Shown here: in pieces, positions 1 to 64,000 of the stretch
Layout: every line of letters starts with the position of its first letter
Position numbering within the stretch: position 1 is the stretch's first letter
Source: Paralichthys olivaceus
Taxonomy: Eukaryota; Chordata; Actinopteri; Pleuronectiformes; Paralichthyidae
Assembly: GCF_024713975.1 (NCBI RefSeq)
Contig: NC_091100.1
Location: 20,509,501 to 20,573,500, forward strand
Reading direction: 5' to 3'
DNA length: 64,000 bases
Position numbers and translations under genes: made by a program
The notes under the pieces: generated by a model
What the model was told of the DNA's origin: nothing
Databases searched by the model: none
Seen by the model: only the letters and a program-made list of their open reading frames with translations

Positions 1-48
1 TTAGAGTCATAGTGAATAATCTTGAACCTGCTCATCAAGGACAAGATG

Positions 49-79
<31 letters not shown>

Positions 80-90
80 CACACACACAG
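49..90. repeat. (AC)n microsatellite
   Basis: Dinucleotide run with single interruptions. Confidence 0.95.
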
Positions 91-237
91 TCGTGTCTCC
101 ATGACTTCAGAGTACATTCAATTGACTTACATTGATTTCCTGGACACTTACTTAAACAGTTACTACTTTCCTAATCCTGACCCTTAACCTAACTTGAACC
201 TTAAAACATCTTTTAAGTTGACCCTAAACATGGGCCC

Positions 238-354
238 CACACACACACACGCGCGCACACACACACACAAACACACACACACATATACACACACACACGC
301 ACACACACACACAAACACACACACACATATACACACACACACGCACACACACAC
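238..354. repeat. Compound (AC)n array with ~44-base higher-order period
   Basis: AC runs punctuated by GC, AAAC and ATATAC in a block that repeats about twice (interruptions near 269/313 and 282/327). Confidence 0.9.
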
Positions 355-359
355 ATGAA

Positions 360-3300
360 TTAATCCTGGTAATTCTGATGCCACAGATATACTCCTTGGT
401 CATCAGTTATCTGTTATCCACTGAGCCTGCGGTTGCAGGACAAGACGCTCCACATCAGAGGATGACTCCTCGGCAGAGACAGTCATGAGGCTCCATCTGA
501 AGAATGGGTTTATTTTAGCTCAGTGTTTGAGAGTACGTGATTTGGGATTCAGAGGTAACACGAGGACAGAGGCGGAGTGCTGACCTGCGCTGCCCCTGAA
601 AAAGAACAAACACTCCAACTGAACTAAACAAATCCCCTCTCCTCTTCCACTTTCTGGTTCTTCCTCTTTTCGGTTACATCATGCCATACTTCTAAAGAGG
701 ATATTATGCAGGCATTATGCATTCAGGGCATGACTCAAGCATTAACAGGCTGCAGAAGACACCCTGCAGCATGGGCACAACTTAAAATATTTACCTGGGA
801 AAATATTGTGTTGTGACCAGATGGCAGCAGCACTTTAACAAGTCAAAGGTTAAACATGTCATTATAATAATGTTTGTGGCCAGGCTGAGGCTTAAAGTCT
901 GAAGGGGATGTGCTATGAACAATTGCAGTTATGTAATATGTGTTGTTGTGTTTTTGGCTCTTTTAGCAAATGACAGTTCATCTGTGGATTTGAAAGTTTT
1001 ATTTTCTTTAAGTCCCATTGGCATAATGTAAAATTATTATTGGAAAACACTCATTAAACCACTTAATTTGTTTTATTAGAGAGAATACTTCCCTCTTCCT
1101 GCCACCAGCACATCTATATTTCATCAGCATATGAAACACAGAGGAAAGCTTGAATGCTGAGGATCTGAGGAAAAGGTTTACTGAGGACGAATGTGTAATT
1201 AAATTCCCCCTCTCTTTCTTGTTTTCCTCTGTGGAGAAATGCGGCTTAATCAGTCTGTGTGTGTGCGTGTGTTTCACCCCATGGAGAGGGCATTTCAGGA
1301 CACATGTTTGCGAGAAGCTGAAAGTTTTAGGAGATTAAACAGTTGTAATATCTTCTCCTAATGAAAACAATAATAATAACACAATAAAAATGACAAAGTC
1401 CATCCATGTCAAGCATTGAGAATTTTATTTAATTCTGGAGAGAAGTGAAAATGTGATTTGAGATTTTTTTTTCAAACGTAACTCGTGCTGTTAAATTATG
1501 TAATTTTCTAATTTACTGGTTGCCGCATGAATTATGCGTTTCTTGTGTTTACTTTTCTTTGAACCCTGTGTGGTCTGAACCAAATTTAATCTGTGCTCGT
1601 CGAAGAGAAAACATTTCAATTTTGTATCAATGCATTTATCAATTTATCCCACAAAAGTCCGTATTGTCTGTCTGTATGTGGAATGCATGTCTCGAGAACT
1701 GTTCATCTTGTCGTCCTTGATGGCTAGAGGCAGTTCAGTGTCAAATTTGGTGCGATTGGGACACGAGATAGTAATATTATTAAAAACTGAAATAAACAGA
1801 TGAACAGTGCTCTGTAACTGTCAGTGGGGGTGGGGCAGTGTGATGTCAGTTGAAAATGTCTTCTTCTATGTTCCCTGATAAACTACAGCACGGCCGACAA
1901 CTGGTTTAAAAAAGTGGGGCAACATCACCACCGGATCATTTTTAATGAGTCCTTTTTTTATTTTACCATGACAAGGACATTCACAAGTGTCATGGATGCT
2001 GATCCATGTTATGGCAACAGCATTCAATCACCTTCTCATTGATAATTTGTCATTAGCAAAGTAAAAGAACAAAATTCATTTTGTCACTGCAATGCTTTAT
2101 ATTGAGCTGAATTACAGAGCTTTTATTTTGAAAAGTAGTGATCTGAAGATTGTGTCGATTTCTTTACAGCCCTGTAAAATAGCCGAGATGCACTGTATAA
2201 AAGAATAACACCATTCAAGTAAATCATTCAAACTCATTTATAAACCATGTGCGTACCGCAGACAAACCAGGTAGGATGAACACATTGTTTTCTTTCTCCC
2301 CTCTGCACCATAGACCTTTTTATAAAAAAGCTCTGCACACAACGTTCAGCACACACACAACAAAAAGTGTCAGTATATTGTACAACTGTTTGAGGAGGAC
2401 TTACTAATGACGTAGCTCCAGAGCTTCAACACAGGACAAGAGAACAGGAAGGTTTAGAACAGGCACTGCACTAGTACTAAAAAAGTGGGACATATGGCTC
2501 TGTATTTAAACAATAACTACAACTATAATTTTAATACAACCAAACATCCTGTGAATGACAACATTGGGGCGAACAACAGAACAACAGCACAGAAGCTCTT
2601 ACGCGAAGAAGACACCTCAGTTCAGCAGACAAACATCACAGCGAAACACAGTCTCAGACAACAGCGCGTGTAGAGAATACTGTAGCATTAATATTTCAGC
2701 AGCTCTGCCTCTCAAGTGAGTGTCTATAAATGGATTTTCTCTGCATTATTAAGCCCTTCTACTTTAGAACAGCACGGATACCAGACGCAGACATCTATCT
2801 TCATTTGAATTTTGTGGCAGTTACACATTCACGTATATGGAGCCAAACTGGCAACCCTCCATGTGTGAGTAGAGATAAGGATTTCTAAATGCAGATAAAC
2901 TTGCCCAGCACTATATGCTCTGTGTCTTTGTCTCTTTGTCTCTCTGTCCTCTCTCTCTCTTTCTCATCTCAACTAATTAAATGTATATTGATGATGGGTT
3001 TTGTGTGCACGTGCAGAATATTTGAGTGCACTGTTTGTCTGCTATTGCACAACCTCACGTAATGGGCATCCTGGCCTGATGTCCGAGAACAGGATGAGGA
3101 TTAGAGTGGTGAAAGCCACTGCACCACTGAGACTGTTGACGGGGGATTGTGAGTCCAAGTGGATCGAGGAATGGAAAAAGGAGGGAGGGAGGGAGGGAGA
3201 GAGAGAGAGGGAGGGAGGGAGAGGAGGAGAGGGGGTGGGTGGGTGGGATGGTTCTCCTGATTTGAACTTGAGCTTGCACACACACACATGCACAAAAAGT

Positions 3301-5230
3301 CAAACAAGGCCACTGTCCACTGCAGCCAGAGTCAATTACTCTCTGCCTTATTCTGGGCTATAATGAACCTTACACACATACACACATAAAGGCTTTCTCT
3401 GAGAACATGCAATGAAAAACCCTTATCTTAACATGAAATTTGAATTTCTGTGATTTAATACAGACACTGTTTAAAATAAGAATATCTCTTTGTCAACCTG
3501 AATCAAAAAAACAAACATTAAAGAAATGATCAAATTGCCTTTTGTTGGAGCCTGCCCGCCTGGTAAATGCCAATGTCTTTCCAGCTCCGCCTGCCCAGTT
3601 CATCAGACAGTTTCTTTTAAAAATCCAAAGTCCAATCTAAATCTAAATCTCAAACTCAATTTGGAAACTGACGTCTTTGAGTTATTTTCTCTGACTTGAT
3701 AAATCTCCTCAGAAGAGATTATACAACTGGTCGACCAGACAGTTCTCCCTCTGAAAAGTAAATTGACTTTAACATTTCTCTTTGAGCATCACAACCTATG
3801 CCTACCATAACTACTGACCTTAACTTCAGCATAAACCCTATTTCTAACAATGATCCTAAAACCAAGTCTTAACAGTCGGACACACACAGACACGTTCTGC
3901 TCTGGACATGTTCGAACCTTCGCTGTAATCTGAGGTGTATACAGTATATCCTCCAGGGTGTCATGCAATATTTACATCTAAAACAATAAAGATAAATAAA
4001 TGATAGTGAGAGACTGCTGCTCAATAATTTATCTTCCCTCTACTACTACTTATCATGTGAATTTGCAAACTCAGCTGCCACTGGTGTTCTCATAAATAAC
4101 TGTTTTAGATGTGAATTAACCTTATCGGTAATATACAGCATATGGAATAATCTATGATTTATTGTCCTGCAACTTTTTTGCTATCTTCTTCCCTGACTTT
4201 GCTGATGCATAAGGCTTCCTGGCACATTCCCATGACATAAGATTTGTGAAATAAGGTGAAAACACTGACAAGAATGTGTTTTATTTGATCAGGAAAGAAA
4301 GAAAGAAAGAAACAAATTGAAAGCATAGCTTCACAGTGCTACAAGGATAAAAAAAAAAAAAAGACAAATAATTGCAATGGTTGCATTCATTTAAGCAGTT
4401 ACTTTACTTTTTGGTGACTGGCTGTCAGCAGTCTGGAGTCAGAAGAAGAAACCACAGAAACGTTACCTCCAGTATTATATAAGAAAAGTGAAAAATGCTA
4501 ATTTGGGTCAATTACCGGTAGTTTTCAAGCTCTTAAAAGGGTATTTTATCCACATAAACATGACGCTTGTAGCTCTCTTGAAGGCAAGATGTTACATCTA
4601 TGTTCCTTGGCAGTAAAAGCGAATGGGTTAAAAACATGGCAGATTACCAGAATAGTCCTGTGACACAAACTGTTTTTTCTGAAGGAGACGGTTTGGGATG
4701 CAACTGAAGAATATTCTCTTGTTAACATGTCTGCAAATGTGTTTACTGTTGCTTCTTTCATATTTTGCACAATATTTCAGTTACATAATGCTTCACAGTG
4801 GACGAATCAGCAGTGAAGCATGTCCAGTGATGTAGCAATTGTTGGTCTTTTACAGCATCAACCTTCACACATGGGGACACGGTTAGAGCCACTGAGGGTA
4901 AGAGTCATCTTGTTCAAAGGTGCGTCAGTATGGAAAGTGTTCCTGCACACGCACGTGGCAAACATCTTGACAGAGACAGAGTTTCTGTGCTGACACAGAC
5001 TTTTCTAGTTTTATTTTTAGGTGTATTTATTTAACATTAAAGAATAGTTAGTAAATCCCATATCCAGTTTTACATCTAAACTTTTCTCCAGGATTTTTTA
5101 AAATATTATTTGAAAAACAAAATCTCAAGGAAGAATAATGAAGACTACAACTCAAAAACATTACGCTACAATCTATCCAGAAAATTAAGCTAAAATATCC
5201 TAGATACAAATGCTGCCATGCTGTACATTG
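360..5230. other. Gene-free flank
   Basis: AT-rich; no exon with homology or good splice context seen on either strand. One isolated RORE-like site (AATTTGGGTCA) at 4500-4510. Otherwise only microsatellites and repeat scraps. Confidence 0.6.
3181..3249. repeat. (GGGA)n / (GA)n purine tract
   Basis: Near-pure purine run followed by GGGT repeats; apparent ORFs across it on both strands are low-complexity artefacts. Confidence 0.9.
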
Positions 5231-5235
5231 GAGTT

Positions 5236-5435
5236 AGTTAGTCCCAGCTGTCAATCAAGGCCTTTCACCCCATTTTTGACTTTTTATTTTGGTCCTTCTT
5301 CAAACCACTAACATGGAGTAGGCAGGATTTGTGAAATTGTACTGCAGTCAGCCACCAGGGGGCAATCAAGATGCTTTGGCTTCTTTTAGGGGACCGTCAA
5401 GTCGTCCATCTTTACAAACAGTCTATGGTTATGAT
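5236..5435. repeat. Teleost interspersed repeat (SINE-like)
   Basis: Contains CTGTCAATCAAGGC, AAACCACTAACATGGAGTA, GCCACCAGGGGGC and CATCTTTACAAACAGTCTATG, a module I recognise from percomorph genomes. A partial relative (CAGCCACTAGGGTGCGACTG) is near 7418. Confidence 0.5.
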
Positions 5436-5439
5436 AGTG

Positions 5440-8060
5440 GTCTGCACAATGTCAGTTGGTCCACTACTCTGCCTACCATGTACAGACTTTCATTATTTAC
5501 AGACAATGAAGCAGAATGACTTACACCAAGTTGTCCTCTACCACCGGCAGGTTCAGATTTTTTGTTTTGATTTGAATTTCCCGACATTTGTTGATGTGAC
5601 TACAATCATTCATGCCCCCTTCTGAATGAATTTGAATAACTTTGGTTCCCTGACTTAGAAGGACATTGTCACATCCATATTTATTTTTGAACCAGAACCT
5701 CGGGACAGTACATTTCTCTTTTCTCAAGACTTCACCAGAGTCTGCGTATGAATCTGTCTAGGTCAAAGCAACAGGTCAATAGTGTCATTGTTGTTGGTAA
5801 ATGGCTCAGAGAGGACATACAGTGCATACAGACAGGAAAGAATGAGAGGTTAATTGTTGTCTTGTTTGGAAGAAAATGGTGAAATTGACACAGAGAGGTC
5901 CTGTGTGGAGAATATCCATGTGCGGGGAGGAAGTGTCACTGTGCAGCGGACCGCTCGTGGAACAATGTTCCTTTTTTCTGAGCAACCTCACCCCAGCTGA
6001 ACTTCCAGCACAGCGTAGTCCTCACATGCTCTCTGTCTTGGTCGATTGCATAACAACTCTCTTTTCCATTCACATTATCTCCTGGCATCTGAGCGGCTCA
6101 TGCTGCTCACAGCTGCCTTTACATTTACAATTCATGGTTATCTAGTTTATGGATTAACTCTCAGATGCCGTAACACAGAGATTGATTTAGTTTGTTCTTA
6201 CACACTGAAGCCAACAGTCACTGAAAAAGCTTTTGTTGTTTGACACTGGCAACTGTTGTGTATGGGAAATAAAATACACAACCATATGTTTTTTTATGCA
6301 AGTATACAAAGGGAGCATGAACAAACACACACTTCAGTGTATCTGTGTTACCTTGAACTGCAAAGAGCAAATGAGGACAACTCAGGCCATGATGATGACT
6401 GTGCACACTTGCATGCTTTGGTAACTGTATGATCTGATTTAACATAGTGATGTAGAAAAAATGAGGGAGAAAACCCAAACCTGTAGGTGGGTTTCAAATG
6501 GATCAGCAATGATCCTCTATTTGTTAAAATAACAAGAAAGAATATTTCTCTATTTAAAATACGACGTAAACAGACTCGATATCCTGTAAGTTAGAGCGGA
6601 AAGGTTGAATGTTACAAATTAAAATGTTAAACCTCTTGTGATAGATTTCTGAATATTTGTGAGGATTCATGACCCTGTTCAAACTATTAAACTGAGTCAA
6701 ACATATTGTGTAATTTATGAAGATCAGTGTGACCCATGTGTGTGTAACTGTAACACTATGGAGCTTATAGGATTTATTCCACTGTGTGACGAAGAACAAG
6801 TTAACCAAGCAACGTGTAACTCGTCGGGCCACTGCGCAATCAGCCAAAATCAAAACTAAAGTAACACTTCCAGGTACAGCTGTATAAATAAGATCTTTGA
6901 AGGACATGTGGTCACATGTGGGACCTTATATGGTTGTGTTCTCGTGACCCATGCAGGTGCTGGGCAGGATTCCCAGGGTGACACTCTTGGTCTGTTTTTG
7001 CGTGCGCCTTGCGTCCAAAATGAAATATCTAAATCATCGATGGTTATGATCACCAGAAGATGAATCCTACTGACTTAAAACCACCAACAGGTCAACGTTT
7101 TTGCTTATCCTGTCAAATATTCGAACATTTACTGGCTTTAGCATCGTCTTTCTGTGAAGCGTTTGCATTGTTTCGTGTCTGGGAGGGTTTTTCCTGGGAT
7201 TGGTTGATTGAGTGACAGTTTGTCTTAGGTGGCTGTTTGTCTGTCAGCCCTGTGGTACACTGGAAACGTGTCCGGGGTGAGAAACAACATAAGACAATAG
7301 AAAAAATACATCAAAACAAGAATAAAATGTATTTCAGATGTACTTTCACTTTTTAGTTTGGCCCATGTCCTATCTGCTAACACGATAGACGCAGGGTTTA
7401 TGACCTATTCTGCAGACAGCCACTAGGGTGCGACTGAGACACATTGGCTTCACTTTTATCTTTACACAAAAATGAGAAAGTTTAACCCATTTTTATCAAT
7501 TTAGCTTTCTAATCTCACCTATTTTACCTGCAGTTGTTTTTTTATTCATAAATTAAAATGTATATACTGTATTCATTCCTGAGGCTTTTACTTTTGCTCT
7601 TGATTTTACTTTTTGGCAAATTTTATTGTTTCTTCTTTGTGTTTTCACTTTGTCCTGGAATTTTTGTTTGTTTTCTGTACTCGACTGTATAAAAAAAGTT
7701 GTATGAATAAAACTTGTATGAATATAAAGACTTATGGTTTATTCCAGTAGCCTAATGAAATATGTAACAGCTGGTATAAACATCAGTATGAGTCAGCTGT
7801 AGACTACAGCTGTGTGTTTATTATACACATTTATATAAGTTATTTTATTTTTAGATAAATTCTCATGTAGCCTGTTGGGTCAATTTAGAAATTTGATCAC
7901 AGCCTTTGATTTGCAATTTATGTTCAATCTTGTCTGTTGTTGTCTACCAACAGTATACAAGCTAAAAATATATATGAACAGCTTTTATGGGATGAGTGTA
8001 AAAGCAGCTCAGGTTTGTTGCTGTTAAATCTCCACATTGGTTTTACTGAGGCTGCTTCCT
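5440..8060. other. Gene-free upstream flank of the NFIL3-like gene
   Basis: No coding signal. AATAAA at 7706-7711 could end an upstream transcript, but no exon supports one. Repeat-like text near 7400-7465. Confidence 0.55.
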
Positions 8061-8064
8061 GTTA

Positions 8065-8104
8065 GAGGAGGAGGAGGGAGGAGGAGGGAGGAGGAGGAGG
8101 AGGG
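8065..8104. repeat. (GGA)n tract upstream of the NFIL3-like first exon
   Basis: GAGGAGGGA repeats, about 40 bases, shortly upstream of the predicted transcription start. Confidence 0.9.
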
Positions 8105-8119
8105 GTCAGCCAGGGTGAG

Positions 8120-8284
8120 GATCCGACCCCATCTGAACCGATGAGCTGAGGGAAGAAGCGACACAGAGATGCGGAGCTGAGTTTTGTGAGGAGCGGAAAC
8201 ATCCAGACGAACTGTGGAGCTCCACATGTCTCCTCTGTGACAGGATCAGAGCTTCTCATCACACAGCCCAGCTCCTGGTTCACT
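8120..8284 (+). other. Probable non-coding first exon of the NFIL3-like gene
   Basis: A GC-richer block after a GGA-repeat ends in a strong donor (CACT|GTAAGT, GT at 8285-8286). The best acceptor before the coding exon is TTTTTTCAACACTAG ending at 8844, giving an intron of about 560 bases. The transcription start is not defined; the left edge is a guess. Inferred from splice signals and the usual NFIL3 gene structure. Confidence 0.5.
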
Positions 8285-8844
8285 GTAAGTAACGTCTCAT
8301 CTCTAGTTTCACTTTCCTGACACTGGCTTTAATCAGGAGAGTCAATAGTTTATTAAAGTGTTTGCATTACTATTGAAATTGTTTAGATGTTTTAGAGTTA
8401 TCATCTAATATGTGAGTAGAATCATTTTATGTCAACATCAACAAGAAACTTGGGCTAATCCGTCAACTATTTATGAAGTAGAGTCTAATTGAAATCTCGG
8501 TAGAGTTAAGTGTAAATGCCTGTTTAAAGTTATGATCATCGAACTTTCACTCTTTTTTCACTTTTTTCAACCTTGAACTTTATAAAGATTCTATAAATTA
8601 CTCGATTTTTTTGCACAATGCATCAATTGATATAAATATGTTATTGGACATTTACGGTTGAAATTACAGTTTTTATATCAAAACATCAAAATAATTAATA
8701 TATACCAAATTCACTTTATTCCTGTCAAATTCTATTTTTTTAATTATTCTATCAAAGCAAATACAAATGCAAGATGTTAATCAAATGTTCTACAACATTG
8801 TAAACAAATCCTCATCATATGTATTTATGTTTTTTCAACACTAG

Positions 8845-8934
8845 GTGGTGCCATTATCGTGTGTGTCACTCTGAACATCCAGCCATCAGTGAGCTCCTGA
8901 CAGACCCTGCAGCTTCCTGAGGTGTTTGTTGAAC
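8845..8934 (+). other. 5' UTR part of exon 2, NFIL3-like gene
   Basis: Stretch between the predicted acceptor (AG at 8843-8844) and the start ATG. It contains an in-frame stop (TGA 8890-8892) that excludes an upstream in-frame start. A second possible acceptor is CCCTGCAG at 8905-8912. Confidence 0.45.
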
Positions 8935-10194
8935 ATGACGGATCAGCCCGTGGGAGCCATCATCCAGGACCTGTCGGTGCCATCACTGCGGGTTGTGGAG
9001 GGACTTGAGTCCAGACCTCTGGGGGGAGCGTGTGGGTCCTTCACCGATGAAGCCGTTTCCATCCTGACCTCAACAAGCCAGCGGGCCCGAAGCCTCCTGG
9101 GTCGCACCTTTTTGCTCCAGCACAAAGAGAGCCCAGCCAGCGCTGAAGCTAAGGCTGGCAGCAGCTGCGATGAAGACAGCGGCAACAACATACGTCGCAA
9201 ACGGGAGTTCATTCCCAGCGAGAGCAAAGATGAAGGCTATTGGGACAAGAGAAGAAAAAACAACGAGGCCGCCAAGAGGTCCAGAGAAAGGCGGCGGGCC
9301 AATGACATGGTGCTGGAGAGGAGGGTCCTGGGTCTGCTGGAGGAGAACGCTCGCCTGAGGGCAGAGCTGCTGGCCCTCAAGTTTCGCTTTGGTCTGGTCA
9401 AAGATCCTTCTGATGTGAGCATCCTGCCACTCTCTGTTCCCCTCTGTGCACACCCACCACCCCCTACAACACATTACTACCAGCCTCAAACTGATGGACC
9501 CTCATACCTCAACACACAGCAAAGTCCCAACACCCACCAAATCCCCTCCCACCCTCAGCAGCAGCCTTCCATCTATGGGCCGAGGGTAAGCGGGCCACTG
9601 TCAGGTCACTGTGTATCCGAGGATTCCGGTGTTTCCACCTCCAGTAGCTCAAACATAGGCAGCCCTGTGTTTTTTGATGACACGTTGAGTGAACGTGTTG
9701 AGCCTTCAACGAGGGAGGTGGCCGAGGAGCAACAGGGCTTTGACTCCCACATATGTCCCGTGGAGGGACAGTATGTAAACAAACAAGACTCCCCCGAGGG
9801 GTTAAGGAGTCTCCCGCACAAGCTCCGCTTCAAATGTCCCGCTGGCAACAGTGACATAGGGGAGATGTCTCCTTCCTGTGATAACAGACACAGCGAACAG
9901 CCTGTAGTGACGGTGGGGTCAAACATGCAGGTGAGGAACCACCAACAGACAGGGTGGGACAGTCGGGCAGCAAGTCAGGCCCCGTGGTCAAGGGAGGAAG
10001 CTGGCGGTGGACTCGGGCAGCAGCATCAGGCTCTGTCCTCTGGGTATTATAACTTCTCCTCTGTGCAAAACTCCCGGGACACTAAACATACGACTGAGGA
10101 CGTCAGTTTGAGGTCGCAGATCAGCTGCTTGTCTCAGGAAGTGGCTCAGCTCAAACGGCTCTTCTCTCAGCAGCTGATCTCCAAGGTCACTTAA
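8935..10194 (+). CDS. NFIL3-like bZIP transcriptional repressor (419 aa)
   Basis: Nuclear bZIP factor of the NFIL3/E4BP4 family, which binds D-box sites (TTAYGTAA) as a dimer and usually represses. Seen: basic region about residues 100-123 ([17 protein letters not shown]), then a leucine zipper with L127, L134, L141 and L148 in register and the family ending FRFGLV. Upstream is RRKREFIP (87-94), as in NFIL3. LPHKLRFK lies at 293-300, and a C-terminal [11 protein letters not shown] block (399-409) matches the end of mammalian NFIL3. The start is the first ATG after an in-frame TGA at 8890; its context AACATGA has A at -3. The coding region is one uninterrupted exon, as is usual for NFIL3 genes. 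It is close in length to mammalian NFIL3 (about 460 aa). Family assignment is firm. Which teleost nfil3 paralogue it is cannot be decided here; it is more diverged from NFIL3 than the gene at 20.5 kb. Confidence 0.93.
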
Positions 10195-10514
10195 AACCAG
10201 AACAGAAGAGGATCAGAGGCACATCAAAGCTAACGGACATGTTTCACCTCACATAATCAGCTATCTGGCACAATCCAGCAGATGGCTGCTGTCCACTGCT
10301 GATGACACACTCTGCTGACAACACCACCTGTTTCTCTGTAAAAATTCAGTTTAGTGATCAGTTTGTTCTGCGACGATCAGCACACCACTACCAGGAAAGA
10401 CAACTTTTAAAACAATGCTCAATGACTGAAGACTTAAAGGGGATTCACGTGTAATCCACTGGATCAGGCTGAATTCCAGCATTTTGAAAGATCGCATCAG
10501 TCACAACCTCTGGA

Positions 10515-10520
10515 AATAAA
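10515..10520 (+). promoter_or_regulatory. Polyadenylation signal AATAAA, NFIL3-like gene
   Basis: Canonical AATAAA 321 bases after the stop codon, the first one in the 3' flank. Implies a 3' UTR of roughly 340 bases. Confidence 0.6.
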
Positions 10521-10539
10521 GCATTATATTATTAAGCAT

Positions 10540-13300
10540 GCAAACTGTTATTATTTGTAAAAACAACTGCAGTCTCATCATGTTCAACACACATGTGAAC
10601 ATGTTAACATTTCTGTCAACCAACAGTTTAATCTTTTCAAATCAAGTTATGTTGAGTATAAAATTATCTGTGATACATATGATGTTTTGGAGTTTACTGT
10701 GGTTTTGTGCTCTTTGCTATATCTGCTTCCCATTTATCTCATGACTGCAAGGTACATAGAAATCACTGTCGACATCACTGTCCAGAATTGTAACTGTATT
10801 TTAAAATTAAAGTATTTTATCCAAGGGTCTAGTGAATCTTTTTTTGTATACTAAATGTTGTAATTGTTCTAAAGGTAACATGCATGTTTCAACTGCAGTT
10901 TGTGTTACATCACAGACTCGGCGCAGCGTGGCAGAGGGAGCGATGTGAGTTATGGCACCAGAGAGAGGAGGTGCACTGCTCACCAGTATGAATGATATCA
11001 CAGTTTTCTTTTCCAGCTGAAGTGATATCTTTTGAATTTCATGCATGGTTTTCCTCTCGTTAATGAATTCTGCTAAATGCTAATGCCACCTTGGCATCGA
11101 CTAAGGTCATTGAAGTGTGTGTGTGTGTGGTGGTGGGGGGGCAGTGGCACTGACAGTGCCAGGGAGAAAGGGAAAGGAGTGAGATTACTCTGCATGACGC
11201 ATCTTCCACGTCAGCAGTACAAAGCTATTTTTAGGCCCCAAGTCTCTGCGGTGGAGACTGATTGGCCCAAATCAGAGTGAAGGATGCAGGTTCAGACTAC
11301 ATTAACATCTGGAGACAGAATGGAACTGCAGATAGATTCTCAGAGCAGTGGAAATACTGCAGTAAATACTGAATTATGCATTTTAGTATTAAAAAGATTT
11401 ATTCGAGTGAATTTTATTATGCTATTTGAATATTTTCATCTCTGGGACTCTCTTTTTTGCATCAGCACCAGGTGGCGCCAAGTGTCTTTCACTGCACTGA
11501 TCACTGACTCATTCATTCATTCACAGCAGTGTTACTACAGAGGTCATCTCCTCCATTGTGATTCCTGTAGTGCCTCATTGTGTTTGAAGCAGAGCACTTC
11601 CACATTAAAATTATTATTTTCTCGCTCAATGCACATTGATAGAGGGAGCAGGAGCTTAGAAATTACAATTGTGTCTCCAATGCAAATGGATAGTGATGTG
11701 TAAGTGTGTTAAACAGGTAACAGCAGACATGTGCTGCTGCAGAGACACGTTCTTTAGGCCACAGCCTTATTTCTTTCTGTCTCCAAAACAACAACAACAA
11801 CGACAAAGTGATTGTAAGATCTTTTGTTCTGAGATCAACCTTCATCCAGCCCAGTCTACAACCCCCCATGCCACATAGGAACGAGCAAGAGCCTTTTGGT
11901 TGCTAGGCAGGCACCACCACAGTTGCCAAGGGAATGCCTGCATGCAGAGGCAGCTGCATGCGGAGATGGATCAGTGCGTTGGGGGTTGGTGGTTCCAGCA
12001 CAGAAATAGTGGGGGGAGGAGCTAGACAAGTTCAAGGCCGCTGTTCCCCCATGGTCTAATGGTGGGGGTGATGGTGTGTATGTGAGTGTGTGTGCAGAGA
12101 CAAGGAGGGGGAAGGGATGTAAGTGAGAGAATGGGTTGGAGGTGGATGTGCGCCTGATACAAAACAGGGCTGACGTAACCGCACATGAAATATGGTGGTT
12201 CTGAGGACAGGCTTTGTGGGATAATAAATAGAAAAGCTCCTAACCAGATGATACACTTTCTTTCCCTGTGTAGATAAACAAAAACAAAGAAAATGAAATG
12301 GTGCAATCCAGAAAAATAATGGTAATGATGTACTGTTGTTTGATGTATTGTTTTATCATTACTTTTATTTCCCTTCCTTTATTTGATTGTCAATTTTCCA
12401 TCAAGGTTTCTTGCCAAAATGGAAATTATTTGTAACAAAAATCCATTGACCAAAATCTTAATACTGACCATGGCATAATCAATATATAATGAAAGTTACA
12501 TTTATATTAAGGCGGGGAAAAAATATATAAAATTATAATTAAAAATGGCTAATGTGTTTACAATATTAACCTTTGCTGTCTGCCACTGCAAACATGTCTC
12601 TAATCTAACAGAAAGCATCTGAAGCCCATCAGGATGAATTCCCACATGTGTATGAGGGAGACTTAAACTAGAATAAACTAGAAAGGCATGCATCCATAAA
12701 TTATTCCCTTAGAAATCAAGGTCAGTTTTCAAAAACCTCCTATCTCACAATTTTAGGGAGAGTGATAAAAAAATTAATGGATCCACCCCCATATCTGGAT
12801 CTGCACCAAAATGTTTCTTTACAGACCAATTTCACATCTTTCCACCAAGTTTCGTGATAATCTGTGATAGTGATAATTACAACACATCACAAAAGAAACG
12901 GACAGGGACGAAAACATAACGTGCTTGGCAGAGCTAACTAAACAGGAAAAGGATGGGGACTGTCAGAATCAGGTGAGGATCTGGTGAGGATGTTTATTTT
13001 CCCACACATGAGGGCTGGAAGTGGCATAGTCTTATCACCTGCTTATAATATTGTCCCAGTGAATTCACAAGTGTTGTATAAATCTGCTAGAATTAAAAAA
13101 ACATGCAGATGTTATATCTATGCAACAGTATCAAGCAAATCTGTTATAAAGAACAGGGAGTAGATGTGTTAGTTCGTGTACATTGTGATATTCTGCGCTG
13201 TAGAAAGAATACGCTACAATATAAAGAACATTAGAAACATTGGTGGATTTAGTAGCAGTTAGTTTATTCTGTTTATATAGCCAAATATCCCCAATTATAC
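10540..13300. other. Intergenic spacer between the two nfil3 genes
   Basis: No gene seen. Contains the retroelement tail at 12.7-12.9 kb and short GT-rich patches near 11.1 and 12.07 kb. Confidence 0.6.
12725..12945 (+). repeat. Retroelement 3'-tail fragment, copy 1
   Basis: CATCTTTCCACCAAGTTTCG, then ACGAAAACATAACGTGCTTG. The family tail typically reads CCACCAAGTTTCATGG...CGAAAACATAACCTCCTTGG. Confidence 0.55.
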
Positions 13301-13311
13301 ATTTGCCTTAA

Positions 13312-13808
13312 AGGGATAGTTCACCAAAAAATGAGATTCAGCCATTATCTCCTCACCACTATACCGATGGAGGGGTGGGTGAATTGTTTGAGTCCATCAA
13401 ATACTTTAGGAGTCTCAGGGGTAATAAAACTAAAAGTTTTAAGCCTAAAAGTCCACTACCGGGAGTGGCAATGCTAGTGGACATAGACATAGAACACGCA
13501 CCCCACATGTGCCCTTGGGCGACAGTGTGTGTACTCGCCTCTGAGGAGGCTATCAGAGGACATTTAGGCCCAAAACTTGACGCTGTTTCGAGTCTAATAT
13601 GACACTTGGGTGACACCACACGAGCAGTATGGAGGCATGTTATGTTTAAAATTTGGTCACAATTGACTTCATTTGTATCGGATACAGCTGCAATGCTGTT
13701 TACCCCTGAGACTCCAGAAGTTTGTGCTCTCAAACACTTCACCCACCCCTCCATTGGTATAGTTGTGAGTATACTGAGTGAATTTTACTTTTTCAGTGAA
13801 CTATCCCT
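13312..13808. mobile_element. Palindromic MITE with TTAA target duplication
   Basis: Starts AGGGATAGTTCACC and ends in the near-perfect inverse (AGTGAACTATCCCT), flanked on both sides by TTAA (13308-13311, 13809-13812), the piggyBac-type target site. The arms stay complementary for about 110 bases (shared GATGGAGGGGTGGGTGAA in the left arm and its inverse in the right). 497 bases, no transposase, so non-autonomous. The 131-codon ORF inside it is accidental. Confidence 0.75.
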
Positions 13809-14518
13809 TTAAGCTGCTTTATAATGTTTGCATACACACACCACACCATCTGACCTGAACCTACCAGTAACAGTCCTGCATTAACAATCATACTAAAGCT
13901 AACAGAAGGGTTATCAGCATACAGCTGCTTAAGTATCCAGAGTTTAAGTGTTCATCAAACAGCAGAATGCCTTGTACTTGTATTATTGTACAATAATAAC
14001 ATATGTACAACTATTGTAAACAAAAATGTCATTTTTATGTACACCTCTTATCTTCTTTACAAACTGTTGCACAACATTAGCTGTGATAATAGATCATATT
14101 TCTAAGGTGACTAAGTTCTTTGCAAGTCCTAATCCAGTAACTCCTTACTATGTGCGTGAAATAAGTGTACCCAAGTAAAAAGCACAACGTATTCCTCTGA
14201 AATCAAGTGTAAAAAATATGACCACAGCTTGCAAGCCCCAGGCCTGTTGCCATTTAGTTGATAAGGATAGAGATCTTTAGCTGATCATGACCTCTTACCT
14301 CTATGTGAAGAGATTAGTTACACAACCGGTGCTAGTAAAGTTACACAGCAAGTCATCAGGTTAAAAAAAACAATCCTGATGTCTCTATCCACTGTGCAAG
14401 TCACTACATAACCACATATCCAGGAGTGCACACTGATCTATACATCTATTTATCTAAATCAAATGAAAACAGCTTTTTCTGCAAACCATGTATATATTAT
14501 GTCATAGCTGCATTATTA

Positions 14519-14538
14519 CACACACACACACACACACA
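14519..14538. repeat. (CA)n microsatellite
   Basis: Pure CA run of about 20 bases. Confidence 0.9.
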
Positions 14539-14554
14539 GATTATAGTTCTATCT

Positions 14555-14800
14555 GAGGACACTCAGTGACATAATAAAGTCCCTAGCCCTTTACCCTAAG
14601 CCTAACCATCCAAACTAAATGCCTAACCTGAACTATTTTTGACATTTTAAACCAAGTCTTAACCATCAAAGCCCATTGAAAAAAGCGAGGACCGGCCAAA
14701 ATGTCCTCAATTTCTAAAAATGTCCTTACTTTCTAAAAATGTCCTCACTCTGTAGGGTCTATGCTTAACATTGTCCTCAAAAAGATATGCGTGCAGGGAC
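14555..14800. repeat. Interspersed repeat fragment
   Basis: Repeated ATGTCCTCA/CTAAAAATGTCCT units and the CCTAACC...AACCAAGTCTTAACCATC block. Related text occurs near 170-235 and 3800-3910. Teleost repeat by recognition; class not determined. Confidence 0.4.
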
Positions 14801-15027
14801 ACACATAAAGGTCGTTGTCTGGATGAATGAATTAAAGAAATAAATAATTGTGGTTTTGCATCAATAAACAAATGATCCGAAGATAAAAATACACGATGCG
14901 AGAAAACAGATTAGCTAACACCGACTCTCTCTGTTGAAGGACAGGCTGTTACGTGCCATCAATGGACGCCTCGCTAATACGGTGCGTGTTGAGAACTTCA
15001 GCTCAGGGATGAAGGTGGAGAGAAAGC

Positions 15028-15095
15028 ACGCACACACACACACAGCGAGGGAGGGAGAGAGAGAGAGAGAGAAAGACAGAGAGGGGGAGAGAGGG
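15028..15095. repeat. (CA)n-(GA)n compound microsatellite in the nfil3 promoter
   Basis: CA run then GAGA/GGGA run, just 5' of the predicted first exon. Confidence 0.85.
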
Positions 15096-15179
15096 CGTCG
15101 CGAGGAGAGACAGAGGACAAAAACGTGACTAGGCAGCGTAAGAGCTGTTATGCAACCGCTGACCTACTAACACATATTT

Positions 15180-15457
15180 CTAGAAAGGGAGCCGGGGAAA
15201 CTGGAGCAAAGTGTCCGGCGGCACACAGCGCACAGGCAGCCCGAGCCAGGAGAGACTCACACCGCATCCAGCAGCGCCACTGACGGATCCCAGCACGCAC
15301 AGGACCGCAAACTTGTTTGTCTTCCATTTTCCTTCGTTTTGCTTTTCGGGAGGTTTCCTGTAAAAAGAAGAAGAAAAAATAAGAAGAAGCAGAGGCGGAC
15401 ACGGGGACGAGCCAGACAGCTTTGTGTCGGGGAACCTTTTCTTTCTTCTCCTCAAAG
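15180..15457 (+). other. nfil3: Probable non-coding first exon of nfil3
   Basis: A CpG-rich block ends at a strong donor, CAAAG|GTACGT (GT at 15458-15459). The matching acceptor is a long pyrimidine tract ending ...TTTTCATGAACTAG at 19947, so the intron is about 4.49 kb. The left edge is approximate. No TATA box is obvious, consistent with a CpG-type promoter. Confidence 0.6.
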
Positions 15458-16969
15458 GTACGTGGGAGCGAGCCGCTGCATTTTCAGCCCTGTTGTGTTT
15501 TCTTTGTGTCGTCTACACGCTGTGTTGTGTGCTTGAACATGTGTGTGTGTGTGGACGTGAGGACATGATGCTCTCGGGTGTTGTTCACATGGCGGCTCTC
15601 CCGGTTGGGACCGGCGGACCTCGCGCCTCCGCCCGTGACTTTGAGACGTTCACGGCCGCTTTGTGTCCGGTGACAGGGAGATGTGCGGAGCTGCCACTCT
15701 GCCGCTGTCGCGCTCTCCCTTTGTTTTCTACGTCAAACACGAGGCAGCAGTGGAGAACAGGCGGCTGGCCACTCTCCACATTATGTGCTCAATGTCAAGG
15801 CGACGTATTTTCGCCCATGCTGGTGTTTTCCAGTGAATGAGGGCAGCAGCAGTGTTGTCTGGTTAATGCAGACACACCGTGTTTTATTGGAGCTCATGCA
15901 CGTGGTGTGCTGCTCTATGTATGTACGGATACTGTGTTTTTTTTTTTTATCACTATCGCAGAGATAAAATAATCTCTCCGTCTGATGCAAACATCGCTGC
16001 TTCTTTTAATTTATGAATTAATTTAAATTGTTGGGCACATTTGAACAAAATCAGTTCAAATGTAATTAAAGATTTTAGATAAATAAACCCAATAAACAAT
16101 ATACAAAAAAGCCAAACAGCATTCTATTTTAAGTATGTATATCATGCATTGTTATTGTTTAATATGTATTGTATAAATACAACAGGAGAAAAAAAAATGT
16201 AATCTACTAAAACTGGATCAACTGGACATTTTCATGCTCACGTCGCCATTAAATCCACTGTTGCCCCACATGTGTCCAGAATCACTGCTCTCAGGTTACA
16301 TCACTGTAATATAGGTTAAGAATAGAAATAAGCACACGATGTCTAATTTCTGTTCTCTGAGTCAGTGGATGGATGTTTGAGTTCTGAGGTGTGTTGAGTA
16401 AAGCACAGAGCCTCGCTTTCAGGGAGTTGGAGACTATGACATAACCAGGCACAGCAGGGAGAAGCAATAAACTGCAGCTCTCTCCTGGGACAGCGGGGCC
16501 AGTAATTGATTCCCGTTCACACCCTGTGCTTTCTTCCCACCCCTCCATACCCACAGTAACACCACACACTTATTTCTGAGGCAGAGAGATATTTAGGAAG
16601 ATTGTATTTTATAGACATGCTTTTATCTGTGAGGTAACACAGCTGCTCAGAGTATGCAAGCTATTTTTAACTCGCTCAGTCTAAAGCAAAAATGGAAGAA
16701 GAAAAAAGCAGAAGTCAGGCTAAAACAGATGTAACAGCGTTTCCTGTTTCAGGCACAAAGCTCATCTCCCAAGATCCCAGTGAGGTCTTTGCCTGTGCCT
16801 TTGTTGTGAAATTAGAACACCAAGTGAACATTCAGGATGTGATGCAATGTGTGGAAACTCCTGTGTGGTGAAGGGCAGGCAGAGTGTTGGTGAGCTCTTA
16901 GTCCGCCCCGCTGCCAGCTGGTCTGGTTTTCAGAGCCGTCTGCATTGCTCTGTCCCAGCCAGCTCCCTG

Positions 16970-16980
16970 AATATAGGTCA
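16970..16980 (+). promoter_or_regulatory. RORE (ROR/REV-ERB response element) in nfil3 intron 1
   Basis: AATATAGGTCA, a perfect match to WAWNTRGGTCA. About 1.5 kb into the intron. One of five within 3.05 kb. Confidence 0.5.
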
Positions 16981-18402
16981 GACGGGTATCTGGGTGATGA
17001 GACACATGAGGTATACAGGGCAAGGCGTGGACTACTTTATCCACTCTGTCTGTCTCGTTGAGGAATTCAAGACGACATGCAGAGTTTAGTAACTTTAGCC
17101 ATTTGGCCCAGTTCTCTCATTTGACTGACTGTTAATCAATGTGTTAGTTAAGTTTTTTACTTTGTGAATCTGCTCAGTGTAAGCAGCTAAAACCATTGAT
17201 TTGTTTGTGAAGATGTGGGAATTGAGATTTAAGTGAAAAAGATGAAGGTCACAGGTTTCTAATTGAACAAGTAAGATTAAAATGATTAAAAAGCTAAAAT
17301 GTACTAAAGAATACATTTCAAAATAAGGTCAAACCATTTTCTCAAAAAAGTGCATTTATCTAAAGTGCTTTTAGTCATATGTTCCTGTGAGGACGTGTTA
17401 AACAACACAGTCGTGTAGGTCTCACTAACTGACCTGGTATGTCTGGATTCCGGCTTCCTCGTTTATGTTTCTTTGGGCAAAATGGAGGCTACTGCAGGGG
17501 CCCCTTCCACGTGTGTGGTGTTGGATCACTTAAAAGATGGAGGAGGGGAAGAGGATGCCTTGCGTTTTACTCACACTTGCCTCAGAGGAGGTCAGAGGTG
17601 AAGCATTCCTGTTGGAGCAGCAAGTGCCTGAGAACTACTTCCCTCACTGTGTTTTTCCCTCAGTGAGAAAAACACAGAGACCCAGTGTTGCACAGTAGCT
17701 GCAGGGGATCAGCCCTTTTTAATGTGAAATCCACCTCCGCACGAAGAGCCAATTACACAGCGTACCTTGCCCAGTGTCTATTCTCTTTTTCATTCAGGGA
17801 ACAAAACAGAGAGGAGAGTGAACAAGGGGAGATTTGAGGCATTCGCAGCCAGAAACCTGTAGCTTCTGCTGCTATGTAATATGCATGTGTTACACAAGCC
17901 CCGCTCCGCCACAAGAGAAATTCAGAGCACGTACGCTACGAGCAACAACAGCAGCCCCTCCCCATGCAGTCCTGAGAGAGGAGGCCTGTTATGTGTGAAT
18001 TTGGCTGCAGAGATGGGTGTGTGCTCTGACGTCAATGCCATCTCCCCGTCTCTCGCTGTCGTTTCTCATCTGCCAAAGGTACATATAGTTACGTGCTGCA
18101 TTAGGCGTCGCAGGGTTTCCAGAGTGAACAGGAATTAATGTTGCATGAAAAATCACTGGGGCTGTCATAATCCTATTTTTGGGCAGATGGCGTATTCAAG
18201 TATGTCTCTCTTTTTCTCTCTCTGTTTTTATTCTCCCTGCCGCAGTTTGTGTACAATTCCTCTCATTTCCACCCAACGAATTCCTCCTGTCACCCCATCC
18301 TTCCTAGGCTTCCTCCCTCCCTCACCTCTATCTGTTGCTCTATTTTTAGCGTGCACTCTAATACTCTTTTCCTCTCCTGCCCTCCCTCCCATGCAGTCCC
18401 AC

Positions 18403-18413
18403 TGACCTATTTT
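18403..18413 (-). promoter_or_regulatory. RORE in nfil3 intron 1
   Basis: Minus strand reads AAAATAGGTCA, a perfect consensus match. A one-mismatch site (TTTCTAGGTCA) follows about 50 bases later on the plus strand. Confidence 0.45.
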
Positions 18414-19277
18414 ATGGCGCACCGTCAAAGACAGGAGGAGTGTTTACCGCTTAGCGCCGTTTCTAGGTCAGTGGGACAGCGCAGACGTATGCGTGCTTCC
18501 TTCTAGCCCGCCTTTGTTTCTCACCCCATCCCTCCCTCCCCTGCCAGTCTTTATGAAATTTATTCGGGGTTGGGGGGGAGATGGGGTCTGACCCTAACAT
18601 TTTTCCACATCTGTTGGTGGTTGCGTCCAAATCCCTGTCTGTTCAGCATAGCTTCACTCCGGTCCTTCAAGAAAAGGAGACAAACAAGGGAGGGAAGAAC
18701 TCATGTTTTGCCACTCACAGAAAAACTAGATTTGAAGAATAGCACCCAACCTATGTAGCCCCTGAGCCACAATATCACAGGCATGGGTTAATAAGTAGTT
18801 AGTTATTCTTAGCTGTAGCCAAACTGTTTCAGAGTCACAATGTGGGTTTATGTAACAGGGTCATTGATTCCAGGGCGAAGCAGAGAAGTATGTACGCAGT
18901 CTGGAGAAGATGTTCAGTAGATTAAATAGTTATGTGGCATTGACACTGCTCTGCAAAGGAAGTTGTTTGTAAGTTTCGTTCCACCGGAGCACATACACTT
19001 CTCTGTACGTGATATTCGGCTGTTCTTTTGCCCTCTGGCCATCACAGTTTAAATCACAGGAACAGTAGGGAGAGATTATTTGTTCAGGTCTCTGTCTTCT
19101 CTGCTTGCACCATGTCTAGTCAAAGTTTCCACACTTCATCATAGCACATTACAGAAATGGTGCCATGAACCGGGACCAGGAACTGTTTGTTTTTTCATCG
19201 GCAACGCCCCAAAATTCCTCTGTATGCCTGACTTTATCTTTGCATGCTATAGTAAATAAAAAGTATTCACTGATTGT

Positions 19278-19300
19278 AGGTCACCTTTTTGACCTAAATT
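19278..19300. promoter_or_regulatory. RORE inside an inverted AGGTCA pair, nfil3 intron 1
   Basis: AGGTCA at 19278-19283 and TGACCT at 19290-19295 form an inverted repeat with a six-base spacer. The right half is also a perfect RORE on the minus strand (AATTTAGGTCA, 19290-19300); the left half is a one-mismatch RORE. An arrangement suited to nuclear-receptor binding. Confidence 0.45.
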
Positions 19301-19414
19301 TTGCCACAAGGATGGACAGCATTTGCAGTTTTAACACAGTCTTGATTTCCAGTTTGCAATTCCAATGCGTATGAAAAGTGACACCAGAGGAGTCATTGTT
19401 ACACACAGGCCCGG

Positions 19415-19425
19415 TGACCTAGATT
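19415..19425 (-). promoter_or_regulatory. RORE in nfil3 intron 1
   Basis: Minus strand reads AATCTAGGTCA, a perfect consensus match, 115 bases from the inverted pair at 19278-19300. Confidence 0.45.
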
Positions 19426-19947
19426 ACTGCATTTTGTGTGTGTGCGTGTGTGTGTGCCATTAAAATAAGTTTTTCATGTTTGTAATGCAATCCAGGGCTC
19501 AGTGTAATGATGTGTTATTAATTACTGCATATGAACTGTGTAATGCCGTGCAGTGAGGAATCAAGTCTAAACTAAGTGCAGATCCACTTATTACATAACA
19601 CCAGACTGGCATCAGCATCCTTCCATATCTGCACTCGGCATTGTTGTTCACTTTATGCTGCAAGACCAGTAAGTTGGGCAAAGCTTCCTGTAGAGTTACG
19701 ATGTTGACACGACATAAGAAGGCTCAGCAGCTTGTGGTGTTGTGTAAGTTCAGACAGTGTGACAGCTACCACACCACCTGAGTCATTGTGACAGAAAGAG
19801 TTTAGACAAAGGGATCTCACATTAAAGTTTTGTACTACAGTTCATATTTTAAGTCTGCTTTGACTAAAATGTAAATATACCACAGTATATACTCCAGTGC
19901 TAATCCAATTCTCTCTCTTTCCTCTTCTGTCTCTTTTCATGAACTAG

Positions 19948-20469
19948 GTAGTGGTCAGCAAACATCAGCACTGAAGCCACATCCTCAGGGAGCCCCAAAG
20001 TAGACCGACTGACCTATATTCGGTGTAAGACGCTGAGAGAAGGAGGGCAGCAGCCTGACAGGCATAACAGTACTGTTGAAGATTGAGGATAAACTCGAAA
20101 TCACTTCTAGCGGGGCCACAGAAACTGCTTTCAACAAATTACCAAGCCAACTGGAAGACTCTCTGCTCAAAATCTAAACTTGTTTCTTTTTTTTAAAGTT
20201 CTTTGTACACAACACTAGTTCAATGTCTGAGGTTTTTGTGGAGTTCCAACTCTTTTTAATCTTCTTGGCTAATTTGGACACTTGAACGTTTTGATCTCAA
20301 AAAAATACACAACAGAAATCAATGAGGCAATCTCTTCAAGGAGCACAAATACCTCATCCAGAAATTTTTGCTGATCCTGCGACTTAGATCACACTTTTTA
20401 TTAACAAAGCTGAAGGCTCATACCTTTGCCCTTTGCTAGAGTCAAACTCTAGCCCCCAGTTGGGAAAAC
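19948..20469 (+). other. nfil3: 5' UTR part of nfil3 exon 2
   Basis: About 520 bases between the acceptor AG (19946-19947) and the start codon. It contains a perfect RORE (minus strand, 20010-20020) and several short upstream ATGs, for example near 20224. The last in-frame stop before the start is TAG at 20437. Confidence 0.55.
20010..20020 (-). promoter_or_regulatory. RORE in nfil3 5' UTR exon
   Basis: Minus strand reads AATATAGGTCA, identical to the site at 16970. It lies about 60 bases inside the second exon. Confidence 0.5.
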
Positions 20470-22314
20470 ATGGAAAGTCTCCATCTTCACCTTCCATCCA
20501 CCAGCAACAAAAATGCCATGGAGGTAGACAATTTCTCTAACTACAGCGGAAGCCTCCCATCCCCTGATCCTGAAAGTGGAGGGCGTGTCAGTCGCCAATC
20601 TAAAGGTAGCAAGTCTGCTTTGACTTCCCGTCGCAAGCGAGAGTTCATTTCTGATGAGAAGAAAGATGCTTCCTATTGGGAAAAACGCAGGAAGAACAAT
20701 GAAGCAGCCAAGCGCTCAAGGGAAAAGCGCCGCCTTAATGACATGGTGCTAGAGAACCGGGTCATGGCGCTGAATGAGGAGAATGTTCGTCTCAAGACAG
20801 AACTCCTTCAGCTCAAGTTACGCTTTGGCCTCATTAGCACAGCCTCTTACATGGAGAAAAGTCAGCAGATCTCCAACAGTGCTGCAAATGTCAACAGTGG
20901 TAGCAACGGGAGCAGCACCCCCAACAGTAACACCTACCTCTCAAGCAGTGGATACTCCAGTGCGTCCCAGGTGATGCTGAATTCAGACTCATCTGAACCT
21001 GAGCAGTCAAGCCGTGGTGAGCGCCACACCATGCTCCACAAATACTCTCCCTGTGGATCCATGTCTGACATGTCTGACAGTTCCTCCAGGGACAGCCCAG
21101 AACCAATGGGCTACAACATAAAGCAGGAGCCCTCAAGTTTGGAGATGACCAGGTTGGAAAGCAACGGGATTCCAGATGGGCTTGCTAATGGCTTGCCAAC
21201 TGGGTCTTACCATGGCAACCATGCTGCTCTGGTTTCTCCTCACCAGCAGGGCACACAATTGTCTGAAAGTGCCATGGACTACCAACACCACCAACTGCAG
21301 CAGCAACAGTGTCACATGGAGGCCTCCAGCCCAGCTCCTCAGGCCACCTCTGCACAAAGGAGTGTTATCTTGTACCGCTCCAGCAGTGGCTGTTACCCCA
21401 TGGAAAGCCAGAGGTCGGATGACCAGCAAGTCCAGCAGAGCAGACCTCCACAGCTTTTCCAGCAATCGTCGACCTCCAAGTTCTCTGACTGTTCATTGAC
21501 CATCACAGAGGTCGCTGAGAAGTTAGAGAGGACAAAGACTATGGACTCGCCTCAGTATGAATACACCAATGGTCATGCTGAGTCAGTAGAGGAGCTTCAG
21601 GAAAAGTACAATCCTAGTGCCCAACAGCAGCATTATAGCTACCAGGGTCAGGAGAATGGTCGTCAGCACGCAGAAAGCCACCAGAACCCCTTTGCCCCAG
21701 ATCTGACCCACAACACTGAGGAGGGCAAGTCCTCCTTTGTGCAGCACAATGGCTACCTCAACACACTGGATGAAGAGCCCCCAGTGCTCACCTATGAGGG
21801 GGGCCCCCGAGTTGATGGTTTCTACCAGGAGACCTCCTCTACTAAGGACACCTCTTCCAGTGATGGGGACCCTCGTAGCTCTGACAAGGAGGGTTCCACA
21901 GATGATGAGTCACCCTCCTCATCCTCCTCAGACATTAGCAGCTACCACCAGAAGGCAGTGGAAGCTGCCGGTTTTCACGGAGAGTGCCAAGCCGAGGTCA
22001 AAGCTACTGCTCTGCCACACAAGCTCCGTCTCAAGTACAGAGCACTGTCCAGTGGGGCAGCAGGAGCACAGCTAGAGGGTCTAGTCAACACATCCATGTC
22101 CCCCTCTCCCACCTTGCCCCAGCACCCGTACTTAGCTCTACCCAGCAATCCTCACAGCAGCCACGCCAATGGGGAGAGCAAAGAGGTAGAGAATGACACT
22201 GACTATGCAGAAGATGTTAAGACTCCTGTAAATGACAGGATGGACGATAAGAAGGAGGGAGGAAAAAAGGGATCTAGCAGTGGGAGGGGTGGACGTAATA
22301 AGAGGCGGGATTAA
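20470..22314 (+). CDS. nfil3: NFIL3 (E4BP4) bZIP transcription factor (614 aa)
   Basis: Nuclear repressor of D-box genes; in mammals it is a clock output and a lymphoid-lineage factor. Seen: [20 protein letters not shown] (54-73) is almost the mammalian sequence. The basic region is 72-90 and the zipper has L94, L101, L108, L115 and I122. It is followed by RFGLIS, as in NFIL3. IKQEP (217-221) fits a psi-K-x-E SUMO site and the human IKQEP position. A Ser/Asp/Glu-rich block (456-490) and LPHKLRLK (515-522) follow. Start: ATG in AAAACATGG (optimal Kozak), with an in-frame TAG at 20437. The coding region is one exon. Unlike mammalian NFIL3 and the neighbour at 8.9 kb, the C terminus lacks the LSxEVxxLKRL block. 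It ends in a basic Gly/Lys/Arg tail (596-614). Middle parts are Gln/His/Ser-rich. It is longer than mammalian NFIL3 (about 460 aa). The exact teleost paralogue name is uncertain. Confidence 0.94.
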
Positions 22315-22898
22315 GGACAAATGGGAGCAGCTCGAGCATCTCCTCTTTGTTGTCTATGGCAGACAGACAACTACAACTAGGACTCACATCGCCACCTTAC
22401 AAGACAGAAACGAAGCCAGTGATCTGTGTGAGGTGTAGTTAGGATGTGATTTCACCATGAAGTTTCACTGTGTCACCTGTTCCCCTTCCCTATACTCTCT
22501 CCTACCTCCCACATATCTCCCAATTTACAATAACAGATCTCTTAATGAGGGAGGGGACAGAATGAAACTCTCCAGAGATGGAGTCTGGGATATTTCTCTC
22601 GTGGAATATTCAAACAATCTTCAATTATTCATTATTATAAGCTGCCTGGGTGGCTGGTCCGCATTTACCGTGGCATTATGGGAACATTCCTTTGACCAAA
22701 GATACACGTCCTTCCTTTTTTGGCAAAGAGTGACATTCCTCCTCCCTCCGAACACATTAGAACCATTTGATCCCAAACCCTCTCATCATCTGCACACAAG
22801 TTCCTTCTGAAGCACTTAGATTGTATATTACTGTGACATATAAATTTGCATATATGGAATATATATTTTAAGTATAAAAATGTGGCAAAAACAAAAAA

Positions 22899-22904
22899 AA
22901 TAAA
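22899..22904 (+). promoter_or_regulatory. nfil3: Polyadenylation signal AATAAA, nfil3
   Basis: First AATAAA after the stop codon, 585 bases downstream in an AT-rich tract. Further AATAAA motifs near 23870 would allow a longer 3' UTR. Confidence 0.5.
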
Positions 22905-23504
22905 GTTGTGGGATAATGGAAGTTGTAGACTTTAAAGTGATCAGTTTGCTCTTGTGGAGACACCTTGTACAGTCCCTCTTTGTCTAGAAAATGTCTCAAA
23001 GATTACTTCAAAGTAAAAAAAAAAAGGAAAAAAGAAAAAATTGAGTTTTTTTCAGACTCAGCTCGGGTTCCTCGTTCAGGTGATCCAAGCTCTTTGACAC
23101 TTAAAGCTGTCAGAGCAGTCAAGGCCAGTTACTCTTGTATCAATCAAGGCTATGCAGTCACACATTGCTGTCGGCAAAACTTGACAAGCACAAGGTGAGC
23201 CTCGTTTGCAGGCCGTTCAACAGTAATCAATACATCTTCATTTTCTAGACGAACGTCGTCTGTCTAATAAATGAAACGGCTCTCCGGTCGCAACCAGCAA
23301 GGCTGCTCTCGCTTCATAAGGTGCCTCTTTATTGTGTTGTCCCTCGTCCCCTCAATGTCTTAATGACCCCACTCACCTCTGCACTGAGTTGTTTTAGCTA
23401 CAGTAGCTGCAGTATATCACACACGTCTGTACAACTGTTTCACTTCCTGGTGCCTGCCTTTGGTCACTATGTATAAATGTAAATTTGTCTCTCTATCTCT
23501 TGTA

Positions 23505-23600
23505 TACTGCTGTCATTATTTTATTATTATTTTATTAATATTGTTATTTTCTATTATATTCTGTTATTATTTTGGCTTTTATTATGTGTATTTTTATGTC
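23505..23600 (+). other. AU-rich tract, possible extended nfil3 3' UTR
   Basis: A run of TTATT/ATTATT units resembling AU-rich instability elements. It lies in the mRNA only if the distal polyadenylation sites near 23.87 kb are used. NFIL3 mRNA is short-lived in mammals; the link here is inference. Confidence 0.25.
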
Positions 23601-25989
23601 ATCCTGTTGTGTCATTTTGCTCAATGCTCTTCCTGGTTGTGCTGTGTATTTAACCCTTGCTGCCCTTTGCCCCAGTTACCATTTGTACTACGTGTTACTG
23701 TATAACCCTTGCTGTTGCCGAAAGGCTTTTTGGAAAATATGGAAGAAAAAAAAAAATTCAATAAGGCTTGTCCAGAAGTGATTATGTATTGATATACTTC
23801 ACGTGGATATGCAAAATGGTCACAAAAAAACACTCATTTTTGAATGTGAAAGATTCAAATATGGGGGGAAAAAATAAAAAGGTTGTTGAATTTATAAATG
23901 TCTCTTTTGTACTTATTGAGTCGCTCTCTTATGAAATGCTTTCAGAACAGATGCACACCCTCGCAACCAGACTAGCTTTTTTTTTTTTGTAAAAGAAAAG
24001 AAGACCAAGTAGCTGATTCACAACTCGCAGACAGCAACATCTCCGTCTGCCAGCGCAGCTCAATGAGAGCCGACACAGCCAGAAAAACTTTACTGGTTCA
24101 TCCAGTCATCACTGGAAGCCTGCTGCCTATTGGCAGAGATTCTGTGAAATGGACTGAAATAGGAACAATACATAGACTGTGATATTTTAGCACAGGAGGA
24201 AATCTGTTGTCCAAACCTAACCTCTGCCTGAACATTCATGTCGTTGAACCCTACAAAATACACACAACTCCAATGTAAACAACATATTTTAAAAACAGGC
24301 TGTCTCATCACAAGAGTCTATTCATTGGATGATATATATAAATAAAAACTATAAGAACGAAAAGTCAAGCAGTCAAATGAAAACAGTGAGAATAAATTAT
24401 TTTTATAGTGAGAAATCTCAAAAGGCACAGATTGTGCCAATACAGTCATTTGGGGAGGACACCCTTTCATATTGCTCCTAAAAGCTCTCTAACTTTTCTC
24501 ACTTTATTAAAATTAAATTGACCACAGATGATGTCATAATTTTATGGATTACTAGAGGTTTTGCTGCACCTGCATGATTTCCTAGGGGACATTCACTCTA
24601 AAATTGTCCCTTTCTTTAAGGCAGAAATAAAATACTTACTTTATCTTGTCTTCTATCTTAATTTACTCTGACACATTAAAATCTATACTGATGTGTACAT
24701 CTCTGCAGGAATCAAACAAGTGATACCTAGATACCAATGTAAATAGATACCTTTACATAGATACCATTAGGACCCTGTAGTTGCAGAGATATACACTATT
24801 CATTTTAGGCATGTCCTTCAGGGGTGTGGGATAGTGGACTACAAGAGGTTAACTCAAATAGAAATGGATAAAAGAGAAAAGTTGTTTTTTACTGAGCTTT
24901 TTAAATCTAGTTCAGAAAATACAACATTTGTGATGCAATTAAAATAATCTTGATTTTAAATCTACTGAAATAAATGCAAACTGGCCACTTTCATAGCTAC
25001 TTAACTGAAAGAGGGAATGTCAGCATTAAAACACACACAACACAGTGTTTCATCAAAAAAGAAGTTCCCCACTAGCGAAGTTGCTTTATGTTGCTCTCTG
25101 TGTCTGGTCAGTCCATTATTGCTCAACACCATGAACCAGTGTCTTAGATAGATAAAAACAGAAAAACAAATCACAGCGTGTAACAGAGTGCATCAAGCAA
25201 AAAACAAGTTACACAACTGTCTTGGGAGAAAACTGCGTCAGACTATAAAGTGCAGCAGCCTCCATCTGACCCTGCTGTTAATGGAACAATAGCTGATAGG
25301 AACTGAAAGCTGGCATGGGCAGAGCTTGCCACTGACATGGGTTACATAAGAGTCATTAAGGAGAGGAGAGCCTATCAGATACAGGGGTGTTGCTGTTTGA
25401 GAAGGAAACACCCAAACTTAATAAGATTCTCAGGATGTCAACTCTGGAAACACAAATGCCAACAAATAAGCAAAAAAGCATACAACATGTTTTCCTCCTC
25501 AGAGATTATTACCATCATGTTGTGCAAATCTGTGAAACAATTCAAACTTATGCGCAATACTTTTAGTGTGAAGCAACAGGAGCTTACTCCTGCAAGAGAA
25601 AGAGGAAGAATGAAGGTGTTTGGAAGCAGCTGACCCCACACAGACGCACCAATGTGCAGCTTTAATCTGTCTTCACTTCTGCTGTAACAAGGTGGCATTC
25701 CTGAGAAAACCGCAGTGCTTTGTGTTGCACTTTCCTCTCTTTCCTTTTCACCTTTTCTCCTTCCCACCTTCCACTTCCCTCTCACTATCTCTTGTTTTCT
25801 CTTTTTCGCTCTCTCTCTAACTCCCCCCCTTTTCCCCCCTCCAACCCGTCTTTGAGCTGTAAAAGCTCCTTTGTGTTGTGCGGAGGCTTGCGAAAACAGG
25901 CCAGGAGAGTAAAAGTAGGTCAGTGAGGAGGGATGGGAGAGGAGGGGAAGGGGTGAGGAGCAGGAGAGAGAGAGAGGTATTCAGAGTGG

Positions 25990-26038
25990 AGAGCAGGGAG
26001 GGAGAGGGGGGGGGAGGCAGGGAGGGAGGGAGGGAGGA
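25990..26038. repeat. (GGGA)n purine tract
   Basis: Purine-only run with a G8 core, between two of the 3' flank ROREs. Confidence 0.9.
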
Positions 26039-26728
26039 TTACGTCACATGTCTCTACAGTGTAAACTTGAGCAAACCAGTCAGAAAAAAGCCCCTATCTT
26101 GTTGCTGCATGAGGGAGCAGGTCAGTGACACACACACAGACACGCACATTTCAGTTTGATGTTGCATCAAGTCGACAAGCACACACAGATTTTTTAATTC
26201 GTCAGAACTAATTCAGTTATGTAATACAAAGCTCCATGGCATGTTTATGGTTGTATATTGATGATTTTATCTGACCAACTTAATGGAAATTGGGTGTGGT
26301 TTTTTCAGTGTGCAGATATTTACAGGCCATCTTTGGGGAAATACAGGTTGTAGAAAGTGATGCCTGCTGTGGGATTAGATACCAAATCCCAGACATTCAA
26401 GTTTGACCTAATTTGGACTTTTCTCAGCAGTGTTCCAGCACATGCCATTTGAATCCACCTGTCCCTCAGGTGTGTGCACAGCAGAGGAGCCGTTACCTGG
26501 AATATTAATTTCCTGTAAAATGAAGATATTTATGAAAACTGGTCGGTCATGGCGAAGAGTGTGTGTGTGCAAGAGAGAGAGGGAGGGGGTGTTGGCCCTG
26601 CGCTGCCTGCGGTGATCATCAGCCCTGACTGGTTATGTAACTGGGATGCTGCAGTATGTAGGTCAGCAGCACAGGGAGAGCCAGGGATGGGGTAAAGAGG
26701 ATCTAGCCGAGGAGTGTGTGTTGATATA

Positions 26729-26762
26729 TATGTGTGTTTGTGTGTGTGTGTTTGTGTGTGTT
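26729..26762. repeat. (TG)n microsatellite
   Basis: TG run with two TTTG interruptions. Confidence 0.85.
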
Positions 26763-29700
26763 GACAGTTTACACCTCTGAATTTCAGATCAGAGTCGTTT
26801 TAGCTCGTCATCCTCACAGAGAGGATGTGCTGTTTACATCCTGCCGAGCAGATGTCAAATACCGTCGCTCGCTGCAGAAATCTCAGCTGAAATGAGCTGA
26901 AATCAACTGAATGGAGAGGAGAAAATCATTGGGAGGTCAACGAAGCAGAAAAAAACTCATTGCGCAATAGAGCTTAACTGACCCAGCTTTGAATATTACA
27001 TCAGTGCTTGCTAGTGTGCAGTTTGTTTTCCACAATCCAGCCCTTGCAAACACTGAATCTCTCAGTTTTGTGTCTTCTTGTGGAAGAAACTATGTTTTTA
27101 AAAAAAGCATTGTCTCAGCTGATCATATAAAAATCACTATTATAATTAAAACAAAAATCTGTCTGGATGATTTGATTAAGATCAGCCAGAAACTGGTCAA
27201 ACTGAAAATAATCTTATCCCAATTTCTTAAAATACAGAATAAATCACTCAGGAATGCAGTTGTATTAAGCCTGTTGCAGCATGGATGGACATGGTGTCCA
27301 CCAAGAGTCTCAAGTCACCTCAGTGAGTTATTAATAAACTTTAGGCATATCTTCTGAATTTTCATTTATTTATAGATCATTTCCTTTGATGATGATTGTA
27401 ATTTAAATAAACAAGTTGTTGTGCCTCACTTTACTGCCATTAGGGATTTATGGATATGTTTGTCTTTACTTCAGGATGTTTGGTAACACAATTTCAAAAT
27501 CTCACATTAAACCCAAATCAAGCCTAAAATTCCTTTGATGTAAAAAGACGCACATGCTACAACTGTGATATCAGCACAAATGAATCTATGTATTTTATGT
27601 AGGCTACACTGCGAGATGTGTCCCTGATTTGCACACGCCTGCAGGAAGCCTTTGAGAGAAAGCAGAGCGAGGGAGAAAAACGACTCATCTGTTGGACATG
27701 CTTGGTTGGCTGCTGTTCAAGGGGGAGTTATGTTGCCTGCCATGCCCCATTCAATCCCCGCTCACTGCCTCTGCCCTACACAGCTCTGTAAAATAGGTCA
27801 GGAAATGTAATGTGTGTGTGAGTGTTACATACATTAGCACAAATTATGATTTGCGGAAGGCCCGTGAGTGGGACACAACACACACGCACACAGACACAGC
27901 GAAGCATTTACATCACAATGTAAAAATAGGCCATAAGAAAATTGTGCATTTCTGATATGAAAGTAGGCCACTGGGATGTTTGTGTGTGAGCGATGATTCA
28001 GCTCCATGTTATGCAATGTGAAACCACCCTTGGGTCCCATTGCCATATATTGTGCCCTTGTGCCACAGGAAGTAGCTTGTCCCTGCATGTTTGTGTGAGT
28101 GTTTGTCCAAATGGAGGAATAGGACGGCCATATTCGTTTGGCCACTGACACAAGCAATCTGTCATCTGCGGAAGATATTTTGGACATATTCCCCTTTTTC
28201 AGGGTTTTTCCAGAGACTATTAAGGCAAAACACAAGGCAAAATTTTAAGTGAATGAAATACTACTAGTTTAGCTTGAGCATTTTTCAATTTTTCAAGATA
28301 TTTCCAGAGATCAAAGTATTACGTTTCTTTTTTCCAGGAAAAACTAAACAGAAGGCAAACATTTTAACAGTTTAAAATGACCTAAATGCTGCTAACATGT
28401 CTGTATGGTAAATGTGGAGCTACAGCCAGCCGCTGTCTGGCAACCTCAACATGACAGCAGACTCCTGTGCACCAGCCAAGAAATCGTTGGGCACGTAACC
28501 GCCCGTAAAACCATAAAGTGTTGTTTGTTCATGTATTATCATAATTTTTTGGCTAAAATTAGTGGTGAGCTAATTTTATTACGTGTAGACAGAGCGAGGC
28601 TTTCTGCTTCTCTTAAGTTCAGCTAAACTTACTCAAATGTCTTTCCCCAGAATGTCAAACTAATTCCTTTGAAAGAAACTACTCACTTAAATTTACCTTT
28701 TTAAAATTGTTTTTTAAGTAAAAACATACATGCACCTCATTATTAACAGAAACCATGAGGGAAGTCAATAAAAATAGTAGGTTTGCTTAGGTTTTTGGAT
28801 ATTTGCCATCCTATTTTTTAGATTTTTACAGTGAGTTTCATGTTGCCCACCAAAGAAATGCGTCATACTTTCTGATGTAATCACATACTGATTCCATCTA
28901 GACACACAAAGTTCCCACATAGCTGTTTTAGAGCTCTGACTCAGGCGTTGTGAAGCCCTGTCCCTGTCTGCCACGTTAAAAGATCCATATTTGTGAGCTG
29001 TGTGTATCCACAGTGCAAATATTTTACTGACACCAGAGGAGCGCTGATGAACACATGGGCTCGAGTGCACAGTTTTAAATCCAAGCTGCCAACATTGTTC
29101 CATAAATATTTAACGTGGAACATCAGCGGAGATCAACACAGTTAATTAAACACAGAGAGGAGGTAGGCTGTACATGCCCCTGATGAGACATTACAAGCAG
29201 GAATTTATGTGTTGTTTCCAAGGAAGACTTATTCATTATCATTTATTATGAAACAGTCTTTGCTCTGGCCAAGATAATATCAGACTTTAATTGTGTGGGT
29301 TTGCCAAAAGTGGAGAGTTTCTTCCAAACGTATGGTAACTTTTAGTGACACATTTCCTTTCTGGTTTCTGATACTTGCATTCTGATGATCTACAGAGCAA
29401 GGAGGCCGTACTGGGAAACACAGGGTGAATTTATTTCAAAAAAGCCTGTGAATTAGGATTATAACTTGATTTGGTTATTGCAGGGTGCTGGATAAGCCTG
29501 ACGCAAGCTTATGATGGAGTAATGCTCAGAAAAGTCTCTATAAAGGAAATTTAAACATTTTAATAAACATACGGGCATGTGAGCAGCATATTACTATAGA
29601 ATGTAATAAATCAGAGGTGGTTTGATCCTATAAATCTATCTCAAGTTGATTCAGTGCACACAGCTCATACGGTGAGGTTTTATCAGTAATAATGCACAGG

Positions 29701-29881
29701 TGGCATTTTCCACCGCGGAGCGACCTGATAGACAAACAACATGTTGGAGCTGTGGTGAGTGAGGTAACCTGCAGTTCTTCATGGTGGTTATTAAGTGGAT
29801 TAACCCCCTTAGATTAGTCTCAGCCATTTCTCCCATCTGTCTACTGTTACACCACAAACCTGCTAATGTACAACCACTGCA

Positions 29882-29883
<2 letters not shown>

Positions 29884-29939
<56 letters not shown>

Positions 29940-29958
29940 ACACACACACACACACACA
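29884..29958. repeat. (CA)n microsatellite
   Basis: About 75 bases of CA with one CTGA interruption; it creates Cys/Val and Thr/His pseudo-ORFs. Confidence 0.95.
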
Positions 29959-31588
29959 ACCAGAGGGGCATTAGAAAAATGTTGAGGTGACCAATTGAAC
30001 AAATCTTCTCCCACTGACCAATTGCGCTGTATATCTGTGCGTGACTGGACAGGCAAACTACTCACACACACACTGACAGACGCTTGTTCACATCACATGC
30101 TCACATTTTACTGTAGACACACTCACACAGTGGCCTCGGCCTCACATGCAAGAAAACACGCAGCCTCACACTAATCTGTGATTAGTCGTTAGTTATTATT
30201 CTCAGTCGAGTGAACAGGAGACATGCAACCCGTGTCCAGTACTGACACAAAAAGGTGGATTTGGGGACACATGACTTTGGACATATGTGTCTGTGCGGAG
30301 GGATTTAGACTGAATTCATGAGCGTGTCACTGTGCCACACTGCTGAAGGTGCATACATGACGTTTAACTGAGTTTTGTGAAGTTGGACTTAACTTCTTCC
30401 GATGGAGGCCAAAAGAAAAAATGTAAAGACAAATCCAGTAAAACCCATGAAAGCTGCATGTTTCTGTTACATGGGACTGGGGGGGATGTTCTCCACCATT
30501 TAACCTGATCTAAGAAAATTATTGAAAATTACATAAAGAAATAACTTCAGTAGTTTTTTTGGAATACGTGAAACTCCTAACTTAATACCACTTTGCTCTT
30601 GCATATCGCAGTGACACAGTGACACGCAGCTGCTCCACTACCAAGGTTATATTTTCAGTGCTGCTGTTATTGTTACTGTCTCTCTTGTAGGCAGATATTT
30701 AAAAAACAACACACTTAAAGAAGGAAAAGGAACCAGATCAGATTTTGACCAGATAGCGCCACCATGAGACCATTAGTAAAGCCAATAATGTATGTGAACT
30801 ATCAAAGCATAATTTATTTTTCTTGGTCTCGAACCTTGGGTCACTTATAACATATCTGCTGAAATGAAAGAAAATATTAGGTCCAAACAAATGCTGACAT
30901 ATTGTTAACGTAAGAGTGACTGCATTGCATTGATCCGTGGTGCTAAAACAGTTCACCCTGTCTAATTAATATTTCTATTCAAACAATATATAATCAGCAA
31001 AATCTGAAAAACATCAAAATTCCTACGATTTTGCTTAGTTTTGATAGATGCATGCAATGGTGGATATGTTTTGTCCTTTATGATCCAACGGAACATATTT
31101 AAGATGAAAACAGTAAAACATTTTTCATCACAGTGTGGTCGTCAACAGATTCTGCTGATGATTTTATTTTGGGCTTCAGGCTTCATTTCTGCCATTAAAA
31201 CACAAAAACACTTCACACAAAACACAAATGTGAAAAACTAATTTCAGCCGCTTCTCTGAGTGAACCTGGGTTGAACTGAGACTAATTCACATTCAGCTCT
31301 CATACGACACCAATCCCCAAATGTTAAAGAGCCGGAGTCGGTTGATGGAACAGTTTGTGCAGACTAGAGGTTCATATAAGGGAAGACACCTGATGTGACC
31401 CAGAGCACGCTGCAAGAAATTTTATTAAGATTCAAGCCACTACAAGGCCCTGGTGCAGAGGAGGACATCAAAAACCCACAACCACAAGTGGAAAAAAAAA
31501 AAAAAGAGATGGCTTCTGCCTTCAGAGGGAAAATCACATCTTTGTTGTTGCGAATTATCTTGATGTGATAGAAGTAGTCAATTGGGAG

Positions 31589-31957
31589 CAGTGGCAGATC
31601 TAGGAATCTTCTAAATCGGGGGCCATAAAGGGGCTGCAATTTACACAGAGGGGCCAATTATATGTCCAGGCACAATTCCTGATTTGAAATGGTGCACATT
31701 TAAGTCTTTCCTTGTTTACTGTTTGCTCTAAAGCTTGGAGCAAAGCCACATATCATAGAATATAATTTGAAAATTGTCTCTTTCAAAAGAGCTTGGGAAA
31801 AAAAATGCAGCTGTCATAATTATTGTTAGTATTGTCGCTGAGTGACTAGTTTATTTATCTATTTAAAGACTACTGACAGGATAGAGATGCCTCAGGGGCC
31901 AACCAGATTTTATGTGGAGCCAGTGCCCCCCAGGCCCCACCCCTAAATCTGCCCCTG
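31589..31957. mobile_element. Probable hAT-like non-autonomous element
   Basis: Begins CAGTGGCAGATC and ends AAATCTGCCCCTG, inverse ends of the CAGGGGCAGATTT type. The edges carry GGGGCC tracts. A clear 8-base duplication was not found. Confidence 0.45.
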
Positions 31958-32860
31958 AGGACGGGATTGACATGCAGCACTGGAAGAGAGACGCAGTAAT
32001 TCTACAGCTAATAACACATATGAATGAGGTGTGTTTAGCTTGTGATGCATGTAGATATACTAATGAATACAAAGCATAGTGCAATTCCACAGGATGAACA
32101 CACAGGCTGTGGCTATAGATAAGCAATAGCGCTCTTAGATAAAAGGCAGAGCAGAGGAAAGACAAGCAGAGAGGAGGAAATAATAAAGTATGCTATGCTT
32201 TGCCTCTGAACCACTTTACACTGAATTCTTAGAAATCTCACCACACTCTGGGAGAAACGTTAAAGTGTGAGAAGTGTGTTCAAAACTATGGAAATTAGAC
32301 ACTGGTCACAACTTCCCACCACCACCAAGCACACAAACACATCTGTCGCCATGAACTTTGACCTCCCACATTGCTCAAGGCTTCATCATGGTGCAGAGGC
32401 AGGGAAGCGACCTCGCTGACCCGAACCCGCCTCTGCTCATTCTGCTCTAACTGCAGTTCTAGCTCTTCTTCAATCTGATGATAGGACGTGGGTTTGGCTT
32501 TTATCTCTTTCAACTACATTGTTTCCCCACAAACGATTTTATCTGAATCTGCTTCACATTGGACAAAATACAGATTACCTCTATAAAGACTTGACTCTGG
32601 AATGAACCAGTTTGTTTTTGAATGGAACAAGGAGGCACTGAGAAGGACATAACATTCAATGTACTTGTGTCTGGCTCCCTCTAGAGGTCAAACTATGCTA
32701 TGTTTATCCACTCAGTTTCAGTTATGACATGACACACCCACACTGAGTTACAAAACCCCAGCTCATATCAGGTAAATAATTACTAGCTTAGATATTAACC
32801 ACTACAGTTGATTTCATGTTGATACCAGATTGCGAACACAGTGGTAAATTGTAAAGTGAC

Positions 32861-34328
32861 TTTATTAATGGACATTTAATACTAATTATACACAACAAGT
32901 GCTTAGAATAAACTTTAAAATAAAGAATCTGTTGGAGTAAAAAGAACAAAGACACATCAAACAAAATTATTGTGTGCATAATGCTGATGACTTCACTTCA
33001 GACACATAATACAGGAGAACTAACAAGAGATTACAGACAGACAGAGAGACAGACAGACAGACAGACTCTTCCTTCTTATATTGCAGCTGCCACACCTCAT
33101 TACCAAACTTTAACCTCACATTCCACACCCACAGTAGATTTAAAACTCAGTGGTGCAAAACTCTTCTCAAAACTCAACAGGGTTTCACCATCATGTGCAC
33201 ATCTTTAAATTACAGGAAAGCATTGACTTTTAATTATATTTTTTGTGACTATATCATCGATACTCTATATTAGAACTCGCAGAAAGCTCCCGGGAAAGTT
33301 TGGAGGAGGATTTCACATCACTGAGATGATCATGCATAAGTCACATCAGTTCACGTACTCAGACGCTTCTTATTCACGTACAGGAACCGTTCTTCAGGGA
33401 AAATCTCGTTTTCACGTAGACAGGTGGAGTTAGCTATAGCCCAGTTTAAGAAGTGTACATCTAAGAATAGCGTGGATCAGAATAATTAAAATATACTAAA
33501 ACATAAAAAACGGAAACAACTTTATCATTACCACTTTTCTTCTAAAGACTGAATACTGAAATGCATTAAATAATTTTAGTTGATAAAATAACATTAAGTT
33601 ACATTAAAACATCTAAATTCTCAGAAGAACAACAGAGGTGGGGGGTCAGTTTTGACCCAGATCTGTTCAGAAACTTTGACCGATTAGGTAACTGTGAACA
33701 TCCCATAATAAGTCCTTCTCAGCAACTCCTGTTACTCATCCAACAAAATACATGCTGGAAGAAAACGGGAGAAGCAGCGTCCCAGCGTGACGACCTGACT
33801 CTGCAGCCACACGGCCACATTCATCACGTTCCACTGTCATGTGGACAACAATGTTTCCTCAGACCAGCTGCTCCTCAGGTCTATAACTGGCTGACATGGA
33901 TGTGTTCTCCCAGGGTCGAGTGGGAGTTACAAGTCACAATGTGATAAAAGTGTGTTCATGGGTGAATGTGTCTCACTGTCAAGATAAAAATCTGAGAATA
34001 CAAAAATATCATCTCAGGTTCTTCTTGGTGTCTCTTTTTCACATATTCCCCAAACTCTTCACGGTGGTGAACATTGTGTGATGTAAAACATTTCAATGCC
34101 GCTTCCAGTACAGACGACTTCACGCTGAAAATACTCCCTCAGGTCAGTATTTTGAGTCGGAGCTCTCAGGTTTCTTGGGATTCTCTGTGGCGGAGCAGCT
34201 CATACACCATCTGCTCTCCACTGACGACCACACAGTGATGAGTGGACACACACAACCACCTACATTTTGTTGTTGCAGATGAGCAGCTCGTCCGTCTCCT
34301 AGTTGTACCCTGAACCCGCAGTAGCTTA
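32861..34328 (-). other. rgl3: Possible 3' UTR of rgl3
   Basis: No coding signal follows the stop codon. The first clear minus-strand AATAAA is at 32866-32861 (TTTATT on plus). ATTAAA forms nearer the stop are possible. The stretch includes an ACAG microsatellite. Confidence 0.35.
33032..33066. repeat. (ACAG)n microsatellite
   Basis: Tetranucleotide run with one GAG interruption, within the possible rgl3 3' UTR. Confidence 0.9.
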
Positions 34329-34483
34329 TCACTTGGCGTAGCGACCCTTGGCTGGAGCTCCGGGGCTGAGAGAAGAGCCAAGATGTCTCCCGTGGCTCCT
34401 CCAGTGCTGGCGCAGGACAAAGTCATAGTTGGCATTGGTGCACATGGCATAGAACACATTGGCTTTGTCTGGGATCTGGAGCT
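34329..34483 (-). CDS. rgl3: rgl3 last coding exon 17
   Basis: Acceptor TTTCTGCCTCAG, phase 1, ends at TGA 34331-34329. [20 protein letters not shown] closes the Ras-association domain; a basic tail ending GRYAK follows. Confidence 0.93.
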
Positions 34484-37400
34484 CTGAGGCAGAAAGAGAG
34501 ATGAGGCGATGAGGTGATGCAGTTTATCTCCTCTTAGTCTACTTCTACTTCCCTTCCTACATTTCTAAGGTTTATCATGAGAATTTTCCAAAATATCTCC
34601 ACTTTAACTCTGCTTAGAAAGAAGGATAGCATAACTGAAGGCAGGGAGGAGCATTTGTTCTAGCTGACAGTTTTTACCCTTTCTAAAATCATTATCATGT
34701 GTTGCAGTTGATTCGGAAGAAAGTATTTAACAGGTAGTGACGTGAAGGAACGTATCATGGCCTCCTCTACAGTGGATCTCTTGCTTTTTGTTATTAACAC
34801 ATTAAATCAATGGCCAAACCCTTCCCTGCTTTTGAATCAAATACTGGAATTAATTAAACAAGTTAATAGTCATTGGAGAGTCCTACTCCAGAGAAACATG
34901 TGTTAGAGTCAATCATATTGTGAGCAGTTCATACGTCTACCTCATATCTACCAAGAGCAGATATTCACCTTTTCCGTTGCTAAGCATCTGGCAGAGGCTG
35001 AAGTCGTGGCAGCTGACGTCCTCCATGTTGTGTTTTTCAATCGCTCTCTGAATCACCTGAGGGGTGTGGTCCTGACTGGTCAGCTGGAGAGGACACAGCA
35101 CACTGACTGTCACTACCTTTCATTCAGTGTGATGTGAGGCGGTGCTCCTCACCTTGGTAACATCCAGCTAAGGAGGTTATGTTTTCCTCTGCAAGGATTT
35201 CTCAAAAACTCAACCTTCTCCCATGAAACTTGAAACCAAAGAACAACATATTACAATTTGGTGCAAATCTCAATCAGGGGGCAAATCCAGGAATTTATTT
35301 TACCCACCTTGTTTAACATTGCAGGACAGTCCTTGGTTTCAAGTAAAGGTATGTTTATGGGACTGACATATGAGTGCCTGCAATTTGGTCCAAATAAAGA
35401 TCTGAATCTAGTGAATGTTCAGTGGTTTCATAAGAGGACTGTTGGGCCTTGGCAGAAGTGTGTACTCTACTGAGTGACATTCTATTTGCTTATATAATCA
35501 TTTGGTTATATACCCTCTTTGTATTATTGTAATTTTATTGAATATTTAATAGAGATAACCCGATGTGGAAAGTTTCCGATTTTGTAATGAACCACACCAG
35601 TGTTACTGATTACCCAAAACAGACATTATACAAGAGAAGACATGGGTCAATCATGTGATAAGATTCCTGTGAAGTGACTCTGCTGTGCTGCAGCACGGAG
35701 CAGAAACATTCAGGTTGTAACTGTTGCTTTCAACTAATAATGGATGGCTCGCATTTTACAAACTGGGGTTTTTGAATTGCTAGATGTGGCTGCGAAGGCC
35801 AATACACATAGGGTGGTAACAGTAGACAACTTATGTAATCCAATCATTTGCTGGTTACATATCATTTGTTTCATAACAATGGATATTTAGCACCATCTAC
35901 CTGCACTGAATATCATTACATTTTTAAAATATTGAGTCACAGAAAAAAGTCAATTGATTTATTAGTCAGTGAAAATAAGAGATCTGGGTAAATAGATTAT
36001 GCTGAAACAAGCAGGATTCATTAATAAATCCTGGGGGACTAACAGCATATCAGTTTATAGTGTTGTAGTGTTATAGAATGCAATTTACTGGCTTTTATAG
36101 TGTTTACAAATGCCAGTAAAAATTTCAAATCCGTTCAGATTTTTTCTTGGACAAAACGCTGTACAAAGGTTGTTCAAAAGTAACCCTGCTTTAAATGCTT
36201 TTGGAAGACAGTTCATTAAGCAACACTACTCCTCCCACTTCTGCTTTCTTTTTTGTTTCTTCTGCTTTTCTTCTTTTAGGATGTATCAAACTAAATCAGC
36301 CAACAACAGACAGAAAAAACACGATTATACAACTGCTGTCCTCACCAGTATGCTCTTGTAGACGTTTCCATTGCTGACAGACTCCACACTGACCCTGATG
36401 ATGCATGAGTCTGCAACCTGTTTGTTGTAGACGGGCAGTGAGGCCTGAGGTGAGCAGCTGGACGATGATGACTCAGGGCTCAGCGCCAGAGAGGAGGAGC
36501 TGAGGTCCGGCTGAGAGGAGCTGCAGGAGGAGGTGGAGAGGCTGGGAGAGGAGGAGGAGAAGTCCTCGGCTACGTCGAGAAGAGAACCTGACAGGGACTG
36601 ATGGGAAGACAGAGGAGAAAATATGCATATTTTGTTCCAATTTTAAGGCAGTTTTCCAAATGTGTAAACCAACCAACATCCCTGCTGATCTCAAACATAC
36701 GAGAGTGAAAGCTGTTGTGTTTGTACCTTGAGTTTGAGTCTGAGGGGGGAAGGCTGAGGGGCGGAGAGGTCCTCCATTTCTGAACTGCTGGAGCCAGAGG
36801 ACGACACACTGATCTGATCAGCATGGGTCTTCCTGATGGAGCTGTCACTGGCTGTTCGCAACCTGCACACACGATTTTATTCACTGAATAGTAAAAATAA
36901 CCATAAAGAACCACAAGTGCCACGAAAATAGTCATCAATAAAGTACATCTATCTGTGTTTAAAATCTAAAACAATTCTGGCCCACAATTGTGTTTTTGCA
37001 TACAGACATTATATATCACTACATTATTCTGAATAAATGTAAAGACATCTAGTTTTGACAGCTTTAGATAAAGTTGATCCCTCAGTCTTACGAGGCAAGC
37101 TTCTTTGTGAGCAGACGACTGCTCCAGGAGTTGGGGGAGCTGGGACACGGGTCAACTGGAGGCTCCAGGTCACGGGACAGCTCATAGCTTCAAAAAGGCA
37201 AAAAAATTACTTTTAGATATGACACAATAGCAATGATTGTATTTCTATTGTCTTGCAGGGGTGTCGGTGTGTGTGTCCCACCTCTCCTGGTCTGTGAGCA
37301 GAGTGTGCGCCTGCAGCCAGGCTGTGATGTGAGGGTTCACCGGGAGGTTATAGTGGGAACAGGAAGCCTGAAGTTGTCGAATCTGGGAGAGAATCTCAAA

Positions 37401-40400
37401 CTCCTGGAAAAGAGAAGAATAACAGAACATAAAAAACAAAAATGGTGCGTGTTGGTAGTCTTTTATATAAGACACCACCAGGAGGCGACACCTACTCGTC
37501 TGCGTTTCTCAAAGTTGATGAGTCCGCCCTGTGAAAAGAGATGAACAACCAGTTTAATATGGTGTCAAGTGTGATAAAAACCTCAAATGCTTGGTCTGTG
37601 GGTGGGATGTGTTCTCACCTCCACTGTGTCAGTCAGTGCTGTGTCCAGCATGGTGAGGACGGTCAGATACGTGCCCAGGTACGGCACAACTCCACTGCTC
37701 AGGTTCTGTGGACAATAATCAAACTATGTGTTTACCACTGAAAAATAATAGAATATAGATTTTTTTGTTTAATTTAATAAAGATGATGCAGATATGAGAG
37801 TAGTGAACTCCTAATTGTTGTTCTCTCTCTCGTCTTTCTCATTCCAGCCTGATGTTCATTTTGTAAATTAAGGTCCCATTTAGAGTCAAAGAGATTATAA
37901 AGCACTGAATGAATTGTAAATTAGACATATTTAGAGGACTGATATTTATGAGTGTATGTAATTTCACTGTTGGGCCTTGAGCTATTCGCTTAACTGAGTA
38001 ACAATGTAGTTTCTGATGTGTTTGTCTCCTGCCATGAAGATTGACTGATCTATCACCAAAAACAAATCATCTAGAGCTAAATTGAATCTGGCCCCTTAAA
38101 CCAGGGTCTGAGTCATCATGGAATATCACACACATGATACCTCATTACTTTTCTCTTATAACTGCACAGCATTGGTGACTTGTGTACTAGATCTCTGATA
38201 ACACATGATAACTGAGACACGCCCGACCTGAGGATTATGAGTCAACCCGTGCATCACCACTGCCTATGGCCGTAGCCCTGGCTACGTCAAGTTAAACCAC
38301 TGAGATTGAGCCAGATACTTGAAGAGTTAAGATTGAAATAACAAATAAGAAATTCCATATTTTATTCCTCATAGTCATAAGTCATAATGATAGGAATACA
38401 CAAATAAAACTGACAGAGAGAGACAGACTAGTTAAAACACACAAAAATCACAATTTAAACAGGGTGAAAATTCTAAAACACTTTCACAGTTACACAGCCC
38501 CACCCAGACTGAGTAAACTGGCAAGCTGTGGGAAACAATGCAAAGGATGTTATGTAAATGAGAATACCAACAGTGATACGAGTTCCAAATGAGGGTTGGG
38601 CGGTTTGATTTGGCATATGACGACAAGTACAATGAATCACTATGATGAACGTTGGCATGGGGCAAGGGTGGGGTACATGGGTGTGTAACAGATTCACAAA
38701 CATCTGACACTGATAACCCAACCCTGTTGTGTTTTTCTATAGAACAGATTGGAAATGAAGAGGAAGCTCGGAATCAACTGACGTCTATTTTAGTAAAGTA
38801 AACCAGCTTGAGAACATGTGCCTTTTAGAGAAGCACAAGTGTAACGAATATACCTCTTCCTTTCAATTTTTACTGACTGGCACAGCTGAAACAGTCACTT
38901 CGCTTTGGTTGTCAAACCTAAAATTGAGGAACCACAAGGTTATTTCCAAACCAAAAGGTTATTTTCGTACCATCTGTTTGGACGTTGAGCAGAGCCGCGG
39001 TTTAGAGCCTGTGGTGGTGCTGCTATCTGAGGGACTGTCATCCTGAAGGAAATGGACGACAGTAATATTAGTTTTTATAGAACAAGATAATACAAATTCA
39101 GTGTCAGTATGAGAGAGCTTGGTGTGCGGCGACACAAATGTGACGAGCAGTGTGACAACTATTGTTCAGAGCCGTCCACAAGGTTTCAGCCTGTTGTGTT
39201 ACTTATGCCCTGTGTGCACTGTATCAGACACATTGTTCTCAATGAAATTAATAACTGCTTATAAACTCTGCTCGTGTCCAGCTAGCTATTTCTATTAGTG
39301 TTGGGCATGAAGAATGGGATTTTGATAATTCTTTAGAGACTGGGCTGCGGATAACAGAAATATCACTAAACACACATTCATATCTACAGCTTTTCACTGT
39401 GGACAAAGGACACAGAGCAGCAAGTGGCCTGGACACCAAACACACATCCACTCTTATAAGATCAGGTGACAAAAGCACACTAAACAAGAGATGACATTAG
39501 ACCATTAAGGGCAAGCAGTTAACTACCTATCAGAGGCCATTTGTGCAGAATACAGTCAGCAAGTGGATTGATTACCTTCACCAAGAGGTTATGTTTTCAT
39601 TGCCGTTGGTTTGTGTGTTATTTAGCAGGATTACACAAAAAACCTTTGGACAGACTGACACAGAACTTGGTGGAAGGATGTGGTATAGGTCAGAGAAGAG
39701 CATTCAATTTTGTTGCATAAAAAGGTGAAAATAAATAAAGCTACTGGTGAAGCATGAAGTAAGCTCACATTTTCCTACTGCACTTCATTCAATGGAGCAA
39801 TTTAATCAATTTCAATAGATCTTTCCCTCATGTATTAGACATTAACGTACCTCCACGAGGATCTCTCTTGTGGTTAACACACAGTTTTCATCAGGAAAAG
39901 TGTCACACAGGTGGTCGAATGCGGCCGTGCTCTCCCTGAAACCAAGTTCATTCAGTTAAAACAGTTTTCTTAAATATAGAGTCAAAATTCACCTTAATGA
40001 GTAATTCATCTTTCTAACCGACAAAAAAAAGCACTGATGTAAACAAAACTTTATTGGTGGAGTAAATAAAACAAGGTGCGTTCTTTTTCTCAAGGATAAT
40101 AATACAATCCTGGTTTGGAGTTCAGTTGGTCACATAACACGCAGGCTTCTTTATTCTGAATGCAGCTGTCTTGTGTTAAACATAATCAACGCACCCATTC
40201 ACTTGAAACCTCCCGAGAATGTCCTGCTTCATTCTTATAACGGACCACTCGTACATCAACCAGTCTGAACACAGGTTTATTTAAAACAACTCTGTTCTTT
40301 ATGTTCTCAGTAAAACAACCCTGCAGAGTCTTGAAACTGTTTGCTGACCTGCTGACAGCCGCCCAGGTCTTCTTGAGGCGATACACAGCGTTGGACTGCA

Positions 40401-43400
40401 GCGCTGACAGGATCGCTCTCAAAGACGAGAAATTCTTCAACTCTCTACACTCCTACACAGACACAAAATAAGGGTTTGTTATGCTTTTTATTTAAACGTA
40501 AACTCATTTATGTCAGTAACTTGAAGTTACTTTCCACCCTGACCTGTGCAACAGCGATCCACCTCTCAATGATGCGTGCTCTGTGGGCGGGGCTGGCGTG
40601 CGAGCAGCGAGGTGAGCTCGGGGCCGTGGAGGGGTACAGGAAGTTAGAGGAGGAGACGGGCGATGAGATGGGAGAGGAAGTGGGAGGGCTGGGTGAGGAC
40701 GGACAGAGGAGTGAGGTGATGACACGGTTAGTGACGGCGTTGAACTGGAAGATGGTGGCACGGACGGTGGGCGCCAAGTTTCTGTTATCTTTCTTGTCAC
40801 GCTGGGACCAGACGCAGCCCAGGCAGTGGAAGGGCACCACTCTGGCAAACAGATCCTGAGGGACAGACCATGACAAGACACACAGTGTGAGTTGGTGACC
40901 TGCTGTGACGCAGTAATGAGCTCTCAGATGTTTGTTTATAAAACCTACAGCGTCCAGTCTGGTCAGCTGCTCCGCTATTTCTCTCACAGGGAGGTCCATA
41001 AAGCTGTGTTTGTCCTCCTTAGCAGACGTGTCACTTCCGTCCTCCTCATCCCTGGGATCCTGCTGCAATGATTTACCACTGTCCTGTGACGCAGACCGGC
41101 TACAATCTGTCACACACACAGAATCATAAATGACAATCAAACAGGCTGCTCCATGGAAAGTCAAACAAAACATTGACAAACACTCAATAATGCATCACTT
41201 ATACAGGAGAGAAAAATGGTGCCAGAATATTTTATGACCATATGTTAAACAACAAGTATCATTTCACTTAAAGCTACAGTGTGCAGAATTTAGTGACATG
41301 TAGCAGTGAAGTTGCATGATGCAGCTGAACACCCCTCACCTCACCCTCTCCTTCCAAACATGATACAGAACCTGTGGCAGCTTCAGTTGTCATAAAAACT
41401 CTAAAGGTTTTTAGTTTGTCCAGTTTGGACTAATGTAAAAAAAATGGCGGCCTCCATGGAGGGGACCCCCTCCGATGTAAATATAAAGTTTTTCAATATG
41501 AAAGATCCATTCTAGGTTAAAGAAAACAAAAATTCATACGATTTAGATGAAACACATTTTACATAATATTTCTGGATAGATCCCTTTCACCCAAATCTTA
41601 CACACCGGACCTTTAAATGAATCATTTCAGCACAGTGAGCATAGTGCAGTGCCAATTCTAAATCTGTTTGTTCTCTTTTCCTCTGTTCAAGCTCTGGAGC
41701 CACTTCAGAATTTTTCCTTGTCATTAGTGAGTCCTCCTCAAACAGTTCTACAATAAACTGTCATTTTTTATTGTTTGTGTGCTGAACGTTGTGTGCACAG
41801 CTATTTAAAGTATATGGTGAAGAGTATAGTTAGAAAACTCTGCGTTCATCCTAACTTGTTTATCTGCAGTGACAATTTTATGTTAATTGGTTTTTATCAA
41901 ATGACACAAACTTCTGACCCAAGTTTACAGATTTTCTTATTCAAAGCTCTGAGATTCCGCCTGATATAAAACACAGCAACCAAATAAACATTAAAGACAA
42001 CTTGTAAAACAGGAAGTGAATCTGTCAATGTTGTTGCCATGACGAAGATCTGCACCAGTAACAGGTCAGACTGTTTGTGTCTGTGTCTCAGTTGATATGT
42101 GAAATAAAAATAATCAAATCATCAAAATGTCTAGCAGCTGCTGTAGTTTATAAGAGGAATGTAGAAGAAGATATGACTCTTAACTCTAAAGGCACATTGC
42201 CTGCTACAGAGCTCTGGTCGCCTGTTTTATTAAACCTTTTAAAATATGTATTGTATTGAGTTCCCAAAGCGTTCCAAACTCAGCACTGCACTTTCTTGGG
42301 CAATTTAAAATACACATGCAAAGTGTAAAGCCGATTAGATGGTTCTCAAAGACAAATAGACTTTTGTAAAATTTGTCGGTATATATATGTATGATTTAAA
42401 GGTTGGTGAACTGCAAATTTAAATATATTAACATGTTTATACAGTTATATTGTTCCTGCAATAAAGACAAAGTTTAACTAAAAACTCGTGCTTAAACTTT
42501 GGTGCCTGTGCTATAAAACTATCAACCTAAATGTTTATTATATATATTTATTATATATGTTTATGTTTATGTACAGCCCTGATCCTTGTTTACAGCCGAG
42601 GGCAGTCAACTGTTCAGCTCAAGTTTTTTCTCTCCATACTCTCTCTTATACATATTCCACACATCATGTATCTACAGTACACATGCACAGCCACCACCAT
42701 CACCAGCAGGACATGCACTGTGGTGGCAGGACATAAACAGATAATACGTAACTGCACCTATGTACCTTGTTCCTGTAGCCTCTTGAGCAGGGTCTCAGCA
42801 GTCTTAGCAAGACGTCTGAAGCAGATGCGATGGTGCAAGTGTGCACAAATCAGCCTGAGGGCCGGGTACTGGGGGGGTTCATGGAAGTCTTCACTGTAGT
42901 CCATCAGCCACAGCCGAATCACTGGGGGTAAGGTACTGAAGGGAGGAAGGGGACGTTAGTTGATTCCACAGAAAGTATACAAAAGCCTGCACTAAAAACT
43001 TGATCCACACTAGGTGCTGGATAAAGGTGACAAAAATCAGAAGACCTAAATGTCAACACACCAGTTGATGCTTTCATAAACATATTTATAGGTTTATAGG
43101 AGGTAAAATAAATAAGCTGAAGCTTTTACCAGACAAAACTATGCAAACTCAATTTGGATTGAAGGCAAAACTAGATGAATCTCACCTGCGAGGGCAGACA
43201 GTGTTATCCAGGTTGGCGATTGAGTCGTCTCTGTGGGAAAGGAAAACACAGTCATCAGGGCCTCATTCACCAATATGTTCTTTAGAGTTTTCTTACATTT
43301 GTTCTTGAGAAGTTTCTAAGAAGACGTCAGATTCATGACGCATTCTTAAACTGCAGAATTGTTTGCATCTGTGATCTTATACTGATGAGTGCCAAGTCCT

Positions 43401-46400
43401 CGTATGTTGAAAGAGCATGAATTTTTAGGTAAACTGCCAATGTCCGTAAAAAAAATGGCATGAGACTGCAGTGCCGTGTGCACACAGAGAAATCACAGAC
43501 ACTGAAAAGAACATTTAAGAATTCAGGAATGATTGAACGAAAATCTAAAGACGGCAACACACTGGACTCAAAGCGTAACAAAAGCATTAGCAGTGCACAT
43601 TAAATACCACAAAAAATATACATGGAATGTGCAGTAGTTACATGTTCAGTAAAAGCTGTATCCGGAGAAAGTTGAATAACTGAAGTTAAAAAATAGTTTG
43701 ATCTCCGATCTGAATTAAAAATTTATAATTTCAAACTCAGAAGCGAGAGGGGGAAGAGGACAGGAAAGGAAGGTGCACAGATTTATCAGAGCTGGAGCAG
43801 TGCATCATTGGAAACAAAGAACTGCAAGTGAACCCTCAGCTGAGCATCCGTGGACACTTGACCTGAGCCTGACGGGACCATCGGGACCTGACATGCCGGG
43901 ACGGGTTCAGAGAAAACACTTTGAAAGCTAATCGGGTTCATTGGGTGCACACACAGGGAGCACTGCATCCACAGACCAGTGTGTAAAACCTAAAGATGGG
44001 TGACTAAATATTCTCCTCTGCAACATGTTCACGTATAGACCAAATATTCTTTTCACTTCTCTGTCTTTTTGCAATGTGCACAATCGGAGCAAATAATTGA
44101 GCGTGTTTGAATTTAATTAAATAGCACCTATCAAGTTACAGTACAGGTGGTTTCAAAAAAGATTTCCTGTACAAAATCCTGCAAGTCAAAGGATGAAAAA
44201 CAGACTTCCCAAGTTGTGCATAGGCTGACCTCACAGGAAACCTGATGTCACCAGCACCACAGATATGAGGGCGACTGTTTCACACATAATACAACAACTC
44301 TACAGAACAGATGGACAGTTTCAAATGAGAAGCAATTAGCAGCACAATGAGCAAAGATGAGCTTTAAAGAACTGACAAAGAACTGAGTTCTGTGGGAAAT
44401 AAACTCCACAGCTGGATTAATGACAGAGGAGTCTTAATATGTCTAACTCCAACATGTATTAGTTTCAGACGGGACATTCCTGCAGGTAAGTTCTCAATAA
44501 AATCAAATCTTTAATGACAGAGATTTAAAAACTTCTCTGCAGGGTGTGGTGGGCGTATCCATGGCCACTGAGGAATGGAACAAATCTCCCAGGGTGCTTT
44601 GTTTAGCTCATGACAATAATACCTGTCAGACTTGCAGAGCGCCAATAGAGACTCACTTTGAGAACAGCCGAGGCAACGTAAAGGAGGGTGTTACATTTCT
44701 GTCTTTGGGGATTGATGTGTCCATGTGGCATGTAGAACTTGGTTTTGCATATATGTGCTCTACTTATGTCTGAACCTTGTTAAAACAGTAACACACACCA
44801 GAGCAGGCATGTCTGCGGCAGAGAACACAGACTGAGAACATGCTGTGATGATTCTTGTAATTTTTTCAATGAATTCCTTGTTGTGTCGTCTGTGTTTCTG
44901 GTGAGTCCTTCATGTTCTTGAGACAGATTAATATAAAGATTAAAAAAATATATTATTTACAAAAGTTTCTACTTTTGTGATTTTCAGTTTTGCCAAGCTT
45001 GGCATCATCAGACCATTTGATTATTTTTTTTATTTTGTATCTCCTCCATGTTAGTGGATTGGAAATAGACCAGATTACAATCTCAAGTACTTAATTTAAA
45101 TCAGTCAAATTGTAAAAACAATTTTACTGTTTTATTACCTTTTTCCTTTTTAATATTTATCATAATTTCATATGGGTAAGCCTTCTGTAAAGATTTTCCT
45201 GAGCACAAACTGTAAAAAAAACTTAACTTCACTTTTTTGCGGTTTTATCAAGATATAGACAAGAAATCTGACACCACTTGTTTGTACAATAAATATGTAG
45301 CTATACCACAAACTGGTTAGCTTGACTAAGAATAAAGACTAAACTTCTGGTAACAGTTAGCTGGTTCTGTTTGAAGATACTAAAATCCTCCATAAAACTT
45401 AATTCTTTGTTCCTTACTTACACCTATAATGTGTTTATAAGTGGATTTTGTCATGTTATTAAAGAGCCAGGATATCAGTTTCCCTGTTTCCAGTGTTTAT
45501 GCAGTGTTGCATCCAGTGTTTCCAAGTTTAGCTAACATATTTGGCTTATAGAATGAATATTAGGGTTAGTAATGTTTCTCTCTCTTCTCATTTGAGATAA
45601 ACTAAGCAGATCTGTCAGAGTCAAATGTAAACAATGGCGTAATGTGTGGGCTTTCTGAGCAGCTGACTGCTCCCACGTGGTTTTTTTTCTGTATAGCGCC
45701 TCCGTGTGGACAGTTTCTCACCTCTGAAACAGCAGCTCGATGAGGGTGCTGGTGGAGGTGAAGGCCCTGTAGGTGGAGAGGAAGACACGGGTGAAGTCGG
45801 GCTCCTGGTTGTCAGGGTCCAGCAGGTGGGTAACCAGACGCTCCAGGGTGGCGGCCTTCAGCCGTCGCACCTTCACCGTGTGATACTGGGCGAAAGCCGT
45901 GGCCAGCTCCCCCGTGTCGGAATTCGGCAGGACGGGCTCCCTGCGGAGCGTGATGCCAAACAAGGCCCCGTCCTCCTCCTCCTCCCCCCACTCCTGCACC
46001 GGGTCCTGCAGGGGAGAATGCAAGGTCATCAAGATCTGGCAAACGTCACATGCAAATACTTGATATTGCCTATTTTCTTCTCTTTTTTTTATGATAATGT
46101 AAGTAAAACAGACAACTTCATCACACACTTAAGAGCTTGTCACAAATACTTAAAGGAAAAACAGAATGTCCCTTAACTTTATAGGGGAAACCTGTAGAAG
46201 TGTACTTTTGTGCAGATATGCGAAGGCTAAACTCAGTATGTTTTTTCCCTGTACTTAATAACTACAACTATATCTTTGTAAACAGCCACAGAGCTCCCTG
46301 AATTATCTACTTAACTGCCACAATCTTGAATATCAGCAACAAAGACCTCATGACAAATGCAATAAGCCTTCAAAATGAGAAATTTCATTTTAAAAGGGTC

Positions 46401-49400
46401 AAACTCAGCATCAATTAACGTCATTCTCAGCTTCTGCTTGTGTCCCAGTTTCTGACGTAGACGTGTCACCTGGACCCATGAGTTGACAAAGAGTCATTCA
46501 CTGCTTTATGTGTTTATGTGATCAAACACAGGGAGAATTTATTGAACCATGATCCAGTTTTTAAAAAATCTTAATTCACTTCCATCTTTGTACAGCAATA
46601 CATGTCCCCTCTATGTGTTAGTGTCTTTGGTAGATCTGATCATGTTTTTCCTACCTCTGGAAAATATTATTAGATGGTAAACAGTAAATTAAAAATCTGT
46701 GTTTTCAGTTCCCCTGACTGACTAAAGACTAGTGTTCTACCACTTCCTGAACTTCAGACAAACACAGACAATGGTGTCACATAGTTACACGGGAAACCCA
46801 ACAGAAGGAGGAAATAAACAGGTTGAATCAGCAGTGTTTTCTGAACCATTGTTGATGCTGGGAAAAAACAACCAAATCACCACAGAATTTTTGAAATGGT
46901 TAATCATCTGGAAATGTATCACAGTTTACCATGTAGCATTCATCCTTTTGGAAAACTATAACGTCACGATGTTTATTAGAGCTTCGGCTCTACAACAGCA
47001 ACTGCTTTCACTTAACAATCATCACTACAGTACCACAGTGGTGTGTGTATGTTTTAGCTGCCTTCAGGGAGTTGGGTTCATAAGGGGAAGCATAAATGTA
47101 CGTGGGAAACCTCTGATACAACACTGAAGCCTGATGCTGCTGTTTACAGTGAATCTTTATTTAGGCCAAATCTGAGCTTTGTTGTTACAAGCTGGTCTAA
47201 CAACTAGAAACCGGCAGGCACATCTGGTTGGTTTACCAGCTCTGTCGAGCTGACACACTGATCGTGTCATTGCATGTCTCTGTAGATGATGATTTGTCGA
47301 ACAACTGAAATTTTGTAAACAACTATAACAAAAAAAATTGTCCATTAATGGACCACACCCCTGCCATTTTCAAAACATAATCTTTAGTATTTCATATCTT
47401 ACAGTCATATTCATATTGATCATTTTTCACTTATTATTTAGCAGCAAACAATGAGAAACAAATACCTCCAGTTGTTTCTTTCATATTCATTCAATTGATT
47501 ATGAGCACTTATATTCAGTTATGAGCAAGAACTGCGAGATTGATTCATACCGAAACACCACGTGACAAGTGATTGGACGATACACACAAGACACAAGAGA
47601 ATAAATGCAAATCCTGCAGGACATCTAACTGAAGAGGACAATTTTTTAATATAAAAATATAAAATTATTATGATTATTATTAACAAGTTAAGCCTGTACT
47701 GTGCATCTGCAGAAATTACTAAGATTAAAGAGACAAGTGACAATAAAACAGAATAAATTATATAAGAAATGAGTAACATTTAAATGTAAGTCTTGAATGG
47801 TGTGTTTTATTTTGTACATCTAATTCATATCAGTAGGCTAAATAACTTATACAAATATTTGAATCAAAACTTTAAATTCTAACCATCATGGGGTAGGATT
47901 TATTGTAGCACTGTTGGATCAGGCTGCAGGAAGTTTCAATCAAGGTGAGACTAATAATAATAATACATGGACAGTGTCAGTGAATGTCCCGGGAGCCAGA
48001 GAAACACGAGTTGTTGTCAAAATGCAACACGCTGCTGGTCATAATATCTGCTTGTCACCGCACATCCAGCAAGTAGTCACAGCCCAGGAATGAGGCTCTA
48101 GCGCTGGACTGCCATAGGAAACAATGCGACCGTGCAGACAAGTGTTCTTTGACCCAGATCTAACAAAAGAATGAGCCTGTGTGAAAACACCTGAAATCAC
48201 ATGACAGAAACTCCAGCCTCGAACCAGTGGGCTGACTGTCACACACCATCACACCATCATAATGTTCAGAGACTGGAACTGGGAAATAAAACAGACGTTA
48301 ACCTCTTGTGACGAGGTTTCTGGTTGAGGACAGAGCCGCATAAAGGAGAATATAAAGAAGCCTACCATAGATAAGTGCCATTTCCCCATGTTTAGCTCGT
48401 GAGCGACGTGTGTGCGGTCCCGCAGCTGTGTGACACGGACAGATGTGCAGGGCAGACCGTGGTCAGGAGGTGGGCTCCGTCCTCACACACCTCACCGCAC
48501 ACTCCTCCATCCCTCACACCTCCCCACACGCTCCTCCGTCCCTCGCTCCTCCTGTCTGGACTCGTGTCCGGCAGCTGGACGAGCTGACGAGGGAGGGGAG
48601 GCGGTATGTGGCGGGGCGGGGAAGACCAGCCAGGTGTGGGCGGGGATAACAGTATGAGCCAATGGGAATTATCGTTTTAATTATGCATAGGTAATATATA
48701 TACAGAGGGTATAACTGGAAAATAATTGGTAATGTCACTGCTGATAAGATTATTCAACTGTTTCAATTGATTTCATTTCATTTCTCTATTTATCTGACAG
48801 TGACTATGCTCATTAAAGGGATAGTTCACCCCAAAATAAAAAAACAACTCATTATCTACCCACCACTGTGCAGATGGAGGGGTGGGTGAAGTGTCTGAGT
48901 CCACAAAACTCTTTCAGAGTTTCAGGGGTAAACAGCATTGCAGCCAAATCAAATAGTAAATGGTGACCACTTGTAAAAAAACAACAGAATAAAAACATAA
49001 AATTCCTTCATACTGGTCGTGTGGTGTCCAGGAGCCCCGACATGTTTTAAACCTAAATGTCCTCAGATCAGTTCCTCTGGAGCAGTGTTCGCGTGTGGCT
49101 CATTTTAAAATCTAACAAAGACAAACTGCAGCCAGTAGAAAGTCAGTAGTAGACTGTCGCACATGGCTGATCATCAGTAAGCCATTTCTTCAGCCGACCA
49201 CTAAAATAACGATAAGTATTTACTTCTCTTATTTTCAATGGCAACATATTCAATTCTTTAGATGCAGTCACTAGACTAAAAGCACTTCTTCCAGCGGGAA
49301 GGATACTCTCGTGATTCCTCTGCATGGTAACCTGAGTGCCTGCTCTTTGCACAACAAACGTCTTCAGTGGAGGTGGAGCAGTGTTGTGTAATATCTTATA

Positions 49401-52400
49401 AACTAGACAAAGGTTACTATATTCGATCAGGTTTTCCAAACTTAAAAGTCTATGTTAACTTAATAATCAATAACATTAATTGATGTAACAGTTATCGATC
49501 ATAACTGTGGCAGCACTACCACACCTCTACGTGCTGTCATGTAGTGCTTCTCATTCTGTGTGATGTCCTGTGAAAGCAAATCTGAATTGTGGTGCTTCAG
49601 TAAAAGCTGTAAAAAGTTCTGCCTTTCAAGTAATTATGGTCACCTTGAAGTGATCACGTCAAGCTGATGCTGCAACATATATGAAGGTGAATTACATCTT
49701 TCATGCCAGCACATCCAGCAGCTGCAGCAGCAAGGTCAACAACATCGCTAGGGAGACCCAGGGTGAGGGCACAACTCAGACAAGATAAACATGATGAGGT
49801 CAGACCTCATCTCGCTTAGTTGACATTCTGAAATCTGTAATTTTGTTTCCAAGTTCATTGTGCTGTGTATAGTGCTGCTGTCTACACTTTACTGTGAGTG
49901 TCTGCACATTGAGTAGACACGTGTGACTACTTTGTAGCTTGCTCATCATCAATGCCGCCCACGTCTTCATCTTCACCTCCCTCCTCCAACATGAGGATAT
50001 GATCACATCTCTCAGTGCCAGATAATGGAGGGAGGGGTACTGATGTTTGTCTGGGGGAGAAAGTCGAGGGCAGTATCTTTTATCCCAGTCTGTCCCTGCC
50101 AGCAGTCAAATATAGTAGTGGTAGTGTGATGGTCCACGACTTGTCATCATTGATGGAACCATTAATTCAGCTCTTGTGAAAAAAAAGAATGTCCGTCCAT
50201 CAAAGTGTGACCTCAAGCTCTAGCAGAGTGGGGTAAGTAGGAGGATGATGGGAAGCACTGAGCAATCTGATGGCTTAAAAGAGATACAATTAAGCTTTTG
50301 GAGTTGACGGAATTGAGACGCTGTGACAAGACCATAAACTGGATGTTCATGCTAGAAGATCAATGGGACTGAATTCCCCCACAGTGAAGTAAAAGTACTC
50401 ACAAATATATAACTGCAGTTGTTGCCCCCAAGGTTGGCACAACCAGTTACTGTTTTAAATTAATCTTTACCTTCGATACAAGGAATAAAGATTTAAAAGC
50501 TCCATTTTGTTTTGACTCATGTTGCCTTTACCTTGTATTAAATCTTGTATTAAAATTATATTGATTGGATGAATTAGAAATGTTTAAATGTGACAAATAA
50601 GCAAAAATAGAAGAAATCAGGATGCGGGTAAATACTTATTTGTCCATATGCATACACACATATATGCATACATACATGTTATAATATTTTTTATGACATT
50701 GTGAGTTGTGAATGACTGAAATACAAAGTGAAGACGTGCTGTAGTTAACGCAGTCCCCTCACAGCAAGGTTCTGTTTGAATCCCGGTTCAGCTGGAGTTT
50801 GTCTGTGTGGAGTTTGCATGTTCTCTCCATGTCTGTGTGGATTTTCTCTGGGTGCTCCAACTTCCTCTCACACATGCAGGTTGGGGTGAGGTTAATGGGA
50901 GACTTTAAATTGTTCGTAGGTGTGAATGAGAGCATGAATGGTTGTTTGTCTCTGTATGCTGATCCTTTGATACACTGGCAAACTGTCCAGGGTGTACCCC
51001 ACCTCTTTCACAATGTCAGCTGGGATTCCGCAACCCTCAAAGGATAAGCGGTACAGACACAGATGGATACATTTTATTGAAAATAACTATTTAAAGAAAA
51101 GTAAAGACTGAGCCCTTTCTGTTGTTTGTTAGTAAGCAGGATTACACAAAATATACCATATCATTGAAACTTGGTGGAAGGATCTGGTAAAGATGAAGGA
51201 ACAACCTTTTCAAAATAGGGTGGATCCAGTAATGTTTTCACATAAATATAATGTGTTTTTCCACATTTTTTGTGAATCCCTCAAGAAAAAAAAAATCAGC
51301 CATCTGTGGAGTGGTGATATCTATGAACAGGTGACATTTGGTGCAGATCTGAATAATAAATCAGATGTATCTGTTCTCCATATGTGTATATACAATATGG
51401 TGATGAAGAGGCAGAGGTATGCACTCTCTAAAACTTCTTCTAGTTGTATAAACAGTATCTTTTCTCATGATATTAAAACATTGCAGAGATGATATAGATT
51501 TTAAGGAGATGAACTTAGAAATGAATTTCTCAGAGAGATGGATGACATTTCTTCATCCATCTCTCTCTGGATGAAGAACAGGCTCGGCAACCTTTATACA
51601 AACTCCACATTCTAACAGGTGATGTTTATTTTCAGCTCTATTAGAGCACCAACGGTAATTTTACAGGAAGAGATCAAATGTTAGATACCAAAGAAAAGAC
51701 TCGTGCAACTGGAAGCTGACTTAAGGCCAACATCCACATGCGAGGAATATTTGTTTCAGTGCCTCTTCCTTGAACAAAAATCCAGTCGGGACGGTTTTTG
51801 CCTCATGGGCGTTTGTGCCTGCTCATACCACATACCACACAAAACAGGTCTGCTGCCTGCGCTCCGAAATAAGTCAGCTCAACTTTTGACTCCAAGAAAG
51901 CAGAAATCTGGGAAAATGATTCAATTCTAGAGATGAAAACACATTTCCCAAACAGACTCAGAGTTTAAATGACGAGAAGCTAAATATTATCGTAACACTG
52001 AGAAGCAGAGCAGATGGGACGTGTTAGCTCCAGGAGAAGAATGAGCTTTTTGTTCCTCTAATGAGTTTCTGTCTCTCTCTGAACTGAACATCCACCATCA
52101 CTCTCCCACGTATGCCCGTACCACCCAGTCTCTCGGAGGCTGAACAAAAGAGCCGAGAGAGAGTGCCATGCAGCAGAGACCTCAATTACTTCTGATTAGA
52201 CACATGAATGGGTGATGTGGTGGCAGGCAGGGCACAAACAAGAGCAGGACTAAACCCCGTGGATTAGTCATTTTAGACGATGTCGATACGTGATGGTTGG
52301 AGTTATTACCCCAAAACATCAAATGGCCAAAAAGGTTTTTTGAATCATGGAAATACAATAAACGCTGCAAATTTCCTGGAGAGTCTGTTCTGATTCCTTC

Positions 52401-53577
52401 CTGGTGTCACTTAACAGTCGCTGTTATCGATGACATCTCGAGTGAAAAAACTGCTCAGCTGAGTGGGAGCGATAGTGGAAGTTCCTCCGACACGGAACAT
52501 GTGACGCAGCTGTTCTGTCACAGATACAGATCGATGTGATACTGATGCATCAGCAGTCAAATCAGCCTCATGACTAGTAAATTGCACAGAACGTGGTAAG
52601 AGTTCATTTAAGAGGTAGTGGAACACCCACCATGCCTAAAACCCACTAACACTTGCTCACATTTGGCTTTTGTCTGCAGTGTGAATGGATTCAATCAGCA
52701 TTCACTCCCAGGTCAAATGACTCTGCAGTGAACAAGGGTTTTTATCAGCTCGGGTCGACAATGATGGCATCGAACATGAGGCACTGGTGACAAAAAAACA
52801 GAAAGGAAAATCCCCTAATGGCAATAGGAAAAGAGTCAATTGCCTTTTTAAATGTGGGAAAACCCACTAAAAAGGCGTTTGTCTCCTTTCCCATGGTGGT
52901 AGGCCCACATTCTGAGACTTCACTGATGGACGCAGAAAATCAAATAGGAACAATATCGTGTGGGTTTTGGATTGTTTGTCATTATCAATATTCATTTTTC
53001 ACTATTTCCCCCAAATAATATAGACCAAATGTTAAGTTAAGTGAGAAAATAAATCTGTTAATCATAATTTAAGTTTTAAAATGTACTAATCAAATGTCCT
53101 TATGATGTTTAATGTCATATAAGAGTCAATAATATAATCATAATGTGGTGATTACCTAAGATATATTAATATATCCATGTTCCCACAATGAGCAGCTTAT
53201 ATATGTTAGAACACATTTGAGTGTTTACAGTGGAGTTGTGTGTAGTGACTTCTTTTCCATGCACAATATTTGGATTTATAAAAAAACTTCATGACTCCTG
53301 AGCTTAGTCACAATATTGAGATTAAGCTGTAAATACAATAAAATGACAGTCGAAGCTGTTGCAGTAAATAATAACTCACCTCATACTGTGCATCAGTGTC
53401 TATCAACTGGAAGCTCCTCAGCCACACACCAGGCTCAGAGTCCATGTGCACGTCCACGCAGGGATTCGTCCTGAGCCACAGCAGCTTCCTCATCCTGCTC
53501 ATCCCCCCCATTTTGCTGCGGAGGCTGCGAGGCTCTCCTCCATCGCCGCCTCCAAACACCGGAAGAATGATCCTCAT
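34329..53577 (-). CDS. rgl3: RGL3, Ral guanine nucleotide dissociation stimulator-like 3 (spliced, 807 aa long form)
   Basis: Ras-effector exchange factor that loads GTP onto RalA/RalB at membranes. Minus-strand coding exons: 53577-53380, 46005-45722, 43230-43186, 42935-42766, 41106-40949, 40855-40544, 40452-40349, 39935-39851, 39042-38971, 37705-37619, 37528-37496, 37403-37282, 37187-37092, 36862-36727, 36597-36346, 35083-34969, 34483-34329. The sum is 2424 bases with no frame break. An alternative first exon at 48389-48366 gives 749 aa. Domains: RasGEF N-terminal region (about 110-232), CDC25 catalytic domain (about 270-553; [53 protein letters not shown]), Ser-rich linker (589-690) and Ras-association domain (697-783; [15 protein letters not shown]). 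[19 protein letters not shown] is closer to RGL3 than to RALGDS, RGL1 or RGL2. ODAD3 next door, same strand, matches human 19p13.2. Human RGL3 is 710 aa. Exon joins are inferred from splice signals and homology. Confidence 0.92.
34969..35083 (-). CDS. rgl3: rgl3 exon 16, Ras-association domain
   Basis: Acceptor CCTCTCCAG, donor GAAAAG|GTGAAT, phase 0 to 1. [20 protein letters not shown] matches the family VTSQDKAPxVIxxAMxKHN block. Confidence 0.92.
35166..35484 (-). repeat. Retroelement 3'-tail fragment, copy 2
   Basis: Inverse tail (AAGGAGGTTATGTTTTCCTC), then GGGACTGACATATGAGTG, GATCTGAATCTAGTGAATGT and TGTTGGGCCTTGGCAGAAG. In the rgl3 intron between exons 15 and 16. Confidence 0.55.
36346..36597 (-). 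CDS. rgl3: rgl3 exon 15, Ser-rich linker and start of Ras-association domain
   Basis: Acceptor CTTCCCATCAG, donor ATACTG|GTGAGG, phase 0 to 0. After a long Ser run comes LPVYNKQ, then CIIRVSVE and NGNVYKSIL, the first strands of the Ras-binding fold. Confidence 0.92.
36727..36862 (-). CDS. rgl3: rgl3 exon 14, linker
   Basis: Acceptor TGTGCAG, donor CTCAAG|GTACAA, phase 2 to 0. Ser-rich linker between the CDC25 and Ras-association domains; little conserved. Confidence 0.82.
37092..37187 (-). CDS. rgl3: rgl3 exon 13
   Basis: Acceptor CTTTTTGAAG, donor GCCTC|GTAAGA, phase 2 to 2. [10 protein letters not shown] corresponds to the YxLSxxIEPP motif that ends the catalytic domain. Confidence 0.87.
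37282..37403 (-). CDS. rgl3: rgl3 exon 12, end of CDC25 domain
   Basis: Acceptor CTCTTTTCCAG, donor GAGAG|GTGGGA, phase 0 to 2. Contains [15 protein letters not shown] and LLTDQE, as in the RGL family. Confidence 0.92.
37496..37528 (-). CDS. rgl3: rgl3 exon 11 (33 bases)
   Basis: Acceptor CTTTTCACAG, donor AGACGA|GTAGGT, phase 0 to 0. Encodes [11 protein letters not shown], the conserved INFEKRR motif. Confidence 0.92.
37619..37705 (-). CDS. rgl3: rgl3 exon 10, CDC25 domain
   Basis: Acceptor TCCACAG, donor GTGGAG|GTGAGA, phase 0 to 0. Contains [19 protein letters not shown], a core RasGEF block. Family members have D after LGTFLT; here it is V. Confidence 0.93.
37925..38003 (-). repeat. Retroelement 3'-tail fragment, copy 3
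   Basis: GAGGACTGATATTTATGAGTG, CTGTTGGGCCTTGAGC. Short remnant in an rgl3 intron. Confidence 0.45.
38971..39042 (-). CDS. rgl3: rgl3 exon 9, Ser/Thr-rich loop of the CDC25 domain
   Basis: Acceptor TTTCCTTCAG, donor CAGATG|GTACGA, phase 0 to 0, 24 residues of low complexity. It fills the variable gap before PYLGT. Confidence 0.78.
39571..39740 (-). repeat. Retroelement 3'-tail fragment, copy 4
   Basis: ACCAAGAGGTTATGTTTTC, AGCAGGATTACACAAAA, GAACTTGGTGGAAGGATG in family order. In an rgl3 intron. Confidence 0.55.
39851..39935 (-). CDS. rgl3: rgl3 exon 8, CDC25 domain
   Basis: Acceptor TGGTTTCAG, donor GTGGAG|GTACGT, phase 2 to 0. [13 protein letters not shown] and LTTREILVE match the family FxxLxxIFSDENN...SREIL region. 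Confidence 0.9.
40349..40452 (-). CDS. rgl3: rgl3 exon 7, CDC25 catalytic motif
   Basis: Acceptor TCTGTGTAG, donor AGCAG|GTCAGC, phase 0 to 2. Contains [17 protein letters not shown] and [11 protein letters not shown], the most conserved RasGEF signature. Confidence 0.95.
40544..40855 (-). CDS. rgl3: rgl3 exon 6, CDC25 core with Ser/Pro insert
   Basis: Acceptor TGTCCCTCAG, donor GCACAG|GTCAGG, phase 0 to 0. Contains [32 protein letters not shown] and [13 protein letters not shown]. Residues 336-374 between them are a Ser/Pro-rich insert. Confidence 0.93.
40949..41106 (-). CDS. rgl3: rgl3 exon 5, linker and start of CDC25 domain
   Basis: Acceptor TGTGTGACAG, donor GACGCT|GTAGGT, phase 1 to 0. 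An acidic linker, then [15 protein letters not shown], the start of the exchange-factor domain. Confidence 0.88.
41268..41616. mobile_element. TTAA-flanked MITE in an rgl3 intron
   Basis: Left end TTAAAGCTACAGTGTGCAG, right end CACACCGGACCTTTAA. Imperfect terminal inverted repeats with TTAA at both edges. I recognise this as a common percomorph repeat. Between rgl3 exons 4 and 5. Confidence 0.65.
42766..42935 (-). CDS. rgl3: rgl3 exon 4, end of RasGEF N-terminal region
   Basis: Acceptor CCCTTCAG, donor ACAAG|GTACAT, phase 2 to 1. Contains [20 protein letters not shown], equivalent to the family WLDxxxEDFxxPPxxPxL block. Confidence 0.88.
43186..43230 (-). CDS. rgl3: rgl3 exon 3 (45 bases)
   Basis: Acceptor TTTCCCACAG, donor CGCAG|GTGAG, phase 2 to 2. 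Encodes [14 protein letters not shown]. Being 45 bases in matching phases, it can be skipped without a frame change. Confidence 0.75.
45722..46005 (-). CDS. rgl3: rgl3 exon 2, start of RasGEF N-terminal region
   Basis: Acceptor TCTCCCCTGCAG|GAC and donor CAGAG|GTGAGA, phase 0 to 2. Contains [27 protein letters not shown] and [11 protein letters not shown], the hallmark start of the RALGDS/RGL family. Residues 67-161 of the long form. Confidence 0.93.
48366..48389 (-). CDS. rgl3: rgl3 alternative first coding exon 1b (short isoform)
   Basis: Encodes only MGKWHLSM before donor ATG|GTAGGC, phase 0, so it can replace exon 1a. It sits at the edge of a GC-rich promoter-like block. Mammalian RGL1 starts with a similar short leader before its QDWGEE block. 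Too short for ORF callers; the support is phase, donor and promoter position. Confidence 0.65.
48410..48670 (-). promoter_or_regulatory. rgl3: Internal rgl3 promoter (short isoform)
   Basis: GC-rich block just upstream (minus sense) of exon 1b, with GC boxes (GGCGGGGCGGGG, GGGCGGGG on plus, 48608-48645) and a plus-strand CCAAT at 48659. No TATA box seen. The surroundings are AT-rich. Confidence 0.55.
48817..49105. mobile_element. Truncated second copy of the TTAA MITE
   Basis: Same terminus after TTAA (48813-48816) and the same GATGGAGGGGTGGGTGAA. Later it follows the other arm of the 13.3 kb copy (GGGGTAAACAGCATTGCAGC, then CGTGTGGTGTC), so it is in inverse orientation. The far end is missing. 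Confidence 0.65.
49143..49439 (-). mobile_element. Non-LTR retrotransposon ORF2 C-terminal fragment
   Basis: A 98-codon open stretch containing [31 protein letters not shown] and FSGRLKKWL, the pattern at the end of reverse-transcriptase ORFs of teleost LINEs. No catalytic part is present: a dead 5'-truncated copy, directly after the MITE remnant. Confidence 0.6.
50733..51068 (+). repeat. SINE-like interspersed repeat with tRNA-like head
   Basis: Box A-like TAGTTAACGCAG, box B-like GGTTCTGTTTGAATCC, then the widespread teleost body (GTGTGGAGTTTGCATGTTCTC, GTCCAGGGTGTACCCC) and tail AAAGGATAAGCGGTACAGA. Degenerate copy. I recognise the body from many fish genomes. Confidence 0.6.
51125..51430 (-). 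repeat. Retroelement 3'-tail fragment, copy 5
   Basis: AGCAGGATTACACAAAATA, GAAACTTGGTGGAAGGATC, GGTGCAGATCTGAATAA, GAGGCAGAGGTATGCACTC. In the long first rgl3 intron. Confidence 0.55.
53380..53577 (-). CDS. rgl3: rgl3 first coding exon 1a (long isoform)
   Basis: 66 codons from ATG 53577 (GAG before it; in-frame TGA 18 bases upstream of the ATG) to donor TATGAG|GTGAGT, phase 0. It contains [10 protein letters not shown] and [15 protein letters not shown] possible acceptor CCTCCGTGGCACAG lies upstream, so a further 5' UTR exon is likely. Confidence 0.72.
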
Positions 53578-54036
53578 CTCCCCGGCTCTGTGTCACACCA
53601 CGGGCCCACGCACTTCGTCAGATCTCTCCCACACCTGCCGTCTCATCTGTGCCACGGAGGAGAGCGTGAGTACAGTTTCCTCATACCATCATTTTACTGC
53701 AATCCTCTCAAACATCACACTAGTCGAAATCTCCTGTTTCCAGCCGTGTGAAGTCCATGAGACAAAATACCAGCTCTAAAAACAGGGTCAGTGGTCGTTC
53801 AATAAGAATTGAAATCTCATGATCACATTTACCATTGTAGCACAGAAATAAGGTTAATGCCTCAGACTAATTCAATTTATTAACGGCAGCAGCAGCAGAA
53901 ACCCACAATGAGTTAAGTGATTTTAATACAGTGACCCTTCATAAAGAAAAGGTCAAGTAAAGCTAAACATACAATCAACATAAAGACCAAATCTGTCATG
54001 AATTCACAACTTGTCTCTTGAGCTGATATACATACA

Positions 54037-54038
<2 letters not shown>

Positions 54039-54079
<41 letters not shown>
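54039..54079. repeat. (AT)n microsatellite
   Basis: Pure AT run of about 40 bases between rgl3 exon 1a and the distal promoter; self-complementary, cruciform-prone. Confidence 0.95.
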
Positions 54080-54082
<3 letters not shown>

Positions 54083-54534
54083 CGTGACCAGAAAGTGATT
54101 AAAAAATATTTCTTATAATACAGTATATTCCATACTATCCAATTAGCTATACGAAGCACATAAGTCTTTAGAGAACCACTACTTTCAAATCAATCCTGAG
54201 AATAATAAGATAACCCTTTATTGAGGAGGATAATTCTTATATCACAGCAGCACAGCAAATTAAACACAATAAAAATAATAAAAATAGAACTATATATCTG
54301 TATATTTTACTATGGAAACTACACTTTGTACAAAGTCAGAAAGCACATAGAACAGTCACTTAACTGTAATGGTTCCTCAGTTGAAGCAGCATGTTGAATC
54401 CTGATGAAGAGCACAGTCAGAGCTGGATTCGTCCACAACACTACACAGTTATTGATGCAGAGACTAAAGTGAAACTGAAGGATCGAGTCTGAAACATTTA
54501 ACACTGAGAGCTGCCTGTGCTTAGTTTGTGGGTG

Positions 54535-54562
54535 GATGATGATGATGATGATGATGATGATG
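54535..54562. repeat. (GAT)n microsatellite
   Basis: About nine GAT units. Confidence 0.9.
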
Positions 54563-54989
54563 CTCCTCTGTGGGCATGTGTGTTAACGCAGCGCAGGGCA
54601 GTGTGTGCGCGTGAATGCATGTGTGTTGGAATGTCCTCGTTGATTAGAAGTACTCAGGCATAGACAATTATCTCAACTCTGTTGTATTGAACTTCCATTG
54701 TTCCAGGTGGCTGCCCTCCTCCTCCTCCTCCTCCTCATTAGAATCAACCTGCTGCTTCATTCTCTAACACACGTGGATTAAAAGCATGATCACCCAGGAT
54801 CATCCATGTTACACTTCATACTGATGTGAACGTGAGTGACTGGTTGATGCTCAGTGTGTTGGTGGTCAGCTGGTGCTAAATGTTTCTTACCTGTGTTATG
54901 TGTTGGGATGAACAGCCCCTGACCAGCTGATCGCATGACGCCATGACAGTTGGACGATGTGATCGCAGGGATCACACAGACACGTTGGA

Positions 54990-55110
54990 CTGACTCACTG
55001 TTGGCCGCAGATGACAAACACGCAGTCACGCTGCTGGCTCTCATTCAAACTCAGCACCAGGAAGCGCAGCTCCGCCCCCTCTCTCTGATTGGTCGATGAG
55101 CTTAAAAAAA
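54990..55110 (-). promoter_or_regulatory. rgl3: Distal rgl3 promoter and possible non-coding first exon
   Basis: Minus strand shows GACCAATCAG (CCAAT box, ~55090), then a GC box GGGGGCGGAG (~55078-55069), then a GC-richer stretch that reaches a candidate donor AACA|GTGAGT near 54997. This fits a 5' UTR exon spliced to exon 1a, which has a candidate acceptor upstream. Inferred. Confidence 0.45.
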
Positions 55111-55243
55111 ACACCAATTACAGGTTTGTTTACTTCAATGTATAGGCACCAGTGTGTATGTAGGTCAGACAGTGTCTGCCATTATGGAGGTTCTTTAATT
55201 AACACTAAAATACCAGTAAACAGTCTCCTTGTAAAATACTAAA

Positions 55244-55560
55244 CATTTAACACTGGATCTGGATTTTTTTGTTGATCTGCACAAAATTGCAAACACTCAT
55301 ATCAGTCCCCTAGACATGTCTGATTTAATTTGAATCTAGATCCATGAATTATTCTCTGAGAAATCAATGAAAAAAGAAACAGCATTCCTGGATCTGCTCC
55401 AAATTTGAATTTGGTTCTTCCCTGACTCATGACACATCCTTCCACCAAGTGTTCCTGGAAACACGTCCAGTAGTTTTTGCACAATATTGCTTATGAATAA
55501 ACAAACCATCAAACTAAAGGACAGAGGTGAAAACATTCACTCTCTTGGTGAGCAGTGATG
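55244..55560 (+). repeat. Retroelement 3'-tail fragment, copy 6
   Basis: CAGTCCCCTAGACATGTCTG, CATCCTTCCACCAAGTGTTC, CAGTAGTTTTTGCACAATAT, GGTGAAAACATTCACTCTC. Between the distal rgl3 promoter and odad3. Confidence 0.55.
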
Positions 55561-55904
55561 TTAATGTATTCAATATTTGAATGCTGATGACAGTTTGTTC
55601 TGTACTGCACATGCTGTGTCAAATCCCTTCGACACCGCCTCTCTGATTTACAAGTTGCACTTAATAATTAGAAGCTGTAGTTCTCAGTGCCGACAAAACT
55701 AAACTCATGTTCTTCACTGGAGCCAGAGATGTTGATTATAACGATCTCATCATCTCTACCAGGAAGAGAGCAAACATTGAAACAGTTACAGAGTCGCACC
55801 TTGGAATCTGAAAATCAGTTCCTTCTACAGAGACAAACATGCTTCCTTCTGACATTTTGCACACGCTTCAGCTAAAACCCTTCACTATTTGTCACTCAGC
55901 TTTG

Positions 55905-56480
55905 AGATTCATACTTTTACCTTGGTTTCCTTGTGTTTAGTTGTTGTCCCTGAGTTCTCTCTTTCCTGTTTTATTTACAAATTATACTCCATTTCTTCCC
56001 TTTGTCCTGTTTTCTCATCTGTTCCTATTCCTACTGTGTTTTTGTGTTCAATCATCCCTGTCTCCTTCTGTGTAAGTCTCTGTGCTTCCTTTTGTCTTTG
56101 TCTTGTTCATCCTGTTTCTCTCCTTCCATGTCTGCTGTGTGCCTGTGCTTTTAGTTCCCCTCACATTTCTGCAGATATTGATTATTTTGGTCTTGATTTC
56201 TTTGGACCCCATTTTGTTTTAAGTATCTTAGCCTCATACTTTGTCTGCAAATAAAGACATTTTTCACCTGAGCCTGGAAAAAGAAAAGAAGTGCAAAGAT
56301 TTGTATTCTGTTTAATCTTCACCCCTCCTCATGTGTCTCTGCCTCCGTTTTGTTACCTTTGTGCTCAGTGTATGTTATGTAATGTGTGTAATTGTACTTT
56401 TTATATCAAAGAACAAGACTTTGAGCCTGATTCTGTCTCTGCATTTGCGTCGTCTTTCGTCTCAAACGTGACAGAAAATA
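55905..56480 (+). repeat. Probable old retroelement 3' region
   Basis: T/C-rich, stop-poor text with CCTTGTGTTTAGTTG, AAATAAAGACATTTTTC and CTGCATTTGCGTCGTC, like the 3' ends of several fish retroelements. The 121-codon ORF inside is a composition effect. Confidence 0.35.
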
Positions 56481-56489
56481 TGTCCGCGG

Positions 56490-57890
56490 CTACAAATCAG
56501 AGCACATGGTGTGATAATTTGGGTTAAAAATACACATGACAAAGAGAGTTCAATAGTTCAGGCATATATACAAGCAGACATAAGTGAAACAACAAAGAGG
56601 AATAAAGATGAGTGTAATAATACAGTAAAATGAGCCTGTAGAAGTAAAATATATGCAAATACATTAACAGCTCATAGATTTATTTGTTTGAGGGGAAATG
56701 ACAATTAGAAATGAATAGAATAAAAATAGACACTCACAGAATTTAAATCAAGAATAAAATAGTAGGATGTTTGATGGTGGGAAAAGACCTGATGGGTAAT
56801 GGGAGACTGGTGGGTTCGGGGGGTCAGCATCAGAGTGTGTGTGTATCATACCATAAACACAAATCACAAATCTCTGTCCTTGATGATACTCAAAACCTCA
56901 TATAGGTCAAATCCAGGTGGTTACTATGAACCTGGACCTTTTACAGGTTAAACGTGTTAAATGTAGATGGTGAAGTGGAAAGTAAAGACCCAATTGTGTA
57001 TCACATGGAAAAATCCATTTAGGAATCTGACCTGAATCCAGCTGCTTATGAAGCTACACCCACAGCTGCTCCTGACAATACAATCTGTGTGATGTCACAA
57101 TTAGAGGGAGAGAGAACACCACAGTGCTTAACCTCTAATTTGCAGGTATGACGATATGTTATGCCAGTAGCTCAGTCTCAGAACAGGACGATCATCTTAA
57201 CAACCACAGAGCATTGGTGCAGAGAGGCAGAACCCATTCCTGACATGGCAGACATAGTTCAGGTGTTGACACTGCACGTGTGCGTCACACACACAGGAGA
57301 GTTCAGCAGCTTTGTGTCATGTCTTGCAACAAAACAAAGCACGAGCGTCTTTAGTTTTGCAGTGATTCACCCATGAACAAAGGCTGCATTCGTCACAGGT
57401 GTTGGTTTTCTGCACACTGAGGACCACGGGGCATCATGTATGAAAATAAAACCTAAGCTCACAATGGGAAGGTTTCAATCAAGACAATAAGAGAGAAAAC
57501 CTTTTGGCACAGGTCACCTAAAACAGGAGTTATTCAAAATAAGTGGAAGCGTACTGTGATTGGTTTTACTTCTGTGAGGCTGCAGGGTGGAAATCTGAGC
57601 CTTGGAAAAAAAAAAAAAAAAGGTGGCGTGATGGTGTTGGTACAACAGTGACACCTGACAGAGAACATTACTGTTGTCACAATAAATCCACTTATACAGC
57701 AAGTAGCCAGCTTCAATGGCTCATTCTATAAAAATCTAATGTCTAAAAGCTGTTAAATTGGGCTCATCTTTCAAAGAAGCCTAAAAATAAATTTGTGTTT
57801 TCAAAATTTATTTGAAATGCAAGAATCCTTGTTGCAACAAACGACTGGAACATTAAATGATTCAAATAGTAATTGGACATTTTCTCAACT
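56490..57890. other. Intergenic spacer between rgl3 promoter and odad3 3' end
   Basis: Nothing beyond repeat debris and an A17 run near 57605. No coding signal on either strand. Confidence 0.55.
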
Positions 57891-57897
57891 CTAGCTC

Positions 57898-57903
57898 TTT
57901 ATT
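57898..57903 (-). promoter_or_regulatory. odad3: Polyadenylation signal AATAAA, odad3
   Basis: TTTATT on plus, 57 bases past the odad3 stop codon. Implies a very short 3' UTR of about 80 bases. Confidence 0.6.
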
Positions 57904-57959
57904 CACTTTAATGTTCTTTTGGTTTTGTTTTTCTTGAGTCTCGAGGTTGTGCTGTTGGA

Positions 57960-58081
57960 TCAGAACTTTCCCTTCTTCTTCCAGGGCTTCTTCTTGGACT
58001 TGGCGTCGATGATCAGCTGAGACTGACGCTTCAGCGCCTCACGTGAGATGATGTCAGTGTCGTCCTCTTCACTCTCCTCCT
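57960..58081 (-). CDS. odad3: odad3 last coding exon
   Basis: Acceptor TGTGTCTCAG, phase 1; acidic EEESEEDD, then a Lys-rich tail ending KKKGKF and TGA 57962-57960. Human ODAD3 has the same acidic-then-basic end. Confidence 0.92.
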
Positions 58082-61000
58082 CTGAGACACAAACAGCGAC
58101 TGTTTTTTAAAAAGCGAAAAGTTTGTGTGTGTGTGTGGGTGTGTACGCGTGTGTGTGTGTGTTTGTCTATGGTTCTTGACTCACCATCATTGAAGAGGTC
58201 CAGTATTTGGTCCTCAGGGAGCTTGACTCGCGTGTTGTAATCTGGTAGTTTCCCCTCAATCCTGACGTGGAACTGCTCAGAGCAACACACAGACACATGG
58301 TGCAAAAATTAATTTTTTTTGCAAATAGATTTATCTTTAGACCTTTAAGGACTTAATTTCAGATTTATCATATTCTCATCTCATCATTATCTATCTCTCG
58401 GTTATCAATGCAAGTTAATTTACATGGCCCTAATTGCATTCAACCAGTATTAGCATGAGTGCTGGTGTGATTTTGGTTACTGTGTTCTCATCATGTAAAA
58501 GCTAAGACGACCAACGGGCCAAACTTTTCTAGATCTAACGTTCAAACCTGCAGCTCAACAGTAGCAGTCAAGCAAACAGAGCTGGAGTGATTTTCAAATT
58601 ATCAGCTCAGAGTTTGCGTCAGTTCTAAAGATTACACCTTCTTAAAAACGGACCTGAGATTAAAACAGTCAATGTCAGGGGACTGTTGCATGTTTTCCTA
58701 TGGTACACGCTGATATCCCCTGTTCTCAAACAGTGAAGGTGCTGCCGAGTGTTAGCAATCAAGAACAAACACTTCAGGTTGCCTTTCCATTCAGATAAGA
58801 TGTGAAAGAACAGCAGCATGTCTGCATACATGCTCAGCCATGCTGTGTTCATATGTTGCACTGCGTGGGCTTTCTTTAGGGTCACTATCTTTTCCATTTT
58901 CTTTAACACCAGGAACATTTAGGGGACTAACACCTATGAGTGTGTGCAACCTGGGGCCGTTTGAATTTTGACTGTTAGGCTTTGGTGAAGCTATTTGCTC
59001 TGAGCGTCATTCTAATTATTTAATTGGTCAAAATAAATCTCTACTTCATTAAGAGACAGAAAAGGCTGGATGAATAAACCATTTAAAAATAACCCAGATT
59101 TGACTTAATGCAGTTTTTCAAAATTTGTCACTTGTCCACCAGGAGATGAACATCCTCCAAGCTGCTGTAGTTATAGTAGCAGCAGTTTGACATAGGTGTG
59201 ATGGAGCTGACTGAGGAATTGATTAAACAGCCTCATGCCGTCACATTCAGACCTTAGAGAACCAACATTCCTATAACAGACAATATTTAGACGTTTATTA
59301 ATTTAATCATTCTTTTCAACGTCCTCCCAGAGAACCCCTCCCTCTAACATCAGGTCCTTTACTAAATAAATGTTTTACACCAACTAGCATTCTCAAAGGT
59401 TTCAGTATCATTGGTTGTAAAGCCATGTATTAGTGACAGGTGACATGTTGATCACATGGGCTTTCAGTTCAGCGCTATGTGTAATGTGTGCCAACAGTGT
59501 GTGTTAATGAGAACAGTATGTTCAGTGTGATTCATCTGTGGACCTGCCCGTGTATTTCCTGCACACCTGTTATTGAATCTGTGTTTTCAACAACTACCTG
59601 TGAAAAGTGAACCAACCACTCTGAGAAGCTGGACATTAAACAGCCTGACAGTTTGTTGTCTCACCTCCTCTTCCTCCATCTCCTTCATAATACCAGCGAG
59701 ATCTTTTCCTTGGAGTTCGTCCTGGAGTACCATCAGCTTCCGATCGCACTGGGTCATCAGCAACAACACATACTCATCCGAGTCTGGGGACACCTCCGCC
59801 ACTTGGTCCTCGCCCTGGAGAGAAACGAAAGAACCAACATAAGTTTGATTGTCACCGGAAAGAGAAAATACGTAAAATCACACGTATCATAACGTCAACA
59901 TATGGGAGTCAATACATCCAAATTCTTCAGAGGGCAGAACAATCTGTCCAAGGTGTAATATCCTTTGTCTTAAACTCTTGACTAGAGTGAAAAAAAACTA
60001 TTAAAAAAAACACTTTTATCAGGGAAAACATTCAAGAATCCTCAAAGAGAGTCACAAGTGAGGGATCCCTCTCCCAGGATGTCCACAAGTGCAATAGACG
60101 TTGAGTGTAACAGAGAACACCCACACATTTTTTTATAACATTTATGAGAAAATCAAGTGTCTAAGACAAATGGAGAGGTGTCTAAATGTTTCAAGCATTT
60201 ATACAAAGGGAAATGTCTGATAGAGATGAAGGGAGAGAGAGAGAGAGGACATGGAAGGCAGAACATCAATGACAGTTGTAAAGATAGAGCAGTGTATGGT
60301 CTATGGTCAGTAATAGTAGAATATGTGGACAGACACAACGTATATCTCAACAAGCTAGTTGCAATTATCACATAAGCAGCTGCCTCAACAATCCAGAATG
60401 CGGCTGAAGCCGGGATCCTGGATCTGAAACGTCAAGGCACAACCCAGGGGGAGAAGTCTAGTCAAGAAATGAATGTAGTCATTTCCTTTTTCCTCTGTGT
60501 GGGCATGGTCACACATGACAGCAAAGCGAACATCACGGGTTGAGGTTCACCACAGCTGAACTCCATGCTGTGATTTGCCTCGCTACAGGAAGCAAATGAA
60601 CGAGAGGCGAAGGTTCTCCACCGACACATCTGTGTATGTGTGACCGTGACAGGACAGCTCATCTTTCCAGTGTTAAAGAGAAAAGAGAGCACATCCCTGA
60701 AAGTCTCTCTGTGCCCTCATGTTTTATTAAGATCATATTCACCAGTGTGATGTGTTGAAGTTTGTCTGTCAGGTGCTCCACTCCGGCTCGAATGGTGCTG
60801 AGCGTTTTAACAAGCCAATCCAGTCTCTCTTTAGCTGCCCGGCACCTCTGCTGCTGAGCCTGCAGCCGCTGCTCGCACTCCTCCAGCATCTGTTGGTCAC
60901 TATGAAAGCAGCAGATGGAGACATTATGCATCACACAGCCACATACACTAACACCTTTGTCTCCTCTATCACTGTTTCGTTGTCTCACCCGGAGAGTTTA

Positions 61001-63736
61001 GCCTCTCCCGAATATTTCATATCCTGAAACTGTTGGTTCAGCAGCTCCGTTTGCTCCTTCAGCTGCTGCAGGACTTTCTTATTCTCTCCCATCAGGTTCT
61101 CCAGATGTTGCTGTGTCTCCTTTTGCGAGGTAAAGCGCTCCACTATCTCCTACACACAGAGAAAACCAGTATGAAGTTATGAATTATTTCAGAGCAGAAA
61201 TAATGATTCTTTTTCTGTTCACGTCCACACCCGTATGTCTGTGACTCCAGTGGCCTCCTTGATGCGTTGGAAGGCCTCCTCAAAAGTGGACATGACCTTC
61301 TCCTCTTCATCACCTGCCATCCTGGTGGTGCTGCGCGGGGCCTCACTGCTCAGTTCATCTGGCTGCATAGTTGTTCTCTGGGTGTGCAGGGAGCAAAGTT
61401 TACCACCAGTGTAAATGTAAATTACTCATCTTCACCAACAACAATGTCTCTGTTATGAAGCAAATCATATTTTTTAGCAGAGATAGAGTGTTACATGTTT
61501 AATTACATGGTCAGTGATAAAGTCTTTGATCAAAAGAGGGAAGAAGGGAACAAAATCTAAATAAAAACAGACACTAGAATAATATTTCTGTACAGTATGT
61601 TCCACCGTGTGTATCTTACCCTTCTATCGACTTTTTCAGCCTGGGCTTTGCGCTCCTCAACTTTTTTCCTGTAGCCGGCGATAATACACTCTCTCTCTTT
61701 GCGCTCCTTGTAGAGCAGTTCCTCCAGCTGCTGTAACTCAGCCTAGCACAGAAAAGGAAGGGAAGGAGAAAAGGAAACAAACACGTTGGGACAGCAGTGC
61801 ATTAGTGATGAGGATGTAGGAGGCTGCGTGAACAAACACTGCACCTTCACCCACCATGAGCTTGAGCTGTGCACTGACAGTGAAGAAAGGAGGAGACAGA
61901 GAAGTCGTCGTTTTGGGGTTTGCAGAATGTGTAGTGATGTGAACTACATGTGAAGTCTTAAGTTGTTTTGAACAAAATAAAAAGGTCACAGGTGAATGGA
62001 AGGGTGCTTGGAGAGCACACACCTATACGCCCTATCTCGCCATGTTAAAGAGAGGATATTCATCCGGATCTACTCCAAATTTCTTTATGGGGTCACATCC
62101 CATCCCTCAACAAAATTTCCGTCAGATTTTGAGTAAGTCAATAATCCTGCTGCCTCGCAAACCAACAGCAATGAAAGCCTCCTCCTTGGTGGAGGCAATA
62201 AAAACTGAAAAAGCCCTTGTAGCAACCACACTCATATAACTTCATGTGTTATGTGTTATGACAGTAGTGGTGAGGGAGTGGTCCCTCTGTGAGGGGGTCA
62301 CAGGTCACCTTAGCAGCTTCTTTAGAGAGCTGGGTGTCGTTGTTCATGACCTGCAGGCTGTGAAGCTCCTTCCTGTGCTTCAGGATTTCTGCCTCCAGAC
62401 TGTCCAGCTGGCCCTGGAAAGTCAGACTCTCATCCTGAGTTGGTGAGAGTGGGGACAGAAGTGAGGGACAGAACATTTAGACAGGGAATATGCGAAAAGG
62501 GAACGAGAGGAGGCCATTATATGAGGAAAGTCAAATGCTCCAGTTTGCTCCATTACTGGCTTATTGTTACATGATCTAGGAAATAAAGCCTTATCTATAT
62601 ACATATTAAACTGAAAGCCACATGGTTAAAATTGAAAATGCACATGAGACATTGAAGTGTGAATATGGAGCAGGAGTGAAAGTATCCAAGAAACAAGTTT
62701 CTGTAAAGTGAGTTTGGGCCAAGACGCACTGTTCCACTGTGAAAGTCTCACTTCTCTCACGATATCACAGACACATAGCACAGGCCATTACCGTGCAGAG
62801 CACTGCAGCACAACACCAAGCAACCACTGGCTTCTGTGAATAATACCTGAATGAGTTCATTAGCAGACTGTGTGGTAAACACTGTCACTCTCATCCTCTG
62901 ACAGTTAATGCACTGTTACCATATTTGTACAATTAACATATTGCGCCTACAGTTAAAATGGCTTCATAAACTGCAAAATAATCTCTCCAATAGGTAACAG
63001 ACACAAATCACTGGGGAAAACACTGGTAAATGTCCAACTAATCAAAGTGTTACAAGTTGCATTCACGCACACATTCATAAAGTGATTCTATACACAGTGC
63101 CTCTGACACTGTTGACTTTGTGATCAAGGGGCAATTTGGGGTTCATTATCTCGCCCAAGGACACTTTAGAGTGCAGAGTGGAGGTGCCGGCCTTCTGATT
63201 AGTGTACAACCATATCTCCCTCCTGAGCCACAAAGTGGTGTCAACAAAACTACAGCAACATTTCCAGCAGGTAAGTGTGAGTTTGAGGTGCAAAACATTA
63301 TTTTAAAGCTCAAAATGTGAATGTTTGGCAAACCTGCAGGTGACCTTTGAGTTTCAGATAGTTAGTCGTGATGTTCTCAGCCTCCTTGCACTTAAACTTT
63401 GTCTTCTCCAGATTGTTCTCGAGTGCCCGCAGGTTCTGAAGACACACACACAACATTTTTAATTATCTCTGATTGGACTCATCTGTCACCAGGAAGAAAT
63501 AATATTAGAATAAGAATCTCCACATGAGATTGAGGGCTAGGTACCATGGCATCTTCCTCTTTCTTCCGGGTGCGAGCGTCAGAGGACTGAGCTCCACGGC
63601 TGCCCTCAGGTTTCAGTCTCTGGTGATCCACCCTCAGCTCTTCAAGGCGCTGCTGGTAGGTCTGGGTGGTGTGTTTGAGGGCATTGAGACGCTTCTTCTT
63701 AGTTAACACCCTCTGATCTACTGTTGTCACAGCGGC
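57960..63736 (-). CDS. odad3: ODAD3 / CCDC151, outer dynein arm docking complex subunit 3 (spliced, 5' end outside window)
   Basis: Coiled-coil subunit of the complex that anchors outer dynein arms to doublet microtubules in motile cilia; loss causes primary ciliary dyskinesia in humans. Ten minus-strand coding exons: 63736-63545, 63435-63334, 62434-62309, 61742-61620, 61377-61231, 61149-60989, 60899-60743, 59814-59665, 58275-58185, 58081-57960. They join in frame to 456 codons plus stop. Matches to human CCDC151 include DESL followed by LDSLEAEI, the MKYSGEA block, LTDKLQHIT and EGKLPDYNTRVKLP. An acidic run and a Lys-rich C terminus follow. Most of the sequence is heptad-like, Glu/Lys/Gln/Leu-rich coiled coil. 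The N-terminal portion (human protein about 595 aa) lies past 64 kb. It sits head-to-tail with rgl3, as in human 19p13.2. Confidence 0.93.
58123..58163. repeat. (GT)n microsatellite in the last odad3 intron
   Basis: GT run with GGGT and ACGC interruptions, close to the donor of the penultimate exon. Confidence 0.9.
58185..58275 (-). CDS. odad3: odad3 penultimate exon
   Basis: Donor GATG|GTGAGT; acceptor is a tandem GAGCAG, so the exon starts at 58275 or 58272. EGKLPDYNTRVKLP is a near match to the human EGRLPEYNTRIALP. Confidence 0.92.
58918..59013 (-). repeat. Retroelement 3'-tail fragment, copy 7
   Basis: GGGGACTAACACCTATGAGTG, GACTGTTAGGCTTTGGTGAAG, GAGCGTCATTCT. In an odad3 intron. Confidence 0.45.
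59665..59814 (-). CDS. odad3: odad3 exon
   Basis: Acceptor TTTCTCTCCAG, donor GAGGAG|GTGAGA, phase 0 to 0, 50 codons. Acidic start, then KLMVLQDELQGKDLAGIM, as in human LLKLQAQLQGHDVQEML. Confidence 0.9.
60743..60899 (-). CDS. odad3: odad3 exon
   Basis: Acceptor GCTTTCATAG, donor ACACTG|GTGAAT, phase 2 to 0. Ends VEHLTDKLQHITL, matching the human LEHLASKLIHIT. Confidence 0.92.
60989..61149 (-). CDS. odad3: odad3 exon
   Basis: Acceptor GTGTGTGTAG, donor TCCGG|GTGAGA, phase 0 to 2. Coiled coil ending MKYSGEAKLSG, matching the human LKYSGEA motif. Confidence 0.92.
61231..61377 (-). CDS. odad3: odad3 exon
   Basis: Acceptor CTGCACACCCAG, donor ATACGG|GTGTGG, phase 0 to 0. FEEAFQRIKEATGVTDI aligns to the human GKVKDATGTDE region. 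The first ~20 residues are poorly conserved. Confidence 0.85.
61620..61742 (-). CDS. odad3: odad3 exon
   Basis: Acceptor CTGTGCTAG, donor AGAAGG|GTAAGA, phase 0 to 0. LEELLYKERKERECIIAGY aligns to the human LEETLVRERKKRERYISEC. Confidence 0.92.
62050..62200 (+). repeat. Retroelement 3'-tail fragment, copy 8
   Basis: CCGGATCTACTCCAAATTTC, CATCCCTCAACAAAATTTCC, AATCCTGCTGCCTCGCAAAC, CCTCCTTGGTGGAGGCAAT. In an odad3 intron. Confidence 0.55.
62309..62434 (-). CDS. odad3: odad3 exon
   Basis: Acceptor CACCAACTCAG, donor GCTAAG|GTGACC, phase 0 to 0. DESLTFQGQLDSLEAEI and HSLQVMNND match human CCDC151. Confidence 0.93.
63334..63435 (-). CDS. odad3: odad3 exon
   Basis: Acceptor GTGTCTTCAG, donor CTGCAG|GTTTGC, phase 0 to 0. 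NLRALENNLEKTKFKCKEAE aligns to the human NLENRLEKAQMKAQEAE block. Confidence 0.92.
63545..63736 (-). CDS. odad3: odad3 internal exon (first in window)
   Basis: Acceptor CTCTCCTCAG, donor GCCATG|GTACCT, phase 0 to 0, 64 codons. Contains TYQQRLEELRVDHQRL, matching the human RRLEELQLQH region. Exons further 5' are outside the window. Confidence 0.9.
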
Positions 63737-64000
63737 CTGAGGAGAGGCAGTAAAGAGAAAAGTGTTAGTGAGCAGACAGAGGCAGGGAAACAGACAGGGA
63801 GAGGAAGAGAGATCTTGTCTGAGGATATAATGGATTTTAAATTGTGTTGGAACAAAGCTAAAATGTAATGGTGGGCCCAATACTGACACATTTCACCCCA
63901 TTTCTATTCTTCTACAATGACGCAGGGTTCATGATTGAGTGTACAATGACGTCTTGACCATGACCTCTTTCGTTGAATTCTAAACATGTTTGTGTTACTT

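Follow-up and report, generated by a model that had tools for sequence, protein, structure and literature searches.

Introduction

In mammals, Nfil3 is described as an established target of REV-ERB (PMC7568238), and E4bp4 as a gene regulated primarily through ROREs and in phase with Bmal1 (PMC2265523). The RORE is defined as an AGGTCA half-site with 5' A/T-rich sequence, and REV-ERB reportedly recruits NCOR/HDAC3 either at a RevDR2 or at two close ROREs (PMC7568238). Among fishes, zebrafish nfil3 is reported to peak at CT14.42, with arntl1a/b at 12.8-13.4 and clock at 15.1, and to be a predicted RRE target according to teleost promoter comparison, and the same account gives a CT5.9 peak for nfil3-6 and no oscillation for nfil3-2 and nfil3-4 (PMC3585402; Li et al. 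2013). Salmon nfil3 is reported to cycle in fry, and nfil3 and nfil3-5 of cavefish are given among the genes whose rhythms are altered in cave populations. These zebrafish, salmon, and cavefish names were not equated with the paralogues of the genome analyzed here. In the open-access PMC literature, we found no published account of a cluster of ROREs beside an NFIL3-like duplicate gene in a teleost.

Here we describe such a cluster in a 64,000-nucleotide stretch of Paralichthys olivaceus DNA (hereafter the window, to which all plain coordinates refer), which lies on the contig designated C8. A preliminary description of the window had called five perfect ROREs in 3 kb of the intron 1 and 5' UTR of an nfil3 gene, and had proposed that this gene keeps clock input.

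Results

The window gene and its relatives

The gene in question (20470-22314, + strand) has a single coding exon and encodes a bZIP protein of 614 aa (bZIP_2, E = 1.8e-15), whose bZIP was shown to be of the NFIL3 type by comparison with the NFIL3 bZIP chain 8k89 (E = 3.7e-32). As the orthologue criterion, we used PF06529, the vertebrate NFIL3 domain located C-terminal to the bZIP. A protein search of the genome gave at least 15 matches, of which seven were of the NFIL3 type (bZIP similarity, E of 1e-16 or better), and the eight remaining matches (E of 6e-7 or weaker) were classed as other bZIPs. The seven genes comprise the C8 pair, a C5 pair of matching order and spacing, one gene on C18, and a C3 pair. 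The C18 protein alone among the seven passed the PF06529 cut-off (E = 1e-91; 308 bits against a cut-off of 25); neither the C5 duplicate of the window gene (E = 2.4) nor, in the tandem gene at 8.9 kb, the C-terminal half (E = 0.096) reached it, and the window gene was without a match up to E = 5. By this criterion, the NFIL3 orthologue is the C18 gene, and the window gene is NFIL3-like and diverged, so that its designation as nfil3 in the preliminary description had to be abandoned and the argument from mammalian NFIL3 transfers to it by family only. By family, we also take the NFIL3-like protein to be a D-box repressor.

In the seven-protein tree, the window gene was joined with the C5 NFIL3-like gene (C5:20225521-20227317, - strand) with a support of 0.996 and the two tandem partners were joined with a support of 1.000, which indicates a block duplication of the tandem pair; the simplest occasion for it, we infer, is the teleost genome duplication. 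In addition, viral and prokaryote contig collections yielded 2 and 52 pattern matches to the 614-aa protein, respectively, none of which were confirmed as relatives.

Number and density of the RORE sites

Both strands were scanned for the motif WAWNTRGGTCA. The window contained 11 perfect matches, nine of them at 16970-27800, in agreement with the counts given previously, and the five sites called at the outset were likewise recovered at their coordinates and on their strands. Around the gene (15.2-28.4 kb), nine perfect sites and 13 TAGGTCA cores occupied both the 5' and the 3' flank. The expected number per window was 1.77, 1.28, and 1.09 under order-1, order-2, and order-3 Markov models, respectively, and the genome-wide rate was 1.46 per 64 kb (13,399 matches in 588,085,608 bases of 25 contigs). 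The Markov simulations (150 each, 450 in total) reached a maximum of five matches per window and three in the largest 3-kb cluster, and none of 1500 column-permuted motifs reached 11 matches in the window or five in 3,050 bases. The reversed pattern is the commoner one in the genome (16,929 versus 13,399 matches), and the motif is thus without genome-wide excess.

All nine locus sites conformed to WAWNTAGGTCA, against 0.15 expected in 14.2 kb. When all 8192 7-mers were compared, TAGGTCA was the most over-represented at 15.0-28.4 kb (13 observed versus 0.81 expected) and again at 16.9-20.03 kb (7 versus 0.25), and in terms of clustering across the window it ranked 5th, after four simple-repeat or low-complexity words. 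The limits of these regions were set after the sites had been seen; the window-wide, genome-wide, and gene-centered (5 and 8 kb) tests concurred. The RORE cluster was confirmed to be real and unusually rich.

Arrangement of the sites around the gene

The perfect sites lay outside the coding sequence, five on its 5' side, none inside, and four on its 3' side. A donor-like site (15457/15458) and an acceptor that has a long pyrimidine tract (near 19947) place four of the five headline sites, namely those at 16970-16980 (+), 18403-18413 (-), 19290-19300 (-), and 19415-19425 (-), in the predicted intron 1, and the fifth, at 20010-20020 (-), in the predicted 5' UTR of exon 2; the placement proposed in the preliminary description is therefore plausible from splice-like signals. 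As for the one-mismatch sites, those at 18460-18470 (+) and 19273-19283 (+) were found as described, the former having a second half-site, GGGACA, at DR2 spacing (5/6 matches to RGGTCA) and the latter facing the 19290 site, but the start given as 15161 was off by one, the RORE-like promoter site TTAGTAGGTCA occupying 15160-15170 (-).

A second cluster, understated in the preliminary description, was found 3' of the gene. It comprises four perfect sites, at 25912-25922 (+), within an element aligning to the C5 duplicate, at 26404-26414 (-), at 26655-26665 (+), where TTATGTAA begins 26 nt before the TAGGTCA core, and at 27790-27800 (+), together with the one-mismatch site CATTTAGGTCA at 28378-28388 (-). 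The next gene detected on this side is a minus-strand gene for an RGL-like RasGEF, whose domain matches fall at 40.5-46.1 kb. Based on nearness and on the matching arrangement at C5, the 3' cluster was provisionally assigned to the NFIL3-like gene.

Perfect sites at the paralogues

Within 8 kb of the coding sequence, the window gene had nine perfect sites and its C5 duplicate seven, each against 0.41 expected (P = 2.5e-7 for the excess at C5), and the C18 NFIL3 gene and the two C3 genes, C3a and C3b, had none within the same distance. These gene-centered counts imply that it is the NFIL3-like branch that has perfect sites in excess. The C5 locus had been located by protein search, independently of the motif, and 10 of the 14 cores in a 40-kb C5 stretch carried the A/T extension. 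The tandem genes had two (C8) and three (C5) perfect sites within 8 kb, a frame that overlaps the neighboring cluster, and one each within 5 kb (0.26 expected).

The preliminary description had further contrasted the window gene with the paralogue at 8.9 kb, suggesting that the latter may lack clock input. With one perfect site within 5 kb, that gene indeed had no comparable cluster, but the contrast did not extend to clock input, since three TTATGTAA D-boxes and two TAGGTCA cores lie upstream of it and it may still receive such input through them. A sharper contrast in perfect sites was that between the window gene on the one hand and C18 NFIL3 and the C3 pair on the other. C18 NFIL3 had four TAGGTCA cores within 8 kb and six in 30 kb, all lacking the full extension; because of these weaker cores, it should be regarded as RORE-poorer rather than as proven free of RORE input, and it may have weak RORE input.

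Conserved blocks and site turnover

Conservation was compared inside one genome, between the C8 locus and the C5 duplicate, with C18 and C3 included for the promoter element. When the 13 core sites of C8 were aligned with C5, two matched convincingly (15160 and 25916), one was borderline, and 10 did not. In this test of conservation, named in the preliminary description for related fish and made here against the duplicate, the cluster recurred at C5, and none of the five headline sites aligned convincingly. In the global alignment of C8 and C5 from promoter to coding sequence, no RORE cores were superimposed beyond the promoter pair. It thus appears that the cluster persists as a unit even though most of its individual sites are replaced.

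The promoter block kept at C5 (15047-15191, +) showed about 76% identity over 148 columns (blastn E = 1.6e-21), and the CpG observed/expected ratio across 14751-16000 was 0.76-0.95. The block contains a 27-nt composite (15146-15172, +), in which TTATGCAAC, presumably a D-box/C/EBP-like element, stands three bases before TGACCTACTAA, a sequence that is RORE-like on the minus strand with one mismatch. Within three mismatches, the composite occurred at two places in the genome, the C8 and C5 promoters; a relaxed form with up to two mismatches occurred at 27 places, with zero mismatches at these two promoters alone. The RORE half, TGACCTACTAACA plus five bases, recurs at C18, where it lies in CpG-rich sequence 2.9 kb upstream of the coding part of NFIL3. 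Furthermore, an 18-nt promoter pattern was matched perfectly at three genomic places, namely the NFIL3-family genes of C8, C5, and C18, although about 0.07 would be expected from its length at equal base frequencies, the pattern having been derived from those three sequences with two two-fold positions; it was absent from the C3 pair. The promoter site common with C18 NFIL3 looks like an ancestral element. This best-conserved promoter site is one mismatch from the perfect consensus.

On the 3' side, the partly purine-rich 25912 element scored 85 against C5, versus 52 for the best of 1500 random pairs. Scores of 85 or more were confined to the promoter block, a post-stop block near 22.8 kb, and the 25912 element, under a null anchored on 63 shared words, some of them inside those very blocks. 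Because of small gaps in the C5 alignment, the ungapped pattern of the 3' element matched C8 alone. Two candidate counterparts of the 18403 site were rejected: C5:20229098 scored 52, a chance level given that three unrelated shared words reached 53, and C5:20221584 scored 62 in a pyrimidine/purine-rich stretch of opposite orientation.

D-boxes and E-boxes

D-boxes were in excess in the window, which contained seven matches to RTTAYGTAAY, all of them RTTATGTAAY, for which the genome rate is 0.96 per 64 kb. The D-box GTTATGTAAC at 26632-26641 (+) is of the type bound by NFIL3 and PAR bZIP proteins. Other copies of TTATGTAA near the gene begin at 18848, 19591, 25342, and 26217, so that five lie within 18.8-26.6 kb, in addition to the three upstream of the tandem gene. 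Such D-boxes would allow feedback by NFIL3-type or PAR proteins. In 40 kb at C5, the tandem partner had all five TTATGTAA copies on its upstream side and the NFIL3-like gene had none nearby, indicating that D-boxes beside the cluster are not common to both duplicates. E-boxes were not in excess in the window (CACGTG, 12 observed versus 13.1 expected).

Discussion

Receptor type of the sites

The AGGTCA half-site preceded by a 5' A/T-rich extension, which defines the RORE, was found at nine perfect sites. The WAW extension was present on 10 of the 18 TAGGTCA cores in the window, as compared with 9.4% in the background (p = 1e-6), and A or T occupied the second and third bases before the core in all 13 local cores. 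The base directly before AGGTCA was T at 13 of 20 locus sites versus 5 of 41 elsewhere (p = 5e-5). The locus held two copies of AAGGTCA and none of CAAGGTCA, which we take to be an NR5A/ERR-type site and which occurred four times outside the locus; with a locus count of zero, NR5A/ERR-type receptors were rejected as the main users. These features are typical of ROR/REV-ERB monomer sites. No perfect DR2 (RevDR2) was present among the 18 TAGGTCA cores in the window. Among 13 spacings tried, a second half-site fitted best at 2 nt, where 5 of 13 sites had at least 4/6 matches against a background of 5.4% per site, and such DR2-spaced half-sites give a weak hint of REV-ERB dimers. Some cores of the locus lie 13 and 61 bases apart.

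Proposed mechanism and alternative explanations

We propose, with a probability of roughly 0.77, that a homotypic ROR/REV-ERB cluster drives rhythmic expression of the NFIL3-like gene in the phase of bmal1 and clock. According to this proposal, ROR activators and REV-ERB (NR1D) repressors would compete for A/T-flanked TAGGTCA sites in the promoter, intron 1, the 5' UTR, and the 3' flanking region; the transcript would rise when REV-ERB is low, roughly alongside bmal1 and clock, and the NFIL3-like protein would pass that phase on. Binding, rhythm, and phase are here predicted from motif content. The excess of sites at this gene and the similar cluster at its duplicate suggest a strong link of the pair to the circadian clock.

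The same TAGGTCA sites might instead play no part in the clock, serving mainly NR4A, NR5A, ERR, TR/RXR, or COUP-TF, or else ROR alone in a developmental or immune setting. The AGGTCA half-site is common to all of these receptors, RORs also function outside the clock, and 4 of the 13 local cores fall short of the full RORE extension. The preference for T before AGGTCA, which separates the locus sites from those elsewhere, the scarcity of AAGGTCA together with the lack of CAAGGTCA, and the uniform A/T bases upstream of the local cores all speak against the other receptors, and we regard this explanation as unlikely. These objections from sequence do not bear on its ROR-only version.

An origin of the cluster as a functionless by-product, through local duplication or copies of a TAGGTCA-bearing mobile element, finds some footing in resemblances among sites: the 17-nt contexts of the 16970 and 20010 sites are identical at 16 of 17 positions, the 18403 site and 18464 form a perfect 14-nt inverted repeat (18396-18409/18464-18477), 18388-18413 and 19995-20020 are 77% alike across 26 nt, and 18386-18413 and 25912-25939 are 79% complementary across 28 nt. 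Judged by eye over the 13 sites, however, the flanks are mostly unrelated beyond the core, no multi-site family is present among the repeats listed (20 of 43 direct, 25 of 61 inverted), and the C5 cluster has mostly different flanks, which makes such an origin very improbable. Chance clustering, singled out from a large genome, deserves weighing inasmuch as the finding was picked by eye in one of many windows. Nevertheless, Poisson calculation at the genome rate predicts 0.012 clusters of five in 3,051 bases and about 4e-6 clusters of nine in 10.8 kb for the whole genome, on the presumption of an even spread that was checked on a sample of 100 matches (gap CV 1.10); these, the first 100 of the 13,399, reached at most three in 14.2 kb and two in 3,051 bases. 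As the excess moreover recurs at a C5 duplicate that was found via protein search, chance is hardly to be entertained. We thus retain ROR/REV-ERB competition at a homotypic cluster as the preferred explanation.

Much more tentatively, the history of the cluster may go back to an ancient NFIL3 duplication, after which the orthologue might have kept the ancestral promoter RORE as a lone element and the NFIL3-like branch might have expanded it to a two-sided cluster, held in both duplicates by selection on site number and not on particular sites. In such fish, these duplicates, in place of NFIL3 itself, would provide most of the RORE-driven NFIL3 output, and the upstream tandem partner would take D-box (light) input, clock inputs being split between neighboring paralogues.

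If the preferred explanation is right, the cluster would offer a testable sequence basis for why some fish nfil3 paralogues alone cycle with the phase of bmal1 and clock, and the likely clock-linked gene would shift from the NFIL3 orthologue to the NFIL3-like duplicate pair. The pair would also be a natural case in which evolution seems to keep the total number of receptor sites over single sites, and the 18-nt element common to three NFIL3-family promoters a concrete candidate for the ancestral element.

Comparison with known systems

The cluster is known in kind, and a function is likely. Homotypic clusters with site turnover are a general enhancer principle, to which the present loci conform in that density is kept while single sites move; we know of no such turnover for clock receptors in teleost duplicates. 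The likeness to the RORE control of mammalian Nfil3/E4bp4 lies in the same gene family, whereas the window gene is a diverged duplicate and the fish orthologue on C18 is without a perfect RORE within 8 kb, its weaker cores including the promoter element that it has in common with C8 and C5. With zebrafish nfil3, the window gene shares the status of a teleost nfil3-family gene with predicted RRE input; the consulted parts of that report describe neither a site cluster nor an intron or 3' element (PMC3585402).

The twin ROREs of Bmal1 offer a further parallel inside this genome. The interval C7:2056001-2076000, which we take to be a bmal1 locus because it matches a stretch of BMAL1 over 57 aa at 95% identity, also has multiple perfect sites, with four ROREs in 20 kb at this one locus, two of them 111 bases apart. 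Three of these four are of the TGGGTCA type, in contrast to the NFIL3-like locus, where nine sites of the TAGGTCA type, spread over 11 kb, flank the gene on either side.

Results

The tandem NFIL3-type gene (419 aa) was located at 8935-10194 of the window, with TTATGTAA D-boxes, the site type bound by NFIL3/PAR bZIP proteins, at 929, 1496, and 4781. In the 40-kb stretch of C5, the contig carrying the block-duplicated pair, the counterpart of this gene was accompanied by five copies of TTATGTAA, all of them upstream. This placement of TTATGTAA at both genes hints that the tandem genes may split their inputs between D-box and RORE. An exact 18-nt RORE-containing stretch was common to the promoter of the NFIL3-like gene on C5 and to the contig of the NFIL3 orthologue, C18 (near 1888404), where it sits in a CpG-rich region upstream of the orthologue.

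Within the window, GTCCCACTGACCTA and TAGGTCAGTGGGAC at 18396-18477 formed a perfect 14-nt inverted repeat, the two ROREs of which point toward each other. The sole full CRE in the window, TGACGTCA, lay at 18027-18034, inside the first intron predicted for the NFIL3-like gene.

The minus strand carried an RGL-like RasGEF gene (40.5-46.1 kb; RasGEF and RasGEF_N domains), for which RGL2 was the closest solved structure, and coiled-coil open frames (60.7-63.9 kb) with weak likeness to ODAD3 (E 0.0013 and 0.035). RGL3 and ODAD3 adjoin each other on human 19p13.2, an arrangement that would place the present locus in a paralogon apart from that of human NFIL3 on 9q.
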